From positions 62,001-126,000 of the forward strand of contig MEOF01000062.1 in assembly GCA_001769505.1 (NCBI GenBank): a stretch of 64,000 nucleotides of DNA, given 5' to 3'. Positions 1 to 64,000 of the stretch are shown here, piece after piece. This DNA comes from Bacteroidetes bacterium GWF2_33_38 (GTDB taxonomy: Bacteria > Bacteroidota > Bacteroidia > Bacteroidales > GWF2-33-38). Under the pieces are notes generated by a model. It ran no database searches, was not told the DNA's origin, and saw nothing but the letters and a program-made list of their open reading frames with translations. The position numbers were made by a program, and so were the translations under genes. How positions within the stretch are numbered: position 1 is the stretch's first letter; each line of letters begins with the position of its first letter.

Positions 1-283
1 GACTTGCTTGTATTTGCATGGTGCCTTTAAATTCGTCAGCTCCAATTTCAGTTGAAATATTTATTAAAATATTGCACTCAATTTTTTCGTCTTGTGTATA
101 TGCATGATTAGTCCATTTTCGATTATTAATAAATTCGAAAAGGTCTTTTTGCATATTGGTAAACTTATCTTTGTTTGTACCTTGAACTTGAGGAGATACA
201 ACTTGTATTCTACATTTTAACTCTTGTGAAAAAACATCAAGATTAACAACGATTCCTAAAAGAATAATTAAAAAAAGTCTCAT
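1..283 (-). CDS. DUF4835 family protein, N-terminal part (PorD-like)
   Basis: The window contains only the first 94 or so codons; the rest lies beyond the left edge. It starts MRLFLIILLGIVVN, a signal peptide likely cut after VFSQ, followed by CRIQVVSPQVQGTNKDKF and a segment with N-x-R-K-W-T. This layout and its place directly after coaBC match the DUF4835 family, which some annotation sources call PorD and link to the type IX secretion system. The ATG is 1 bp after the coaBC stop, so translation is probably coupled. Family assignment rests on a partial sequence plus gene order (bamD-rpoZ-coaBC-DUF4835), which I recall as conserved in Bacteroidota. The exact role is not established by the sequence. 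Confidence 0.7.
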   Translation of the reverse strand, partial: MRLFLIILLGIVVNLDVFSQELKCRIQVVSPQVQGTNKDKFTNMQKDLFEFINNRKWTNHAYTQDEKIECNILINISTEIGADEFKGTMQIQAS

Positions 284-284
284 T

Positions 285-1484
285 TTATGTGATGAGTTTT
301 ATAATTTTGTTTACAATATCTGAGGCAACTTCGCGCTTAGTCTTTAACTCAAATTTTTCGATATTATTGTTTTTGTCAATAATAGTTATTTTGTTTGTAT
401 CGTGTTTAAAGCCAGCTCCAGTGTCTTTTAGCGAATTTAGAACTATAAAATCCAAGTTTTTACTTGTGATTTTCTTTTTTGCATTTTCAAGTTCATTATC
501 CGTCTCAAGTGCAAATCCGATTAAAAGTTGATTCTTTTTTTTCATTTTTCCAAGTTCCAACGCAATATCTTTGGTTGGAATCAATTCAAGAACCAGATTT
601 TCAGTTTTGTTCTTAATTTTTGAATCTACTTGTGTTTTAGGTGTAAAATCAGCTACTGCAGCACTCATAATTGCTATGTCGCAGTTCTGAAAATGTGAAA
701 TTGACACGTTGTACATTTCTTCTGCAGAAGTAACTTTAGTAAGATGAATGTTTTCATGATTTATATTCATAGAAACAGGACCACTGATTAACTCAACTTT
801 TGCCCCATTTTCAGCAAGGCATTCAGCAATATTGTAACCCATTTTACCGCTTGAGTGATTTCCGATAAAGCGAACAGGATCAATTTTTTCGTAAGTTGGA
901 CCAGCCGTTACGAGTATTGTTTTATTGATGAGTTTTTTTTTTGAATCGAAAAACGAAACAACATCTTTCAAAATATCGGCAGGTTCTTTCATTCGTCCTT
1001 TACCGTGAAGTCCGCTTGCAAGCTCTCCTTCAGTAGGCTCAATAATAATGTTTCCGAACGATTTTAAAGTTTCAATGTTTTTTTGAGTTGCAGGATGTTT
1101 GAACATATCAAAATCCATTGCCGGAGCAATCATAACAGGACAACGAACTGATAAATACGAAGTAAGTAATAAATTATCACAAATTCCATTTGCCATTTTT
1201 GCTATTGTGTTGGCAGTGGCAGGAGCAATTAACATTAAATCAGCCCAAAGTCCAAGTTCTACGTGACTATTCCAAGTGCCATCGTCGTGATGGAAAAAAT
1301 CGCAGAGTACGGTATTTTTTGATAGTGTTGCAAGTGTAACCGGAGTAATAAATTCTTTGGCTAGCGGAGTAACAATAACCTTAACATTTGCTCCATTGGT
1401 TACTAATAAACGAATAAGCATAGCTGCTTTGTAAGCAGCTATGCTTCCAGTTATTCCTAAAATAATATTTTTGTTTTTAAGCAT
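285..1484 (-). CDS. coaBC: Bifunctional CoaBC: phosphopantothenoylcysteine decarboxylase / phosphopantothenate-cysteine ligase
   Basis: It makes 4'-phosphopantetheine in coenzyme A synthesis. The N-terminal flavodoxin-like CoaC domain (about residues 1-180) has GITGSIAAYKA at the start, the active-site His in SHVELGLW (H74) and APAMD (120-124). The C-terminal CoaB domain starts at ILVTAGPTYEKIDPVR, with the NHSSGKMG nucleotide loop and SAAVADFTP. The full length of 399 residues is normal. Two positions differ from the E. coli enzyme as I know it: the PAMN Asn is Asp (D124), and the Cys of the LACG loop is Ser in ELASGLHGKGRM (S157). I believe such changes also occur in relatives, so this is probably a lineage variant and not a broken gene. 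It lies 21 bp downstream of rpoZ in one operon. Confidence 0.95.
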   Translation of the reverse strand: MLKNKNIILGITGSIAAYKAAMLIRLLVTNGANVKVIVTPLAKEFITPVTLATLSKNTVLCDFFHHDDGTWNSHVELGLWADLMLIAPATANTIAKMANGICDNLLLTSYLSVRCPVMIAPAMDFDMFKHPATQKNIETLKSFGNIIIEPTEGELASGLHGKGRMKEPADILKDVVSFFDSKKKLINKTILVTAGPTYEKIDPVRFIGNHSSGKMGYNIAECLAENGAKVELISGPVSMNINHENIHLTKVTSAEEMYNVSISHFQNCDIAIMSAAVADFTPKTQVDSKIKNKTENLVLELIPTKDIALELGKMKKKNQLLIGFALETDNELENAKKKITSKNLDFIVLNSLKDTGAGFKHDTNKITIIDKNNNIEKFELKTKREVASDIVNKIIKLIT

Positions 1485-1505
1485 TTATACCCAAGGTATT
1501 GCTTA

Positions 1506-1838
1506 TTATTTTTCGGTGTTTGGTTTACGGTGATAAACTTTTCCTTCAATGTATTCTTGCATTGCAATTGAAGTTGGTTTAGGAAGTCTTTCATAGAACT
1601 TTGATATTTCAATTTGTTCTCTATTTTCGAAAACTTCTTCCAAATTATCGGTATAAGATGCAAATTCTTCTAATTTTCTGCTTAATTCTTCTTTAACTTC
1701 AACAGAAATTTGATTTGCTCTTTTAGCTACAATCATAACTGATTCATAGATATTGTTTGTATCTTTTTCGATGTCGGTAAAGTTCCTTGTAATTGTAGAA
1801 GGAGCTGCGTTTGTTTTTTTGTAATCCATTTTTATCAT
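1506..1838 (-). CDS. rpoZ: DNA-directed RNA polymerase omega subunit, Bacteroidota type
   Basis: A small (110-residue) protein with the omega core: NIYESVMIVAKRANQIS followed by VKEELSRKLEEF, then a C-terminal part (FYERLPKPTSIAMQEYIEGKVYHRKP) typical of the Bacteroidota form. It would sit in the RNA polymerase core as an assembly factor. Two starts are possible, MIKMDYKK or the Met three codons later; neither has a ribosome binding site that decides. It lies 7 bp after bamD and 21 bp before coaBC, the usual order for this phylum. The identification rests on similarity of the short helical core and on context. Confidence 0.85.
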   Translation of the reverse strand: MIKMDYKKTNAAPSTITRNFTDIEKDTNNIYESVMIVAKRANQISVEVKEELSRKLEEFASYTDNLEEVFENREQIEISKFYERLPKPTSIAMQEYIEGKVYHRKPNTEK

Positions 1839-1845
1839 ATTGATT

Positions 1846-2646
1846 TTAACTGTTTATTCTCTTTTTTGAAGCTTCAAAAATTCTTTCGGCTTCTTTTTTA
1901 TACTGAGTTTCAGGGTATTCATCAACAAGTGCATGATACTCAGTTAATGCACTTTTATATCGTTCTTCTTTTTTCTTATCAATACTATTTTCGGCCAATA
2001 AGTAACTTGATTTAAGAACCAAAAATAATAAATCTTCTCGATAATCCGAATCAGGAAATTCGAATAAACTTGATTTTAACGATGCAATGGCAGCCTTATA
2101 GTTCCCTAACTCGTAATACAGTTTAGCATTATTAAATGATTTTGTCTCTAATTTATATCGAAGTTTGTCGATATGTTCGTTGCAAAGTTTAATTCTTTCG
2201 CTTGAGGGATATTTATTTATGAAAAGTTGTAACTCTTCAATTGCTTTTTCAGTATATGCCTGATCCAGAGAAGGTATAGGAGAGTTTAAATAATAACAAT
2301 ATGCTGCCATATAACTGCATTCTTCTTTGTGTATGCCATTTGGGTAAGTTAAAACATAATTTTTGAAATAGTATCCAGCCATAATATAGTCTTGTTCACC
2401 ATAGTAGCAGTATGCATAATAGAAATAAATTTCTTCAGCTTTATTTGTTCCCTTATATATGTTTAAAAGTTCGGTAAACAACGACTGTGCTCTGAAATAA
2501 TCTTTTTCGTTGTAGTATTCAACAGCCTTATTGTATTTAAGTTCGTAGTCAGTACTCTTCAATAGTTTCTGAAATTCGCTGCATGACGTGAATACGCTCA
2601 TTACGAAGAGAGCAGAAATAGTGTATGTTATTAATTTTTTAAACAT
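1846..2646 (-). CDS. bamD: Outer membrane assembly lipoprotein BamD
   Basis: Lipoprotein of the BAM complex, which inserts beta-barrel proteins into the outer membrane. The signal peptide ends in a lipobox (VMSVFTSC, lipidated Cys at about residue 21). The mature part is made of TPR-like helical repeats: YNEKDYFRAQSLFTELL, YYFKNYVLTYPNG, AIEELQLFINKYPSSERI, AIASLKSSLFEFPDSDYRED and YHALVDEYPETQY. Such 'F..YPNS' motifs are characteristic of BamD/YfiO. Its 266 residues are normal. It is the first gene of the bamD-rpoZ-coaBC-DUF4835 operon. A -7 box (TATCTTTG on the minus strand) ends only 4 bp before the ATG, so the transcript may be almost leaderless. Confidence 0.93.
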   Translation of the reverse strand: MFKKLITYTISALFVMSVFTSCSEFQKLLKSTDYELKYNKAVEYYNEKDYFRAQSLFTELLNIYKGTNKAEEIYFYYAYCYYGEQDYIMAGYYFKNYVLTYPNGIHKEECSYMAAYCYYLNSPIPSLDQAYTEKAIEELQLFINKYPSSERIKLCNEHIDKLRYKLETKSFNNAKLYYELGNYKAAIASLKSSLFEFPDSDYREDLLFLVLKSSYLLAENSIDKKKEERYKSALTEYHALVDEYPETQYKKEAERIFEASKKRINS

Positions 2647-2650
2647 TTTA

Positions 2651-2658
2651 CAAAGATA
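2651..2658 (-). promoter_or_regulatory. -7 promoter box (TATCTTTG) of bamD
   Basis: Minus-strand TATCTTTG fits the Bacteroidota primary sigma consensus TAnnTTTG. It is 4 bp from the bamD start codon, which places the expected transcription start at or inside the ATG. I see no clear TTTG at -33. Confidence 0.5.
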
Positions 2659-2749
2659 ATTTATTTCTTTTACATAACGTATTAAATTTGAAATTCATAT
2701 GTAAATATTCTTTTTTTAAATTAACTTACCTGAAATTTTAACTTAATTT

Positions 2750-3433
2750 ATGATTAAAGTTTCCAAAAATATTTCTTTTATTGATATTCATTCACATAAA
2801 AGTTTTAATAATGAGAATGAATTTAGAATTCAAAATATTATGTCATATGATTTTGATAATTTAAACATTATTGCTTCTAAATATTACAGTATAGGGATAC
2901 ATCCTTGGTTTATTAATTCGAAAAATACTGAACGAGAACTTGAAAAACTCAAAATGGTTTTTGCAAAATATAAAAATTTTATTGCTTTAGGCGAAGCGGG
3001 GATTGATCGAGTAAAATCGATAAATCTTGATGAACAAAAATACGTTTTTACACAGCAAACAATGATTGCCGAATCGCTCAATAAACCTGTGATAGTTCAT
3101 TGTGTAAGAGCCTACATGGATGTATTGGAAATTAGAAAAACAATACATGCGAAAGTGCCCTGGATTTTTCACGAATTTTCCGAAAACATTCAAGTTGCAA
3201 ATCAGCTGATTCATAATTCGTGCTATGCTTCAATCGGTTCCCGAATTTTAAATGAAAACGATAAATTAAATGAAGTAGTTAAAAATATTGATATTAATTA
3301 TATTTTTGTCGAGACCGATGAATTCGAGGGGTGCATATCTGAAATTTATGAAAAAATAGCAAAAATTCGTGGGATAAAAGTGAGTCAGTTACAAAGACAG
3401 GTATTAAAAAATTTTAAGAACATTTTTAAATGA
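2750..3433 (+). CDS. TatD family metal-dependent hydrolase (putative DNase)
   Basis: A TIM-barrel hydrolase of the TatD family. The metal-binding motifs are in order: FIDIHSH (residues 10-16), GIHPW, ALGEAGID, KPVIVHC and IFVETDE. The usual HCFSG motif reads FHEFSEN here, so one family position is altered. With 227 residues it is shorter than typical TatD (about 255-260), as seen in a Bacteroidota subgroup. Its stop overlaps the tcdA start by 4 bp (ATGA), indicating coupled translation with the tRNA-modification gene. Substrate is unknown; family members are Mg-dependent 3'-5' exonucleases or deacylases. Confidence 0.8.
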   Translation: MIKVSKNISFIDIHSHKSFNNENEFRIQNIMSYDFDNLNIIASKYYSIGIHPWFINSKNTERELEKLKMVFAKYKNFIALGEAGIDRVKSINLDEQKYVFTQQTMIAESLNKPVIVHCVRAYMDVLEIRKTIHAKVPWIFHEFSENIQVANQLIHNSCYASIGSRILNENDKLNEVVKNIDINYIFVETDEFEGCISEIYEKIAKIRGIKVSQLQRQVLKNFKNIFK

Positions 3434-4155
3434 ATCAACATATTAATTGGCTCGAACGAACAAGTTTATTGCTTGGCGACGAGAAATTACAAAAATTAAA
3501 AAATTCACATGTTTTAGTAGTTGGGCTTGGTGGTGTTGGAGCCTATGCTGCCGAACAAATTTGCAGAGCAGGAGTAGGAAAGATGACCATTGTTGATGGT
3601 GATAATATTAATCCGAGCAATCGAAATCGCCAGTTACCGGCATTGGTTTCAACCAATGGTAAAGCAAAATCAGCAGTAGTTGGAGAGCGATTGTTAGATA
3701 TAAACCCTGATTTAGAACTCTTCGTAATTAATGAATATATTCGAGATGATAGAATGAAGGAAATTTTGAGTCAAAAATTCGACTATGTGGTTGATGCAAT
3801 TGATACCTTGTCACCCAAAGTTTTTTTAATTTATTTGTCGGTTCAAAATAACTTACGCATAATCAGTTCAATGGGGGCAGGAGGTAAATTTAATCCCGAA
3901 TTGGTTAAAATTACAGACATTTCAAAATCGTTTAATTGTAATTTAGCTCGAAAAATTCGAAAAAAACTATATAAACTTGGAGTTAGAAAAGGGGTAAAAG
4001 TAGTTTTTTCAAGCGAGATTGTTCCCGAAGAAGCTGTCTTGTTAATTGATGATGAAGAAAACAAAAAATCGACCGTTGGAACTATTTCATATATGCCACC
4101 AATATTTGGCTGCTTTTGTGCTTCGGTTGTAATTAGAGATTTGTTGGATAGTTAA
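3430..4155 (+). CDS. tcdA: tRNA threonylcarbamoyladenosine dehydratase
   Basis: E1-like (ThiF/MoeB superfamily) ATP-dependent enzyme that cyclises t6A37 of tRNA to ct6A. The ATP-binding loop VVGLGGVGAYAAEQICRAG is at about residues 29-47, followed by VDGDNINPSNRNRQ, the family's D...NR.RQ motif that contacts ATP. AIDTLSPK and a C-terminal TISYMPPIFG match TcdA/YgdL. Length 241 is normal. It is translationally coupled to the upstream TatD-like gene. Closely related ThiF-type proteins are the alternative, but gene length and the C-terminal motif favour TcdA. Confidence 0.92.
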   Translation: MNQHINWLERTSLLLGDEKLQKLKNSHVLVVGLGGVGAYAAEQICRAGVGKMTIVDGDNINPSNRNRQLPALVSTNGKAKSAVVGERLLDINPDLELFVINEYIRDDRMKEILSQKFDYVVDAIDTLSPKVFLIYLSVQNNLRIISSMGAGGKFNPELVKITDISKSFNCNLARKIRKKLYKLGVRKGVKVVFSSEIVPEEAVLLIDDEENKKSTVGTISYMPPIFGCFCASVVIRDLLDS

Positions 4156-4249
4156 TTAACAATTAACAATTAAGGCATTCTATTGGTAAAAGTTATGAAA
4201 AACTAAATTAATTGTAATAAATAAGCATAATAAAATTAAAAATCATTAA

Positions 4250-4717
4250 ATGAAATCAAAAGAGTATTTTAAAAGCCTATCTATACTTTGGGCAGCTTTA
4301 GTTGCCGGGCAGATATTTTTTGCAGCAATTGTATATTATTTACATAAATCTGGAAATTTTGCAGTTGATGAAAATCTTAATAGAATTTTTTTAGTGATTG
4401 TGCCAGCATTTGTAGTTGTAGGAATCGCTGGAAATATACTTTTTTTCAAAGCTAAACTAAAACAGTTAAAATTTAAAAAGGATTTGAGCTACAAAATGGA
4501 ACAATATAGAGTTGCATTACTTGTTTCCTATGCACTTATCGAAGGCCCTTCGATTTTGGGAATAGTAGCATTTTTGTTGACTGGAAACATTGTATTTCTT
4601 TCGCTTTCAATTTTGATTATTTTGCTATTTTTTGTTAATAAACCATCGAAATATAAGTTTAGCTTAGATTTAGAATTGTCAGGCGACGAAAAAAAGTTAA
4701 TTGAAATTGAAGAGTAA
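4250..4717 (+). CDS. Hypothetical four-helix membrane protein
   Basis: I do not recognise a named family. The 155-residue protein has four clear hydrophobic segments (about residues 9-31, 45-66, 87-109 and 111-129), a short basic loop (KAKLKQLKFKKD) between helices 2 and 3, and an acidic cytoplasmic tail ending in DEKKLIEIEE. It is preceded by an AT-rich 94-bp gap with a TTAACAA repeat and ends 8 bp before the convergent E2 gene. Similar small integral membrane proteins of unknown function are common in Bacteroidota. Confidence 0.75.
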   Translation: MKSKEYFKSLSILWAALVAGQIFFAAIVYYLHKSGNFAVDENLNRIFLVIVPAFVVVGIAGNILFFKAKLKQLKFKKDLSYKMEQYRVALLVSYALIEGPSILGIVAFLLTGNIVFLSLSILIILLFFVNKPSKYKFSLDLELSGDEKKLIEIEE

Positions 4718-4725
4718 AAAGTATT

Positions 4726-5988
4726 TTAAAAATCGAACGTAAAGTTTTCGATATTTTTTGCAACTCGTTGCAAAAACATACCTCCCATTGCTCCATCAAT
4801 AATTCGGTGATCAAACGATAATGAGAATATACTTTTATGTCGTATTCCGATGCTATCGCCCATATCAGTAGTAATTACCGAAGGTTTTTTAGAAATTACC
4901 CCTGTTGCTAAAATTCCGACTTGTGGTTGGTTAATAATGGGTGTTCCAGTAATGTTTCCAAATGTTCCAAGATTTGTAATTGTAAAAGTTCCGTTTGAAA
5001 TTTCGTCGGGAAGCAATTTATTATTTCTTGCTCTTTCGGCAAGGTCGTTAACTTTGAATACTAATTCGTGAAACGAAAGTTTATCTGCATTTTTAATAAT
5101 AGGAACAATCAGATTTCCATTCGGAAGAGCAGTAGCCATTCCAATGTTAATAAATTTTTTAATTAAGATTTTGTCGCCTTCGAGTGACGAATTCATGATT
5201 GGAAAATCTAGTAATGCATCAATTGTTGCACGAATGAAAAATGGAGTATAGGTTAACTTTGAATGATAGCTCGCTAAATAAGAATCTTTATTTGTTTCAC
5301 GAAATTTTACAATATCGCTACAATCAACGTCGATAAATGAAGTAACATGAGGCGATGTTTTGACCGAATTCACCATGTGTTCGGCAATTAATTTTCTCAT
5401 TCTATCCATTTCTACGATTTCGATGTCCGAATTTACTGACGGGGTGATAGATTTAGTAGGTGTTTCGATATTTGAACTTTTATTTTTGAGGTAACTTAAA
5501 ATATCATTTTTTGTAATTCTATTGTGCAATCCACTACCTATAATTTTATCAAGTTCTGTAAAATTTATTTTTTCTTGTTTTAAAATTTCTCGAACCAATG
5601 GAGAAAGGTATTTGTCTGAATTAGTAGTGCTAGTCAATATTTCGATTGAGGAAATTTTTGACTCAGTTTCGATTATTTCTTTTTTCTCGTCGATTGTTGG
5701 TTTTAAATCGACTTTTTCGACTTTTATAACTTCAGTAATATTATTTTCGTCGGTTTGAATAATTGCAATTGTTTGCCCAACAGTAGCTTCAGTATTGTTA
5801 GATGCAAGTATTTTTTGAATAAATCCGCTCACTGGAGAAGGGATTTCAGAATCGACTTTGTCTGTCGCTATCTCAACAATTGATTCGTCTTCTTGAATGA
5901 AGTCTCCTTCATTTTTTAACCATTTAATTAACGTAACGTTAAAAATACTTTCTCCCATCGAAGGAACAATCACTTCTATTGCTGCCAT
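4726..5988 (-). CDS. 2-oxo acid dehydrogenase E2 (dihydrolipoamide acyltransferase)
   Basis: The E2 core of a pyruvate, 2-oxoglutarate or branched-chain dehydrogenase complex. Domains in order: a lipoyl domain (1-80) with the lipoylated Lys in EIATDKVDSE (K44); a linker; a peripheral subunit-binding domain (about 127-168, SPLVREI...RITKNDIL); and a catalytic domain with LSFDHRIIDGAMGG near the C-terminus carrying the acyltransferase His and Asp. The 420 residues and single lipoyl domain are typical. No E1 or E3 gene is next to it. It lies 2 bp downstream of the glycosyltransferase gene and may be co-transcribed with it. The sequence does not decide which 2-oxo acid complex it serves; a branched-chain or pyruvate complex is likely. 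Confidence 0.93.
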   Translation of the reverse strand: MAAIEVIVPSMGESIFNVTLIKWLKNEGDFIQEDESIVEIATDKVDSEIPSPVSGFIQKILASNNTEATVGQTIAIIQTDENNITEVIKVEKVDLKPTIDEKKEIIETESKISSIEILTSTTNSDKYLSPLVREILKQEKINFTELDKIIGSGLHNRITKNDILSYLKNKSSNIETPTKSITPSVNSDIEIVEMDRMRKLIAEHMVNSVKTSPHVTSFIDVDCSDIVKFRETNKDSYLASYHSKLTYTPFFIRATIDALLDFPIMNSSLEGDKILIKKFINIGMATALPNGNLIVPIIKNADKLSFHELVFKVNDLAERARNNKLLPDEISNGTFTITNLGTFGNITGTPIINQPQVGILATGVISKKPSVITTDMGDSIGIRHKSIFSLSFDHRIIDGAMGGMFLQRVAKNIENFTFDF

Positions 5989-5990
5989 TT

Positions 5991-7943
5991 TTATTTCCCT
6001 AAATATTTAAAACTGTTAAATATGATTTTTAAATCATTGTAAATATTGTAATCTTTTGCGTAGAGCATATTTAAACGCTCGATAGTTTCATCGGAAATTT
6101 CTCTGTTTTTTATTGAATCTAATTGCGAAATAACTCCCTTTTTTATTTTGGGAAGTTTTCCATTAATGCTTTCGTTTGGAGAGTAACCAACCCAAGAACT
6201 TTCGCTGATTAATACTATAAAAATATTTTTGATAAAATTAATCGGATTTTTAACGAAAAATACAAGAATAGGAGATAATACAAACAAGCAAATCGAGATA
6301 ATTACATCGAAAAGTCGTTTGTTTCTTTTGTTCGAAATTTTTGTAATGGAGTTGAGATTAATGGTGTATAATTCGCCCGAAGTATTAATCGAGTTACTCC
6401 CAATAATCGAAAGGCTATCGGGAGATGCAATTTTGTAGTCAATATTACTTTCAGCAAGATTCAACATTAGTTTGATAATTACTTGTGTGCTGACATCTTT
6501 GGCACAAAAAATAATTTCGTTAATTTTATTTATTTGAATCATCTCGTGGAGTTGAGATATGTTTCCAATATAAGGTCCTGATTTTCCATTTTTATCGGGA
6601 GCTACGTAACCAACAATAATTGGTTTAAAATCGGTTTTCGTTAAAATATATTTTATTCGCTCAGCTTCCTCAATATTTCCAACGATTACGATTTTTTTCT
6701 TTTGTTTTTCAGAGTAAAGTTTATTTAATTTTAATAGGTGAAATGCATATCTTGAGATGCTTAGAGTAATTAATGTCCATAATGCTCCGATTAAAATCAA
6801 GGCTCTCGAAAATCGATGTTCTTCACTCAATAAGGCATACATAACTAATATTAAAAACGTTCCGACCACTATTCCTTTAACAAGATTTACATATTTTAAT
6901 GGTTTTTCATATCCGCTTGTGAAAAAAATAGATGTAATCCAAATTAATGCATAAATCGGAACCATAATGTATAAAAATTCATCGGGATATGAACTCCCGT
7001 CAGAAAATTTATACGATTCCCAATATGGTTTAACCAAGTAAATACCTATGAAAATGACAATTGCATCGAAAATAGGAAGCCACATCGATTTTACAAATCG
7101 GGTTGCAATAGCTATAAAAGCCCTGAAATATATAGCTAATTTAATCAAGAAAGTATAAGCGTTAGCATTCTTTTTTGTAAAATGCTTTTTTGCAAAAATT
7201 ATCATGGCATTGTAAAATACCATTACATAGTTTATACTTCCTTTTTTGGTGCTTTCACCTTTGTAGTGAATGATAGTTGTTTCGGGGAAATAATAATTTT
7301 TATAACCAGCTTTTGTGATTCGATAAGATAAGTCGATGTCTTCGCCGTACATGAAAAAAGTTTCGTCGAGCAGTCCGATTTTATCAAGGGTTTCTTTTCT
7401 CAACAACATGAATGCACCAGATAAAACATCAACCTCGTGAATTTTAGTTTTATCTAAAAATCCTAAATGATAACGTGAAAAGGTTTTTGATGTCGGGAAT
7501 AATTTTGATAAGCCGAATATTTTATAAAAAGCGACCATTGGAGTTGGTAGAGCACGCTTCGACTCGGGCAAAAAATTCCCTTTTCCATCAATCATTTTTA
7601 CTCCTAAACCTCCTGCATCGGGAGTGGATTCCATAAAACTTACGATTTTTTCAAAAGTATTTTCTTCAACCAACGTATCGGGATTCAGCAATAGAACATA
7701 TTTTCCTATCGATTCTTTTATAGCTTGATTGTTTGCAACAGCAAAACCAACATTCTTTTTGTTTTCGATTAGTTTTACCCACGAAAATTTTTCCTTTATC
7801 ATGGAGCAACTGCCATCAACCGAATTATTATCTACAACAAAAACTTCTGACGGAATATTTTTTATTCCGGCTTGAACTGAGTGCAAACATTGTTCAATAA
7901 AGTGTTTTACGTTGTAATTTACTATTACTATCGATAGTTGCAT
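5991..7943 (-). CDS. GT2 glycosyltransferase fused to a degenerate polyprenyl-phosphate sugar-transferase-like membrane domain
   Basis: The N-terminal family 2 glycosyltransferase (MQLSIVIVNYN; VDNNSVDGS; NVGFAVANNQ; LLNPDT; SGAFMLLRKETL; GEDIDLSYR) resembles rhamnosyltransferases. It is followed by about five hydrophobic segments, then a nucleotide-binding-like domain (KKIVIVGNIEEAERI...IVGYVAP) as found before the catalytic domain of WbaP/CpsE-type enzymes. The C-terminal part begins RLFDVIISICLF and ends DYNIYNDLKIIFNSF, like bacterial sugar transferases, but the catalytic middle (KFRTM and the Asp-Glu dyad) is missing. A TTG at 7970 would add nine residues; the ATG at 7943 fits the GT2 start better. 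Probable role: surface polysaccharide synthesis, with the second half a non-catalytic anchor. Confidence 0.85.
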   Translation of the reverse strand: MQLSIVIVNYNVKHFIEQCLHSVQAGIKNIPSEVFVVDNNSVDGSCSMIKEKFSWVKLIENKKNVGFAVANNQAIKESIGKYVLLLNPDTLVEENTFEKIVSFMESTPDAGGLGVKMIDGKGNFLPESKRALPTPMVAFYKIFGLSKLFPTSKTFSRYHLGFLDKTKIHEVDVLSGAFMLLRKETLDKIGLLDETFFMYGEDIDLSYRITKAGYKNYYFPETTIIHYKGESTKKGSINYVMVFYNAMIIFAKKHFTKKNANAYTFLIKLAIYFRAFIAIATRFVKSMWLPIFDAIVIFIGIYLVKPYWESYKFSDGSSYPDEFLYIMVPIYALIWITSIFFTSGYEKPLKYVNLVKGIVVGTFLILVMYALLSEEHRFSRALILIGALWTLITLSISRYAFHLLKLNKLYSEKQKKKIVIVGNIEEAERIKYILTKTDFKPIIVGYVAPDKNGKSGPYIGNISQLHEMIQINKINEIIFCAKDVSTQVIIKLMLNLAESNIDYKIASPDSLSIIGSNSINTSGELYTINLNSITKISNKRNKRLFDVIISICLFVLSPILVFFVKNPINFIKNIFIVLISESSWVGYSPNESINGKLPKIKKGVISQLDSIKNREISDETIERLNMLYAKDYNIYNDLKIIFNSFKYLGK

Positions 7944-8069
7944 GAAATCAATGGTCGTATAATTGTGCAAATATAATTATATAGAGCCTATAAACGTAAA
8001 AAAAGAAAAATAATTGCAGAAAAAAGCTTTGATTTTTACTCTAAGTGTTGGTCGAAATTTGTACCGCTT

Positions 8070-10103
8070 TTATTTTAGTATGCGTAATAAAACTATTTCA
8101 ATTGCTAAAAACATGAGTGCAAGTAAAATAAACCATTTCCAAAGCTTAATCCCTTGGTTTAATTCCGATAATGATTTGCTGAGGTCATTGTCGATATTTA
8201 GCAAATTTAGGTTAATCAAACTATTTAAATTGATTATATCTTCAATTTCCGATTGATTGTAGTATGTAACATCAGATTCTTTTCGATTATAATTAAACGA
8301 AAAATTATATATTTTTTCGTTATTATTTAGTACAAAATAATTGTTTGCAGATAAAATATTATTGTGTAAAATGATTTTTGTGTTCGATGTATTTGCTTGA
8401 GTTTCGGGAATAAAATCAATTTGACTTTCTTTGTCGATTATGTGCAAAACCGGATATTCTTTTTTTTCTTTGGTGTTGATTTCAATAATATTATTGCTTC
8501 CGATTGTGTAGTACAACTTATTATTTACTTGACTATTTAAGGCGAAATTTAAAAAACTAGGAATAAAAATAGGATTGGTCATAAAATCTCCCGCTTCTTT
8601 ATTCAACGGCATTGCAAGCGTGTAAACGAGACCTTTTTCAAACACATTTTTTGTTAAAAAACGATGCCCGTTTCGTGTTTCAAGTAGAATTTCTTCTGTT
8701 GTCGAAGTCGTTTCGCCCAAGTAAAAGTGCTTGAAAACTTTAGGCATATTCGGATTGTTTGCAATTTTTTTTATCGCATTTTTATATATTGAGCTTTCGG
8801 TATTTATGTCCTTAATTTGTGTTTCGGCAGTATCGATGTTTACAATGCGATTTGAATTTAAAGCAATACTAAATTCGTTGTAGCTGTACAAATCGGCTTC
8901 AAAAGCCGGAATAAGTATAATAGAACCTCCGTTTTTGACAAAATTGCTTAGTTCTTGAATTATACCCGAATTGAATGACTTTATTTCATTTAATACAATT
9001 GCGTTGTTTGATTGAAGATTAGCAAAATTTAGTTGTGAGATATTTTCATTTTGATATTCGAAGTCAATATCGTTATTGAAAATAGAGTTTAAGTAAATAT
9101 TCTCATCTTTTTCGTTGATTACCAGAATCTTGGTTTTATTTGCAATGTTGTAATTAAAATAAAGAATATTGTCGTAAGTTATTGGATAGTCGGTAATTTC
9201 GATTCGACCGTTTATAAAACCTTTGAAATTGTTGGTGTACGGAATCGAAACGCTGATTTTTGATTTAGCATCAATTGTAATGCTATTCAAGCCTTTAAGC
9301 GAGTCGTTCAAAAATAATTTGACAGGAATATTTTGATAAAGTTCACTTGAATTATTTACTATTTGGACAAATATTTCGTCTTGTGAGTTGAAATTATGGC
9401 TTGGATTCACAAACCAACACGAATCGATAAACAAATTGTTTGTCGGTTGGTTGTTTAATTGTAAAAGGGTTATATTAATTGTACTATCAGGGTTAAGATT
9501 GTTAATATCTGTGGTTGATTTTTGAAAATCGGAGAGTATAAAAAGCGTGTAAATTTTAATATTCTGTGTAAATCCTTTTTGATAATTTACAATCTCAGAA
9601 GTTTGCTTAACCGAAGGTGAAACGATTATTTTATCAATATATTCGAATAATTGTTCTTGATTTAAAAAATGTTGATGCTGAGTTTCAAAATCGTTGGTTG
9701 TGAGCAAAAATTTGGTATTTGAACTATATGTTTTTGCAATTTCTTTAGCTTTTGATTTGGCAACATTCAACAAATTTCCATATTTTCCGTCGGCATCCAT
9801 ACTAAATGAATTGTCGATATATATTCCGACAAATTCACTGTTCGCTTTTTTTACATTTTCTGAAACTGGAATATATGGTTGAGCAAAAGCAAATACAAGT
9901 GATGCTACCGCTAAAATTCTAGCCAGTAAAACCAATAAATGTTTTAATTCCGATTTCGCTTTAGTTTGTTGCTTAATGTCTTTAAGAAAGGCAGTATTGC
10001 TAAAATAAATTGTTTTATATTTTCTGAAATTAAAAAGATGAATGATGATTGGAATACTTATCGCAAAAAGACTAAAAAGAAAATATGGATATAGGAAGTT
10101 CAT
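8070..10103 (-). CDS. BatA-type membrane protein with von Willebrand A-like domain
   Basis: The N-terminus (residues 1-80) is the double-membrane-helix BatA domain: FLYPYFLFSLFAISIPIIIHL, F-R-K-Y-K, then a second helix LLVLLARILAVASLVFAF and AQPYIP. A VWA-like segment follows with IYIDNSFSMDADG, the metal-binding DxSxS motif in altered form (D-N-S-F-S). A glutamine-amidotransferase-like middle part and a C-terminal helix (WFILLALMFLAIEIVLL) complete the 677 residues. Such proteins are widespread in Bacteroidota, and related Bat proteins are linked to aerotolerance, but this stand-alone form has no assigned function. The next gene downstream is the GT2 fusion, about 125 bp away. Confidence 0.85.
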   Translation of the reverse strand: MNFLYPYFLFSLFAISIPIIIHLFNFRKYKTIYFSNTAFLKDIKQQTKAKSELKHLLVLLARILAVASLVFAFAQPYIPVSENVKKANSEFVGIYIDNSFSMDADGKYGNLLNVAKSKAKEIAKTYSSNTKFLLTTNDFETQHQHFLNQEQLFEYIDKIIVSPSVKQTSEIVNYQKGFTQNIKIYTLFILSDFQKSTTDINNLNPDSTINITLLQLNNQPTNNLFIDSCWFVNPSHNFNSQDEIFVQIVNNSSELYQNIPVKLFLNDSLKGLNSITIDAKSKISVSIPYTNNFKGFINGRIEITDYPITYDNILYFNYNIANKTKILVINEKDENIYLNSIFNNDIDFEYQNENISQLNFANLQSNNAIVLNEIKSFNSGIIQELSNFVKNGGSIILIPAFEADLYSYNEFSIALNSNRIVNIDTAETQIKDINTESSIYKNAIKKIANNPNMPKVFKHFYLGETTSTTEEILLETRNGHRFLTKNVFEKGLVYTLAMPLNKEAGDFMTNPIFIPSFLNFALNSQVNNKLYYTIGSNNIIEINTKEKKEYPVLHIIDKESQIDFIPETQANTSNTKIILHNNILSANNYFVLNNNEKIYNFSFNYNRKESDVTYYNQSEIEDIINLNSLINLNLLNIDNDLSKSLSELNQGIKLWKWFILLALMFLAIEIVLLRILK

Positions 10104-10132
10104 TTACTACTTAATTTAATCGTCTAAAGATA

Positions 10133-11443
10133 TTATAAATATTCACATTTTTTTCCATTCAGAATTACCGTTTCTGCAAAACCAATGGTTTTAAAGCCTT
10201 CAAAAATATTTGAATCGCAATTTTGCTTGTGAGTTTTTGCTGATATTATGCTTTCTTTTTTGGCATTCCAAATTACGATATCGGCATCGAAACCTTCTTT
10301 AATTTGACCTTTATTTTTAAGTTTAAAAATCTCAGCGGGTTTTGTTGAACAAATGTCAACAAATTGATTTATGGTTATTTTGTTTTGCAAAACTCCGTAA
10401 GTAAAAAACAAACTCATGCGATGTTCAACTCCGCCAGCTCCGTTTGGAATTTTGGTAAAATCGTTTCGTCCAACATCTTTTTGTCCGTGCAGATGAAACG
10501 GACAATGGTCGGTTGCCAAAGTTTGAATGGTTCCATTTTTCAAACCATTCCACAAAGCAATTTGGTCGGCTTTTTTGCGAATTGGCGGACTCAACACAAA
10601 TTTTGCCGAAAGTTCAAATTCTTGGTCATAAACCGAATCGTCTAATAATAAATATTGTGGACAAGTTTCGGCAAAAACTTTTTGACCCGTTTGTTGAGCT
10701 TTTCTAATCAAATCAACAGATTCTTTGGTTGATACGTGAACAATATAAATCCCACAATTTGTTTCTTTTGCCATTCGAATTGCTTTTTCAACTGCTTCAC
10801 TTTCAGTGTGATTTGGTCGCGAAAGCGGATGGTATTTTGGTTGAGTTTTTCCTTCTGAAATAAATTTCGCACGCAATTCGTCAATTTCGTCGCCCATTTC
10901 GCAATGCAAAGTCAGTAACGAATTTTGTTTTGCAACAGCTTTCATAACTTTTAGCAAAACATCGTCTTCAATTCCAACAGCTTTTTTGTAAGCCAAATAA
11001 ACTTTAAACGAATGAATATTTTCTTTTTCAATACATTGATGTATTTCATTTTCAGTGTTTTCGCCAAACCAAGTTGGACTCATGTGAAATGCATAATTGC
11101 ATAAACAAGTTTTTGCTTCGGCTTTGCGTTTTTCTAAAGCAACAATGTATGATTCTCCTTTTTCGGGTGTAACAAAATCAATTATTGTGGTTGTGCCACC
11201 AGCCAATGCGGCTTTGCTTCCCGTTAGGAAACTATCTGACGATTTTCCAGTGTGGCTTGGCAAATCCATATGAACGTGTGCATCAATTCCGCCAGGAATA
11301 ATGTATTTTCCTTCGGCATCGATAATTTTTTCGTTTGGAATTGAAATGTTTTCAGCAATTTTTGTGATTTTGCCATTTTCAATTAAAATATCCGATTTAA
11401 ACGTTTTTTCAGATGTTACAATTGTTCCATTTATGATTAGCAT
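10133..11443 (-). CDS. Dihydropyrimidinase / D-hydantoinase-like amidohydrolase
   Basis: Cyclic amide hydrolase of the amidohydrolase superfamily. The metal site is visible: HVHMD (first His pair, about residue 57), the carbamylated Lys in SFKVYLAYKKA, LLTLHCEMGDE, YIVHVSTKES and the catalytic Asp in LATDHCPFH. PGGIDAHVH and TVILNGK at the ends match the dihydropyrimidinase/hydantoinase branch better than dihydroorotase. The 436 residues are slightly short for the branch (about 455-460). It is encoded 29 bp from the BatA-like gene start. Together with the SsnA-like hydrolase at 14.9 kb it suggests some capacity to degrade or salvage nucleobases, though the real substrate cannot be read from the sequence. 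Confidence 0.87.
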   Translation of the reverse strand: MLIINGTIVTSEKTFKSDILIENGKITKIAENISIPNEKIIDAEGKYIIPGGIDAHVHMDLPSHTGKSSDSFLTGSKAALAGGTTTIIDFVTPEKGESYIVALEKRKAEAKTCLCNYAFHMSPTWFGENTENEIHQCIEKENIHSFKVYLAYKKAVGIEDDVLLKVMKAVAKQNSLLTLHCEMGDEIDELRAKFISEGKTQPKYHPLSRPNHTESEAVEKAIRMAKETNCGIYIVHVSTKESVDLIRKAQQTGQKVFAETCPQYLLLDDSVYDQEFELSAKFVLSPPIRKKADQIALWNGLKNGTIQTLATDHCPFHLHGQKDVGRNDFTKIPNGAGGVEHRMSLFFTYGVLQNKITINQFVDICSTKPAEIFKLKNKGQIKEGFDADIVIWNAKKESIISAKTHKQNCDSNIFEGFKTIGFAETVILNGKKCEYL

Positions 11444-11506
11444 TTTTAAATTATAGTTTTGATTATATATTTTGACTTTAAATTACGTCTATTAGAAAAT
11501 TGATTA

Positions 11507-12073
11507 TTAAAATATCTTCCATCCAAAATGAAATAAAAATCTTGGACGCCAACTATATTCAGAGTCCTTATTAATATTTTGTTCCATGTTATCATAAACC
11601 AAATTATAATTAATATATTTTTTATTTGCAAATGAACATCCTAAACCGAAATCAAAAAACACTCCTTTTTTTCGAGAGAACCAATATCTTATAACACTAT
11701 TAATCCCAATACCATTAATATTAGATTTATAGTTAAGATATTCTTTTTTTTTATTTAGTCTTTCATTTGTAGAATAAATACTTACTGAATAATCAAATAA
11801 AGTAGTTTTTATGAAATTATATTTCAAAGCAGGCATAACCGCCATATTGTTTGTGTTTCCTATTTTTAATAATCGAGATGTTAAGTCGAAAGTAAATCTT
11901 TGATTAAGTTTAACTTCAAAACCTAGAGATATTATTCCTCCAACATATTGGTCGGTAATTAGAGGATTTACAGATAATTTTATTGAACTTCGAATATTAT
12001 TTATTTTATCTTGTGCAGAAGAAATATTAGACAAAATCAAAAGTGCATATATAATTAAATTTCGAATACTCAT
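11507..12073 (-). CDS. Secreted outer-membrane beta-barrel-like protein, unknown
   Basis: No family recognised with certainty. A signal peptide (MSIRNLIIYALLILSNISSAQ) is followed by alternating hydrophobic/polar strands (QRFTFDLTSRLLKIG, KYNFIKTTLFDYSVSIY, GIGINSVIRYWF), and the chain ends in FLFHFGWKIF, an aromatic C-terminus typical of outer-membrane barrels recognised by BAM. Length 188. It lies alone between the dihydropyrimidinase gene and the GNAT-like membrane protein gene on the same strand. Confidence 0.65.
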   Translation of the reverse strand: MSIRNLIIYALLILSNISSAQDKINNIRSSIKLSVNPLITDQYVGGIISLGFEVKLNQRFTFDLTSRLLKIGNTNNMAVMPALKYNFIKTTLFDYSVSIYSTNERLNKKKEYLNYKSNINGIGINSVIRYWFSRKKGVFFDFGLGCSFANKKYINYNLVYDNMEQNINKDSEYSWRPRFLFHFGWKIF

Positions 12074-12116
12074 ATAACTACCTATAAATAATAATAACTT
12101 TTATTATAGTAATAAA

Positions 12117-12755
12117 TTACAATTTTTTCAAAAATAATCTTTCTCCACGAGAATGGTCTTCAAAAAAGCCCATTTTTACTAAATATTTTTCGTGATAGTG
12201 ATTTAGCGATATAGTATAAATTTTTTTGTATCCTAATTTTTTAAAAAATTCACAATGTTTCCCATATATGTATCGTCCCATTTTAAAATCGCGGTACTCG
12301 GGGATGGCAAAGTCAAGAGACATCATTAATGTTTCATCGTCTATTTTTCGAGCAAGAAAAACTCCGGCAACAAACATATTCCGCAATACTAATAAAGTCA
12401 AGGTATTTTTTTCGGGTTTGTAAGTAAAAAATGGAAAGAACTTATTGATTTCTTTACGGTAATAATCGAGAAAATTTATCAAATATAAATTGTCATTGCG
12501 TACTTCCAGCAGTTTAAAATATTCTTTTTTGGTATAAATTTTATATAGAAAATAAATATTTACTGTTGCGTTCAACGTGTTTAGTAAGTAAATAGGAGGC
12601 GAGTCGATAAAAAAACCATAGCCAATAAAAATTAAATTTCCGATTAAAACCGCCCACCTCATTTTGAAAATTGATGTCATCCACATCGAAAGTGCAAATA
12701 CGATAGACCCTAGGTAACCAATAATTTCGATAATTAATTCTGAAGTGATTTCCAT
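12117..12755 (-). CDS. Membrane protein with N-terminal YgjV-like helices and C-terminal GNAT-like domain
   Basis: The first 85 residues hold three to four membrane helices (IIGYLGSIVFALSMWMTSIF, WAVLIGNLIFIGYGFFI, LLNTLNATVNIYFLYKIY), resembling small YgjV-type inner membrane proteins. The soluble C-terminal half looks like an N-acetyltransferase fold: FVAGVFLARK, SLDFAIPEYRDFKMGRYIY (acetyl-CoA pyrophosphate loop region), FFKKLGYKKIYTIS and LVKMGFFE at the end. Length 212. The fusion suggests a membrane-tethered acyltransferase. The assignment is by pattern only; the substrate is unknown. Confidence 0.7.
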   Translation of the reverse strand: MEITSELIIEIIGYLGSIVFALSMWMTSIFKMRWAVLIGNLIFIGYGFFIDSPPIYLLNTLNATVNIYFLYKIYTKKEYFKLLEVRNDNLYLINFLDYYRKEINKFFPFFTYKPEKNTLTLLVLRNMFVAGVFLARKIDDETLMMSLDFAIPEYRDFKMGRYIYGKHCEFFKKLGYKKIYTISLNHYHEKYLVKMGFFEDHSRGERLFLKKL

Positions 12756-12778
12756 TTTGTATATTTTATTTTAAATTT

Positions 12779-12837
12779 TTCATTCGAAGCAAAATGAGAA
12801 TTAAATTTAAGATTTCTCACATTCGTTCGAAATGACG
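12779..12837. repeat. REP-like imperfect inverted repeat
   Basis: Between two minus-strand genes lies an imperfect hairpin: a left arm beginning CATTCGAAGCAAAATGAGAA and a right arm reading ATTTCTCACATTCGTTCGAA then ATG. The right arm (TTCTCAC..TTCGAAATGAC) resembles short palindromic repeats I recall as scattered between genes in many bacterial genomes. Only one copy is in this window. Confidence 0.45.
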
Positions 12838-12845
12838 TTGTAATT

Positions 12846-14231
12846 TTAAAAAAATGTTTTCAAAGAATTCTTTTTTATTTCTTCGATTAGCAATTCGTGT
12901 AATTTATTTTTTTCGTTAATGTTTAAAAAGCTTCCATTTCCGTACTTTACCATGTGTCTCATGGTTTTATTGGCTTGAGGATTATTGCCAAAACCAATTA
13001 CCGATAATTTTATATTCATTTGGCTATTGCCCCGAATAAGTTGAATTAAATCTTTTTCAGTATAATCGGGGCTGTTAAACTCGCCGTCGGTGGCAACAAT
13101 TACTTGATTATTACCTCCATTTATAAAGTTTCGCAAAGCGATTTCGTAAGCTTTTGCAATTCCCACTAAACCGTAAGTTCCGCCATCAGCATACAAGCTA
13201 TCGACGCAATTTATAATATCATCTTTTTTATCGCCACTTATAACTTGAAAAAGTACCTTGGGCTCTTTTGCATATGTGATGAGTGAAATTTGGTCGGTAT
13301 TTCTAAAAATATTTACCAAATCAATCATCGACATTTTTAAATTGTGTAATTTACTTGATGGACGCATTGATGCTGAAACGTCGATTAGAAACACAATGTT
13401 GTTTGAGTTAAATTTTTCTTTTGAGAGTAAACCTTCGTCGTCAAAATCGGGTAAATCAACTATTTTTTTTGAAATGTTAGAATCTTGTTTCTCGTTTTGA
13501 TTATTGATAGTTTGTGATTTCCTTTCTAAATCGGTATTATCAGGCTGTTTGAAAATAGAGTTGTTTTTTCGTTGAGCATTAGCGTCTCGTTCAAGTTCAA
13601 TTACAATTATTTCGTTTCGTTTAATGCTGTGATAATCCATTTGGTATGAATTGTATGTTTTTTTATTTGCAGAAATGAGACAGGTGCCCGATTCTACTTT
13701 TTGTTTAATTTCGCCTTTTCTATCGGTAAAATTTCTGAAAAACTTTTGTTTTGAATATCTCAATACGACTTCGGCATTTGGAATAGGCTCTTTTGTAAGT
13801 TTGTCGATTACAAGTATATCAAAGAAAAATTCTTGTTTTGCAGAGTTATTTTCAACATTCGGACATTCGATTATCGATTCAACATAACCTATTACGGTTA
13901 GTATAATCGGTTCATCATTTGCATTTGAAATAATAGGAATATATTCTTTAAAAAAACCGACTTCTTTTGGTTCAAAAGCTACATAAATAGTGTCTTTTTT
14001 TTCGGGTTCTATAAAGTGATTTGGAAGCGAAACGATAATATTTTGTGGCATAGCCGTGGTCATTAAAATGAGCTTTGAATCGCCTTCGTTTACTAATTCA
14101 AAAATTCCGGGTTTTGGAATAAATTTATTTACTGTACCAAAATCGTAGGTGTAATTGGTAAATTTTATTTTCGGCTGTGAAAATGCAACAAATTGGAACA
14201 ATAATAATGTTATGATAAATGTAATCCGCAT
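12846..14231 (-). CDS. Secreted von Willebrand A domain protein with DUF1573/ASH-like N-terminus
   Basis: A signal peptide (MRITFIITLLLFQFVAFSQ) is followed by a DUF1573/ASH-type immunoglobulin-like domain (FTNYTYDFGTVNKF, ELVNEGDSKLIL, VAFEPKEVGFFKE; about 25-125), a carboxypeptidase-regulatory-like segment (LVIDKLTKEPIPNAEVVLRY; 140-215), a low-complexity linker, and a VWA domain (about 275-455). The VWA metal site is intact: FLIDVSASM (DxSxS), the Thr in DGGTYGL and VIVATDGEFN. It probably acts at the cell surface or in the periplasm in protein binding or envelope maintenance. Length 461. Its stop is close to the REP-like hairpin. Confidence 0.85.
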   Translation of the reverse strand: MRITFIITLLLFQFVAFSQPKIKFTNYTYDFGTVNKFIPKPGIFELVNEGDSKLILMTTAMPQNIIVSLPNHFIEPEKKDTIYVAFEPKEVGFFKEYIPIISNANDEPIILTVIGYVESIIECPNVENNSAKQEFFFDILVIDKLTKEPIPNAEVVLRYSKQKFFRNFTDRKGEIKQKVESGTCLISANKKTYNSYQMDYHSIKRNEIIVIELERDANAQRKNNSIFKQPDNTDLERKSQTINNQNEKQDSNISKKIVDLPDFDDEGLLSKEKFNSNNIVFLIDVSASMRPSSKLHNLKMSMIDLVNIFRNTDQISLITYAKEPKVLFQVISGDKKDDIINCVDSLYADGGTYGLVGIAKAYEIALRNFINGGNNQVIVATDGEFNSPDYTEKDLIQLIRGNSQMNIKLSVIGFGNNPQANKTMRHMVKYGNGSFLNINEKNKLHELLIEEIKKNSLKTFF

Positions 14232-14246
14232 GTTAAAATTTTACTT

Positions 14247-14347
14247 AGATTCCCACTTTCGTGGGAATGTTCGCTTTGATTAATAATTGTGCAAAATATT
14301 TCATTTTTTTCATACCCGAGAAATCGGGTATCCAGATTTTAGTTCCA
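14247..14347. repeat. Double-palindrome repeat, copy 1
   Basis: The unit has two hairpins 64 bp apart: ATTCCCAC-TTTC-GTGGGAAT (14249-14268) and TACCCGA-GAAA-TCGGGTA (14313-14330), joined by an AT-rich linker (GCTTTGATTAATAATTGTGC). The right end, CCAGATTTTAGTTCCA, includes the last codons and stop of the adjacent GIY-YIG gene. Two more copies lie on the other side of that gene. Confidence 0.85.
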
Positions 14348-14626
14348 ATTTTTTGATAAATCTTCCCATTTAGGATTTTCTTTTTCAATTAATTCAATTT
14401 TCCAAACCCTATTCCATTTTTTCATTTGCCTTTCTCGTTTGAATGCTTCGAAACTTGTTTCATGTTGTTCAAGATACACGAGTAAACTGGTATTATATTT
14501 TTTTGTAAAACCAGAAACTTCTTTTGCTTTATGCTCTCGCATTCGCCTTTCTAAATCATTGGTCATACCTATGTAAAGAGTACCATTTTTTTTGTTGGTT
14601 AGTATGTAAACGAAGTAGCTTGGCAT
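14339..14626 (-). CDS. Stand-alone GIY-YIG nuclease domain protein
   Basis: A 95-residue single-domain GIY-YIG protein of the UPF0213/YhbQ type: YFVYILTNKKNG and LYIGMTNDLERRMREHK carry the paired tyrosines and the catalytic Arg, and FKRERQMKKWNR carries the Glu of the active site. Homologs cut DNA. The gene is placed exactly between repeat copy 1, which supplies its last two codons and stop (Trp-Asn-stop), and copies 2 and 3 upstream. This makes it the likely protein partner of the repeat, either a mobile element or a repeat-acting nuclease. Confidence 0.88.
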   Translation of the reverse strand: MPSYFVYILTNKKNGTLYIGMTNDLERRMREHKAKEVSGFTKKYNTSLLVYLEQHETSFEAFKRERQMKKWNRVWKIELIEKENPKWEDLSKNWN

Positions 14627-14628
14627 TT

Positions 14629-14744
14629 TTCTTACTAATTATGAGATTCCCACTTTCGTGGGAATGTTTGCTTTGATTAATGATTGTGCTAAATAATTCA
14701 TTTTTTCATACCCGAGCAATCGGGTATCCAGATTTTAGTTCCAT
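14629..14744. repeat. Double-palindrome repeat, copy 2
   Basis: It starts TTCTTACTAATTATGAG, just upstream of the GIY-YIG start codon, followed by hairpins ATTCCCAC-TTTC-GTGGGAAT (14646-14665) and TACCCGA-GCAA-TCGGGTA (14709-14726), 63 bp apart. It ends CCAGATTTTAGTTCCA, whose reverse complement keeps the same Trp-Asn-stop codons that end the GIY-YIG gene in copy 1. This looks like a unit that once bordered the gene and lost it. Confidence 0.85.
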
Positions 14745-14746
14745 TC

Positions 14747-14852
14747 TTTCTTATTAGTTATGAGATTCTCACTTTTATGGGAATGTTGGCTTTGATTAAT
14801 AATTGTGCTAAATAATTCATTTTTTTATACCCGAGTAATCAGGTATCTAAAG
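14747..14852. repeat. Double-palindrome repeat, copy 3 (decayed)
   Basis: It begins TTCTTATTAGTTATGAG, like copy 2, and keeps both hairpins with mutations: ATTCTCAC/ATGGGAAT (14765-14784) and TACCCGA/TCAGGTA (14828-14845). The hairpin spacing is again 63 bp. The period between copies 2 and 3 is 119 bp. Confidence 0.8.
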
Positions 14853-14883
14853 TTCATACACAAGCATGAAAAAAGATTAGATG

Positions 14884-16146
14884 CTACATTTTTGACATTT
14901 TATCCCAAAGTATTTTGCCTTGTTTACGACCAAATTCTAAAACTTCTTGCTCGTTTACATTGACAACAATTCCGTCTTTGACGATTAGCTTTCCTGATGA
15001 AATTACATGTTTTACTTGGCGTGATTCCAAACCAAATAAGAAATGCCCCAAGAAATTTTGTTGATTAAAATCGGTAGGCGTATCGTAATCCATTACAACT
15101 AAATTGTTTTCGCCGTCGCCACTTAAACCATTGGTTTGTAAATATTTATGAACATTACGGAAACGATTGTAAACGCCCGGATAATCAATGGTGTCGTGAG
15201 CTTGCCCTATGTAAAAAGCGGCTTTTGCACTTCGAAGCATGTCGCTGTGCATACCGTCAGTACCAAGCATGATATTGTCGCCTAAACCACATGAATTAAA
15301 AAATCCGACATTATTATTCAAATTACTTTCGGCATTTTGAACAACCCAAACTTTTGAATTGCGAATTAATTTTCGTTCGTCTTCGTGGAGGTGTAAACAA
15401 TGTCCAAGAATTGTTTTTGAGAAAGATAAGGCTCCGAAGTCGTTCAATCTTTCAACTACTCGTTTGTCGTATTTTTCCCAACATTCGGCTTGGTCGTGCA
15501 AATCTTCTGCAACGTGAATATGAATTCCGGAATTGTATTTTTTTGCTAAATCGACTGACTTTTTCAAGGTTCCATTTCCTACCGTAAACGAAGCATGTAA
15601 GCCAACCAAACCATTGCGGTTTTTTAAATAATTTTCCGTTTCCATTAGTCCTGCTTCTGCTTTGTCTAAGCCATCTCTATCGGTAATTTCGTAGCATAGT
15701 AAGTGTGAAACGCCAACTTTATCAAATGCTTTTGCAATTATTTCAAGCGAACCTTCAATAGCAAATGGCGAAGCATGGTGGTCGATAACATATGATACTC
15801 CACTTTTAGCACTTGCCATGGCTGTGTACAATGCACTAGCTTCTATCATATCTTTATCAAGACATTTGTCGAGTGTCCACCAAACATATTGTAAAATTTC
15901 AAAGAAGTTTTCAGGCGATTTCTTTGGTGCGTTCATTCCTCTTGCAAGAGCCGAATATACGTGATGATGCCCACAAGCAAAAGATTTGGTTACTATTTTT
16001 CCAGTGCAATCAAGAACATTTTCGGATTGAGGAGTTGTGTTAACGAATTCAATTTTTCCGTTTAGACCTTCATGAACTTTAATATTGGTATTTTGTTTAA
16101 ATTCAAGTGTTTGCCAGTCGATAAATGTTGCATTTTTTAATATCAT
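14884..16146 (-). CDS. SsnA-like amidohydrolase (chlorohydrolase/deaminase family)
   Basis: Member of the amidohydrolase superfamily close to SsnA and other aminohydrolases. Metal ligands are visible: GHHHVYSAL (replacing the common HTH), HIHVAEDLHD, ILGHCLHLHEDE and MLGTDGMHSDM (catalytic Asp). Length 420. SsnA proteins are often found with purine and selenium-dependent hydroxylase genes, but none is nearby here. The pair with the dihydropyrimidinase at 10.1 kb points to nucleobase catabolism, which is inference. A weak -7 box TATATTTG lies 70 bp upstream. Substrate specificity cannot be read from the sequence. Confidence 0.8.
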   Translation of the reverse strand: MILKNATFIDWQTLEFKQNTNIKVHEGLNGKIEFVNTTPQSENVLDCTGKIVTKSFACGHHHVYSALARGMNAPKKSPENFFEILQYVWWTLDKCLDKDMIEASALYTAMASAKSGVSYVIDHHASPFAIEGSLEIIAKAFDKVGVSHLLCYEITDRDGLDKAEAGLMETENYLKNRNGLVGLHASFTVGNGTLKKSVDLAKKYNSGIHIHVAEDLHDQAECWEKYDKRVVERLNDFGALSFSKTILGHCLHLHEDERKLIRNSKVWVVQNAESNLNNNVGFFNSCGLGDNIMLGTDGMHSDMLRSAKAAFYIGQAHDTIDYPGVYNRFRNVHKYLQTNGLSGDGENNLVVMDYDTPTDFNQQNFLGHFLFGLESRQVKHVISSGKLIVKDGIVVNVNEQEVLEFGRKQGKILWDKMSKM

Positions 16147-16501
16147 AATCTTATTTTTTATTACTCAAATATTCTGAATTTCAGATTTTGAATATAGAAA
16201 TTTTGTTTGTTCTTTACAAATATACTTAAAAAGTTGAAAGTTCGTAAAGTTTTTAAAGTTGAAAAGGTATAAGGGTATAGAGGTATAGGGAAATGTGGGA
16301 AGAATTCAGAAGTTAGAAGAAGTAAAAGGTATAAAGATTAAAAGCAAATGGCATAAGGCAAAAGTAAAAAATCAATTCGTAATTTGTAATTTTTTGAATT
16401 AGCATATTATCACATTAACACATCATCACATTTCTTTATCTTAATCCAAAATAAAAAAGCACCCAATATGAGTGCTTTTAAATATTCTTGCAGAGTTATG
16501 A
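16147..16501. other. 355-bp intergenic region between ssnA-like gene and rplS
   Basis: No gene seen. It contains a minus-strand -7 box (TATATTTG, 16217-16224) for the SsnA-like gene, a purine-rich low-complexity stretch (GGTATAAGGGTATAGAGGTA and similar, 16266-16290), and short imperfect repeats of the ATCACATT/ACACATCATCACATT kind (about 16405-16432), then the rplS terminator. The middle looks like unconstrained, drifting DNA. Confidence 0.6.
16451..16480 (-). terminator. Rho-independent terminator of rplS
   Basis: Hairpin AAAAGCAC / GTGCTTTT with one internal mismatch and a 5-base loop. On the minus strand it is followed by a T run. It begins about 22 bp after the rplS stop. Confidence 0.8.
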
Positions 16502-16849
16502 TTAAACTCTTTTTTCTTTAATCCTAGCTTTTTTACCTGTTAAATCTCTTAGATAGAAAATTCTTGCTCTTCTAACTTTACCTTTTTTGTTTACTTCTAT
16601 TTGATCAATAAAAGGAGAGGTAACCGGAAAAATTCTCTCAACACCAACACTACCTGACATTTTTCGTACAGTAAATGTTTGAGTATGACCAATTCCTTTA
16701 ACTTGAATAACAACACCTCTATATTGCTGGATTCTTTCTTTGTTTCCTTCTTTAATTTTATAATGTACAGTTATGGTATCACCGCTGCCAAACTTTGGAA
16801 ATTCGTTGGTTACAGCCAAACTATTATCAACAACATTCATTAAATTCAT
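16502..16849 (-). CDS. rplS: 50S ribosomal protein L19
   Basis: Ribosomal protein bL19, at the 30S/50S interface. The family signature is intact: [26 protein letters not shown] in two halves, [15 protein letters not shown], then [26 protein letters not shown]. The 115 residues match the family. It is transcribed alone here, not with trmD/rpsP, from a -7 box TACATTTG at 16898-16905, and is closed by a strong terminator. Confidence 0.98.
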
Positions 16850-16897
16850 CTGTCAAGTATTTTTAAAATTCAACCTTCTTATCTATAAAAACGGACG

Positions 16898-16905
16898 CAA
16901 ATGTA
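16898..16905 (-). promoter_or_regulatory. -7 promoter box (TACATTTG) of rplS
   Basis: Matches TAnnTTTG on the minus strand, 48 bp upstream of the rplS ATG. A good -33 TTTG is not visible. Confidence 0.5.
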
Positions 16906-17012
16906 GAATTTTTTTTCTTAAAAAGGAAGTAAAAAGTCGAAAATTATCAAATATTTATTGTTAGTAATTATATAACTGACTTTTATGCAACCAATAATCA
17001 GTTTTTTAGTCT

Positions 17013-17020
17013 TAGTTTTG
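17013..17020 (+). promoter_or_regulatory. -7 promoter box (TAGTTTTG) of the LVIVD lipoprotein operon
   Basis: TAGTTTTG lies 10 bp before the first possible ATG (17031) and 19 bp before the second (17040). This short distance implies a very short leader and favours the second start. Confidence 0.5.
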
Positions 17021-17030
17021 TAAAAATAAA

Positions 17031-17567
17031 ATGAGAAAAATGAAAACAATAAATTTATTTATCGCACTCTTATTCGTTTCAATTTTTTCTGCTTGTGTAA
17101 TTTCTGATGAAGAAATTGAAGTCGAAGGATTAAAACCAATTTACATTAGTAAAACCGAAGCATATAATGTAGCTTCACAAGCAGCTATTCCGATTACGGT
17201 TCCTGGTAAAATTTACCGTTATCATAATTTTATTTTTATAAACGAAAAAGGAAAGGGAATTCATATTATTGATAATACAACTCCTTCAGCTCCTTTAAAA
17301 ATTGCGTTTATTAATATACCTGGGAACTACGATATGGCAGTGAGCGGAACGGTTTTATATGCCGATAATTTTACCGATATTATTGCCTTAGATTTGACTG
17401 ATCCGACAAATATTACGATTCTAAAAAGAATTCCGAACGTGATGAGTGCAACAAACTCATATTATCCTGAAAATTATACTGGCTATTTTGAATGTGTCGA
17501 TACTACACAAGGCTATGTTGTTGGCTGGGAAGAAGCTGTTTTAATTGATCCTAAGTGTAATCTTTAA
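17031..17567 (+). CDS. LVIVD-type lipoprotein (short)
   Basis: A lipoprotein: the signal ends FVSIFSAC (lipidated Cys near residue 22). The body has beta-propeller-like repeats of the LVIVD type: FIFINEKGKGIHIIDNTTPSAP and VLYADNFTDIIALDLTDPTN, each 'visible value + location + D-[LI]-[ST]-[DN]-P'. Only about three repeats fit into 178 residues, so it is likely to pair with another protein for a complete propeller. It is 11 bp upstream of a second LVIVD lipoprotein gene, and both are followed by a predicted outer-membrane barrel. Two near starts (17031, 17040) are possible. Function unknown. Confidence 0.75.
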   Translation: MRKMKTINLFIALLFVSIFSACVISDEEIEVEGLKPIYISKTEAYNVASQAAIPITVPGKIYRYHNFIFINEKGKGIHIIDNTTPSAPLKIAFINIPGNYDMAVSGTVLYADNFTDIIALDLTDPTNITILKRIPNVMSATNSYYPENYTGYFECVDTTQGYVVGWEEAVLIDPKCNL

Positions 17568-17578
17568 TTCTAAGAACG

Positions 17579-18337
17579 ATGAAATCAAAACTAACATATT
17601 TAATAATTGCATCTGTAATGCTCATTATAAATGCATGCTCGAAAGATAACGGAGATATATCTTATGATAGCAGGAGCGGGCAGGGGGGCTCGATGGCTCG
17701 ATTTGCGATAAAAGGAAATTATCTTTATGTTGTCGATAATCAAAGTTTGAATGTACTTGATATTTCAAATCTTGATGATCCTCAATTTATCGATAAAATC
17801 GAAATAGGATTTGGAATTGAAACCATATTTCCTTTTAAGGATAATCTTTTTTTAGGGGCTCAAGACGGAATGTATATTTATGATATAACAAATCCTGAAA
17901 GTCCTAGTCAGACTTCGGTTTATGAGCATATTACCTCGTGCGACCCCGTGGTTGTAAACGATTCGTTAGCTTTTGTTACGCTTCGTAATGGAGGCAGTTG
18001 TCAAACAGGTTTTACCGAAGACCAATTAGATATTATCGATATTAGCGATTTGGATTATCCAATAAATCTTGTTTCTCACGAAATGACCGAACCATATGGG
18101 CTTGGACTTGATAGCATAATATTATTTATTTGTCATGGCGAAGAAGGTCTTGGTATTTACGATGTCAGTAACATTTATAGCTTAAAAATAGTTGATTTTA
18201 AAACCAATATTTCAGCCTACGACGTAATTCCTTACAATAAAAATTTGTTGGTAGTTGGAGAAACTGGTTTTTATCAATACGATTATTCAAATTTGAATAA
18301 CATTACATTGATTTCACAAATATTAATTGGCGAATAA
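17579..18337 (+). CDS. LVIVD-repeat lipoprotein
   Basis: Lipoprotein signal MKSKLTYLIIASVMLIINAC (lipidated Cys at 20). At least five LVIVD-like blades follow: YLYVVDNQSLNVLDISNLDDP, NLFLGAQDGMYIYDITNPESP, LAFVTLRNGG...LDIIDISDLDYP, ILFICHGEEGLGIYDVSNI and LLVVGETGFYQYDYSNLNN. Length 252. It is probably exposed at the outer membrane surface or in the periplasm as a binding propeller. Its stop lies 11 bp before the following gene's ATG, so the three genes 17031-19016 form one operon. Ligand unknown. Confidence 0.8.
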   Translation: MKSKLTYLIIASVMLIINACSKDNGDISYDSRSGQGGSMARFAIKGNYLYVVDNQSLNVLDISNLDDPQFIDKIEIGFGIETIFPFKDNLFLGAQDGMYIYDITNPESPSQTSVYEHITSCDPVVVNDSLAFVTLRNGGSCQTGFTEDQLDIIDISDLDYPINLVSHEMTEPYGLGLDSIILFICHGEEGLGIYDVSNIYSLKIVDFKTNISAYDVIPYNKNLLVVGETGFYQYDYSNLNNITLISQILIGE

Positions 18338-18347
18338 ACAAACATTT

Positions 18348-19016
18348 ATGAGAAAAATACTTATTGCAATCAGTATCGTGATTTTTATCAGCTCCTCTTA
18401 CTCACAAGAAGTTGCAACAACGGTTAATAAACCTGCAAATATAAAATTTAACATGTTGGCTTTATTTGATCCCGTTTCGGCTTATCAATTTTCTTACGAG
18501 TACGGTATTGGTGGAAGATTTAATTTACAACACGAATTTGGATACATCACACACAATTCGCCGATGTATTATGGAAATGATAAAAAATTGGACGGATTCA
18601 GAATTAAAACAGAATTGAAATATTACATGCCGGATCGTGAACACACTCGAACAGGTATGTATTTTTCGGGAGAAGCAATGTGGAATAAATACAGCATGAC
18701 AAAAGAAGCTCAATTTGCGATGCAAGATTGGTCGTATTTTCAAATGATGGATGTAACTAAACACAAAAATGTATTTGCATTTCATCAGAAATTCGGGTAT
18801 CAAGCAGGGATTAAAGATTCTAAGGTTGTTTTCGATTTCTATATTGGACTGGGAGTTCGTTCGGTTTATACCCAAACCGATTATCCAGAGGAAGGTGAAT
18901 TAGTTTCGGGAGAAGATTTAGATTTTTTCACAGTATTTGGTTCTTCTGATAATGGTTTTAGTGTAAGACCAAGTTTTACAATGGGATACAAAATAGGAAT
19001 ATTTTTATCGAAATAG
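18348..19016 (+). CDS. Predicted outer-membrane beta-barrel protein
   Basis: The ATG at 18348 is chosen because it begins a clean signal peptide (MRKILIAISIVIFISSSYS, then Q-E-V); the TTG at 18327 lies inside the previous gene. The mature chain shows barrel strands (KFNMLALFDPVSAYQFSYEY, FNLQHEFGYITH, FRIKTELKYYM, MYFSGEAMWNKYSM, SVRPSFTMGYKIGIFLSK) and ends in a strand, as expected for a BAM substrate. About 222 residues. It ends an operon with two LVIVD lipoproteins and is followed by a strong bidirectional terminator. Function unknown. Confidence 0.72.
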   Translation: MRKILIAISIVIFISSSYSQEVATTVNKPANIKFNMLALFDPVSAYQFSYEYGIGGRFNLQHEFGYITHNSPMYYGNDKKLDGFRIKTELKYYMPDREHTRTGMYFSGEAMWNKYSMTKEAQFAMQDWSYFQMMDVTKHKNVFAFHQKFGYQAGIKDSKVVFDFYIGLGVRSVYTQTDYPEEGELVSGEDLDFFTVFGSSDNGFSVRPSFTMGYKIGIFLSK

Positions 19017-19033
19017 TAAGAAACATTAAATAT

Positions 19034-19063
19034 AAAAAACGCCGATTAATCGGCGTTTTTTTA
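19034..19063. terminator. Bidirectional terminator, 28-bp perfect palindrome
   Basis: A run of A, then ACGCCGAT / ATCGGCGT centred on TTAA, then a run of T forms a perfect palindrome (19034-19061) that ends both the plus-strand operon and the minus-strand HMA gene. The stop codon of the HMA gene (19061-19063) lies inside its T run. Confidence 0.88.
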
Positions 19064-19420
19064 ATGCCCAACGTGATTTGGGTCATCAGGCTTTTTACAG
19101 CAAGGAGGCAGTTTTTCGTAGGCTTTTGGGTCAGCTGGTATGTTATCTGCATCGTAACCTAATTTTGCAATTCCGTTTCGTAGATTGTCAATGTTTGTTT
19201 TGTTTGTTTTGTATTTGATAACAACAATTTTAGTATCCATGTACAATAGAGCATCAACTACACCTTTCTCAAAGACCATGTTTTTTTCAATTCTATCTTT
19301 ACACATTCCACATTGAGCTGAGGTTTGAATCGAAACTTCAGCAAGGTTTTTTTGTGCAGACACCTTGATTCCAATAAATATTGAAACCAGAACAACAATT
19401 ATTTTAATTCTTTTCATCAT
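19061..19420 (-). CDS. Secreted heavy-metal-associated (HMA) domain protein
   Basis: A signal peptide (KRIKIIVVLVSIFIGIKVSAQ) precedes a single HMA fold: EVSIQTSAQCGMCKDRIEKNM, with metal-binding cysteines spaced CGMC where the common motif is GMxCxxC, then VVDALLYMDTKIVVIKYKTNKT and LGYDADNIPAD. The tail has a second Cys pair (LPPCCKK) and ends His-Val-Gly-His, so it may add ligands. Length 119. It probably binds copper or another soft metal in the periplasm. It is encoded alone, with its stop inside the shared terminator. Confidence 0.82.
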   Translation of the reverse strand: MMKRIKIIVVLVSIFIGIKVSAQKNLAEVSIQTSAQCGMCKDRIEKNMVFEKGVVDALLYMDTKIVVIKYKTNKTNIDNLRNGIAKLGYDADNIPADPKAYEKLPPCCKKPDDPNHVGH

Positions 19421-19482
19421 AATTCGAAAGTAAACAAATTCTACATCAATTCAAATCATAATGCGAACTTTTCATGAGAGAA

Positions 19483-20424
19483 TTAATCATTTAATACATT
19501 TTCTACCAATCGTACATTTGTTTGAATTCGTGTAAGAGCATCAAGTGTAATTATTAAATGATTGCTAGGAAATTGTCGTTGTTCCCATGTTTCAGTGTAG
19601 TTTCTTGTATTATCATCAACATCAAACAACGAATTTACTAATTTACGTTGCATATCGTCGATTTTATCACAGGCTAACACCTTATTTTTGTAATCTGCAA
19701 TTTTAGTTTTTAATGCAGACAATTCGCCAATTCCATTTTTGCGATAAAGAATTAAATATGAAATTTCAGTATCATCGCTGTTGTAAATAATTTTGCAGGA
19801 ATCATTATTCATATTTTTGTTGTCTGATGCAACAAGTATTTCATTTTTAATGTTTTCGATATAATTAAACAATTCATCAGATTTTTGAGAAATATCGTTG
19901 CTAATGCTTGAATTTTCATCATTTAGCGATAAGCACAATTGCTTGTTATTAAAAATGTTTATGCTGATTGTATCAAGAATTGATTTGCTAACATTCAGAG
20001 AAAGTAACACACTGAATACGGCTAAAAATATTAGTCCAAACATAATTCCCATAAAATTTAACGATGTGTTCTTTTTATCTTTTCGTGTTTGGTAAAGATA
20101 AACTGGCAAAAACAAAATAAATGGGAGTGGAATTCCAATTACAAGGAACATTCCTGCACCTGGCCAATGCATAATTTTAAATAATGCTCCGATAAATACA
20201 ATAAAAAAAACTAAAAATGTTACGATGTGCAGCCATTTGTATCTTTGTTCTTCCTGACTTTTGTAATCGCTTACTAAAGCCGATGGAAGAAACAAAAAAC
20301 TGAATATAAAAATTGCTAATGTCAGAAGGACATTTGCACCTGGCCAATGCATAACTTTGAAAATAGAGCCAAGCAACATTAGGTTAGCACTGACTATTCC
20401 TGATATATAAATTAACTTTTTCAT
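19483..20424 (-). CDS. GldL-related membrane protein with two HWPGA repeats
   Basis: The N-terminal half holds four to five membrane helices in which the motif FK-x-x-HWPGA occurs twice (IFKVMHWPGANVLL and LFKIMHWPGAGMFL), each at a helix end and followed by a hydrophobic segment. This is the pattern of the N-terminal membrane domain of GldL, the T9SS/gliding motor protein. The C-terminal half (about residues 150-313) is soluble and mostly helical, probably periplasmic. It is not GldL itself, which is made with GldM. It follows the larger HWPGA protein in the PadR operon, 18 bp after that gene's stop. Function unknown. Confidence 0.8.
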   Translation of the reverse strand: MKKLIYISGIVSANLMLLGSIFKVMHWPGANVLLTLAIFIFSFLFLPSALVSDYKSQEEQRYKWLHIVTFLVFFIVFIGALFKIMHWPGAGMFLVIGIPLPFILFLPVYLYQTRKDKKNTSLNFMGIMFGLIFLAVFSVLLSLNVSKSILDTISINIFNNKQLCLSLNDENSSISNDISQKSDELFNYIENIKNEILVASDNKNMNNDSCKIIYNSDDTEISYLILYRKNGIGELSALKTKIADYKNKVLACDKIDDMQRKLVNSLFDVDDNTRNYTETWEQRQFPSNHLIITLDALTRIQTNVRLVENVLND

Positions 20425-20442
20425 AGTTTTAAAATTTAAAGG

Positions 20443-21900
20443 TTAAATATTTTTGTGAATTACAGTTTTAATTGATTCTGATTCAATTAATTGAACTTTT
20501 AACTCTAAATCGGACAAAATTTGTAATGCACTTATAATTACAGTATTGTAAAAATTTATTTGTTCCCACGAACGTATTTGCGAATCGTGCATTTTATCAG
20601 ACGTGTCCAGTAGTTTATCTACCATTGAATTAATATCTTGATTGTCAGGTATATTACTATGAATATTCATTTTGAAAGTTTCGGTTTTTTCTTTTAGTGA
20701 AATTGCTAAACCATTGGCATTTTTTCCCAACATAATTTTAGTTACAAAATCATTATTGTCTTTTGAATTAATCATGAATGTTTTAGATAAGTATTCAATG
20801 GCAGTTGCTGAATCTACATTTTCAACAGCTTGAATGAGCTCAATTTTTATATCATGAATAAAATTACATAAATCATGAGCTTCTTGTTGAATTTTAATAA
20901 TTTGAGATTCTTTATTGGTTTTAAGGCTATCGGGCTGACTTAGAAAATCGGCTACAAGCTTATCGTTTTTGTTTTCATAATATTGAGCAACGATTAGTTT
21001 ATCACTATCATCGTTTACAAAAGTTACTAATACATTTTTAGATACATTCATTGCTAACAAAAACGTGAACAAAATGAAAAACATCGACGTAGTTATTAAG
21101 AAAATATATTGTCCTGTTATTTTTCCTGACTCTTTAAATTTACGGTACGTAAACATCGGAAGAAATATCCAAAATAACATTGCCGAACCTAGTAACATTA
21201 ATACAAAAGCTCCCGGCCAATGAAACATTTTAAAAGCAGTTGATATTTCAAAAACCATAAGTGCTATAACACCGATAATGTATATTCGTTTTTCTTTTTT
21301 ATCTGAAGCTGTTTTTAATTTTACATACAATAATATTGGGAGAAATATCCACAACAACACAATAAAACCTATTTCCATCAATATATTTGCTCCAGGCCAA
21401 TGCTGAACTTTAAATAAAATTCCTGCCATAAATGCGATTCCTCCTACCAAAATAGAAAGATGAAGAATTAATTGTCCTTTTTTCTTTGCGTCGCGGTAAT
21501 TTACATAAATAGCCGACGGAAAAAATAAGACACACAGAATAAAGAATCCTAACACAAGACCAATGCCAGCTCCAGGCCAATGAAAAATTTTAAATACGGT
21601 GGCTAACCCAAGCATTGCAAGGGATATTAAGCCCGAAATTTTCATAGTTGTTTTCATAAGTTTATAGTTTTTATCGATTAATAAACGGGTGTTTTCCTGA
21701 ATTTTTTGGAGAACCTTAATGCCTGTTTGTTGTTTTATTATTTCATACGCCTCGTTAAAACTTTTTCCTTGATTCATTTCTTGTTCCACTTCACAACAAA
21801 TATGATCGATTAAGTCTTCAGCCAAATGCAGAAATGTTATTTTAGCCATTTCTACATCAGCGACAATTGTGTCAACCTGTTGTTTGTTAAGCGTGTACAT
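20443..21900 (-). CDS. Membrane protein with PadR-linked N-terminal domain and three HWPGA (GldL-like) repeats
   Basis: Residues 1-80 are soluble and helical (LAEDLIDHICCEVEQEMNQG, FNEAYEII), resembling the HAAS/DUF1700-type domains often encoded next to PadR regulators. Then come about eight membrane helices with three copies of the motif: FKIFHWPGAGIG, FKVQHWPGANIL and FKMFHWPGAFVL. A long soluble C-terminal region follows (about 285-485), alignable in outline with that of the next gene (shared NVSKNVLVTF / NVSKSILDTI). Its ATG overlaps the padR gene by 14 bp. It is probably an envelope-stress or sensory membrane protein whose synthesis PadR controls; this is inference. Confidence 0.8.
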   Translation of the reverse strand: MYTLNKQQVDTIVADVEMAKITFLHLAEDLIDHICCEVEQEMNQGKSFNEAYEIIKQQTGIKVLQKIQENTRLLIDKNYKLMKTTMKISGLISLAMLGLATVFKIFHWPGAGIGLVLGFFILCVLFFPSAIYVNYRDAKKKGQLILHLSILVGGIAFMAGILFKVQHWPGANILMEIGFIVLLWIFLPILLYVKLKTASDKKEKRIYIIGVIALMVFEISTAFKMFHWPGAFVLMLLGSAMLFWIFLPMFTYRKFKESGKITGQYIFLITTSMFFILFTFLLAMNVSKNVLVTFVNDDSDKLIVAQYYENKNDKLVADFLSQPDSLKTNKESQIIKIQQEAHDLCNFIHDIKIELIQAVENVDSATAIEYLSKTFMINSKDNNDFVTKIMLGKNANGLAISLKEKTETFKMNIHSNIPDNQDINSMVDKLLDTSDKMHDSQIRSWEQINFYNTVIISALQILSDLELKVQLIESESIKTVIHKNI

Positions 21901-22237
21901 AGTCTAATCCGTAATTTGGTTTTAAAAGAATTCGAATTGTATTTACAAACTCTTCGAGTTCGGCGATTTTCTCTTTTGCGGTGCTAGTACCTTTTTCGGT
22001 TAGTGAATAATAAATCCGATTGCGGTTATTAATAACTTCTGACTCGGTTTTTACTATTCCGTCTTGTTCTAATTTATGCAAAATTGGATACAATGCTCCA
22101 AATGTGAGTTCAATCTTACCTTTTGAAATCAATTTTACACTTTGTGTGATTTCGTAACCATACATTCGTCCTCTTTCAGATAAAAGCTTTAGAATAATAG
22201 GTTTTAAGGTTCCTTTTAATAAATCGTTCGATGCCAT
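21887..22237 (-). CDS. PadR family transcriptional regulator
   Basis: A short winged-helix repressor (116 residues, PadR subfamily 2 without the long C-terminal helix domain). Recognisable parts: LKPIILKLLSERGRMYGYEITQSV, LTFGALYPILHKLEQDGIVK (recognition helix and wing start) and RIYYSLTEKG, then a C-terminal dimer helix (KEKIAELEEFVNTIRILL). It overlaps the following membrane-protein gene by 14 bp, the usual arrangement for PadR and its membrane target. A near-perfect inverted repeat fills its own promoter spacer, so autoregulation is likely. Confidence 0.93.
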   Translation of the reverse strand: MASNDLLKGTLKPIILKLLSERGRMYGYEITQSVKLISKGKIELTFGALYPILHKLEQDGIVKTESEVINNRNRIYYSLTEKGTSTAKEKIAELEEFVNTIRILLKPNYGLDYVHA

Positions 22238-22282
22238 AATTATAATTTTTATTTATATAACGAATCATTTATATTTATATTG

Positions 22283-22313
22283 CAAATATATATAAGTAAT
22301 TTATATATACAAA
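22283..22313 (-). promoter_or_regulatory. padR promoter with operator-like inverted repeat in the spacer
   Basis: On the minus strand: -33 TTTG (22310-22313), a spacer of exactly 19 bp, and -7 TATATTTG (22283-22290). The inverted repeat TATATATAA-(5 bp)-TTATATATA (22287-22309) fills the spacer and overlaps the -7 box. A dimeric repressor bound there would block RNA polymerase. The AT-only arms lower certainty. Confidence 0.65.
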
Positions 22314-22391
22314 AATATTTTAAGATTCATTGCTTAAATAATTATAAAGCGAAGATTTCAGCTTCCGCCAGAATGATGACCGATTTGAGAT

Positions 22392-23015
22392 TTATTTTAG
22401 GTATTCTTGAAAAACAATCAATTTTCCATTTTCAAAATTTAGCGAAAATTCTGAGTCGAGCGACTCATTAAGTGTTCCTTTCCACCACGAATCCAAGTTG
22501 TATTTATCTAATGGATATTTCAAATTGATTGAAGATATCGGAGTATTGGGTGTGAGTGAAAATATCGAAACTTGTTGACCTTTGTAGCTGTTAAATGTTG
22601 TTGATTCGATAATCGGACTTAGTATTCCATAATTTGTAAACATTGTTACTTGAATGCTTTCGATGTAATTGCTTATCAACGAAATGTTTCCAATGCTGTG
22701 ATCTTCTCGTTTGCCAGTTGCTCCAAGTATAACAATTTCAGTAATATGTTGCTTAATACACCAGTTTACGGCTTTAGTTAAATCGTTTGTATTTTGGTCG
22801 GTGTCGTGAATGAGTATATGCGAATACTCATTTTTAATTTCCCTAGAAACGGAGTCTAAATCGCCAATGATTAAATCGGGTTTTAGTCCGTAGTTTAATA
22901 AGTTATTTGTGGCTCCATCGCAACAGATAATTTGATTTGCATTGTTCAATATTTGTAATGGAATTCCATGTGTGGGAAATTCTCCGTTTGCGAGTATTAC
23001 GGTTTTGTTTTTCAT
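22392..23015 (-). CDS. thiN: Thiamine pyrophosphokinase
   Basis: It transfers pyrophosphate from ATP to thiamine, making thiamine pyrophosphate. Signature parts: ILANGEFPTH at the start, ICCDGATNNLL, PDLIIGDLDS (catalytic Asp cluster), DTDQNTNDLTKAV, and ILGATGKREDHSIGNI. The C-terminal beta domain includes VSIFSLTPNTPI. Length 207, normal. It overlaps the transporter gene by 4 bp, so transport and activation of thiamine are probably translated together. Confidence 0.93.
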   Translation of the reverse strand: MKNKTVILANGEFPTHGIPLQILNNANQIICCDGATNNLLNYGLKPDLIIGDLDSVSREIKNEYSHILIHDTDQNTNDLTKAVNWCIKQHITEIVILGATGKREDHSIGNISLISNYIESIQVTMFTNYGILSPIIESTTFNSYKGQQVSIFSLTPNTPISSINLKYPLDKYNLDSWWKGTLNESLDSEFSLNFENGKLIVFQEYLK

Positions 23016-23602
23016 TGACTAGCAGAATTTGCAATTTTTTTCCATTCAATAAATCCTACAATTGAAAGCACAAAATAAGCGGCGAAAAGAATACTTGTTA
23101 AGTACAAATCTTTGTAAAAATATAATCCTATCGACACAAAGTTAACCAAAATCCAAATATACCAATGTTCGATAATTTTTCGAGCAAGCATCCATGTTGC
23201 AGTAATGCTGAGTGAGGTTGTAAACGAATCCCAATATGGAACGGTTGAGTCGGTGTAATTAATTAATAGGAAGCTAATAGCAACAAATAAAAATGCAGAA
23301 ATAATTGTTAGTACAACTCCTGTTTTTTTATTGAGATAGCTGATTGAAAGAATTTTTTGTTGTTTGTATTTTGCTCCGTTTATCCACCAATACCAACCGT
23401 AAATGCTAATAAATACATAATAAAACTGCAAGCCCATTTCGGCATAAAAGCCTGAATAGAAAAATACGAGTATGTAGAAAATAGAGGTTATGAGTCCAAT
23501 TGGCCACATACTTGGTTTTCCTTTTATTTCCAAAAAAATATAGATGAATCCTGCTATGGCTCCAATTATTTCAATCCAATTAGCGATTAACCAATTAATC
23601 AT
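23012..23602 (-). CDS. pnuC: PnuC-family transporter, predicted thiamine transporter (PnuT)
   Basis: An integral membrane protein of the PnuC family, with WIEIIGAIAGFIYIFLEI, SMWPIGLITSIFYILVFF, IYGWYWW (a substrate-binding Trp-rich motif) and TATWMLARKIIEHWYIWI. The start at 23602 (MINWLIANW) is chosen because the extension to 23761 is basic and unlike the family, and it would overlap the divergent gene. Members next to thiamine pyrophosphokinase are predicted to carry thiamine (PnuT) and not nicotinamide riboside; the 4-bp overlap with thiN supports that here. I see no TPP riboswitch upstream. Confidence 0.88.
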   Translation of the reverse strand: MINWLIANWIEIIGAIAGFIYIFLEIKGKPSMWPIGLITSIFYILVFFYSGFYAEMGLQFYYVFISIYGWYWWINGAKYKQQKILSISYLNKKTGVVLTIISAFLFVAISFLLINYTDSTVPYWDSFTTSLSITATWMLARKIIEHWYIWILVNFVSIGLYFYKDLYLTSILFAAYFVLSIVGFIEWKKIANSASQ

Positions 23603-23728
23603 AAAAAACAATAAAATTGATGTTCGTTGCAAAATAAAGCTTTCTTTACGAACTTTCAAACTTTTAAAAAATTCAGCGTTAAATTTTGTTAATGAAACAA
23701 AATATTTAGAAAAGGGCTTATTTTTGAA

Positions 23729-23736
23729 TATATTTG
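23729..23736 (+). promoter_or_regulatory. -7 promoter box (TATATTTG) of the double-thioredoxin gene
   Basis: TATATTTG lies 10 bp before the ATG at 23747 and 28 bp before that at 23765. No clear -33 element is seen. It sits in the divergent region shared with the PnuC-type transporter. Confidence 0.45.
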
Positions 23737-23764
23737 TACATAATTTATGTCGAAAATACAATTT

Positions 23765-24778
23765 ATGATGAAATCTTTTTTGACCACTATCTTGTTCGTT
23801 TTGTTCACATTTTTGGGAAAATCACAAAGTGTAGAAACAAGTCCGATTAAATGGCTAAGCATTCAGGAAGCTGAAGAGCTGTGTAAAACAAATCCGCGAA
23901 AAATTATCATCGATTTTTATACCGATTGGTGTGGCTGGTGTAAAGTAATGGATAAAAATACTTTTTCGAATCCAAGCATCGCAAACTACATAAGCCAAAA
24001 TTATTATGCAGTAAAATTTAATGCCGAAACTTTCGATACAATTACGTTTAAAGATAAGCAATATACAAACAAAGGAACGGGAAATCGCTCGCCGCACGAT
24101 TTGGCTGTTGAACTTTTAAATGGAAAAATGTCGTATCCAACCATGCTTTTTTTAGACGAAAAATTGAACATCATTTCTCCAATTGCCGGCTACATGACTC
24201 CTGATAAAATTGAACCGATTTTAGTTTTCTTCGGTCAAGATGTGTATAAGCAAATTCCTTTCGAGGAGTTTAGCTCGTATTTCGATAAAACTTTTAAAGA
24301 TTCGATTCAACGCCCAGAGCTTGTTAAATGGTACACCTTTGAAGAAGCGGTTGAATTGAATACCAAAAATCCTAAAAAGATTGTGCTTCATTTGTATGCC
24401 GACTATAGTATTTTGTCGAAGATTATGCATAAAACTTCGTTTAATCATCCTGAAATTGCTCGATATATCAATGAGAATTATTATCCTGTTTCGTTCGATG
24501 TATTGAGCAAAGACACGGTTCATTTTAAAAATAATTTGTTTATAAACGAAAATAAAGAGCATCCTTTTCACCAGCTTGCAGTGAGTTTGTTGCAAGGAAA
24601 GATGTCGTTTCCGCAAGTTGTATATCTTGGAAGCGACAACAATTTAATTAGCGTTGTTCCTGGATATTTTCCGCCGGAGGTGTTAGAAACAGTACTTCAT
24701 TTTTTTAAAGACGACGCTTTTAAAACAACAAAATTCGACGATTATCGAAAAACATTTCAAAGCAATATTCCGAAATAA
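23765..24778 (+). CDS. Secreted tandem thioredoxin-fold protein, second domain inactive
   Basis: A signal peptide (MMKSFLTTILFVLFTFLGKSQ) followed by two thioredoxin folds of similar outline (about 25-165 and 185-330). The first has the redox motif DWCGWCK and the cis-Pro in SYPTMLFLD. The second aligns (FEEAVELNTKNPKKIVLHLYADY, then SFPQVVYLG) but has SILSK where WCGWCK should be, so it lacks both cysteines. It is probably a periplasmic disulfide-handling protein with one active and one binding domain. An ATG at 23747 is also possible. The upstream neighbour is divergent. Confidence 0.85.
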   Translation: MMKSFLTTILFVLFTFLGKSQSVETSPIKWLSIQEAEELCKTNPRKIIIDFYTDWCGWCKVMDKNTFSNPSIANYISQNYYAVKFNAETFDTITFKDKQYTNKGTGNRSPHDLAVELLNGKMSYPTMLFLDEKLNIISPIAGYMTPDKIEPILVFFGQDVYKQIPFEEFSSYFDKTFKDSIQRPELVKWYTFEEAVELNTKNPKKIVLHLYADYSILSKIMHKTSFNHPEIARYINENYYPVSFDVLSKDTVHFKNNLFINENKEHPFHQLAVSLLQGKMSFPQVVYLGSDNNLISVVPGYFPPEVLETVLHFFKDDAFKTTKFDDYRKTFQSNIPK

Positions 24779-24781
24779 ATT

Positions 24782-25723
24782 TTAATTTTTGATAAAAAGA
24801 TATTGAACAAAGGCTGCTGCCTCCATCAAATAAGCAACGCCGATATGGATTACACATCCGCCAAGAATATTTTTGGTATATAAAGCAATTACACCCAAAA
24901 TATATCCACCGAATATTGACCCGAGCGTTTCGCCCAGCGGTTTGCCAAAATGCAAAAAAGCATAAACCGAAACCATCGGAAGAATGGCATCTTTTCCGAT
25001 AATGGTAGCTAACCCAATTACTAATGCACCTCTGAAAATTAGTTCAACAAAAATAAAATCCCACCCATAAATCAGTTCGTAAATTATTGCCATCTGAGAT
25101 TTTGATATCCCCCATACTTCATTCATTTTCCAGAGTTTTATGGTAGGATAAGTGCGTAAGAAATCGTCTTGAAACGAAGCCCAAGTAATGAGTGGCAGCA
25201 TGATTAGTAACATAGTAAAATACGGTTTCCAATGAAATCCTTTGCTTTGTAAACCATATAAACCTTTCGATTGGCGGTCGTAAACGTATTTAATTATCAA
25301 TAGCGGAATAATATAAAATACCATTCGTTTCGAATTGGCTAAAATTTTCATCCAATAATAAAAGCCTCCATTCAAATCGAATAAATCAATAATGCTTTTA
25401 TACGAATTAAAAGCCCCAACGGCACCAATTAGTGAGATAAATACGAGCGATTTAATCCAAAATTCAGATTTTAATAAATACTGTTTCTTTTTTTCGATTA
25501 AAAATTTGGGAATTGCAATTGAATAGTAGGCAAGACTATAAAACAAAAACGAAAATATATATCCTTGAAAAGTTCCGTAGTGTCGAATTACCAATTTGCG
25601 TTCGAAGCCGTAGGTATAATTGAAATAAATAGCAATAGTTAAAAAAATGGCTGTAAAAAGATAGGTTTTGTAATTGAAATCTTCTCTAATAAAGGTCTTT
25701 AAATATCCGATTATTTCTTTCAC
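24782..25723 (-). CDS. CPBP-family intramembrane protease-like protein
   Basis: A multi-pass membrane protein (about eight helices) of the CPBP/CAAX protease family. Catalytic motifs are partly kept: motif 1 (normally EExxxR) reads FVELIFRG, so the first Glu is Val; motif 2 is VYAFLHFG; and a His-containing helix IHIGVAYL follows. Length 313. It may process other membrane proteins or be a non-catalytic relative. It ends 3 bp from the convergent thioredoxin gene. A basic N-terminus precedes the first helix (NYKTYLFTAIFLTIAIYF). Confidence 0.78.
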   Translation of the reverse strand: MKEIIGYLKTFIREDFNYKTYLFTAIFLTIAIYFNYTYGFERKLVIRHYGTFQGYIFSFLFYSLAYYSIAIPKFLIEKKKQYLLKSEFWIKSLVFISLIGAVGAFNSYKSIIDLFDLNGGFYYWMKILANSKRMVFYIIPLLIIKYVYDRQSKGLYGLQSKGFHWKPYFTMLLIMLPLITWASFQDDFLRTYPTIKLWKMNEVWGISKSQMAIIYELIYGWDFIFVELIFRGALVIGLATIIGKDAILPMVSVYAFLHFGKPLGETLGSIFGGYILGVIALYTKNILGGCVIHIGVAYLMEAAAFVQYLFIKN

Positions 25724-25790
25724 CTACGAGGTTTGCTTTATAATTAAAATGCAAAAATAACATAAACTTATGAAGTCATGACGAATAAAT

Positions 25791-25829
25791 AACAAAACCA
25801 TCAGAAATTATTTTTATGATGGTTTTGTT
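25791..25829. terminator. Hairpin terminator downstream of the MuiA-like gene
   Basis: A perfect 13-bp inverted repeat, AACAAAACCATCA / TGATGGTTTTGTT, with a 13-base loop. It lies about 60 bp after the stop of the minus-strand DUF4139 gene. On the minus strand the 3' arm leads into ATTTATT, a weak U tract, so it may act as terminator or mRNA-protecting hairpin. Confidence 0.6.
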
Positions 25830-25887
25830 GCTTTTTAACGTTTCCAAAATTGCAAATTTTTTTGCTATTTTTTATTTTTCTAATCAA

Positions 25888-27567
25888 TCAAAATAAATTC
25901 GCCAATTGCTTATCTTTATTGTGCTCAATTTCGTACGAAAATTTTATTGTTTTCGATTCTTTTGAATTGAGTTTTAAATTCCATTTTAACATACCGGTTG
26001 TTTCGTTGTGTTTGGCGTTTGACAATTCAATAGTTTGAATCTTAATGTCAGTTTGTTGAGATATTGGTAATTGATCTTCGATGATTAAATTGCTTGCAAA
26101 AAGCTTGTTATTTTTTATAATTATTTCATATGAAATAGATTTAATTACATTACTACCAATGAGTACATTTCTTTGTTCGTCTAGATTTTTCTTGCGTTCA
26201 ACAATAATTCCACGATCTTTTCCCAAAGAGAGTTCTAATGTGTCTTGCATAATTGAAGGGTTAATAGTAGTTTCTCCAACATATGTTCCTTCAAAATAAA
26301 TATTTGCATTAGCTGTTAGCAAATCTAAATTACCCCAATCCGCTATTCTTGCTATCAAATATGCTTGTTTATCAATACGAGGAACTAAATAATGATAATA
26401 TTCTGTTTTTAATTCGTAGTTTTGAATTGCAACTTTGTGATATTGACCATCAGATGGGATTGAATAAGCTAGTTTAATATCAAATTCTACATTCGTCATG
26501 GTTTGTTGCACTTGTGTATATTGAGCCGAATTTGAAGCTGGTATTTTAGAATAATCTAATTGAATATCTTCATCTTGCATACTTGCACCACCGTAAGCAA
26601 CAGCTTCGTTCATGTCTTTTTTGCTTTCTCTGTTTTTTGAACAAAGCTCAACTACATTGTTGTAGTAATAACTTAAATATTGAATAGGTAAAATAGGCTT
26701 ATTGTTCGATAAATTAGGTGTAATTGTCGATAATTTCAAATTTACATTATCCCAATCTTCGCCAGAGTTTTGATATACGTTTGCTTTGTAAACTAAATTT
26801 ATCGGTTTATCGGTACCTTCGGCTCTAATATCGTATTCAGGAGACCAGCCTGCATTATTTACCATATATTCCAAGGTGATTTTTCCTTGTGCAGGATAAT
26901 CCGACGAAACAGTAACTACAATCTGATATTTTGGACTTTCTTGTTTTGGTGGATTAATGTGCGAATTATAAGCTTTCAGTTCATTCAATCGTTCTTGTTG
27001 GCGTGATTGCAACTTAGTGAGATTATAATTCTGACGATTTAATTTATTTAGTTCTAAATTAATATCGTTCAGTTGTTTGCGTAAATATTCCATAGCATCT
27101 TTTAGTTCTGGAATTGTATCAACATTACCTTGCATAAATTTATTTTGCAACAAAACATTTTTTTCAAGATTTAAAACTTCCTTTTTGTTGTAAATATTTT
27201 CGATATCGAAACTTAAATCGGACAATGAATCTTCGAGTAATTTAATGCCACGTAAAATTTGCTGAGGTAATGTTGAAACGATTGTAGCTTGTGGTTCGGG
27301 ATATTTTATTCGATATTGAACATCAAGAATTATATATTTCCCCGTTCCACGAGCTTGAATACTTTTCGTATTCAAGTAGGGCGAAACACCTTCAAAAATT
27401 AAATCGTTTACTCCTGCTTCAATATTTACATTAGCAGTTCGTGTTACTTGTGCAGAATTTAAAAATACGGTAACATTTTTAACATTTGATTCTACTTTTT
27501 TTTCGTTGTTTGCAATTCCTGTAAATGGAATTAATAAGCTGATTAATAATAAATTGATTGTTTTCAT
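25888..27567 (-). CDS. MuiA-like protein (DUF4140-DUF4139)
   Basis: A secreted protein with signal peptide (MKTINLLLISLLIPFTGIA). DUF4140 N-terminal domain: VKNVTVFLNSAQVTRTANVNI and LIFEGVSPYLNTKSIQ. A coiled coil covers about residues 110-195. The DUF4139 beta-rich domain contains ITLEYMVNNAGWSPEYDIRA, VYQNSGEDWDNVNLKLST and LKWNLKLNSKESKTIKFSYE. Full length for the family (559). Family members were first named for a mucoidy inhibitor, but the molecular role is not known; an envelope function is likely. Transcribed alone. Confidence 0.92.
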   Translation of the reverse strand: MKTINLLLISLLIPFTGIANNEKKVESNVKNVTVFLNSAQVTRTANVNIEAGVNDLIFEGVSPYLNTKSIQARGTGKYIILDVQYRIKYPEPQATIVSTLPQQILRGIKLLEDSLSDLSFDIENIYNKKEVLNLEKNVLLQNKFMQGNVDTIPELKDAMEYLRKQLNDINLELNKLNRQNYNLTKLQSRQQERLNELKAYNSHINPPKQESPKYQIVVTVSSDYPAQGKITLEYMVNNAGWSPEYDIRAEGTDKPINLVYKANVYQNSGEDWDNVNLKLSTITPNLSNNKPILPIQYLSYYYNNVVELCSKNRESKKDMNEAVAYGGASMQDEDIQLDYSKIPASNSAQYTQVQQTMTNVEFDIKLAYSIPSDGQYHKVAIQNYELKTEYYHYLVPRIDKQAYLIARIADWGNLDLLTANANIYFEGTYVGETTINPSIMQDTLELSLGKDRGIIVERKKNLDEQRNVLIGSNVIKSISYEIIIKNNKLFASNLIIEDQLPISQQTDIKIQTIELSNAKHNETTGMLKWNLKLNSKESKTIKFSYEIEHNKDKQLANLF

Positions 27568-27663
27568 GACTTTTATTTTTTAAATTTATAATTTCTTTTT
27601 ATAAACTATAGATACATGATAATTTAAAATTCCATAAAGTGAAATGATATATTTTTTAATCAT

Positions 27664-27671
27664 TATCTTTG
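27664..27671 (+). promoter_or_regulatory. -7 promoter box (TATCTTTG) of the YkgJ-like gene
   Basis: The box ends 4 bp before the ATG at 27676, the same geometry as at bamD, which implies a near leaderless mRNA. No -33 TTTG is clear. Confidence 0.5.
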
Positions 27672-27675
27672 AAGC

Positions 27676-27921
27676 ATGGAATGTCGTCCTAAATGTGCAG
27701 CTTGTTGCATATATATATCAATTTCGAGTTCAATGCCCGGCTATCCAAACGGAAAACCGGCAGGTGTTCCATGTATGCATCTAACCGAAGATTTAGAATG
27801 TAGTATTTTTAACGATCAATCTCGCCCGCAGGTTTGTTTTGACTTTAAAGCCGAAGAGCTTATTTGCGGAAAATCTGCAAGCGATGCTAAATCAATACTT
27901 TCGAGACTTGAGAATTTATAA
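27676..27921 (+). CDS. YkgJ-type cysteine cluster protein
   Basis: An 81-residue protein with the cysteine cluster ECRPKCAACC at the N-terminus, followed by PAGVPCMHL, LECSIFN, PQVCFDF and LICG. The Cys pattern (CxxxCxxCC ... C ... C ... C) is that of the YkgJ/UPF0153 zinc- or iron-sulfur-binding family, whose function is unknown. It lies upstream of the rpsF operon promoter on the same strand. Confidence 0.85.
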   Translation: MECRPKCAACCIYISISSSMPGYPNGKPAGVPCMHLTEDLECSIFNDQSRPQVCFDFKAEELICGKSASDAKSILSRLENL

Positions 27922-27941
27922 AAATATTAATCAATAGATAT

Positions 27942-27972
27942 TTTGTAATAAGTCATAAAAATTATACCTTTG
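27942..27972 (+). promoter_or_regulatory. Promoter of the rpsF-rpsR-rplI operon
   Basis: -33 TTTG (27942-27945), 19 bp spacer, -7 TACCTTTG (27965-27972): both elements and spacing match the Bacteroidota primary sigma consensus. The leader to the rpsF ATG (28015) is about 35 nt, AT-rich and without Shine-Dalgarno. Confidence 0.85.
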
Positions 27973-28014
27973 CGGTTCGTTTTTTAAATTTAATATTAAT
28001 AAATTAATTAGAGT

Positions 28015-28362
28015 ATGTTAAATCATTATGAAACCGTTTTCATTTTAACTCCCGTTTTATCTGACTCACAGATGAAGGAAGCGGTACAAAAGTACAAAGA
28101 TTACATTACCGCTAATGGTGGTGAAATCGAACATGAGGAATTTTGGGGTTTGAAAAAGCTTGCTTATCCAATCCAGAAAAAATCAACAGGTTTTTATCAT
28201 TTATTGCAATTCAAATCTGAAGGTGAATTAATTGCAAAATTAGAGACAGAATACCGTCGTGATGAGCGAATTATTCGTTTCTTGACATTCAAAATGGATA
28301 AATATTCTGTTGCGTATGCGACTAAGAAAAAGAGTGGTAAAACTGAAAAAAAGGAGGAATAA
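28015..28362 (+). CDS. rpsF: 30S ribosomal protein S6
   Basis: bS6, partner of bS18 on the 30S platform. Family sequence: [65 protein letters not shown]. The 115 residues include a Lys/Glu-rich tail ([12 protein letters not shown]). The 3' end of the gene encodes a strong Shine-Dalgarno for the next gene (AAGGAGG, 28351-28357), while its own start has none. The stop is 3 bp from the rpsR ATG. First gene of the rpsF-rpsR-rplI operon. Confidence 0.98.
28351..28357 (+). promoter_or_regulatory. Strong Shine-Dalgarno (AAGGAGG) of rpsR
   Basis: AAGGAGG lies within the last codons of rpsF, 8 nt before the rpsR ATG. Preceding A residues extend pairing with the 16S tail to at least eight bases. Such a site is exceptional here, since almost no other gene in the window has one. 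Confidence 0.85.
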
Positions 28363-28365
28363 GTC

Positions 28366-28638
28366 ATGTCAACACAAAGTCAAGGAGAAATTAGATATTT
28401 AACTCCACCGTCAGTAGATGTTAAAAAGAAAAAATATTGCCGTTTTAAGAAAAGTCAAATTAAATATATTGACTATAAAGATGCAGAATTTTTGAAAAAA
28501 TTCTTAAACGAACAAGGTAAAATTTTACCACGTAGATTAACAGGAACTTCTTTGAAGTATCAAAGAAAAGTATCTACAGCCGTAAAAAGAGCAAGACATC
28601 TTGCTTTATTGCCATATGTAATTGATAATTTAAAATAA
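28366..28638 (+). CDS. rpsR: 30S ribosomal protein S18
   Basis: bS18: [62 protein letters not shown] are the family's conserved blocks. Length 90. It binds S6 and the 16S platform near the anti-Shine-Dalgarno tail. In Bacteroidota the 16S 3' tail is reported to be held in a pocket of bS21, bS18 and bS6, which explains the general lack of Shine-Dalgarno use. It is therefore notable that this gene has a strong one. Operon with rpsF and rplI. Confidence 0.98.
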
Positions 28639-28641
28639 GCA

Positions 28642-28647
28642 GGGAGG
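28642..28647 (+). promoter_or_regulatory. Shine-Dalgarno (GGGAGG) of rplI
   Basis: AGGGAGGA precedes the rplI ATG by 7 nt, in the 16-bp gap after rpsR. It is the second purine-rich ribosome binding site in this operon. Confidence 0.75.
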
Positions 28648-28654
28648 ATTAGAT

Positions 28655-29101
28655 ATGGAAATTATTTTAAAACAAGACGTTCATAATTTAGGACACAAAG
28701 ATGATATCGTAAATGTAAAAGATGGTTACGGTCGTAATTTTTTGATTCCTCAAGGACATGCTACATTAGCTACTCCATCGGCAAAAAAAGTTCATGCTGA
28801 AACGTTGAAACAAAGAGCTCACAAAGAAGCTAAAATTAGAACAGAAGCTGAAAAATTGGCTAAAAAACTTGAAGGAACTACCTTGAAAGTTGGAGCTAAA
28901 ACTAGTACAACTGGTAAGATTTTTGGTTCGGTAACTAATATTCAAATAGCAGAAGCAATTTCTGCACAAGGGTTTGAAATTGATAGAAAAAATATCACAA
29001 TCAAAAACGAAAGTGTAAAAGAAATAGGAACTTATCAAGCTAAAGTTAAAATCTATAAAGACATAGTAGTTGAGATTAGTTTTGAAGTTGTATCAGAATA
29101 G
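28655..29101 (+). CDS. rplI: 50S ribosomal protein L9
   Basis: bL9, a two-domain protein of the L1 stalk base. The N-terminal domain has MEIILKQDVHNLGHKDDIVNVKDGYGRNFLIP (the GYaRNfLiP signature). Then comes the long connecting helix (about 45-80: KVHAETLKQRAHKEAKIRTEAEKLAKKL). The C-terminal domain includes TGKIFGSVTNIQIAEAI and VSFEVVSE-type strands. Length 148, normal. Last gene of the operon, closed by a strong terminator. Confidence 0.98.
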   Translation: MEIILKQDVHNLGHKDDIVNVKDGYGRNFLIPQGHATLATPSAKKVHAETLKQRAHKEAKIRTEAEKLAKKLEGTTLKVGAKTSTTGKIFGSVTNIQIAEAISAQGFEIDRKNITIKNESVKEIGTYQAKVKIYKDIVVEISFEVVSE

Positions 29102-29119
29102 TTGAAACTTATAAAATGT

Positions 29120-29155
29120 AAAAGGGCTGAATCAAAAAGATTCAGCCCTTTTTTT
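29120..29155 (+). terminator. Rho-independent terminator of rpsF-rpsR-rplI
   Basis: Stem AAAAGGGCTGAATC / GATTCAGCCCTTTT with an AAAAA loop, followed by a T run. It starts 18 bp after the rplI stop. Confidence 0.93.
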
Positions 29156-29230
29156 GCCTTTGGCAGGTAATTTTCTTTAATTTTTTAATGAAATCTAAAA
29201 CAGAGGCAAAAAAAATCAATTAGATAATGC

Positions 29231-29238
29231 TACTTTTG
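29231..29238 (+). promoter_or_regulatory. -7 promoter box (TACTTTTG) of the LytS/LytTR operon
   Basis: TACTTTTG matches TAnnTTTG about 90 bp before the sensor kinase ATG. The intervening leader holds no ORF or obvious hairpin. No -33 TTTG is seen. Confidence 0.45.
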
Positions 29239-29327
29239 AAGCATGATATAACCACATACAAATATGCATATTAAACGAAGTAAATATATGGCTATCAATT
29301 TGACAACCAAAAGCAAATTGTAAATAC

Positions 29328-30359
29328 ATGAAAAAAAATAAAATATTATTTGAAGTTTTAGCCCATATTATTGGCTGGCTGATTTTTCTCTCAATCCCGT
29401 TTTTATTTTCACATGTGCCACCGTCAGAAATAGGGCAGGAATTTAAGGAATTTTATTTAACGCCTATTTTTATTAACAGCCTATTTTTAATCCTACTGTT
29501 TTACTTCAACTATTTTATTCTCATTCCCAAATTTCTCTTTACCAATCACTATTTTATTTACACCCTTTTAATCCTTGCTTGTATTGGTATTAAGCTAGTT
29601 AGCCCCACTTTCATGATGTTCTTTTTTGATAAACCGCCACATAACAACATGCCTCACGAATCACAAATGGAATTTATGATGCCACTAGTTTTTAGCAATT
29701 CAGTATTGATGTATATAGTTATATTTCTTGCTTCCATTGGTTTGCGCTTAAATAGTAGGTGGAAACTTGCTGAACAGGAAAGATTACAGTCTGAGCTTTC
29801 ATCATTAAAATCACAAATCAATCCACATTTTTTGTTTAACACACTCAACAGTATTTATGCTGAAACATTGGGAAAAGCTGACAATGCTTCAGAAATGCTT
29901 ATAAAACTATCCGACATAATGCGTTACTCTATCACAGAAGCACATCATGATAAAGTTTCTCTGCAAAAAGAATTAGATTACATCACTAACTATATTGAAC
30001 TGCAAAAACTTCGGTTAGCTTCAAAAGCAAAATTGGAATATCGGGTTGAAGGTGAATCACAAGCATTACAAATTGCACCTTTTCTTTTAATACCATTTAT
30101 TGAAAACGCATTCAAGTATGGCGTAAATTCCGAACAAAACAGTTCTATCCGTATAGAGTTGATAACTAATAATACCAAGTTAAATCTCACGGTGTTCAAC
30201 AAAAAAGTAGAAATAGAAAGAACGATACAGGAAACTATTGGTTTGGGGATTAAAAATACACGGCAGCGATTATCGTTAATCTATCCTGAAAATCATCTAC
30301 TTACCATAAACGAAACTGATAGTGATTTTAATGTTTCATTACACATCAATCTTGCATGA
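29328..30359 (+). CDS. LytS-type sensor histidine kinase
   Basis: Four membrane helices (about residues 8-28, 45-66, 75-95, 118-140) with a short histidine-containing loop (DKPPHNNMPHES), then a cytoplasmic His_kinase domain: LKSQINPHFLFNTLNSIY with phosphoacceptor H167, and an ATPase domain with FIENAFKYGVN (N box) and GLGIKNTRQRL (G box). Length 343, typical for the LytS/YehU group in Bacteroidota. The stop overlaps the response regulator start by 4 bp. It most likely phosphorylates the LytTR regulator encoded next. The signal sensed is unknown. Confidence 0.93.
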   Translation: MKKNKILFEVLAHIIGWLIFLSIPFLFSHVPPSEIGQEFKEFYLTPIFINSLFLILLFYFNYFILIPKFLFTNHYFIYTLLILACIGIKLVSPTFMMFFFDKPPHNNMPHESQMEFMMPLVFSNSVLMYIVIFLASIGLRLNSRWKLAEQERLQSELSSLKSQINPHFLFNTLNSIYAETLGKADNASEMLIKLSDIMRYSITEAHHDKVSLQKELDYITNYIELQKLRLASKAKLEYRVEGESQALQIAPFLLIPFIENAFKYGVNSEQNSSIRIELITNNTKLNLTVFNKKVEIERTIQETIGLGIKNTRQRLSLIYPENHLLTINETDSDFNVSLHINLA

Positions 30360-31045
30360 TAACAGCTATTGCATTAGACGATGAACCTCTTGCATTAAAA
30401 GCAATTGAAAAACTTTGCGAAACGATTGATTTCATTTCGCTCGAAAATACATTTACCGAACCAAGTGAGGCACTGAAATACCTTCGTAAATTTCCAACTG
30501 ATTTGTTGTTTTTGGATATAAAAATGCCTTCCATTTCGGGACTAAATTTTTATAAAGCGGTGCAACAAAACACTATGGTTATTTTTACTACAGCCTTTAG
30601 TGAGTACGCTGCTGATAGTTACGAACTCAATGCTATTGACTACTTGTTAAAACCCATTTCACCAAAGCGATTTAAACAGGCGACTGATAAAGCCCATGAC
30701 TTTTACAGATACATTCACAACAAAGACCACGAACAGCAAAATTATATCTACCTTCGTAGCAATTACAGCTTGGTAAAAATACTTATTACCGACATTCTTT
30801 ACATTGAAGGCATTAGTGATTATGTAAAAGTGTATTCCAAAAATCAAAAAATGGTAATGGCACGAATGAGTATGAAAGCCATGCTTGAAAAATTGTCAGT
30901 AAATGATTTTATTCGTGTGCACCGAAGTTTTATTATTCCTTTCTGCAACATTACCTCAGTTCGTAACAAAACAATTTTTCTCAGCAATATTGAAATTCCT
31001 ATTGGCAACACATACGAAGAAGTTTTTTTTAAACGCTACTCTTAA
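30356..31045 (+). CDS. LytTR-family response regulator
   Basis: Receiver domain (1-120): ALDDEPLALKAIEKL, LLFLDIKMPSISGL with phosphoacceptor D54, TTAFSEYAADSYEL and LKPISPKRF. LytTR DNA-binding domain (about 135-229): YLRSNYSLVKILITDILYIEGISDYVKVY, MSMKAMLEKLSVNDFIRVHRSFII, then FLSNIEIPIGNTY. Its gene overlaps the kinase gene. The best candidate target sites are the twin elements near 31.05 and 31.98 kb, immediately downstream. Confidence 0.95.
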   Translation: MITAIALDDEPLALKAIEKLCETIDFISLENTFTEPSEALKYLRKFPTDLLFLDIKMPSISGLNFYKAVQQNTMVIFTTAFSEYAADSYELNAIDYLLKPISPKRFKQATDKAHDFYRYIHNKDHEQQNYIYLRSNYSLVKILITDILYIEGISDYVKVYSKNQKMVMARMSMKAMLEKLSVNDFIRVHRSFIIPFCNITSVRNKTIFLSNIEIPIGNTYEEVFFKRYS

Positions 31046-31046
31046 A

Positions 31047-31117
31047 GATTTTTCTTCCCCACATTCTCTTCCAACATCGCAATTATTTTTCTTTCCTCTT
31101 TTTCAATTTTATTTTTG
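31047..31117 (+). promoter_or_regulatory. Regulated promoter 1: conserved upstream element plus -7 box
   Basis: Conserved element with ACATTCTC (31061-31068) and AACATCGC (31073-31080) starts 12 bp apart, then ATTATTTTT; the -7 box TATTTTTG is at 31110-31117. The same element, with the same 12-bp phasing, lies before the TonB receptor gene. The position, about 45-65 bp upstream of the expected transcription start, fits an activator site. Confidence 0.65.
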
Positions 31118-31141
31118 CATCGAAAATCAAAAATTCAGGAA

Positions 31142-31897
31142 ATGAAAAGTATAATATCTGCAATAGTAGTTCTGTTTACAACAAATGCCATAGCACAAAC
31201 CAATTCTACAATTTGCATTGACGGCAATATCAGCGAATGGAATCTTCCATTAAAATATTACGATACCGAAACTAAATTATGTTATTCAATTGCAAATGAC
31301 GACAGTGCATTTTTTTTCTGCATTAGGGCAACAGAAGAAAATACACAAATGCGACTTACAAAAGTTGGTTTTCAAATCTCGGTTGACCCAAAAGGGAAGA
31401 AAAAACAAAAATATAATCTTGGCTATAAACCTGAAATGACATTGCCTTCGAGTGACAGATCTAGTGAAAAACCATCCCCTGAAAAAATGAAAAAAGGATT
31501 TAAGCAAAAACTAATGTATGCTTATTTAAGTGGTTTCAAAGGAATTACTGATGATACCTATTTGGTAAATAACCTAAAAAGCGTTCAGTTCGCTATGAAC
31601 TGGGATACTCTTAACTTTCTAAACATAGAATACAAAATACCTTTTTCTGTAATTGATTATGACACCACAGTAAATCAACTCTCTCTCGGCATTATTCTTT
31701 TCGCAATGGAAATGCCATCTGGCGGAATGCAGCCACCGAGTAATATGAGTGGCGAATCTCCATCCGAGATATCCCCTCCATCGGGAATGACTCCACCTCA
31801 AGGCGGTGGAATGCCACAACGAGGCATGAACAATATGAGTGATATGTTTTCTGAAAAGAAAGTTTGGACAAAATTTAAAAATCTGATTGTAAAATAA
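31142..31897 (+). CDS. Secreted protein with CBM9/DOMON-like domain and Met/Pro/Gly-rich tail
   Basis: The ATG at 31142 begins a good signal peptide (MKSIISAIVVLFTTNAIAQ); an ORF start 27 bp upstream would spoil it. The start of the mature chain (ICIDGNISEWNLPLKYYD, then CYSIANDDSAFFFCIRA) resembles CBM9/DOMON-type beta sandwiches (D-G-x-x-x-E-W). The C-terminal 60 residues are rich in Met, Pro, Gly and Ser (MPSGGMQPPSNMSG, GMTPPQGGGMPQRGMNNMSD), possibly metal- or surface-interacting. Length 251. It sits under the first copy of the conserved upstream element and next to the two-component genes, so it is likely part of their regulon. Confidence 0.75.
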   Translation: MKSIISAIVVLFTTNAIAQTNSTICIDGNISEWNLPLKYYDTETKLCYSIANDDSAFFFCIRATEENTQMRLTKVGFQISVDPKGKKKQKYNLGYKPEMTLPSSDRSSEKPSPEKMKKGFKQKLMYAYLSGFKGITDDTYLVNNLKSVQFAMNWDTLNFLNIEYKIPFSVIDYDTTVNQLSLGIILFAMEMPSGGMQPPSNMSGESPSEISPPSGMTPPQGGGMPQRGMNNMSDMFSEKKVWTKFKNLIVK

Positions 31898-31970
31898 TGT
31901 GTCGGAAATTATTGTTATTGACGGTCACGTAGATTCAAGTATCAAATGCATACAATTTAGCTTAAACAAG

Positions 31971-32042
31971 ATTTTTTCTCCCACACATTCTCCTAGAACA
32001 TCGCTATTATTTTATTTCCTTCATTTTTCCATCCCATCTTTG
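31971..32042 (+). promoter_or_regulatory. Regulated promoter 2: second copy of the upstream element
   Basis: ACATTCTC (31985-31992) and AACATCGC (31997-32004), starts 12 bp apart as in copy 1, followed by ATTATTTT and a -7-like CATCTTTG (32035-32042). The element-to-box distance is 30 bp against 29 bp in copy 1. About 45 bp of sequence is shared, including the preceding AAGATTTTT stretch. Confidence 0.65.
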
Positions 32043-32068
32043 TAGGTATCATTAATAACATAATAAGA

Positions 32069-35000
32069 ATGATGCAATTAAACAATAAAATAACAATTAC
32101 CTTTACCTGCTTCATATTTTTACTTTTGGTTAATAAATCATTAGCACAGAATTCTGACTATAAAGAATATGAATTCAACAGCCAGGGCAATGTTTGCTTC
32201 TTTAAATACATTTACTACGCTCCAAATAATGACTACGGTTTTTTAAAGCGACCTTACCTTTACATACTTGGCAAAGAAGGGGAATCCGCACTCCAAACCT
32301 TTGAGACAGATACACTAAAAAACCTTTTCAATTTCTATAATTACCTATTGGTTTACGTTCCCAACAAAGGTGGAAATTCTACTAATAAACTCTTTTGCTT
32401 TGATGCTTTGGTGAGCCTAAATACATGGCAATATCAATGCGGAAAAGACAACGTTTTTTTATCAATATATGATAGTACGATTACCGAAGCCGATATCAAT
32501 ACTGTTGCCTTACATAATGTATTCAAAAGCATTCGCTTTGCCAGTACACAAGATACTACAAAGATTGCTGATGATTTTAAAGAAAATGTTTCTTCCTATT
32601 ATTCCCAACCTAATAATGAAAATGATAATTTGGGGACTTTTTATTACGAGGAAGATGAAATTGGAAATGAAAACATTGCATCCAATCCAAAGTCAACAAA
32701 AACATACTTTGGACAACCAAAATCATTTAACTATACGCTTTCGGGAATTTTAAGAGATAAATCAACTGGAGAAGCACTACCTTTTGCAACTATTCAGATT
32801 AAGGGAACAAAATTGGGAGCTTCAACTAACGCTGATGGATATTATACAATCCCAAAAGTTCCATCAGATACTTGTGTGATTATTGTATCTTATGTTGGTT
32901 ATACTAAAACAGAAATCTACTTATCACCTTTTCTGCCTAAAACGAATTTTATTATAGAAGTTTTACCTGCTATAAATTTACTTAAAGAAGTTACAATTAA
33001 GGGTATAAGAGATGATGTGGTGCTAATAAAAAAAGAAGATATAAGTGTTGTAAAAATGACTCCTAAACAAATTGAGAAACTTCCTAATATTGGAGAAAAA
33101 GATGTAATGCGTTCTCTCCAGTTAATGCCCGGTGTATGTGCTTCGCAAGAATCATCTTCTGGACTATATGTAAGAGGCGGAACTCCTGACCAAAACCTTG
33201 TTTTATTTGACGGATTTACGATTTATCATGTTGATCATCTCTATGGATACTTTAGTGCATTTAATGCAAATGCTGTAAAAGATATTCAACTATATAAGGG
33301 CGGTTTTGAATCACGTTATGGTGGTAGGCTATCAAGTGTTACTGAGATTACAGGAAAAGATGGCAATCGGAAAAAATTCAATATGGGTGGTGATATAAAT
33401 TTATTAAGCATAAATGCATGGATAGAAACTCCTATTGGAGATAAATTTACTTCTATCATTGCATTTCGCAGATCATATAAGGGAGCTATTTACAACAAGC
33501 TCTTTGAAAAATACAGTAAAAGCAGTACATCTTCAAGCATAACACAGCAAGAAGGGCCTGGTGGTAATCGGTTTATGCAAGAAACACAAGTTACCAATTA
33601 TTTTTATGACTTGAATGGCAAATTCACTTACCACCCAACTCAAAAAGACATTATTACACTCAGCATTTTTAATGGAACTGATAAGTTGGATAATAGTATT
33701 GATAACTCTGATCTTCCCTCATTCGGGGAGGACAACTCCAATCTCAGTTCTAGTTCCACCGATTTAACAAAATACGGAAATATCGGAAGCAGCTTAAAAT
33801 GGTCACGCAAATGGAGTGATAAATTTTATGGAAACACTATTCTTAGCTATTCAAACTTTTTTAGCAAACGTGACCGATCTATGGTACGAACAACCACCAA
33901 TTCAAGCGGAGAAGAAACCACTAATAAGAACGGAATCCTTGAAGATAACGATTTAAAAGATTACAGTTTTAAATCGGATTACCAGTGGGATATATCTTCT
34001 TTTAGCCAACTACAGTTTGGTTTATTTGGAACATACTATGATATACATTATACTTATTCTCAAAATGATACTACCACCTTTATTGATAAAAAAAATCAAG
34101 CTTTTTTAACTGGAGCATATTTACAAAACAAATTCACATTTTTCAATAATAGATTAATCTTTATTCCCGGTATACGCACTAGCCATTTTGAAACAACAGG
34201 GCAATTATATCATGAACCAAGAGCTTCACTTACATTCAACATAACTGATAATCTATCATTTAAAGGTGCTGTAGGAAAATACTATCAATTTGCCAATGTC
34301 ATAACGCGGGAAGATATTCTTGCAGGCAGCAAACAATTCTGGTTACTGTCCGATGGTAAAAACATACCAGTGAGTTCTGCCAATCATTACATTGCAGGAT
34401 TATCCTACGAAACCATAAACTACTTATTTAGTGTTGAGGCTTATTACAAAGAAGTAGATAACCTGACTGAGTATTCTTTGCGTTTCAATCCTAGTCCAAT
34501 GGGGAATAATTATGATGAAAACTTTTTTACCGGATATGGTTATGCTCGTGGAATAGAAGTTTTAGCACAAAAGAAAACAGGGAAATTCAATGGATGGCTC
34601 AGTTATACTTTAGGTGAAGCCAAAAATCATTTTGATGTTTACTCAGATTCATATTTTTCTGCGAATCAGGATATAACTCACGAATTTAAAGCAGTTCTTC
34701 TCTATAACTGGAAGAGATGGGATTTCTCGGCGACTTGGGTTTATGCAACTGGGCGTCCATATACAGCTCCATCAGGGGCATATAGTATTACTCTGCTTGA
34801 TGGCAACGAACAAGATTTCTATACAGTTACAAACAAAAACAGTTTACGCTTGCCAAATTATCATCGTGCTGATATTTCAGTTAATTACAAACTTCTTGCA
34901 GGAATGACAGGCGACAAAAAGAGAAGAGAAATCGGCTATATCGGGTTCTCAATCTTCAACCTCTATAACCGCTCCAATGTTTGGTATAAGACCTATTCTA

Positions 35001-35083
35001 TTGAAGATGGTTCAATTATTGAAACTAATGTAAATTATACAGGGATAACTCCAAATATCACACTTTCTTTAAAACTCAGATAA
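32069..35083 (+). CDS. TonB-dependent receptor with unusual N-terminal domain
   Basis: A signal peptide ends KSLAQ. Residues about 30-215 form an extension of unknown fold (FKYIYYAPNNDYGF, RPYLYILGKEGE, YNYLLVYVPNKGGN), loosely like an esterase-type strand pattern. Then come a carboxypeptidase-regulatory-like domain (LSGILRDKSTGEALPFATIQIKG, 223-300), a plug with VMRSLQLMPGV, SGLYVRGGTPDQNLVLFDGF and the F-x-S-R-Y-G-G-R-L-S-S turn, and a barrel to the end (ITPNITLSLKLR). Length 1004. It is followed 1 bp later by a DUF4249 lipoprotein, the usual partner. The substrate is unknown. A second ATG (32072) is equally good as start. Confidence 0.92.
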   Translation: MMQLNNKITITFTCFIFLLLVNKSLAQNSDYKEYEFNSQGNVCFFKYIYYAPNNDYGFLKRPYLYILGKEGESALQTFETDTLKNLFNFYNYLLVYVPNKGGNSTNKLFCFDALVSLNTWQYQCGKDNVFLSIYDSTITEADINTVALHNVFKSIRFASTQDTTKIADDFKENVSSYYSQPNNENDNLGTFYYEEDEIGNENIASNPKSTKTYFGQPKSFNYTLSGILRDKSTGEALPFATIQIKGTKLGASTNADGYYTIPKVPSDTCVIIVSYVGYTKTEIYLSPFLPKTNFIIEVLPAINLLKEVTIKGIRDDVVLIKKEDISVVKMTPKQIEKLPNIGEKDVMRSLQLMPGVCASQESSSGLYVRGGTPDQNLVLFDGFTIYHVDHLYGYFSAFNANAVKDIQLYKGGFESRYGGRLSSVTEITGKDGNRKKFNMGGDINLLSINAWIETPIGDKFTSIIAFRRSYKGAIYNKLFEKYSKSSTSSSITQQEGPGGNRFMQETQVTNYFYDLNGKFTYHPTQKDIITLSIFNGTDKLDNSIDNSDLPSFGEDNSNLSSSSTDLTKYGNIGSSLKWSRKWSDKFYGNTILSYSNFFSKRDRSMVRTTTNSSGEETTNKNGILEDNDLKDYSFKSDYQWDISSFSQLQFGLFGTYYDIHYTYSQNDTTTFIDKKNQAFLTGAYLQNKFTFFNNRLIFIPGIRTSHFETTGQLYHEPRASLTFNITDNLSFKGAVGKYYQFANVITREDILAGSKQFWLLSDGKNIPVSSANHYIAGLSYETINYLFSVEAYYKEVDNLTEYSLRFNPSPMGNNYDENFFTGYGYARGIEVLAQKKTGKFNGWLSYTLGEAKNHFDVYSDSYFSANQDITHEFKAVLLYNWKRWDFSATWVYATGRPYTAPSGAYSITLLDGNEQDFYTVTNKNSLRLPNYHRADISVNYKLLAGMTGDKKRREIGYIGFSIFNLYNRSNVWYKTYSIEDGSIIETNVNYTGITPNITLSLKLR

Positions 35084-35084
35084 A

Positions 35085-35894
35085 ATGCAAACAAAACTCG
35101 TATTAGTAGTATTTCTAATAATGATTTCTTTAATTTTTTCTTGCAAAGAAGAAGAAAATTCTGAATTTTCAGATTCACCTATCATTGAATCATACTTGAA
35201 TCCAGGTAATTACTTCAATTTAAAAATCAGCAGGCAGCTTCCTTTTTCATCAAATGTTTCTTATTCAGCCGATGATATTAATAATCTTACTGTTCAAATT
35301 ACAATTAATAATAATATACACACATTGCAACCCTTGGGCAATGGAAAATACATTGATAGTTCTTTAACAGTTTCTGAAAATGATTATTATTATCTCTCTT
35401 TTAAGTTCAATTCAAGAAATGTAGCTGCTTATACTTATGTTCCTTCTAAGCCTGCTAGTGTAACGCAATCCGCATCAAAAATTTATATTCAAAAAATTGA
35501 TACTGATGACATGCCTAGTTTTGGCGATCAACCTGACCCAGTAGAAATAACATGGAGTAATCCTGATAATTCCTACTATCTGATTGTAGTTGAAAACATT
35601 GAAGCTACACTTAATCCTATTTTTGATTTTGGAGATGATGATCCCCCTTCAAATTTTTTTAGAAAACAGCCCTCCAATGCTTCATCCGAAGAAATACGCT
35701 CAATGGAATTCCAATATTTCGGCACTCACCGAATTATAATCTATCACGTTTTACCTGATTATGCCTCGCTTTATGATCAAAATAGCACCAACTCACAAAA
35801 CTTAACCAATCCATCCACTAGTATTACTAATGGTTACGGTATTTTTACTGGACTTAATTCTGATACACTTTGGTTGGAAGTGAAAGAGCAATAA
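35085..35894 (+). CDS. DUF4249 lipoprotein, partner of the TonB receptor
   Basis: Lipoprotein signal MQTKLVLVVFLIMISLIFSC (lipidated Cys at 20). Body: PIIESYLNPGNYFNLKISRQLPF, then GKYIDSSLTVSENDYYYLSF and ITWSNPDNSYYLIVVENIE, the strand order of DUF4249 proteins. Length 269, somewhat short. Family members are encoded next to TonB receptors in Bacteroidota and are thought to be their surface lipoprotein partners, as SusD is for SusC. The stop is followed by a partial copy of the upstream element (CTTCCACACATTCT). Confidence 0.85.
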   Translation: MQTKLVLVVFLIMISLIFSCKEEENSEFSDSPIIESYLNPGNYFNLKISRQLPFSSNVSYSADDINNLTVQITINNNIHTLQPLGNGKYIDSSLTVSENDYYYLSFKFNSRNVAAYTYVPSKPASVTQSASKIYIQKIDTDDMPSFGDQPDPVEITWSNPDNSYYLIVVENIEATLNPIFDFGDDDPPSNFFRKQPSNASSEEIRSMEFQYFGTHRIIIYHVLPDYASLYDQNSTNSQNLTNPSTSITNGYGIFTGLNSDTLWLEVKEQ

Positions 35895-35898
35895 TCTT

Positions 35899-35915
35899 TT
35901 GCTTCCACACATTCT
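35899..35915. repeat. Partial third copy of the LytTR-linked element
   Basis: TTTTGCTTCCACACATTCT matches the left half of the elements at 31061 and 31985, but the AACATCGC half is absent. It lies between DUF4249 and the convergent tex gene, so it drives no recognisable gene; a relic of a lost unit is possible. Confidence 0.4.
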
Positions 35916-36030
35916 TTAAGAGAAATGAAACATTTCAAAAGCCATTTAAAATGCAGTCAAGAACTGAATTCTTGGTGGATAACACCAACAAAGACAAAAA
36001 TTATGATACGAATACTAAATGTTGAACATT

Positions 36031-38175
36031 TCAATTCGCATTATTACTCTCATTATCAAATTCTTTCATCGAAAGCTGTATTCGCTTCCGTAGAGCATCT
36101 ACGTCGATAACTTTAACTTTAACATGTTGATGTAAACATACAACATCGTTTGGATTCGAAATATATCGGTTTGCCAAATTTGAAATATGAACTAAGCCAT
36201 CTTGTTTAACCCCAACATCGACAAAAGCTCCAAAATTTGTGATATTTGTTACAATTCCTGGAAGTTCCATTCCTATTTTTAGGTCTTCTATTTTTTGTAC
36301 ATCTTTCGAAAATTCAAAGACTTTTATAATTTTTCGAATGTCTCTCCCTGGTTTTAATAATTCCTCTTTTATGTCTTCTAAAGTAGGTAAACCTACTTTT
36401 TCAGTTACATATTTTTCGAGATTTATTTTAGCAATAATTTCTTCGTTGGCAATAAGTTCACTCAAATCGCAATTCAAATCTTTAGCTATTTTATTTACAA
36501 CACTGTAACTTTCAGGATGAACAGAGCTATTGTCCAATGGATTTTTCGCATTATTGATTCGAAGAAAACCTGCACACTGTTCAAATGCTTTATCGCCTAA
36601 ACGAGCAACTTTTTTTAACTCTTCTCTAGAAGTGAAGATGCCATTTTCTTTACGAAAATCGACAATATTTTGTGCAATTTGTGGCCCCAATCCCGAAACA
36701 TACGTTAATAAATGTTTGCTGGCAGTATTAAGATTCACTCCAACGGCATTTACACAACTTTCAACAACGAAATCAAGTTTTTCTTTTAGTTTTTTTTGAT
36801 CAACATCGTATTGATATTGACCGACTCCAATTGATTTTGGTTCTATTTTTACAAGTTCTGAAAGTGGATCCATTAATCTTCTGCCGATTGATATTGCTCC
36901 TCGAACTGTAACGTCGTATTGAGGAAATTCTTCTCTCGCAACCGATGATGCAGAGTAAATTGAAGCACCGTTTTCGCTTACAACAAAAACTTGTATTTTT
37001 TTACTAAATTTTATCTGTTGTATAAAATTTTCGGTTTCGCGACCTGCAGTTCCGTTTCCAATGGCAATGGCATCAATTTTATAAGCATCAACCATTGATG
37101 ATATTTTTTTAATTGCTTGTACTTTTTCCTCTTGTGGCTTGTGTGGATAAATAGTTTCGTTGTACAAAATATCTCCTTTGTCATCTAAACATACAATTTT
37201 GCATCCGGTTCGATATCCTGGGTCGATTGCCAAAATACGTTTTTGTCCGAGTGGTGATGCCAATAATAGTTGTCGAAGATTGCTCGAAAAAACTCTTATT
37301 GCTTCATCGTCGGCTTTTTCTTTCACAAGTGCTAAAACTTCATTTTCGATTGATGACATTAAAAGCCTTTTGTAGCTATCTTTTATAGCTTTTTTAACAA
37401 TTTCAGAAGATTCGTTTTGAGCTTTGATGAATATTTTTTCTAACATTTCGATTGCTAAGTCTTCGTTTGGAAAAACTTTAACTCTCAAATATCCTTCGCT
37501 TTCTCCTCTTTGTATTGCCAAAAAACGATGTGAAGGACATTTAGCGATTTTTTCGTTGTAATCGAAATAATCTTTAAATTTTTCACCATCTTCCTCTTTT
37601 CCTTTGATTATTTTTGAATAAATGTAGGCATCATGTAAAAATAATTTTCGCAACTTATCTCTGACTAATGCGTTTTCGCTGATATTTTCGGCAATTATAT
37701 CTATTGCTCCTTGAATAGCATTGCTTTCATTTTCAATTTTATCGTTTAAGAATTTAATAATCTCGTTTTCTAGCTTTATGTTTGTTTGTTTTAAAATTAT
37801 AGAAGCTAATGGTTCAAGTCCATTTTCTTTTGCAACACTTGCTCTAGTTTTTCGTTTTGGTTTGAAGGGTAAATAAATATCTTCTAATTCGTTGAGTTCC
37901 CAAGTTAAAGAAATCTTATTTTTAATTTCATCGCTAAGCACTCCTTGTTCTGCAATTGACTTCAAAATTGCTTCTTTCCTTTTTTCGACAGTTAGTAATT
38001 TTTTATACAAATCGTCAATATTGGCAATCTGAACTTCGTCTAAACCTCCGGTTGCTTCTTTTCTATATCTGGAAATAAAAGGGATTGTAGCTCCATCTGA
38101 TAATAAATTTAGAGTGCTTAATATTTGATTATCTTTTATTCCGAGTTGTTGTGAAATTATATTTTTTAGAGACAT
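36031..38175 (-). CDS. tex: Tex family transcription accessory / RNA-binding protein
   Basis: A nucleic-acid-binding protein of the Tex/Spt6 family. In order: the N-terminal helical domain (TIPFISRYRKEATGGLDEVQIANID), the YqgF-like RNase H fold (ILAIDPGYRTGCKIVCLD, AIAIGNGTAGRETE), the helix-hairpin-helix domain (NAVGVNLNTASKHLLTYVSGLG, IVDFRKENG) and a C-terminal S1 domain (GIVTNITNFGAFVDVGVKQDGLVHIS). Length 714, normal. A -7 box TACTTTTG lies 45 bp upstream, in the divergent region shared with the chemosensory operon. Confidence 0.97.
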   Translation of the reverse strand: MSLKNIISQQLGIKDNQILSTLNLLSDGATIPFISRYRKEATGGLDEVQIANIDDLYKKLLTVEKRKEAILKSIAEQGVLSDEIKNKISLTWELNELEDIYLPFKPKRKTRASVAKENGLEPLASIILKQTNIKLENEIIKFLNDKIENESNAIQGAIDIIAENISENALVRDKLRKLFLHDAYIYSKIIKGKEEDGEKFKDYFDYNEKIAKCPSHRFLAIQRGESEGYLRVKVFPNEDLAIEMLEKIFIKAQNESSEIVKKAIKDSYKRLLMSSIENEVLALVKEKADDEAIRVFSSNLRQLLLASPLGQKRILAIDPGYRTGCKIVCLDDKGDILYNETIYPHKPQEEKVQAIKKISSMVDAYKIDAIAIGNGTAGRETENFIQQIKFSKKIQVFVVSENGASIYSASSVAREEFPQYDVTVRGAISIGRRLMDPLSELVKIEPKSIGVGQYQYDVDQKKLKEKLDFVVESCVNAVGVNLNTASKHLLTYVSGLGPQIAQNIVDFRKENGIFTSREELKKVARLGDKAFEQCAGFLRINNAKNPLDNSSVHPESYSVVNKIAKDLNCDLSELIANEEIIAKINLEKYVTEKVGLPTLEDIKEELLKPGRDIRKIIKVFEFSKDVQKIEDLKIGMELPGIVTNITNFGAFVDVGVKQDGLVHISNLANRYISNPNDVVCLHQHVKVKVIDVDALRKRIQLSMKEFDNESNNAN

Positions 38176-38220
38176 TTTTTGTATTCTATAATTTATATAT
38201 GTATTTTTTTACTATTTTTA

Positions 38221-38228
38221 CAAAAGTA
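38221..38228 (-). promoter_or_regulatory. -7 promoter box (TACTTTTG) of tex
   Basis: It matches TAnnTTTG on the minus strand, 45 bp upstream of the tex ATG. The divergent chemosensory operon starts at 38268; its own promoter is not clear, the nearest candidate being TTAAGTTTTG, which contains the TTG start itself. Confidence 0.5.
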
Positions 38229-38267
38229 CTGAAATAAATTATTGTGCAATCTAACTTGAGTTAAGTT

Positions 38268-39761
38268 TTGGAAACAAATAAAGAACACAATCATAATTAT
38301 TCTTTTGGAGAAATATCATTGTTTTTCGAAGAAATTAATCATAAACTTGATAAACTTCAACAGTATTCGGCTACAGATTTTAACGAAATTAGTCGAAATA
38401 TTAAAAATTATCACAATACAGCAAAAAATATATACGAGAATATCCAACTTATTTTGTCATTGATTAACGATGAGGAAAAGAAAAATTATCTTAAGAAACT
38501 CCCGACATCGATTAAGTCATTATTAAATATTAAATTTAATATAATTGGAAGTTTTGTACTATTAAAAGAGGCATTGTATTCGATTAAAGACAAAGTAGTT
38601 AACAATCAAAGTACAGCTCCTAAATTTTTAAAATTCAAGACTCAACTAGATACTCTTATAGAAAATATTGATAGCTATGAGCTTGAAGCTAAAGAGATTC
38701 TTGACCAAACCTCGACAAAAGTTAAACAATTTGTTTACTTGATTGTAGAGGATAAAAACAAAGCAAAGAAATTGATTCCTCTTCTTGAGGGCAAAATTCA
38801 TGAGTACTACGATAATTTAAACAAAATCATTATCAGTATTCAGTTTCACGATATTATTCGACAAAAAATTGATCACATTTCAATTGCAAATAAAGAAATA
38901 TTGCATGAACTTTCAGATTTTAGAAGTCTTAATGCTGAAAAACAACGCATTATTGAAACTAACTATGTGTATGTAATTCCTGAAATATTGAAATTGCAAA
39001 GTGCAATATTAGATCACACAAATAACGAGTGCCAAGAGGCTTTCTCTACAATTAAGAACAATTTGTCGGATGTTTTAAATAATATATCAGAATTATTAAA
39101 TTTAAGTACAAAACTTACTCATTATCAAAAAACAAATAATACTCATTATATCCTTGATATTTTTGAAGAGTTAAATAGTAATATTTTACTTTTTGGTTCT
39201 AAATACGATTTAACCAATAATCCTATCTTGATAGAACTTATTAGGCACGATATAAATATGACTTATTCAGATATTCCTGATAATCTTTTATCGAGCTTAT
39301 CTAGTGATTTGAAGGAGTTTTCAGATAATTTCAAAAATGCTTTCGAATCGAAAACAATTAATTGGGAGTTAGACGAAATTTCTGAAAAATTGTCCGAAGC
39401 CCATGAAAAATATTCTGCAAGAAATCATAAAATTGAGGATATGCTTCATCAAGGTTCGTTATTGAATATAAATTTGACTGAAAATGTAAAACCAATTATT
39501 GAACACATAAGTAAATCGGTTTTTTTTAGCGATACTATTAATGAATTGCTCGCAAATCTTTCGTCGTATTACGAAAAAACGGCAGAAGAATTTACTGATA
39601 TTTTAAGACCAAACGTTCGCGAAAAATTAAATTTCTTATATTCACTTTATTCTATGCAGAGTGAACGAGAAATACATGCAAAACTATTTGCAGATGCGAA
39701 TTCTATTGTTGATGCAAACCCAGCTCAAATTGAAACTGACGATGAAGTTGAATTTTTTTAA
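38268..39761 (+). CDS. CheZ-like candidate: helical chemosensory protein with DxxxQ motif and acidic C-terminal peptide
   Basis: I do not recognise a named family. The 497-residue protein is almost wholly helical and coiled-coil-like. At 192-199 it has QFHDIIRQ (Asp195, Gln199), the D-x-x-x-Q spacing of the catalytic helix of CheZ phosphatases, embedded in IIISIQFHDIIRQKIDHIS; related Q-F-Q-D-x-x-R-Q motifs occur in several chemosensory helical-bundle proteins. The chain ends DDEVEFF, like the acidic CheY-binding C-terminus of CheZ and like the tails of two other proteins in this operon. Start: TTG, because an in-frame stop lies just upstream and no ATG follows for over 300 codons. First gene of the operon. 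Probable CheY-P phosphatase, unproven. Confidence 0.7.
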   Translation: METNKEHNHNYSFGEISLFFEEINHKLDKLQQYSATDFNEISRNIKNYHNTAKNIYENIQLILSLINDEEKKNYLKKLPTSIKSLLNIKFNIIGSFVLLKEALYSIKDKVVNNQSTAPKFLKFKTQLDTLIENIDSYELEAKEILDQTSTKVKQFVYLIVEDKNKAKKLIPLLEGKIHEYYDNLNKIIISIQFHDIIRQKIDHISIANKEILHELSDFRSLNAEKQRIIETNYVYVIPEILKLQSAILDHTNNECQEAFSTIKNNLSDVLNNISELLNLSTKLTHYQKTNNTHYILDIFEELNSNILLFGSKYDLTNNPILIELIRHDINMTYSDIPDNLLSSLSSDLKEFSDNFKNAFESKTINWELDEISEKLSEAHEKYSARNHKIEDMLHQGSLLNINLTENVKPIIEHISKSVFFSDTINELLANLSSYYEKTAEEFTDILRPNVREKLNFLYSLYSMQSEREIHAKLFADANSIVDANPAQIETDDEVEFF

Positions 39762-39772
39762 TATCTAAATAG

Positions 39773-40096
39773 ATGAATATTACTCTTACTGAAAAACATA
39801 TAAAGAATAAACTTGTTGCAAGTATTGCTTTTGATGGGAACTTAGTTCTTTCTGAATGCAATCGAGCAAAAGAACAATTACAAAGTACGATTCAGAAATA
39901 TAAGGCATTTCAGATTTCTCTCGAAAAAGCCGAATCAATAGATTTATCTTTTGTACAACTGCTTATTTCATTTTTCGAAACAATTGTACACGATAAAAAA
40001 GAAATAAAAATGTTAAAAATATTAAATCCGAATATAAAAAATATTTTAGAAACCACAGGTTTCATTAATCAAATCGAAAAATATACCGAATCATAA
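39773..40096 (+). CDS. STAS-domain protein (anti-sigma-antagonist-like)
   Basis: A 107-residue single STAS fold: VASIAFDGNLVLSECNRAKEQLQ (first strand and helix), then KAESIDLSFVQLLISFF, where D-L-S-x-x-Q-L-L is the usual phosphorylatable-serine loop pattern, and LKILNPNIKNILETTGFIN at the end. STAS proteins act as switches that bind kinase or sigma partners. Twelve bp from the preceding gene and 11 bp from cheY. A histidine-kinase-like ATPase encoded four genes on (43953) could be its partner; this is inference. Confidence 0.8.
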   Translation: MNITLTEKHIKNKLVASIAFDGNLVLSECNRAKEQLQSTIQKYKAFQISLEKAESIDLSFVQLLISFFETIVHDKKEIKMLKILNPNIKNILETTGFINQIEKYTES

Positions 40097-40107
40097 ATAG
40101 AATAATT

Positions 40108-40473
40108 ATGGCAAAGAACATTTTAGTTGTTGACGATTCTGAAAGTATAAGAGAAGTTGTGAGTTTTACCCTAGAAAACGCTGGATATACTGTAATTAAG
40201 GCGTGCGATGGACAAGATGCTTTAAACAGAATTGTGGGAGCAAAACTAGACTTGATTATTACCGACCTCCATATGCCAGTTATGGATGGAATTGCACTCA
40301 TAAAAGAAGTCAGGGCATCAGAAGAATTTAAATTTGTACCTATTCTCTTCTTAACAACAGAGTCTCAGGCTAATAAAAAAATGGAGGCTAAAGATGCTGG
40401 AGCAACGGGTTGGATTGTTAAACCATTTGTACCTGAAAAATTATTGGCTGCAATTACAAAAGTAGTACGATAA
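40108..40473 (+). CDS. cheY: CheY-type single-domain response regulator
   Basis: A complete receiver without output domain (121 residues). Acidic pocket D9/D10 (ILVVDDSESI), phosphoacceptor D53 (LIITDLHMPVMDG), T83 (FLTTES) and K105 (IVKPFVPEK) are all present. It is the expected phosphorylation target of CheA encoded 2 bp downstream, and a plausible ligand for the acidic tails shared by three operon members. As no flagellar genes are nearby, its output might be gliding, a pilus or a non-motility response. Confidence 0.96.
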   Translation: MAKNILVVDDSESIREVVSFTLENAGYTVIKACDGQDALNRIVGAKLDLIITDLHMPVMDGIALIKEVRASEEFKFVPILFLTTESQANKKMEAKDAGATGWIVKPFVPEKLLAAITKVVR

Positions 40474-40475
40474 GT

Positions 40476-42542
40476 ATGGATAATTTTATACATAAATACT
40501 TAGAAGAAGCAACTGAATTGATTATCAATTTAGAAGATGCTTTGCTTGTATTAGAAAATAATCCGAGTGATAAGGATTCTATTGCGAATGTATTTAGAAT
40601 CATGCATACTTTAAAAGGCAATAGCTCGATGTTTGGATTCGATGTTATTAGCGACTTTACTCATCACCTTGAGAATATTTATGATTTGGTAAGACAAGGA
40701 AGAATATCGTTGACAAAAGATATTTTTGATGTAACATTAGAGTCTGTTGATCATTTGCGAAATCTTTTAAAAGATACAAAATTAGAAGACAAAAATGTTA
40801 AAAATTTTCACGATATACTTATACAAAAAGTAAAAAAAATAAATACTGACGAAGCAGAACAACGAACAGAAACCGTTATTTCAACCGAAACGCTTATTAA
40901 ACAAGAAAACGATACAAAATCATATTATATTTATTTCAAACCTTTTGAAGATATTTTGTTGAATGGAACCAATCCGTTTTTTCTAATTGAAGATTTGAAC
41001 GATTTGGGAACCTGCATGGCTATTCCAAACCATACTATCCCAAATTTATCTGAAATAGAACCTGAAAAATGCTATTCGTATTGGCATATTTTACTAAATA
41101 CAGAAGAAGGAATTGATTCAATAAAAGATATTTTCATTTTTGTTGAAGATGAATGCGAATTGGTAATTCAAGAAATACCTAATGTAAATATTTTTAACTA
41201 CGAAGATGGAATCAATAAATTTAAGCTACTTACCTCACATTCAATTCAAAAAATCGAAATTTCTGACTTAATTTCAAAACAAGAAGGCAAAGAAAATGAA
41301 AAACTTCACATTGAAAATGATGATAAAGAAGTTGAAGTTTTAGTAAGCCCTTCGGAAAAGATATTTAAACAAAAAGAAACGTCTATTTCAAGCATTCGAG
41401 TTTCATCAGAAAAAATTGATGAAATGATGAATTTAGTGAGCGAATTAATTACAGTTCAAGCTCGATTGACTTTATTTGCCGAAAATAATCCCTCGTCAGA
41501 GCTTACGAATGTTGCCGAAAATATTCAAAAGCTTTCTCGCCAATTACGTGATAATGCTTTTAGTATCTCATTAATACCATTACAAAGTGTTGTTACACGT
41601 TTTCAACGACTAGTCCGAGATTTATCGACTGAACTAAATAAAGATATTGAATTTGTAACCGAAGGAACAGAAACAGAATTGGATAAAAACATTATTGAAA
41701 AGCTTTCTGATCCAATAATGCATATTATTAGAAACAGTTTAGATCATGGAATTGAAGATAAAAATATAAGAAAAGAAAAAGGAAAACCCGAAAAGTCGAA
41801 GTTGCTTCTTAAAGCATATTATTCAGGCGTAAATGTGTTTATTCAAATTTCTGATGATGGTGCAGGACTTGATGTAGTTAAAATTAGAAACAAAGCTATT
41901 TCATCGGGAATTATCCATGAAGATACCGTATTGACAGAGAAAGAACTCTTCGATTTAATTTTCTTACCCGGATTTTCAACGGCTTCAAAAGTTACTGAAG
42001 TTTCAGGTCGTGGGGTTGGCATGGATGTCGTTAAAAGAAAAATTTCGGAAATTCGAGGAGAAGTTTCAATAGACTCTGTTAAAAATGAAGGAACTTCCAT
42101 TACTATAAAGCTCCCATTAACACTTTCAATTATCGACGGGCTTTTAGTTAAAATAGAAAATGAACATTTTGTAATTCCTCTCTCTGGAATTTTTAAATGT
42201 TTTGCTGTTGGCAAAGACGCTTTGTTGAATGCCTTTAACAATACAATTGTGCTTGATGGCGAGCAAGTGCCAACCGTAAATCTTAGAAAAGAGTTTGGAA
42301 TGATTGAAAACATTCCGGAAACTGTTCAAGTTGTGGTAGTAATGTACGATTCTCAAAAAGTTGGGATAGCTATTGATAAGGTTATTGGAGAATACCAAGC
42401 AGTTCTAAAACCTTTGGGCAAAATATATAAAAATCAAGAATTTATTTCGGGAGCAACTATTTTAGGAGATGGAACAATAGCCTTGGTATTAGATCCATAT
42501 AAAATAATTATTGAATTTGATTTAAAAGCTAAAACTATATAA
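40476..42542 (+). CDS. cheA: Chemosensory histidine kinase CheA
   Basis: All CheA domains in order: P1 histidine phosphotransfer (RIMHTLKGNSSMFGF, phosphoacceptor H44); a P2-like middle region (about 150-250); P3 dimerisation (SSEKIDEMMNLVSELITVQARL); P4 ATPase (PIMHIIRNSLDHGIED, QISDDGAGLD, GRGVGMDVVK); and P5 CheW-like (IIDGLLVKIENEHFVIPLSGI ... AIDKVIGEYQAVLKP). Length 688. It autophosphorylates and passes phosphate to CheY and CheB. The gene is 2 bp after cheY and 11 bp before cheW. Confidence 0.98.
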   Translation: MDNFIHKYLEEATELIINLEDALLVLENNPSDKDSIANVFRIMHTLKGNSSMFGFDVISDFTHHLENIYDLVRQGRISLTKDIFDVTLESVDHLRNLLKDTKLEDKNVKNFHDILIQKVKKINTDEAEQRTETVISTETLIKQENDTKSYYIYFKPFEDILLNGTNPFFLIEDLNDLGTCMAIPNHTIPNLSEIEPEKCYSYWHILLNTEEGIDSIKDIFIFVEDECELVIQEIPNVNIFNYEDGINKFKLLTSHSIQKIEISDLISKQEGKENEKLHIENDDKEVEVLVSPSEKIFKQKETSISSIRVSSEKIDEMMNLVSELITVQARLTLFAENNPSSELTNVAENIQKLSRQLRDNAFSISLIPLQSVVTRFQRLVRDLSTELNKDIEFVTEGTETELDKNIIEKLSDPIMHIIRNSLDHGIEDKNIRKEKGKPEKSKLLLKAYYSGVNVFIQISDDGAGLDVVKIRNKAISSGIIHEDTVLTEKELFDLIFLPGFSTASKVTEVSGRGVGMDVVKRKISEIRGEVSIDSVKNEGTSITIKLPLTLSIIDGLLVKIENEHFVIPLSGIFKCFAVGKDALLNAFNNTIVLDGEQVPTVNLRKEFGMIENIPETVQVVVVMYDSQKVGIAIDKVIGEYQAVLKPLGKIYKNQEFISGATILGDGTIALVLDPYKIIIEFDLKAKTI

Positions 42543-42553
42543 TACAAAAGATT

Positions 42554-43051
42554 ATGAGTGCTGAAAAAATGGAAATAAACTCGTACTTGTCTTTTAAACT
42601 TGGAGATGAAGTATATGCTGCTAACGTGAGTAAAGTGCTGAACATTTTGGAAATGACTAAAATAACAAAAGTTCCTAAAGCACCTGAGTATATGAAAGGC
42701 GTAATAAACCTCAGAGGTTCCGTTTTGCCAGTTGTAGATACTCGAATTAAATTTGGTATGACTCCAACCGAGTACACAACAAATACTTGCATTTTGGTTC
42801 TTGAAATTGAAATTGATAACGATTCATTACATGTTGGTGGTTTGGTTGATTCGGTTCAAGAAGTTCTAGAGATTGAAAAAAATCAAATCTTGCCTCCTCC
42901 AAATATTGGAAATAAGTTCAAATCGCAATTTATTACTGGTATGTACAAAATGGGAGATGATCAATTTATTATGATTTTGGATATGGATAAGATATTTACG
43001 ATTGATGATTTATTAGCATTGAAAGATAATGCTGATGTATCGGTATCGTAG
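42554..43051 (+). CDS. cheW: Chemosensory adaptor CheW
   Basis: A single CheW domain (165 residues): YLSFKLGDEVYAANVSKVLNILE, KVPKAPEYMKGVINLRGSVLPVVDTRIKFGM, VGGLVDSVQEVLEI and FITGMYKMGDDQFIMILDMDKIF. It would couple CheA to receptors. The region of best match to CheA P5 is conserved, so assembly into arrays is likely. Start at the ATG after AAAGATT; no ribosome binding site. Confidence 0.97.
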   Translation: MSAEKMEINSYLSFKLGDEVYAANVSKVLNILEMTKITKVPKAPEYMKGVINLRGSVLPVVDTRIKFGMTPTEYTTNTCILVLEIEIDNDSLHVGGLVDSVQEVLEIEKNQILPPPNIGNKFKSQFITGMYKMGDDQFIMILDMDKIFTIDDLLALKDNADVSVS

Positions 43052-43071
43052 CATTCCCATAAAATATATTT

Positions 43072-43941
43072 ATGCAAACTCAAAATATAAATACACATTC
43101 TTCATCAAGCCCATTCACAGTAAAGATGTCAAATTCTACGTTTGATAAGTTTAGTAAATTTATCAAAGATGAGTTGGGCATTAAAATGCCATTGGAGAAA
43201 AAAATTATGCTCGAAAGTCGATTGCAAAAACGACTCAAGGCACTGAACTTTGACTCTTTCGATGAATATTACAATTACGTTTTTAGCAACAATGGAAAAG
43301 AAACAGAACTTATTCATATGATGGATATAGTTACGACAAATAAAACTGATTTCTTTCGTGAACCGGCTCATTTTGAGTTTATGCAAGAATATGCAATTCC
43401 TGAATTTTCAAATAAATATGGAAATCGTCCAATGAAAATATGGAGTGCAGGTTGTTCTAGTGGCGAAGAGCCATATACCATTGCTATGGTGTTGAACGAA
43501 GCGGTAGAGCGAAATCAACTTTATGATTTTCAAATTTTAGGAACTGATATTTCTGTCGGAATTCTTCAAAAAGCATTCGATGCAACTTATCAATTCAGCA
43601 GAGTTGAGCCAATTCCCAATACCTTGCTTAAAAAGTATTTTTTGAAGCATAAAGATCCCAATAATAAAATAGTTCGTGTAATTCCTCAAATAAGAAAAAA
43701 AACAACATATCAACGCTTAAATTTCATGGATAATACTTACAATATTCAAGAAACATTTGATATCGTTTTTTGCCGAAATGTTTTGATATATTTTGACCGC
43801 GAAACACAAGAAAAAGTTATAAATAGACTTTGTACTAAACTTAAAACTGGAGGATATTTTTTCTTGGGTCATTCCGAATCATTATCCGGATTTGACGTTC
43901 CGTTACAAAATATTAAACCAACCGTTTTTAGAAAAATTTAA
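43072..43941 (+). CDS. cheR: Chemotaxis methyltransferase CheR
   Basis: CheR methylates receptor glutamates. The N-terminal helical domain (STFDKFSKFIKDELGI, LESRLQKRLKALNFDSFDEYY) is followed by the SAM-binding domain with RPMKIWSAGCSSGEEPYTIAMVL (motif I), ILGTDISVGIL, VFCRNVLIYFDRETQE and FFLGHSESL. Length 289, normal. Receptors with methylation sites are not in this window and must be encoded elsewhere. Confidence 0.97.
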   Translation: MQTQNINTHSSSSPFTVKMSNSTFDKFSKFIKDELGIKMPLEKKIMLESRLQKRLKALNFDSFDEYYNYVFSNNGKETELIHMMDIVTTNKTDFFREPAHFEFMQEYAIPEFSNKYGNRPMKIWSAGCSSGEEPYTIAMVLNEAVERNQLYDFQILGTDISVGILQKAFDATYQFSRVEPIPNTLLKKYFLKHKDPNNKIVRVIPQIRKKTTYQRLNFMDNTYNIQETFDIVFCRNVLIYFDRETQEKVINRLCTKLKTGGYFFLGHSESLSGFDVPLQNIKPTVFRKI

Positions 43942-43952
43942 TTATTAGCAAT

Positions 43953-44828
43953 ATGATAAAATTAACTGATAAAGAATTGCTTGCAGAACTTGAAAAAAGA
44001 TTTGAAATTAATCAAAAAGCACTCGAAGAATTACGCGAGATGACTGAAAAACTTAAGTTCGTAAATAAAAAATTAGAAGATTCAGAAGCATTAAAAAGTC
44101 ATTTTTTATCTAATATAAGGAACGAAATAATCAATCCTTTTGCTTCTATCATGGCTTTGTCAAAAAATATCATGACACTGAAATCTGAAAATTTTGAAAA
44201 AGGGAAAGACATGGCAAAACATATTTTAACCGAAGCATTTATTCTTGATTTTCAGTTAAATAATATTTTTGCAGCTGCCGAAATAGAAGCAGGAATTATT
44301 GCCCCTCAAATTACAAATACCGATATCAAACTTGTGATTAAAAATGTAATTGAAACTTTTAACACTTATGCTAATCAGCGAAAAATTACACTCGAACATA
44401 TTTGCAACATTCAAGAAAATACACCTTCTGTATTTTTTAAAACAGATTTTTCTAAAATTCAATTGATTTTATCTAATTTGCTATCCAATGCGATTACTTA
44501 TAGTTCCGAAAATCAAAAAGTAATCACATCTATTTCACTAAACAATAAGGTGTTGCGAATTTCGATTAAAGATTTTGGAAAAGGGATTAACGAAGAAAGT
44601 CAATATTTAATATTTGATAGATTTAAAAAACTAGATGATAGAATATACACTTTAAACGCAGGTCCAGGATTAGGGCTTTCAATTGTCAGAGAGTTTGTGG
44701 AAATATTACAAGGTGAAATAGTTTTAAATAGCAAAATTAACGAAGGGTCGGAGTTTATCCTTACTATACCAGAATCTGAAATAAGTGATTTCGGATTTTC
44801 TGAAGAAGGAGACACAGAATTATTCTAA
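43953..44828 (+). CDS. Histidine-kinase-like protein lacking the phosphoacceptor His (pseudokinase)
   Basis: Coiled-coil start (residues 5-45), then a HisKA-like helix FLSNIRNEIINPFASI. In active kinases this reads FLxNxSHExRTP, so the phosphoacceptor His is Asn57 here (codon AAC). The ATPase domain is intact: LILSNLLSNAITYS (N box), KDFGKGINEES (G1, DxGxG), IFDRFKKLD and GPGLGLSIVREFVE (G2). Length 291, no membrane helix. It may bind ATP and act as scaffold, phosphatase or partner of the STAS protein, but cannot phosphorylate itself in the normal way. The chain ends EEGDTELF, an acidic tail shared with two other operon proteins. Confidence 0.85.
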   Translation: MIKLTDKELLAELEKRFEINQKALEELREMTEKLKFVNKKLEDSEALKSHFLSNIRNEIINPFASIMALSKNIMTLKSENFEKGKDMAKHILTEAFILDFQLNNIFAAAEIEAGIIAPQITNTDIKLVIKNVIETFNTYANQRKITLEHICNIQENTPSVFFKTDFSKIQLILSNLLSNAITYSSENQKVITSISLNNKVLRISIKDFGKGINEESQYLIFDRFKKLDDRIYTLNAGPGLGLSIVREFVEILQGEIVLNSKINEGSEFILTIPESEISDFGFSEEGDTELF

Positions 44829-44844
44829 AATCGTTATTTATTTA

Positions 44845-45315
44845 ATGGAAAATTTAACAACATACTATTTATACCCTTCGGCAATATATTATAGCAAAGA
44901 GCCTTACTTAATTACTACCGTTTTAGGTTCTTGTGTATCAGTTTGTCTTTGGGATCCTGTACTTCATTATGGCGGTATGAATCATTATATGCTTCCGTTA
45001 TGGAATGGACAAGGATTGGCAACGCCAAAATATGGAAATATTGCGATTAAAAAATTAATTGACAATATGCTTGCATTAGGTTGTCATAAATCCTCATTAG
45101 TCGCAAAAGTATTTGGAGGAGGTGAGGTTATTGATACGAATATTTCAAATTTTCAAATTGGTGAGCGGAATATTTATATGGCAAAGCAAATGCTAGAAGA
45201 AGAGAGAATCAAAATTGTAAGTTCGAGCGTAGCGGGAAAATTGGGAAGGAAAATTATTTTTAATACATTCGATGGAAGTGTCAAACATAAATTTATTGAA
45301 AAAACACAATTTTAA
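44845..45315 (+). CDS. cheD: Chemoreceptor glutamine deamidase CheD
   Basis: ATG at 44845 ([13 protein letters not shown]) is used; a longer ORF from 44785 would overlap the preceding gene. Catalytic motif [14 protein letters not shown] (Cys of G-S-C), [12 protein letters not shown] with the active His, KVFGGGEVI and [16 protein letters not shown] are as in CheD. Length 156. CheD amidates receptor Gln residues and in some bacteria binds the CheC phosphatase. It overlaps cheB by 1 bp. Confidence 0.95.
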
Positions 45316-46394
45316 TGGAGGTTGAAAATAAAATAAAAGTTCTTATTGTTGACGATTCTGCAGTAGTTAGACAAGCTCTTACCTCAATACTTGAATCAGA
45401 CCCTCGAATAGAAGTAATTGGTACTGCATCAGATCCTTTTTATGCCGCTAAAAAATTACAAACTCATGTGCCAGATGTAATAACGCTAGATATTGAAATG
45501 CCTAGAATGGATGGGCTTACTTTTTTACGAAAGTTAATGTCTCAACACCCTATCCCTGTTGTAATTATTTCAAGTTTGACCGCACAAGGAACTCAAACAG
45601 CTATCAAGGCATTAGAAGCAGGAGCCGTTGAAATTATTACCAAACCTCAATTAGATGTTAAAGGTTTTATTGAAGAATCACGTAGTCATATCTGTAGTGT
45701 AATTAAAGCAGCCGCAAGTTCAAACGTAAAAAGAAAAAAATATACTGAAAATGTTATTGCACCCAAATTATCAGCCGATGCTGTAATTCAAAAAGCACAG
45801 TCGTATAGCATGATAAAAACAACTGAAATTGTAATAGCAGTTGGTGCTTCAACCGGAGGGACCGAGGCTTTACGGGAGTTTTTAATGGAATTACCCCACG
45901 ATGTACCCGGTATAGTTATCGTTCAGCATATGCCTGAAAAATTTACAAAATCGTTTGCCGATAGACTCAATGAATTGTGTAATATAACCGTAAAAGAGGC
46001 AGAAGACGGCGATAGCGTTCTGAGAGGTCGAGCATTGATTGCTCCCGGAAATTATCATACACTTTTGAAACGAAGTGGAGCTAAATACTATGTTGAAGTT
46101 AAAGATGGTCCATTAGTTAATCGACATCGTCCTGCGGTTGATGTATTGTTCCGTTCCACAGCTCGATATGCCGGAAGTAATGCCATTGGAATTATAATGA
46201 CAGGCATGGGCGATGATGGTGCTAAGGGATTGTTAGAAATGAAAGAAGCCGGTGCCAAAACAATTGCACAAGATGAAAAATCATGCGTTGTGTTTGGAAT
46301 GCCTAAAGAAGCCATTAAATTAAATGCTGTCGATAAAATTTTACCTTTGAATAAAATTGCACAGCAAATATTAAATATGCAACACGAATTTTAA
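45315..46394 (+). CDS. cheB: Chemotaxis methylesterase / response regulator CheB
   Basis: Receiver domain (1-125) with [15 protein letters not shown]59 in [22 protein letters not shown] and IITKPQLD. The C-terminal methylesterase has [12 protein letters not shown] (S179), [11 protein letters not shown] (H205), LIAPGNYH and [14 protein letters not shown] (D300). Length 359, normal. It demethylates receptors when phosphorylated by CheA. One-bp overlap (TAATG) with cheD. Confidence 0.98.
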
Positions 46395-46405
46395 AATTAT
46401 TAATT

Positions 46406-48688
46406 ATGGACAACAAAAAAGTTCATTCATATACCAGAAAATATACGCTTCAAGGCTTTTTGTTCAGCTTGGGAGCTTATTTTATTCTTCTCCTTATTGA
46501 TTTGGATATTAATGGAATGCATTTTACATTTTCAAATGTGTATAAATTACATCAGATTAATCCATTTTTTTGGGCAATAGACACACTGCCCATTTTAAAC
46601 ACACTTGTTTCATTTTACATAGGTCGTAAAATTGGTAAAAACGTTGCATTAACCGAATTTACAATCGATTCGGAAAAAGAAAAGACAGGCAAAATAATAC
46701 AGTTTACCGAAAATCTTCGTTCGGGAAAAATCAATATCGATGTTGAAAATATTGCGAAAGACGACGTATTGGCAAAAGCCCTTCGAGATTTACAAAACGA
46801 CCTGAAAGACAGCAAGGTAGAAGAAGCAAAAAGAAGAAAAGAAGACGCACAGCGAAACTGGACCTCGGAAGGATTGGCTCAATTTGGAGAAATTCTCAGA
46901 AACGACAACGATAATATCGAAGTTTTATCGTACAATATTATCAGCAATTTAGTTAAGTATTTAAAAGCCAATCAAGGTGGGGTTTTCATCATTAATGAAA
47001 ACGAAAATAACGAGAAGTATTTTGATATGACTGCTTGTTATGCTTATGACAGGAAAAAATTTGCGAATAAACGACTTGAATGGGGCGAAGGATTAATTGG
47101 AACTTGTGCTTTAGAACAAGAAAAAATATTATTGACTGATGTGCCTGACGAATATGTTGATATTACATCAGGGCTTGGAAATGCAAATCCTCGTGCCATA
47201 TTAATTGTGCCATTAAAAATTAACGACGAAATACATGGAGTTATCGAAATAGCCTCATTTAATGTATTCGAAAAATTTGAAATTGATTTTGTCGAGAAAA
47301 TATCAGAAAGTATTGCATCAACTATTTCGACTGTAAAAATTAATATTCAAACAGCTCGATTGTTAAAAGATTCGCAAGACCAAGCTCGTATACTTGCCGA
47401 CCAAGAAGAAAAAATGCGTCAAAATATGGAAGAGCTTCGGGCAACTCAAGAAGAAGCAACTAGGCAAGGTATTGAATTTGAAAATTTTACAAATTCTGTC
47501 GATTATTCATTGATTAGAGCTGAATATACTACAAAAGGATTATTGACGTATGCTAACAAGCAATTTTTGAAAAATTTGAGCTATGCTTCACTTGGCGAAA
47601 TAAAAAATAAACATATAAATACCTTCATCGACAAGAAAAGCCACGAGTTGTTCGAGAAAATTCTGTCGGAGCTATTGGAAGGAAAATCGCATTACGAAGG
47701 CGACATGAAATACATTACCAAAGAAGGAAAAGAATTATGGACAACTTCTACTTATGTTTGTGTAAAAGATCATCACGAAGAAATTCAAAAGATTTTGTAT
47801 TTAGGAATTGATATTACACATAAAAAACGTCAAAATCTTGACTATCAAGGGCAAATTGAAGCTCTTCACCGTTCGAGCATAAAAGCAGAATTCAATACCG
47901 AAGGTCATGTTTTGTTTATCAACGATTTGTTTGTCGAAAATCTAAAATATTCGACTGCCGATTTAATGGATAAATCTGTTTTTGACTTATTGCCTAAAAA
48001 AGATATTAAAACCTTTAAAAATATTTGGCAAAATGTTGTGAATGGAAATGCATTCAAAGATCAAATAAAATTTGAAAGCATGGATAACGAGGAGCGATGG
48101 CTTCAAGCTACATTCTCTGCCGTTCACGATATGTATGGCGATGTTGCCAAAATTATATTAATTGCTCACGACATAACAGAGCAAAAATACATGGAACTTG
48201 AGGCTCAAAAACAAGCACAGATTTTAAAAGAACAAGAAGCCACTCTGTTGCAAAATGTTGAAGAAATGAAGTCGATTCAGAACGAAATGGAAAAGAAAAA
48301 TATTCTGATTGAAGCCGAAAAGACAAAATCTCTTGCAATTCTCGAAGGCTGTGTTGAAGGAATTGTTACGTTCGACAATAAAGGAAAAATAGACTCATTT
48401 AATAAGGCCGCAGAGTCTATTTTTAATCTGAATAAAGTTGATGTTATAGGGAAAAAAATAAATAAATATTTTCCGTTAGAAATTGAAAAAAATGAGGATT
48501 CAATTAAAGTTATATATGTAACTGAAGCCGAGAGAATTTCACTCGAAAATAATGTAAAATTAGAAATTTGGATTCACAACGATTTTATACAACAAAAGTC
48601 GGTATTATTGACCTTACTCGAAATTTCGTCGGGCGAAAATATTTCGTTTACCGCATTCTTTCAAGACATTGAAGTTGAGTTGTTTTAA
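46406..48688 (+). CDS. Membrane GAF/PAS sensor protein of the chemosensory operon
   Basis: Two membrane helices at the N-terminus (about 14-33 and 50-68), a HAMP-like segment (RSGKINIDVENIAKDDVLAKAL), a GAF domain (about 155-310: VLSYNIISNLVKYLKANQGGVF, GEGLIGTCALEQ, LIVPLKINDEIHGVIEIASF), a coiled coil, and three PAS-like domains (about 350-470, 485-600 and 635-750). No kinase, methyl-accepting hairpin or other output domain is seen. The protein ends FFQDIEVELF, the acidic tail shared in this operon. It may be the operon's sensor, passing signals through its coiled coils. Length 760. Confidence 0.85.
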   Translation: MDNKKVHSYTRKYTLQGFLFSLGAYFILLLIDLDINGMHFTFSNVYKLHQINPFFWAIDTLPILNTLVSFYIGRKIGKNVALTEFTIDSEKEKTGKIIQFTENLRSGKINIDVENIAKDDVLAKALRDLQNDLKDSKVEEAKRRKEDAQRNWTSEGLAQFGEILRNDNDNIEVLSYNIISNLVKYLKANQGGVFIINENENNEKYFDMTACYAYDRKKFANKRLEWGEGLIGTCALEQEKILLTDVPDEYVDITSGLGNANPRAILIVPLKINDEIHGVIEIASFNVFEKFEIDFVEKISESIASTISTVKINIQTARLLKDSQDQARILADQEEKMRQNMEELRATQEEATRQGIEFENFTNSVDYSLIRAEYTTKGLLTYANKQFLKNLSYASLGEIKNKHINTFIDKKSHELFEKILSELLEGKSHYEGDMKYITKEGKELWTTSTYVCVKDHHEEIQKILYLGIDITHKKRQNLDYQGQIEALHRSSIKAEFNTEGHVLFINDLFVENLKYSTADLMDKSVFDLLPKKDIKTFKNIWQNVVNGNAFKDQIKFESMDNEERWLQATFSAVHDMYGDVAKIILIAHDITEQKYMELEAQKQAQILKEQEATLLQNVEEMKSIQNEMEKKNILIEAEKTKSLAILEGCVEGIVTFDNKGKIDSFNKAAESIFNLNKVDVIGKKINKYFPLEIEKNEDSIKVIYVTEAERISLENNVKLEIWIHNDFIQQKSVLLTLLEISSGENISFTAFFQDIEVELF

Positions 48689-48747
48689 TTGTGGGTGTTC
48701 GGCAAAAGTGCATGTATAAATTCGAGTTTTTACATTGAAGAAGTTAA

Positions 48748-49266
48748 ATGAAATTGAAACAAGCTATAAAAATAATTGAGGAGCAAAAACAAAAAGTATT
48801 AAGTCCTGATTATCCTAAAAATGATGAATGGATTGTTGAAACTGCATCTTATATCAAAGACTTTTTTGGATTTGAATCAATCGAATATTCTCGCATTGCA
48901 CAATTCAAGTGGCATGTTAAAGTCTTAGACACTACACCTAAAGAAAAAATTAAGCAATTTCTCGAACAAAATACGTCTAATATTGTTATCTTTTTAGATA
49001 ATTGTAAACGTACTTTAAAAAATAAAGGACTATACAAAGTACCTAAAAATAATTTTCTGTCAGATAAAAGTAACTTAGAGCTTTTAAGTATAATCTTAGG
49101 TATTTGTGTGTTTATTTTTGGAATTGGATATTGGACGAAAAAATTCGAGGTATTTTCTGTTGTTACAAGAACTGAAAAGTCTGCTTATTACTCTACTTAT
49201 GATTCCTTAGAAAATGAAACAAGTAAAAATAATGATATCGAAAAATGCGATAGTCTTTATAATTAA
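48748..49266 (+). CDS. Hypothetical membrane-anchored protein
   Basis: Not recognised. A soluble N-terminal part (about 1-100: MKLKQAIKIIEEQKQKV, YIKDFFGFESIEYSRIAQF, VIFLDNCKRTLKNKGLY) precedes one membrane helix (LLSIILGICVFIFGIGYWT) and a polar C-terminal tail rich in Ser, Asn and Glu. Length 172. It lies 60 bp after the chemosensory operon and 90 bp before the toxin-antitoxin pair, on the same strand; there is no evidence for a link to either. Confidence 0.6.
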   Translation: MKLKQAIKIIEEQKQKVLSPDYPKNDEWIVETASYIKDFFGFESIEYSRIAQFKWHVKVLDTTPKEKIKQFLEQNTSNIVIFLDNCKRTLKNKGLYKVPKNNFLSDKSNLELLSIILGICVFIFGIGYWTKKFEVFSVVTRTEKSAYYSTYDSLENETSKNNDIEKCDSLYN

Positions 49267-49331
49267 TAGCTTAACATTCAACGTGATATTAAATTTGAAT
49301 TTAAACGATTGAAAAGAACGAAATAAAATTG

Positions 49332-49339
49332 TATTTTTG
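49332..49339 (+). promoter_or_regulatory. -7 promoter box (TATTTTTG) of the toxin-antitoxin pair
   Basis: It matches TAnnTTTG 15 bp before the antitoxin ATG. It overlaps the TTG at 49337 that a longer ORF would use, so the ATG at 49355 is the real start. Confidence 0.6.
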
Positions 49340-49354
49340 TATAAAAATAATAGT

Positions 49355-49576
49355 ATGAATATTCAAGCCGAAAAAATAGAATTAATGAAAATGATACTGG
49401 AAACAGATAATCCAAGTATTCTAAATTCTATTAAGAGAATTTTGAATATTGAAAAGAAAAAAGACTTTTGGGACACATTACCGGCTAATCAGAAAGAAGA
49501 AATATTGAAAGCAATTGAAGAAATTAATAGTGACGAAATAATTGATTACAAAGACTTTATTAAGAAGCACAAGTAA
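49355..49576 (+). CDS. Antitoxin of a RelE/ParE-type pair
   Basis: A 73-residue protein (MNIQAEKIELMKMILETDNPS, LNSIKRILNIEKKKDFWDTL, IEEINSDEIIDYKDFIKKHK), a family of Bacteroidota antitoxins in which the C-terminal part wraps the toxin. Its stop overlaps the toxin's ATG by 1 bp, normal for such pairs. It would repress its own promoter as a complex, though no operator palindrome stands out at the -7 box. Confidence 0.85.
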   Translation: MNIQAEKIELMKMILETDNPSILNSIKRILNIEKKKDFWDTLPANQKEEILKAIEEINSDEIIDYKDFIKKHK

Positions 49577-49884
49577 TGAGTAAAAAGATTGTGCTTTCAA
49601 AAAGAGCAGCTAGAAACTTAGAAAATTTACTTGAATATCTAGAAACTAAGTGGTCGAAAAGAATAAAAGACAATTTTATCAAGAAGTTAGACAGAACGTT
49701 GAACATTATAAAAGACCGACCTGAAAGCTCAACAAAATCCGAAATTATTAAAGGACTTTATCGAAATGTTATTACCAAACAGACAACTGTTTATTACAAA
49801 TTTGATAGTGAAAAATTATATATTGTTACCATTTTCGACACTCGGCAAAATCTTTCAATATTGAAGAAAGAAGCAGAATTATAA
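49576..49884 (+). CDS. RelE/ParE-family toxin
   Basis: A 102-residue protein of the ParE/RelE superfamily: IVLSKRAARNLENLLEYLETKWSKRIKDNFI, then LDRTLNIIKDRPESS, LYRNVITKQTTVYYKF and LYIVTIFDTRQNLS. The last strand-and-loop (F-D-T-R-Q-N) is the family's substrate or gyrase contact region. Translationally coupled to the antitoxin. Whether it cuts mRNA or inhibits gyrase is not decided by the sequence. Confidence 0.9.
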   Translation: MSKKIVLSKRAARNLENLLEYLETKWSKRIKDNFIKKLDRTLNIIKDRPESSTKSEIIKGLYRNVITKQTTVYYKFDSEKLYIVTIFDTRQNLSILKKEAEL

Positions 49885-49928
49885 CTAAGGTTTGTTTTAA
49901 ATAGTTGCATACAACATAATAGAATTGC

Positions 49929-49988
49929 CTAAGAAAGTGTTTTTATTTCAAAGTTCAAATTCCTATCAAGCAAAAACACTTGGCTTAG
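49929..49988. terminator. Long inverted repeat after the toxin gene
   Basis: Arms CTAAGAAAGTGTTTTT (49929-49944) and AAAAACACTTGGCTTAG (49972-49988) pair imperfectly around a 27-base loop. It lies 45 bp after the toxin stop and probably ends the operon, though no T run follows. The 211-bp gap holds no gene. Confidence 0.4.
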
Positions 49989-50040
49989 AGTTATTTAGAT
50001 TTTATAAAATAAGTTTATAAATGACAAATTGTCGTAACCT

Positions 50041-50048
50041 TACATTTG
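50041..50048 (+). promoter_or_regulatory. -7 promoter box (TACATTTG) of the zinc metallopeptidase
   Basis: It matches TAnnTTTG 47 bp before the ATG at 50096. No -33 TTTG at the usual distance. Confidence 0.45.
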
Positions 50049-50095
50049 GTAAGAAGTTTGAGTTTAAGAGTACAAACAATTAAACAATTAAAATT

Positions 50096-50770
50096 ATGAT
50101 TTGGATTATTTTTGGTGTTTTCATGCTATTGAGTTGGCTAGTTGGATATCAACTCAAATCAAGGATTAAAGAGTATTCTAAAATACCGATTAATTATGGT
50201 TTATCGGGAAAAGAAGTTGCTGAAAAAATGTTACGAGACAATGGAATTCAAGATGTATCAGTTGTTTCGGTTCCTGGTTCTCTTACTGACCATTACGACC
50301 CAACAAAAAAAACGGTAAATCTTAGCAAAGAGGTTTATTATGGTCAAAATATTTCGGCTGCAGCAGTTGCCGCACATGAATGTGGACACGCTGTTCAACA
50401 TGCAAAAGCATATAGTTTTCTTCAAATGCGAAGTTCGTTGGTTCCGATTGTAAGTTTTGCTTCGAATTGGGTACAATGGATTTTGTTAGCCGGTATTTTA
50501 ATGGTGCAAACTATGCCTCAAATACTATTGGCAGGAATTGTCTTATTCGGTTTGATAACTATATTTAGTTTTATTACACTACCCGTTGAAATTGATGCAA
50601 GTAATAGAGCCTTGGCTTGGTTAAATACAAGCGGTGTAACAGACATTCGTTCTCACGATAAGGCTCAAAGTGCATTACGTTGGGCAGCTTACACTTATGT
50701 TGTTGCAGCACTTTCTTCTCTTGCTACATTGCTATACTACATTATGATTTATATGGGGAGAAGAGATTAA
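50096..50770 (+). CDS. Membrane neutral zinc metallopeptidase (YugP-like)
   Basis: An integral membrane zinc protease of the DUF2268/YugP type: N-terminal helix (MIWIIFGVFMLLSWLVGYQL), the zinc motif AAVAAHECGHAVQHAKAY (HExxH with the third ligand downstream), VPIVSFASNWVQWILLAGIL and FITLPVEIDASNRALAWL, a conserved family segment. Length 224, usual. It probably degrades or processes envelope proteins. Transcribed alone. Confidence 0.93.
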   Translation: MIWIIFGVFMLLSWLVGYQLKSRIKEYSKIPINYGLSGKEVAEKMLRDNGIQDVSVVSVPGSLTDHYDPTKKTVNLSKEVYYGQNISAAAVAAHECGHAVQHAKAYSFLQMRSSLVPIVSFASNWVQWILLAGILMVQTMPQILLAGIVLFGLITIFSFITLPVEIDASNRALAWLNTSGVTDIRSHDKAQSALRWAAYTYVVAALSSLATLLYYIMIYMGRRD

Positions 50771-50822
50771 TCCTATAAATGGTAAATTAAGGTAAGGTAA
50801 TATGGCAAAAATACACATTATC

Positions 50823-51707
50823 TTACTTTTTATAAATCTTCCCTTGAGCTGCTAACAATGTATTTTTAAGCAACGAAACAATAGTCATTGGTCCTACACC
50901 ACCCGGAACGGGAGTTATAAAACTGCATTTTGGAGCTACTTCGTCGAAATTTACATCGCCAGTAAGTTTCCAACCTGATTTTGTTTGGTCTGATTTTACG
51001 CGAGTAGTTCCTACGTCAATTACAACGGCTCCGTTTTTAACCATGTCGCCTTTTACAAATTCAGGAGAACCGATGGCTGCAATAATAATATCGGCTTGCA
51101 AACAAATTTCTTTTACATTTTTAGTGCGACTGTGAACTATCGTAACGGTTGCATCTTTTCCCTTTTGAGACATTAGCACACTTACCGGACGCCCAACAAT
51201 ATTGCTTCGACCAATTACCACACAATTTTTGCCTGCGGTTTCTATTTTGTAGCGGTCGAGTAAATCGATGATGCCTGCTGGTGTTGCTGAAACATAAGCA
51301 GGTAATCCGATAATCATTCTACCAACATTTGTCGGATGAAAACCGTCCACATCTTTTTTTGGGTCGATTGCTTCAATAACTTTTTGGTCGGAAATATGTT
51401 TTGGAAGTGGCAATTGTACTATAAAGCCATCAATATCATTGTTTTTATTTAACTCATCAATTTTCGATAATAAAAAATCCTCGGTAACTGCATTTGCGTC
51501 TTCAAAGTGTAAAAGAGTTGATTTGAACCCGACTTGTTCACATGATTTAACTTTGTGTCCAACGTATGTTAAACTTCCACCGTCGTTACCAACAAGAATT
51601 GCTGCTAAATGCGGAACTTTTCCACCACTAGCTTTAATTTTTTCAACTTCGCTTGCAATTTCCAACTTGATGTCTTCCGATATTTTTTTTCCGTCGATTA
51701 AATTCAT
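50823..51707 (-). CDS. folD: Bifunctional methylenetetrahydrofolate dehydrogenase / cyclohydrolase
   Basis: FolD oxidises 5,10-methylene-THF and hydrolyses it to 10-formyl-THF. Signatures: [26 protein letters not shown] (Tyr and catalytic Lys), [44 protein letters not shown] (NADP site) and [12 protein letters not shown] near the end. Length 294. It is 18 bp downstream of ffh and likely in its operon, convergent with the metallopeptidase gene. Confidence 0.97.
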
Positions 51708-51725
51708 GATAAGGTTTCTTTAAAT

Positions 51726-53060
51726 TTATCTTTTGTTCATGGGCATATTTTGCATCATCCGTCCCAAATTTTTATTTCCAGTAAGCATTTTCATCATTTT
51801 TCGTGTCTCGTCGAATTGTTTAATGAGTCGATTTACATCTTGAATAGTTGTTCCGCTTCCGTCCGAAATTCTTTTTCGTCGAGTTCCATTTAAAACCGAT
51901 GGATCTTCTCTTTCCTGAGGAGTCATGGAATAAATTATTGCTTCGATTGATTTAAATGCATCATCGTCAATATCAACATCTTTCAAGGCTTTCCCAACAC
52001 CCGGAATCATCGATGCAAGGTCTTTCAAATTCCCCATTTTCTTAATTTGCTGAATTTGAGAAATGAAGTCGTTGAAATTGAATTGATTTTTGGCAATTTT
52101 CTTTTGAAGTTTTCTTGCTTCTTCTGTATCGAATTGTTCTTGAGCTTTTTCAACAAGCGAAACAATATCACCCATGCCTAAGATACGGTCGGCCATACGA
52201 GCTGGGTAGAAAATATCTAAGGCTTCAAGTTTTTCACCGGTTCCTACAAACTTAATCGGTTTGTCAACAACTGAGCGAATCGATAGGGCTGCACCGCCTC
52301 TTGTATCTCCGTCGAGTTTGGTTAAGATAACTCCGTCGAAATTTAGTCGATCGTTAAACTCTTTAGCTGTATTTACAGCGTCTTGACCAGTCATCGAATC
52401 GACAACGAACAATGTTTCTTGAGGATTTGTAGCTTTTTTAATTGCCTCAATTTCGTTCATCATTTCTTCATCAATAGCCAAACGTCCTGCAGTATCAATT
52501 ATTACAACATTGTTTCCATGAAGTTTTGCGTCTTTTATTGAGTTTAACGCAATTTTTACGGGATCAATCGAATTTTCGTCACTATAAACCGGAACACCAA
52601 TTTGCTGACCGAGTATTTTTAACTGTTCAATCGCAGCCGGACGATATACGTCACAAGCAACCAACAATGGATTGCGTCCTTTTTTTTCTTTAAGATAATT
52701 TGCTAGTTTACCCGAAAAAGTTGTTTTTCCTGAACCTTGTAAGCCCGACATCAAAATTACGCAAGGACTTCCAGTCAAATTAATATCAACCTTATCTGAA
52801 CCCATTAAGGCGACTAGTTCTTCGTGAACTATTTTTACCATCATTTCGCCTGGTTTTACAGCCGACAATACATCTTGTCCGATGGATTTTTGTTTAACAT
52901 TTTCGGTAAATGTTTTGGCTATTTTGAAGTTAACGTCAGCGTCAAGCAATGCACGACGAACTTCTTTAAGAGTCTCGGCAACATTGATTTCGGTAATTCT
53001 TCCTTGTCCTTTTAATAGTTTAAATGACTTCTCGAGTTTATCTGATAAATTTTCAAACAT
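51726..53060 (-). CDS. ffh: Signal recognition particle protein Ffh
   Basis: SRP54 GTPase that binds signal sequences and 4.5S RNA. N domain (1-90); G domain with GLQGSGKTTFSGKLA (P-loop), ACDVYRPAAIEQL, VIIDTAGRLAIDEEMM and LTKLDGDTRGGAALS; Met-rich M domain (about 310-444) ending LGRMMQNMPMNKR. Length 444, normal. First gene of the ffh-folD unit. A -7 box TACTTTTG is found 26 bp upstream. Confidence 0.98.
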   Translation of the reverse strand: MFENLSDKLEKSFKLLKGQGRITEINVAETLKEVRRALLDADVNFKIAKTFTENVKQKSIGQDVLSAVKPGEMMVKIVHEELVALMGSDKVDINLTGSPCVILMSGLQGSGKTTFSGKLANYLKEKKGRNPLLVACDVYRPAAIEQLKILGQQIGVPVYSDENSIDPVKIALNSIKDAKLHGNNVVIIDTAGRLAIDEEMMNEIEAIKKATNPQETLFVVDSMTGQDAVNTAKEFNDRLNFDGVILTKLDGDTRGGAALSIRSVVDKPIKFVGTGEKLEALDIFYPARMADRILGMGDIVSLVEKAQEQFDTEEARKLQKKIAKNQFNFNDFISQIQQIKKMGNLKDLASMIPGVGKALKDVDIDDDAFKSIEAIIYSMTPQEREDPSVLNGTRRKRISDGSGTTIQDVNRLIKQFDETRKMMKMLTGNKNLGRMMQNMPMNKR

Positions 53061-53085
53061 GTTTTTTATTTTTTAAAACTGATTG

Positions 53086-53093
53086 CAAAAGTA
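53086..53093 (-). promoter_or_regulatory. -7 promoter box (TACTTTTG) of ffh-folD
   Basis: It matches TAnnTTTG on the minus strand, 26 bp before the ffh ATG. A -33 TTTG is not obvious. Confidence 0.5.
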
Positions 53094-53146
53094 CTGTTTT
53101 TAATAGAAAAATGAACCTTTTTTTGCATTGAATTTTTGAAAATGGC

Positions 53147-53527
53147 TTAGGCTAAAAGTTTTGCCATAAATCGCTCGGTATTTATAATGAATCGTTCGTG
53201 GGTTCCGAATCCTATTTCTCCTTGTTCGTCCCAAGCTTTGACCAAAAAAGTTAATTTTTTTCCGTCGATTTTATCAAGTTTAGCCTCGCACACAACTTTT
53301 TGACCTATGGGTGTTGCTTTTGTATGCTTTACTGATATTTCTATTCCAACGGTATTATCGCCTTCGCTTAAATATGGAAGCACAGTTTCTAACGCTGTTT
53401 TTTCCATTAAGGCTACCATTGCTGGAGTGGCGAAAACTTCAACCATTCCTGAACCATATTTTGATGCAGAATCGTTGTGTTCAACAATTTTTTCAGTTTT
53501 GTGAATTATTCCTTCTTTTAGTTCCAT
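53147..53527 (-). CDS. Thioesterase, fluoroacetyl-CoA thioesterase-like hotdog fold
   Basis: A 126-residue single hotdog-fold protein: [29 protein letters not shown] contains the helix with the catalytic acid, then [25 protein letters not shown], and ends in [18 protein letters not shown]. It resembles the FlK/YbgC-like thioesterase families. It could hydrolyse an acyl-CoA in the cytosol; the substrate is unknown. It starts 3 bp after the metallo-hydrolase gene's stop, so the pair is an operon. Confidence 0.82.
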
Positions 53528-53530
53528 AAT

Positions 53531-54295
53531 TTATATGATTATTTTGAGACCATCGTAGGCTGGCATTACATTTTTGGGTAATATTTTGATTATTTCTTCG
53601 TACTTTCCTAAATAATGGCTGATGTGGGTTAAGTATGCTTTTTCGGGTTTTAGTTCTTCAATAATTTCTAAGGCTTCTTCAAGATTATAATGTGAAACAT
53701 GTTTGCGAATTCTTAGGGCGTTGATAACCAGAATTTTAGTTCCTTTTATTTTTTCTTTTTCTTCGGTTGAAATATAGTTAACATCGGTAATGTAGGTGAA
53801 ATCTTCTATTCGAAATCCAAAAACGGGAAGTTGCATGTGCAAAGCTCGAATTGGAATTACGGTTATTCCATTAATATCAAAAGGGTTATTTTCAATTTTA
53901 TGCAGAATTACTTCGGGTATTCCTGGATATTTTTCTTTGGCAAAAACGTATGCAAATTCGCGTTTTAAAGCTTTTTCAACCCTTTTTTCGGCATAAATAT
54001 CCATTGGTTTTTGGGTTGTGTAGTTGTATGCTCTAATGTCGTCCATTCCAGCAATGTGATCTTTATGTTCGTGCGTGAAAATAATAGCATCTAGTTTTTG
54101 AACATTTTCTCGCAACATTTGTTGACGAAAATCAGGTCCTGAATCAATCACGATATTTGTATCGTTAATTTCGATTAAAATAGATGAACGCAAACGTTTG
54201 TCTTTATTGTCTTTTGACAAACAAGTTTCGCATTGGCATGTGATTACCGGAACTCCTTGCGATGTTCCAGTTCCAAGAAAGGTAACCGTTAACAT
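53531..54295 (-). CDS. MBL-fold metal-dependent hydrolase (PhnP-like)
   Basis: A metallo-beta-lactamase fold protein: FLGTGTSQGVPVITCQCETC (with Cys residues of a structural zinc site), VIDSGPDFRQQML, IIFTHEHKDHIAGMDDIRAYN (HxHxDH), ALHMQLPVFGFRIE and KAYLTHISHYLG. It is similar to PhnP-type phosphodiesterases and the cyclic-phosphate branch of the superfamily. Length 254. It lies 2 bp from the SusD-type gene stop, so it may be read from the SusCD transcript, but its role in nutrient uptake is not shown. Confidence 0.9.
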   Translation of the reverse strand: MLTVTFLGTGTSQGVPVITCQCETCLSKDNKDKRLRSSILIEINDTNIVIDSGPDFRQQMLRENVQKLDAIIFTHEHKDHIAGMDDIRAYNYTTQKPMDIYAEKRVEKALKREFAYVFAKEKYPGIPEVILHKIENNPFDINGITVIPIRALHMQLPVFGFRIEDFTYITDVNYISTEEKEKIKGTKILVINALRIRKHVSHYNLEEALEIIEELKPEKAYLTHISHYLGKYEEIIKILPKNVMPAYDGLKIII

Positions 54296-54297
54296 TT

Positions 54298-55746
54298 TTA
54301 AGGATTTTGTTCCATCAACGAATTTCCCGACATTTCTTCTTGCGGAATTTTGAAAAGCAAACTATTGTCGTTGTACGCAACTCCATCTCTTACATTCTGT
54401 TTTAATCGGCGTAAGTTTAAATATCTATCTCCTTCAAAAGCTAATTCTCTTCGTCTTTCGGCACGAATCTTAACTAAAAAATCGTCATCTGTCCAAGCCG
54501 GAGTTCCTTCTGCTTCGTAAATAGCTTCGCCTACGCTTCTTGCTCTAACAGCTTTATAACTATCTAAAGCTTCAGTTTGTAATCCATTTGTCAAATAATT
54601 TGCTTCGGCTCTAATCAGGTGCATTTCAGCTAAACGAATGATTGGAATATTATTTGAAAGCGAGCCCGATTGGTTCCATTTGGCAATGAACGCTTTATTT
54701 AGATTTGAATAATAGGTTAGTAATAGTTTAGCTCTTACATCAGAAAAAATAGGACTTCCCCAGAAATCTAAAGTAGTGTCATAATCTGTTCGGTATGAGT
54801 CTAATAGTTCAGTACTTGAATAAAAAATAGCTCCTTTCGTACTTTGATAATAACCGGGTAATGCATTGCTTTGGTCGCTTGATGTATTTACCAGCTGAAA
54901 AATAACTTCGTCGTCAGCATAATCTCCTTGTAATTGATAAATTTCAGCAATTGACGCAGAATCTGCCATATCATAAGACCCACTACTATTAATTACATTA
55001 TTGGCTTCGATAGCGGCATTTGCATAATCCCCTTTGAAAAAATATACACGTGCTAAAAATGCAGTGGCAGCCATTTTAGAAGCCATACTTGAGTGGCTTG
55101 TTGCTTCGATTAAGTCAATTGAATTTTGCAAATCGGTAATAATCTTATTGTAAACTTCTTCAACCGTATTTCTTGCCATGTCTAGTTCATCTAAATACGA
55201 TAGAGTAGGAGTGGTTCTATATGGAATTCCTAGTTGTGTGTTTCCTTCTGGGTTGTCAACATTGTAAGCATGCGACCAAAAGTTTAGCAACTGAAAATGA
55301 GTAATGGCACGAATAAATAGGGCTTGACCTTTATAGTCATCTTTTATTTCTTCAAAATCTTCATCGTTAATCAAATCGTTGTCAATGTAATAAATAATTA
55401 AGTTTGCTCGATTGATGGTCGAATAACAGTCACTCCAAGCATATCTTAAATAACCAATTTGAGTTGAAGTTACCCGATTGTAAATTTCACTAGTGCCGAA
55501 TTGAGAAAGTTTACCTTCGTCAACGGCTGCGTCGTCAGCTAATAAGTCGCCAAACATGATAAAGTTTCCTCCATAAACATTTCCCGACTGTAATCCGTCG
55601 TACGTTCCGTACAATAAAGTTGTTAAGTCTTTTGTCGACTGAACAGCTAATTCACTAGGTATTTCAGTAACAGGTTTAACATCTAAAAATTTTTCACAAG
55701 ATGTGAGAAATATAATTCCGATTGTTATGTATATAATTTTTTTCAT
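54298..55746 (-). CDS. SusD/RagB-family nutrient-binding lipoprotein
   Basis: Surface lipoprotein (signal MKKIIYITIGIIFLTSC; lipidated Cys at 17) that caps the SusC transporter. Family blocks: FLDVKPVTEIP, LLYGTYDGLQS, AWSDCYSTINRANLI, EEIKDDYKGQALFIRA, HFQLLNFWSHAYN, PYRTTPTLSYLDELDMARNTVEEVYNKI, AATAFLARVYFFKGDYANAA and LRAERRRELAFEGDRYLNLRR near the end. The ATG at 55746 gives the better lipoprotein signal; an ATG 9 bp upstream is possible. Length 482. It is translated just after susC. Confidence 0.95.
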   Translation of the reverse strand: MKKIIYITIGIIFLTSCEKFLDVKPVTEIPSELAVQSTKDLTTLLYGTYDGLQSGNVYGGNFIMFGDLLADDAAVDEGKLSQFGTSEIYNRVTSTQIGYLRYAWSDCYSTINRANLIIYYIDNDLINDEDFEEIKDDYKGQALFIRAITHFQLLNFWSHAYNVDNPEGNTQLGIPYRTTPTLSYLDELDMARNTVEEVYNKIITDLQNSIDLIEATSHSSMASKMAATAFLARVYFFKGDYANAAIEANNVINSSGSYDMADSASIAEIYQLQGDYADDEVIFQLVNTSSDQSNALPGYYQSTKGAIFYSSTELLDSYRTDYDTTLDFWGSPIFSDVRAKLLLTYYSNLNKAFIAKWNQSGSLSNNIPIIRLAEMHLIRAEANYLTNGLQTEALDSYKAVRARSVGEAIYEAEGTPAWTDDDFLVKIRAERRRELAFEGDRYLNLRRLKQNVRDGVAYNDNSLLFKIPQEEMSGNSLMEQNP

Positions 55747-55758
55747 TTCTAACATTCT

Positions 55759-58700
55759 TTAAAATTCAACTTGAACACCGATATTTATTGTTTTAGCTTG
55801 CGGAGTTTGATACGATGGACCAGCAAATGAAACATTTCCTTGTTGGCTATTTGTATCAACATCTCGTAAAACTTCAGGATCCCAACCAGGATATTTTGTC
55901 CATAACCACAAATTAGTACCGCTTAAATAAACTCGAAGTCGATAAATATTCATCTTTTTACAGGTTTCTTTTGGCAACGAATAACCTATGGATACATTTC
56001 TAAGCCTTATGTATGATGCATTGTATAAAAATCTACTAGAATTAACGGCTGTATAATTTGCATCAATTTCGGGAACCTCAGTTTCTGTATTTTCTTCGCT
56101 CCAATAGTCTAATATTTCAGGTCGTTGAGCTACGTTTCTGAATGCTCCAATTTGTTGTTTTGCAGGGTCGTCGTAGATTGTGTTTCCAAAAACAAACGAG
56201 AATAAAAAATTTATATCGAAATTTTTGTAAGAAAATGTGTTGTTTATACCACCATAAAATTTAGGAGTAGGGTTGCCCATTGGAATACGATTATCATAAA
56301 AATATGGGTGATCAGAACTCATTAGATTCCCATTTACATCGTAATATACATCATCACCGGCTTCGATATGAGTTGTCATTATGCTTCCATCAGAATTTAA
56401 AACTTGATTTCCGTTAAGGTCATAAACAGTTAAATCGGCATCACTTTGTTGAACTCCGGCATACTGAACCACGTAAGCTTGTCCTGCAGGATAACCAACT
56501 ATTACACGACCTTCGCCTGGCTGACCGCCTTCAAATGCATCGGGTGGTAATCCACTAACATCAAGAACTTTGTTGCGATTGAGCGATATATTGAAATCGG
56601 TTGACCATTTAAGTTCTTTATTTATATTTTTGGTGTTCAATGTAAATTCCAGTCCGTAATTTTTCATTTTTCCTACATTTTGCCAAATTCCTGAATAACC
56701 TGATGAAGATGGTAGAATAATGTAAGTTAGCATATCGGATGTAATTTTATTATAATATGTAATATTCCCTGCAATTTTATTATCTAAAAATCCATAATCC
56801 ATTGTCAAGTCAGTTTGATTACATTTTTCCCAATGTAATTCAGGATTTGCCAATGAAGATGGAGTTAGTCCGTTTTCGCCATTATAACCCGATGAAGTAG
56901 AGAAAAGACCATAGTATGAATAATCGCCTATTTCGGCATTTCCTGTGAGTCCCCAACTTGCATTAAATTTTAAATAGCTTAGCATTGAAATATTCTGCAT
57001 AAAAGTTTCATCGGTAATAATCCACCCAAGTGAAGCGGTAGGGAATAGACCGTATCTGTTTTCTGGACCAAAACGCGAAGAGCCGTCAGAACGAAGACTT
57101 GCACTTAGTAAATAGCGATTGTTTAGTTTGTAAAAAACTCTTGTGAAAAACGATGTGAAAGCGTATCCTGTTTCCCAACTATAACCGCTTTGGTATGCAG
57201 CGTTAACATTTCCTGGTTCAGTTAAGTAGTCGTTTGAAAAATTATAGCCGGATAATCCAACTCCTTTGGTTTGTGATTTTTGTAACGAGTTTCCTAAAAT
57301 TACATTAAAATGATTGTTTTCATTAATATCTTTTGTATATGAAAAGAAATTGTTGGTGGTCCAATTAAAAACAAAAGTTCTTCTATCTGTTGCATTTGAA
57401 GTTGAACTTTCATCTTGAGTGTTTCTATAATTGTATTCTTCTTCAATTTGATTTAAAACGTCGATACCGTATTCTGAACGAAATCTCAAACCTTTGTAAA
57501 TTTCTAAGTCTCCATAAATTTTAGTTAATGTTCTAAAAACATTAGCAACAAAACTCATGTTCTCGAGTTGCCATAAAGGATTACTGTATGGGTCGTAATA
57601 AGTACCATCTGCGTTGTATATTGGCAGGTATGGCATTTTTTGCTGAGCTAAACCCAAACCTCCAGCATCTCCCATCGGAACACGATTATTTTTTGAATTT
57701 GATAATCCGATGCTCACTCCAATGTCTAATTTTTCGGTTGCCTGGTTGTCTATATTTATTCTTCCATTTATTCTTTCGTAGTTGTTTCCGACAAGGAATC
57801 CTTCCTCGTTTTTGTAGCTACCGGCTATATAAAATTTTGTTTTTTCATTACCTCCAGCTGCCGATATATTTGCTTCGTGCATTCGTCCAACTCGTAACAC
57901 TTCGTCAATCCAATCGCTTCCGCCGGCAGCTGCTAATGAATCGGCTTGAGCACGAGTCCATGGATAAGCCGAAGAACCTAAGTTTGTAGTGGGAGAGTCG
58001 TTTAGTCCTGCACTGTCTCTTAATGCGAGATGTTCTGATGCTGATAAAAAGTCTAATCGATTCGTTGCAGTGATGGTTCCGGTTTTGTAGCTGGCATTAA
58101 ATTTTGTTTTTCCTGAACTTCCTTTTTTTGTTGTGATTAGAATTACTCCATTTGAGCCTCTTGCTCCGTAAATTGCAGCCGAAGATGCATCTTTTAATAC
58201 TTCAATAGATTCGATATCGTTAGGATCTAAGTCTGCCATAGCATTAGTTCTTGAACCTAAATTTCCGGGACTAAAATCACCCGAAGTCATTGGAATTCCA
58301 TCGATAACATATAAAGGTTCGCTACCTGCAGATATTGAGTTTGTTCCTCGAACATTTACTTTTATTGCCGCTCCTGCAGCTCCGTTTGCCGCCGTAACCT
58401 GAATTCCGCTGGCTCTTCCTTGCATAGCATTTTCAATGCTCGAAACGGTTGCATCACCAATATCTTTAGGTTGAATTTTTGTGATAGAACCGGTTACATC
58501 TCTTTTTTGTCTTCGTCCAAAACCTACAACTACAGCATCATCAAGCATTAACCTATCTTCAGTTAAGGTAATATCTATGGAAGTTTTTGAACCATCGCCT
58601 ATAGTAACCGATTGTTTTTGTGTTTTTAATCCGATAAATGAGAAAATTAAATTATATGTGCCAGATTTTGTTTCTAAGGTGTAATTACCATCGAAATCGG

Positions 58701-58872
58701 TTGTAGTACCGATAGTTGTTCCTTCAATAACTATTGAAGCCATAAAAATTGGTTCTTTTTTTTCATCAACTATTTTTCCTGAAACGGTTCCTTTTTGAGC
58801 TAAAGCAGAAAAGGAGAGGGCTAACACAAATATCAACAAAGAAGATATTCTAAAAATAGAGTTGTTTATCAT
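55759..58872 (-). CDS. SusC/RagA-family TonB-linked outer membrane protein
   Basis: Signal peptide (to ALAQ), carboxypeptidase-regulatory-like domain (KGTVSGKIVDEKKEPIFMAS, 25-110), TonB-box region (DDAVVVGFGRRQKRDVTGS), plug (VSSIENAMQGRASGIQVT, VNVRGTNSI, PLYVIDGIP, DPNDIESIEVLKDASSAAIYG, NGVILITTKKG) and a 22-strand barrel ending QAKTINIGVQVEF. Length 1037, normal. With SusD it forms an energy-dependent importer of large nutrients. No glycoside hydrolase or sigma/anti-sigma gene is nearby, so the substrate is open. Confidence 0.97.
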   Translation of the reverse strand: MINNSIFRISSLLIFVLALSFSALAQKGTVSGKIVDEKKEPIFMASIVIEGTTIGTTTDFDGNYTLETKSGTYNLIFSFIGLKTQKQSVTIGDGSKTSIDITLTEDRLMLDDAVVVGFGRRQKRDVTGSITKIQPKDIGDATVSSIENAMQGRASGIQVTAANGAAGAAIKVNVRGTNSISAGSEPLYVIDGIPMTSGDFSPGNLGSRTNAMADLDPNDIESIEVLKDASSAAIYGARGSNGVILITTKKGSSGKTKFNASYKTGTITATNRLDFLSASEHLALRDSAGLNDSPTTNLGSSAYPWTRAQADSLAAAGGSDWIDEVLRVGRMHEANISAAGGNEKTKFYIAGSYKNEEGFLVGNNYERINGRINIDNQATEKLDIGVSIGLSNSKNNRVPMGDAGGLGLAQQKMPYLPIYNADGTYYDPYSNPLWQLENMSFVANVFRTLTKIYGDLEIYKGLRFRSEYGIDVLNQIEEEYNYRNTQDESSTSNATDRRTFVFNWTTNNFFSYTKDINENNHFNVILGNSLQKSQTKGVGLSGYNFSNDYLTEPGNVNAAYQSGYSWETGYAFTSFFTRVFYKLNNRYLLSASLRSDGSSRFGPENRYGLFPTASLGWIITDETFMQNISMLSYLKFNASWGLTGNAEIGDYSYYGLFSTSSGYNGENGLTPSSLANPELHWEKCNQTDLTMDYGFLDNKIAGNITYYNKITSDMLTYIILPSSSGYSGIWQNVGKMKNYGLEFTLNTKNINKELKWSTDFNISLNRNKVLDVSGLPPDAFEGGQPGEGRVIVGYPAGQAYVVQYAGVQQSDADLTVYDLNGNQVLNSDGSIMTTHIEAGDDVYYDVNGNLMSSDHPYFYDNRIPMGNPTPKFYGGINNTFSYKNFDINFLFSFVFGNTIYDDPAKQQIGAFRNVAQRPEILDYWSEENTETEVPEIDANYTAVNSSRFLYNASYIRLRNVSIGYSLPKETCKKMNIYRLRVYLSGTNLWLWTKYPGWDPEVLRDVDTNSQQGNVSFAGPSYQTPQAKTINIGVQVEF

Positions 58873-58925
58873 CTGAAAATAGGTTTAAAGTTCAACCTTT
58901 AAAAATAGTAAAAATTGTAATTGAA

Positions 58926-61900
58926 TTAATTGAATAGATGTTTTTTTGTAATATTTATTTTTTTGTTTGATATGGAAACGAAAATTATTGAATTTGTTTT
59001 AATACCTATCTGCTCAATATCCACTATGGTTTCGGTAATGTTTTTCTTTTCAAAAATGATTCGACCCAAAACGTCGTATATTCTTATGCTTGATGGATAT
59101 TTTTCGTTTAGAAATATTTTATTATTGAAAATGGTAATGTTCTCGTCCCATGATTGAATGGAAATAATATCAGAATAGGAATACTTGCCATCAAAATCAA
59201 CTTGTTTTAATCTATAATAGTTATTGTTTGAAATATCGTAATCTTGTGTTTGATAATAGTTTATTGAGGAACTGTTCCCCTGTCCATTGGTTTTGTAAAT
59301 TTCTAAAAAATTAATAGCATCGACTGATTTTTCGAGTGAAAAATAATCGTTATTTAATTCGCTTGCTGTTGTCCAAAAAATATCAATAATATTATAATTT
59401 TTTTTGGCATAAAATTCAATTAATTCGATTGGGAGCACAATGCTCGATTTTCCTATTGCAGCTTGTGAAAAAGAGGCTAAATCCCATTTATAAGCATAAC
59501 CATCATCGTACATTCTTCCACTACCATCATTTGCCGAAATTGTTCCGTTTCCATTTGTAAAATCACCTAAGTCGGTAGAAGCTGTAGGACGTTTTAGAAT
59601 TGTGAATTTATTATCATTTGATGCAGAAAGACTTGTAAATCCATCGAAATAGAGTTTAATTCCATAGCTACCAGAGGTTACTAAACCTGTTGGTTCAATT
59701 TTCCATATTCCTTCGGTGCAAATTGAATTAATTGGAGTTCCACTTTCAGTAACGTTTAATATTCCAGTTGTTAAATCTTCGGTTGTCGAAAATTTTGCAT
59801 TTAAGTAAGTAACTCCTTCGAGGTTTGTGTTTTCATAAATCATTAATCTAGGATTTGCAGATACTCCAATGGGAAAATAAAAAATGTCAGAATTTGAACT
59901 TGAATTTGGTAATTTTCGAGTTAAATTTCCAACAATATAACTGTTTGCAAAATTATTTGTCCCTGCGTCAATTACATTTGCGGGGGTAATATTGTCAACG
60001 GTTACTATGAAATTTCCTGTAGATATTTTTCCATTTAAAAGAGAGAGTTGATTGCTAATTATTGTAGATTGGGCTAACGAAATTTCATCGGACGAAGTTG
60101 TTTTATAAACATATAGGCTAGAAACGGTTGCAGGCAATCCGTTGCCAACATTCATACTTCCATCGCTAATAAATCCGTAGCTGGCATCGGTTGGAAATGT
60201 TCGAGTTCCTGAAACACGAATATTCCCGTCAGAAACTCCTGTTCCGCTTGTTTTTATCCCATTAGGAGACCCAAAAAGTAGGGTTGCTCCGCTCGATAAA
60301 TCAAAATTGCCTGTGCCTGCAATATTATCTGTTTCGTCCATTCTAAATACAGTAGGAGAATTTATTGTAATTGCGTTTGATATGTTAAAACTAGAATTTA
60401 TATCAATATTTCCAGCGTCTGCACCATTATTTGATGTTAGTAAATTTGCTGCATCGGAATTTAACTCTAAATTATAATACGTAATTTCAGTTGGACCAGA
60501 ACCATAACTTCCTTTGACACGTTGTTGCTGATTTGCATCAGAACCGTAAAATTCTACTGTTCCTCCCGTTAAACTATATGCTGAATTAATACCAGTTAGT
60601 TCGGGGAGTGCCGTACTTACTTTACTCATGCGTAGCTTTCCTCCATCCATTACTAATCCTCCATCACCAGTTATTCCATTAGCTTCCATATCAAATATAG
60701 TTGTTGCATCAGTAATTTGAAGTTGGTTGGTTATGACGCAGGCTGACGAAACTAATTTGTAACCTCCGTTTGAGCTTCCGCCTGAAAATTTAACATTGAA
60801 ATATGTTCTATCAGCTCCTTTTAATATTTGAAATGTAGAACTTGTATTGCAATCTGTAGCTAGTTCTATGGTTCCACCGGTAATTGCGTAAGTACCTGTT
60901 AAACGAGGGTAAACAGTTGCTGAAGTTGGCAATGTTACGGTAGATAAAAATTTGTATATTCCGCCTGACATTGTTAAATTACCTGCACCACTGAATATGG
61001 TTCCTGCTCCGTCTTCGACTAAAGTACCTTCCAATATTTTTAGTTCCGCACCTGAACTTATGCTTACCGACGATGATGGAGTAAAGGTGGTAGGTGTTGC
61101 ATTGAGTTCAATTATTACCTTGCCTCCGCTATTTATGGTTGTTGGCAATCCATTCCCCGACACTTGGTTTGCAGACGCAATGTAGTGATATATGCCATCT
61201 TGAGCGTAAGTTCTTGTTCCTGATACTTGAATATTTCCTGAGGCTGTACCTGTGGTCGTGATTCCGTCAATAGAACCAATTTTTATGGTTCCAATGCTGT
61301 TTAAATTAAATGTTCCAGTTCCTGTAACGGTTCTAGTACTCAAATTAAGTATGGCATCTGTGGTAACATTTAAGTTAGTATTTGCAACAATATCGTCAAT
61401 CAATGTTACAATGACACCACCTGAATTGTCAATGGTAATATAATCGAAAGTTGTGTGATTATTTATATTTTGATTAGTGGTTCCGTTGAATGTAACTAAA
61501 CGTCCGTTTGTGGTCAAGGTTCCTGTTCTGCTCCAATGACCTTTTACTTCTAAATCTCCACCAACTGCAGACGATAATATTAATTCGCCGCCTAGTGATA
61601 CGTTTCCTCCAACAATCAGTCTTGTTGTCATGGCTTGCATATCTATAACAGAGCCAACGTCAATCGTAACATTCCCACTTGCAGTATAATCAACACCTGT
61701 TGAATTCATATCTAAATGAGTATTTCCAGTAACCCAAAGATTTGCTGGATTATTCCATTCAATAACCCTATTGTATTGCCCCCCGATATTATATTTTAGA
61801 GTTGATGTTGATGCTAACGACGGAGAATTAGAAATAATAAAACCTGCACTTAAAATTTCAAGAATTCCATAAACGGTCGAAACTCCTGCTCCAAAATTTA

Positions 61901-64000
61901 CATCAGCATTTACCGTTACATCATTAAAATCAATGTGGTTAGCTCCATTTACATAGGCGTCGTGAGAAAAATAAATTTTTCCGGTTCCTCTTGTAAATGT
62001 TCCATTATTTGTAATATATCCTCCGTTTCCGATTGTTATTACTCCTCCATTTGTCATATTAAGAGTTCCGTTTATATTCACAGCTCCACTTACTGTCAGT
62101 GTTGCCGATGAACTTAATGTTGTTAGTGATTTTCCTGTTTGAATGGTCAACAAGCCGACATTATTAGCTGCGGCATTTAATGTTACGGCATGTTTTATCA
62201 TAACATTTGAACCTTCAGGGGGAACTGAATTTGCGACCCAAGTTGAGACCGTATTCCAATCTCCATCTTGAAAAGTTTGCCAACTTAATGCATCTTGCTC
62301 GCCACAGGTAAAATCTCCAAAATTTACAACTGTACCTGAAAATTGATTTGCTCCATCATCAACAACATCTAAAATTTCCCAATATGAGCTACTTTCACGT
62401 CTAGCTCCGTAAAGGCTTGTTTCCGTTCCAACAATGTCGGCGGTAACATATGTACATGTTACTTCACATGAAAATGAAGTAATTCCAAATTTATCGACAG
62501 TCCAATATCTTTCTAAATAATTAGTAGTACTAGTATTATCAGCGTGTTTAGTTGCAGTGAGATTTACTCCGACCCAAGCCGATGAAAAAGAACCAACTGT
62601 AAAATTTAAGGCAATAGGAGTGTATTCGCCTATACTACCAACAGGAAATGAATACGAGCCTATTGCAATCAGATTTTTTTTCAGTTTGCCAGTACTTGTG
62701 GCTATTATCATATTTGAAGATGAAAAAGTTCCGCTTACCGAAGCTCCTGAGGTTAATGTTAAATCATTCGAACCTAAAGTAAGTATTCCGCTTGTTAATG
62801 CTAATGTACCAGAAATAGTTTTGCTACCATTATTTAATGTAATATTCGAATTATTGTCAATTGTAACATTTGGAGGAGAACTCCATTCAGTATTTGAGTT
62901 ATAAGCACTTCCTACATTGTAGTATAAGGTTGCAGATGCACCATAAGTCGGAGTGGCAAAGCTTACAACGCCATTTTGAACGTATCCGTTTTCATTAATT
63001 TTAAGTGTTCCGTTAACAGCAAATGTTCCATATCGACAAAGAATACCTCTACTTAAAGCCAATGTTTTGCTTGCATTTACTGTAATTGAATGAAATTTTT
63101 TCTCGTGATCAAAATTTGAAGTTGCACTTCCTTGAAGAGTCGTTAAAGTTCCTGTACAAATTAGAGTTATATCGTTCCCAGATCCTGCATCTGTTCCGGT
63201 AATACTTCCTCCGTTAATATCAATTACTGATGTTGTTCCCGACATTGTTAATGTTTTACTTCCACTAGCTTGTAAATCGCCACCAGTTATTGATAAGGTG
63301 GTTTCGACATCAATATTATTTTGTAATGTACGAGTTCCTGAACTTATCGTAAGATTATAAAAATTTGTTGCTCCCGTAATGTTTCCAGTTCCATTAAATG
63401 TAACTGTCCCTACATTTTTAGTAAATGTTCCGCTATTTGTAAAATCGCCAGAAATATTTAATATTCTGTTTTGTGAAGCTTCGCTGGTAAGTGTTTTTGT
63501 TGCTGCAATTGTAATCGAAGAGCCTATTGCATTTTGGTTTAATGTAACATTGTGGTTTATAGTAATTACGCCCAATGTAAAGTTAGTGGGAGGGACTTCG
63601 TTTGGAAGCCATGTTGATGCCGTACTCCAATTTCCATCTGCTATTGTTGTCCAACCATTTGCAACGGTGTACGAATAATTAGAACCACTGTTATTATTTA
63701 AGTTAATGGTGTACCAATCTGCATTTGTTCCAGTTATTGTTAATCCATTCCCCGAAGTGAATACGTAATACGAAACATTTGCTCCGGGAGTATTCACAGC
63801 AGTTGGTATTGTTGCTGAATAAGAAGTTCCAGAGCCACTCATTTCAACAATAACTGAATTTGAGTAATTATCAGTTGTGTATCTCAAATATACGCTTTGT
63901 CCAGTTGAAAAACTACCCGATAGTGTTGCAGTTACTGTTGCAGACTGGCTTGGGTACACAGTTGCTTTATCAATTGATACACTTGAAACAGATTGAACAG
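58926..64000 (-). CDS. Giant repetitive surface protein with T9SS C-terminal sorting domain (5' end outside window)
   Basis: At least 1,690 residues; the N-terminus lies beyond the right edge, as the frame stays open to position 64000 (a GTG at 63959 is internal). The body is long beta-rich repeats of the adhesin/beta-helix type (TWVANSVPPEGSNVMIKHAVT, LNINGTLNMTNGG-like units, and many T-S-T-G-N-V-T strands) in which a 'W..GNW..TSTW' start repeats (DGNWSTASTWLPNEVPP; DGDWNTVSTWVANSVPP). The C-terminus has the fibronectin-like LPIELIEFYAKKN ... YYRLKQVDFDGKYSYSD and a sorting domain (IRIYDVLGRIIFEKKN ... FVSISNKK). It is expected on the cell surface or released. Ligand unknown. Confidence 0.88.
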   Translation of the reverse strand, partial: VQSVSSVSIDKATVYPSQSATVTATLSGSFSTGQSVYLRYTTDNYSNSVIVEMSGSGTSYSATIPTAVNTPGANVSYYVFTSGNGLTITGTNADWYTINLNNNSGSNYSYTVANGWTTIADGNWSTASTWLPNEVPPTNFTLGVITINHNVTLNQNAIGSSITIAATKTLTSEASQNRILNISGDFTNSGTFTKNVGTVTFNGTGNITGATNFYNLTISSGTRTLQNNIDVETTLSITGGDLQASGSKTLTMSGTTSVIDINGGSITGTDAGSGNDITLICTGTLTTLQGSATSNFDHEKKFHSITVNASKTLALSRGILCRYGTFAVNGTLKINENGYVQNGVVSFATPTYGASATLYYNVGSAYNSNTEWSSPPNVTIDNNSNITLNNGSKTISGTLALTSGILTLGSNDLTLTSGASVSGTFSSSNMIIATSTGKLKKNLIAIGSYSFPVGSIGEYTPIALNFTVGSFSSAWVGVNLTATKHADNTSTTNYLERYWTVDKFGITSFSCEVTCTYVTADIVGTETSLYGARRESSSYWEILDVVDDGANQFSGTVVNFGDFTCGEQDALSWQTFQDGDWNTVSTWVANSVPPEGSNVMIKHAVTLNAAANNVGLLTIQTGKSLTTLSSSATLTVSGAVNINGTLNMTNGGVITIGNGGYITNNGTFTRGTGKIYFSHDAYVNGANHIDFNDVTVNADVNFGAGVSTVYGILEILSAGFIISNSPSLASTSTLKYNIGGQYNRVIEWNNPANLWVTGNTHLDMNSTGVDYTASGNVTIDVGSVIDMQAMTTRLIVGGNVSLGGELILSSAVGGDLEVKGHWSRTGTLTTNGRLVTFNGTTNQNINNHTTFDYITIDNSGGVIVTLIDDIVANTNLNVTTDAILNLSTRTVTGTGTFNLNSIGTIKIGSIDGITTTGTASGNIQVSGTRTYAQDGIYHYIASANQVSGNGLPTTINSGGKVIIELNATPTTFTPSSSVSISSGAELKILEGTLVEDGAGTIFSGAGNLTMSGGIYKFLSTVTLPTSATVYPRLTGTYAITGGTIELATDCNTSSTFQILKGADRTYFNVKFSGGSSNGGYKLVSSACVITNQLQITDATTIFDMEANGITGDGGLVMDGGKLRMSKVSTALPELTGINSAYSLTGGTVEFYGSDANQQQRVKGSYGSGPTEITYYNLELNSDAANLLTSNNGADAGNIDINSSFNISNAITINSPTVFRMDETDNIAGTGNFDLSSGATLLFGSPNGIKTSGTGVSDGNIRVSGTRTFPTDASYGFISDGSMNVGNGLPATVSSLYVYKTTSSDEISLAQSTIISNQLSLLNGKISTGNFIVTVDNITPANVIDAGTNNFANSYIVGNLTRKLPNSSSNSDIFYFPIGVSANPRLMIYENTNLEGVTYLNAKFSTTEDLTTGILNVTESGTPINSICTEGIWKIEPTGLVTSGSYGIKLYFDGFTSLSASNDNKFTILKRPTASTDLGDFTNGNGTISANDGSGRMYDDGYAYKWDLASFSQAAIGKSSIVLPIELIEFYAKKNYNIIDIFWTTASELNNDYFSLEKSVDAINFLEIYKTNGQGNSSSINYYQTQDYDISNNNYYRLKQVDFDGKYSYSDIISIQSWDENITIFNNKIFLNEKYPSSIRIYDVLGRIIFEKKNITETIVDIEQIGIKTNSIIFVSISNKKINITKKHLFN

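Follow-up and report, generated by a model that had tools for sequence, protein, structure and literature searches.

CheY-P must be switched off, and to our knowledge there are three known families of CheY-P phosphatases: CheZ, CheC and CheX. CheZ is built from a single helical hairpin that dimerises to a four-helix bundle, with an Asp and a Gln pointing outward against CheY, and it carries a C-terminal helix that binds CheY. In the chemistry of CheZ, D143 orients the active-site lysine of CheY and Q147 orients the attacking water. The DxxxQ CheY phosphatase CheT of S. meliloti and Agrobacterium was missed by sequence searches; it is an alpha-proteobacterial protein that binds CheR and was reported to look CheZ-like in AlphaFold (PMC12654446).

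The stretch of DNA that we analysed (the window, 64,000 nucleotides) contains a chemotaxis-like cluster, and an initial annotation had proposed that its first gene belongs to an unrecognised family of CheZ-type phosphatases. We re-read this gene (38268-39761, + strand) and it encodes an all-helical protein of 497 aa, as described. Between an in-frame TAA six bases upstream (38262-38264) and the TTG at 38268 there is no other start codon, and the first in-frame ATG comes only at residue 331, which bears out the TTG start that had been assigned. The position of the TTG also agrees with the N-termini of relatives, which mostly begin with ATG. The genes that follow on the + strand encode a STAS-like protein (39773-40096, weak PF13466), a CheY-type receiver that is the proposed substrate (40108-40473), CheA (40476-42542), CheW (42554-43051), the methyltransferase CheR (43072-43941), a HisKA/HATPase protein that lacks the phospho-His (43953-44828), CheD (44848-45315), CheB (45315-46394) and, as the last gene of the cluster, a GAF-PAS-PAS-PAS sensor with no recognisable output domain (46406-48688). 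The order (receiver)-family gene-STAS-CheY-CheA-CheW-CheR-HK-CheD-CheB-GAF/PAS recurs in about 60 loci, so the gene was rightly placed at the head of a conserved cluster, and clusters headed by it occur in gut and sediment Bacteroidota.

Searches with the whole protein found homologues in 13 of 60 relatives, and a motif-seeded scan of genome contigs brought in 80 more loci, which belong to Bacteroidales and related Bacteroidota. The family is about 575-620 aa in length, and the window protein is a shortened member. We found no paper on the family in the literature we searched, and because most subscription journals lie outside that literature, its novelty is provisional.

The initial annotation had pointed to QFHDIIRQ (residues 192-199), in which D195 (38850-38852) and Q199 (38862-38864) have the D-x-x-x-Q spacing of CheZ. 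The pair is indeed present and is invariant among relatives. It lies in a catalytic-type motif, QFHDIIRQKIDH (38841-38876, + strand; residues 192-203), where it aligns with D143 and Q147 of E. coli CheZ. A bare D-x-x-x-Q is at chance level in this protein, as 0.93 are expected from composition and three are present (D28, D195 and D391); D195/Q199 is conserved in 52 of 52 sequences (alignment A2), and the pairs at D28 and D391 are kept in 1 of 52. In this otherwise divergent protein, conservation peaks in the 12-mer that begins with the motif's first Gln, whose mean entropy is 0.40 bit against a median of 2.43 in an alignment of 13 sequences (A1) collected by whole-protein similarity and not by the motif. 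Across 82 members, Q192, D195, I196, Q199, H203, Y461 and the final Phe are invariant and the Glu at -3 is 99% conserved. The motif takes the form [FY]xDI(I/T)RQ in the twelve homologues that we read, and in more from a search of the phylum. Since the contig scan was seeded on the motif, conservation in its 80 loci is partly by construction; we base our argument on the members that whole-protein searches found, and the pair is invariant in those among them whose motif was read. Such a conserved motif could act on a receiver other than the operon CheY, or could mediate binding only.

A profile search against CheZ had been suggested as a check, and it gave a match over the motif with both residues in register. 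We built the profile (A3) on 17 CheZ sequences from the same GTDB phylum, and it scores 18.5 bits over residues 125-215 of the window protein, compared with 0.3 bits for the reversed protein. It matches 49 of the 82 members (45 of the 49 in register) and none of the 82 when they are reversed. Most of its other matches are MCPs, and these align elsewhere in the profile. When the family was aligned with E. coli CheZ in MAFFT, the only invariant columns were those of I135, D143 and Q147. Distant members have weak matches to Pfam CheZ over the motif (E 0.24 and 0.7), and the window protein has no match to PF04344, falling below its gathering cut-off. A profile-profile comparison with hhalign aligned 59 columns over the motif in the same register (P 0.0016), with a probability of only 16%. 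The reverse test, in which the family profile is run on CheZ, was dropped because reversed family sequences reach 25.5 bits, level with CheZ itself at 25.6 bits; helical proteins inflate such scores, and the family profile also matches reversed sequences. We consider the profile matches and the alignment good evidence for a CheZ-type catalytic helix in the window protein. Common descent with CheZ beyond this helix is not proven because of the low hhalign probability, and convergence on the D-x-x-x-Q motif is possible.

No family had been recognised for the protein in the initial annotation. This stands to the extent that no Pfam or NCBIfam family scores above its cut-off and a sequence search of the PDB gives no relative over threshold; the protein is not an orphan, however, as distant members of its family carry MCP signalling domains. 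The family profile finds three such members, L099, L100 and L101 (1.6e-47, 1.3e-43 and 7.8e-21), which have two MCP hairpin tips, LRMLGISTRIESARLG...GF and ELIALNARVKAARTG, on either side of QFHDITRQ (alignment A7) and end in ELF. L099 (8.8e-16) and L101 are above the cut-off of Pfam MCPsignal (PF00015). The window protein has no PF00015 match over that cut-off and no direct match to a profile of its own genome's MCPs, so the argument for MCP descent rests on the distant members. As these carry MCP domains, we read the window protein as a degenerate member of a receptor-derived family, which appears to share descent with MCP signalling hairpins transitively, via L099-L101. Apart from one weak unrelated match, a plasmid search with L099 gave nothing but ordinary MCP matches. 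Separately, we observed two receptors (L102:1330-2688 and L103:1318-2694) in which a full MCP signal domain is followed by a CheZ-like IQFQDVLRQKID helix and an RIELF tail. Both adjoin CheY, and L102 also adjoins CheA; these receptors may carry phosphatase activity.

The structure models give a picture of two hairpins. The first helical hairpin (38472-38840, + strand; residues 69-191) has a predicted turn at about 112-118 and would be the remnant of hairpin tip 1 of the distant members; its pLDDT is about 62-88 and its boundaries are approximate. The second helical region (38934-39584, + strand; residues 223-439), with a pLDDT partly below 70, would be the counterpart of tip 2, the tip itself being lost here. 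It is followed by YSMQSEREIH (39648-39677, + strand; residues 461-470), the family's conserved YTMxSERxIH element. We modelled the window protein (AlphaFold pLDDT 73, pTM 0.61) and the member from Perlabentimonas gracilis, L061 (pLDDT 80, pTM 0.62), and both models have long helices and hairpin turns, with a helix interrupted at the invariant Gln that precedes the Asp. The first hairpin is shorter in the window protein than in L061, by roughly 25 and 29 residues in its two arms as counted on the two models, and similar shortening of both arms is what an antiparallel hairpin should show. Searching the PDB with the two models in Foldseek returned only generic coiled-coil matches, none with E <= 0.001, so the fold is neutral on the likeness to CheZ.

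Descent from MCPs would also suit a soluble receptor-like or scaffold protein that has no phosphatase activity, couples CheA and CheW, offers its tail to CheR and CheB, and uses D-x-x-x-Q as an interface, for example for binding a receiver. No MCP gene lies in the cluster, and the tail resembles the pentapeptides of the genome's MCPs (NDFETF and YDFEKF). However, the window protein and its close relatives have only degenerate versions of the tips with which MCPs contact CheA and CheW, the genome already has eight MCPs, and the D/Q motif is the most strictly kept part of the protein. We consider this scaffold unlikely, though it is the alternative that we take most seriously.

The C-terminus DDEVEFF (39738-39758, + strand) is as the initial annotation gave it, and almost all family members keep its final Phe and the Glu at -3. 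AlphaFold predicts that the tail is disordered. It had been likened to the CheY-binding end of CheZ, and it is acidic and ends in Phe, but its likeness to MCP docking pentapeptides is no less marked. Five of the eight MCPs of the window genome end in NDFETF, YDFEKF, NDFEKF or SEFDKF; these are CheR-docking pentapeptides of the class 34H type, which in Geobacter reads EFEKF (PMC2577667). The family tail shares Glu -3 and Phe -1 with the pentapeptides of the genome's MCPs and differs in having V/I/L, not an aromatic residue, at -4. The consensus for CheR docking has aromatic residues at positions 2 and 5 of the last five (PMC7390727); the family has the Phe at position 5 and V/I/L at position 2, and so departs from it. 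In the operon CheR, compared with Salmonella CheR, R197 is kept, R187 is Lys, G188, G190, G194 and Q182 are changed and the loop is gap-free. We also noticed that the HisKA/HATPase protein ends in GDTELF (44808-44825) and the GAF-PAS protein in DIEVELF (48668-48685), both similar to the tail of the window protein, and that many HK homologues end in EETF, EEIF or PDTF. The cluster as a whole may share a C-terminal docking motif. Because the tail is common to the HK and the GAF-PAS protein and resembles MCP pentapeptides, binding to CheY is only one option for it.

The window genome (99% complete) has one CheA, five CheW and eight MCPs over cut-off. The initial annotation had noted that CheC, CheX and classical CheZ are lacking from the cluster, and profile searches of the whole genome extend this, with none of the three over cut-off. 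FliM is also absent from this genome, so the output is not the flagellar motor. Of 296 genomes sampled from the GTDB phylum, 44 have CheZ; all of these are listed as 'same phylum', and none of the 44 belongs to the class or order of the window genome. We looked at co-occurrence with CheA in 59 genomes of the same order: 16 have CheA, 12 have a full-length family member, and all 12 of these are CheA-positive. Full-length members are thus present in 12 of the 16 CheA genomes, and the chance of the observed co-occurrence is about 2e-9 (1.6e-9); genome G033, with only a weak partial match (1.4e-7), was left out of the full-length count. In rumen Bacteroidales (L018-L034), we observed that the family gene stands apart from CheA, STAS and CheY in the fetched stretch, with CheW nearby in some. 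Two genomes, G283 and G302, have a distant family member together with CheZ.

In many relatives the family gene is immediately preceded by one or two stand-alone receivers. In L061, we noticed between two such receivers an ORF of ~231 aa (6638-7330) that resembles a cyclic-nucleotide-binding (Crp-type) regulator, judging from a reading of its sequence alone. These orphan receivers of most relatives, or CheB, might be the true substrate of a CheZ-type phosphatase in place of the operon CheY, and S. meliloti CheT provides a case of a phosphatase that tells two CheYs apart (PMC12654446). The upstream receivers are absent 5' of the gene in the window, yet the gene and its motif are kept there beside STAS, CheY and CheA, and we give another receiver a rather small chance.

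The claim that the operon lacks another obvious CheY-P sink stands for CheC, CheX and CheZ, but it overlooked a possible one, the HisKA/HATPase protein at 43953-44828 (+ strand). HisKA kinases have H-E-x-x-T/N at the site where this protein has N57-E-I-I-N61 (codons 44121-44135). Asn replaces the phospho-His in 35 of 35 operon HK homologues, and the distal Asn of E-x-x-N is retained in all 35. Work on CrdS found this Thr/Asn to be the only residue needed exclusively for the phosphatase activity of HisKA (PMC3510030). The operon HK has probably lost its kinase activity and could serve as a phosphatase for CheY or another receiver, and as a second candidate sink it weakens the argument from absence. 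Taken further, these conserved substitutions could make it the main sink for CheY-P in the operon, with the family protein purely structural. That would leave the invariant D/Q motif unexplained, and both proteins could act; of the alternatives, we find this one the most improbable.

We think it reasonably likely that the window protein is a CheZ-type CheY-P phosphatase on a receptor-derived scaffold. The invariance of the D/Q pair, the in-register profile match, the co-occurrence with CheA and the lack of CheZ, CheC and CheX all favour the phosphatase family that had been proposed, which we revise in three respects: it is MCP-related and not an orphan, its tail is ambiguous, and the operon has a second candidate sink. 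Against our reading stand this second candidate, the presence of CheZ in G283 and G302, and the rumen genes that lie apart from CheA. The family is built of two long MCP-derived helical hairpins, the first of which carries the invariant D-x-x-x-Q helix at its base. In the mechanism we propose, the Asp would orient the active-site lysine of CheY and the Gln the attacking water, as in CheZ, and the hairpins might dimerise or join the CheA/CheW/MCP array, which would hold the phosphatase near the kinase. The acidic tail would dock a partner from the cluster, which could be CheY, by analogy with CheZ, or CheR, by analogy with MCPs and with what is reported for CheT. The family would thereby supply signal termination in bacteria that have CheA and lack CheZ, CheC and CheX.

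A genome with one CheA and eight receptors and none of these phosphatases needs an off-switch for CheY-P. As the protein has CheZ's two catalytic residues and no known phosphatase is present, it may be the missing off-switch where every known one is lacking. We can also imagine, more speculatively and with considerable doubt, a receptor lineage turned phosphatase in non-flagellated Bacteroidota, in which a tandem hairpin in or near the array controls the CheZ-type helix, regulated dephosphorylation and CheA together set signal strength, and the kinase-dead HisKA phosphatase of the same operon works alongside. If true, a receptor-built phosphatase would be an unusual evolutionary path, and it would offer a way into chemosensory output in bacteria that have no flagella.

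Compared with known systems, the family is like CheZ (PF04344) in having a helical hairpin that leads into an LQxxDIxxQ helix with the D/Q pair in register, a gene that neighbours CheY, and an acidic tail with hydrophobic residues and a terminal Phe. It differs in size and build, with 497-620 aa, two hairpins and MCP ancestry where CheZ has about 214-340 aa and one hairpin. Unlike related CheZ proteins, it has no DDIDALF-type pattern in the tail, and AxxFQ is kept only in part. CheZ ranges over Proteobacteria and several non-Bacteroidia lineages of GTDB Bacteroidota. CheC and CheX (PF04509, PF13690) have the pathway role that we propose for the family, with a different fold and an ExxN motif. 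The family is like MCPs (PF00015) in that L099 and L101 pass the cut-off and in its two hairpin tips and E-x-F ending; unlike MCPs, it is soluble and has tandem hairpins with a CheZ-like helix between them, and the tips are degenerate in Bacteroidales members. CheT, which we compared by its description, is a precedent for a DxxxQ CheY phosphatase that lies outside CheZ by sequence and is encoded in a che cluster, and no link to MCPs is mentioned for it (PMC12654446).
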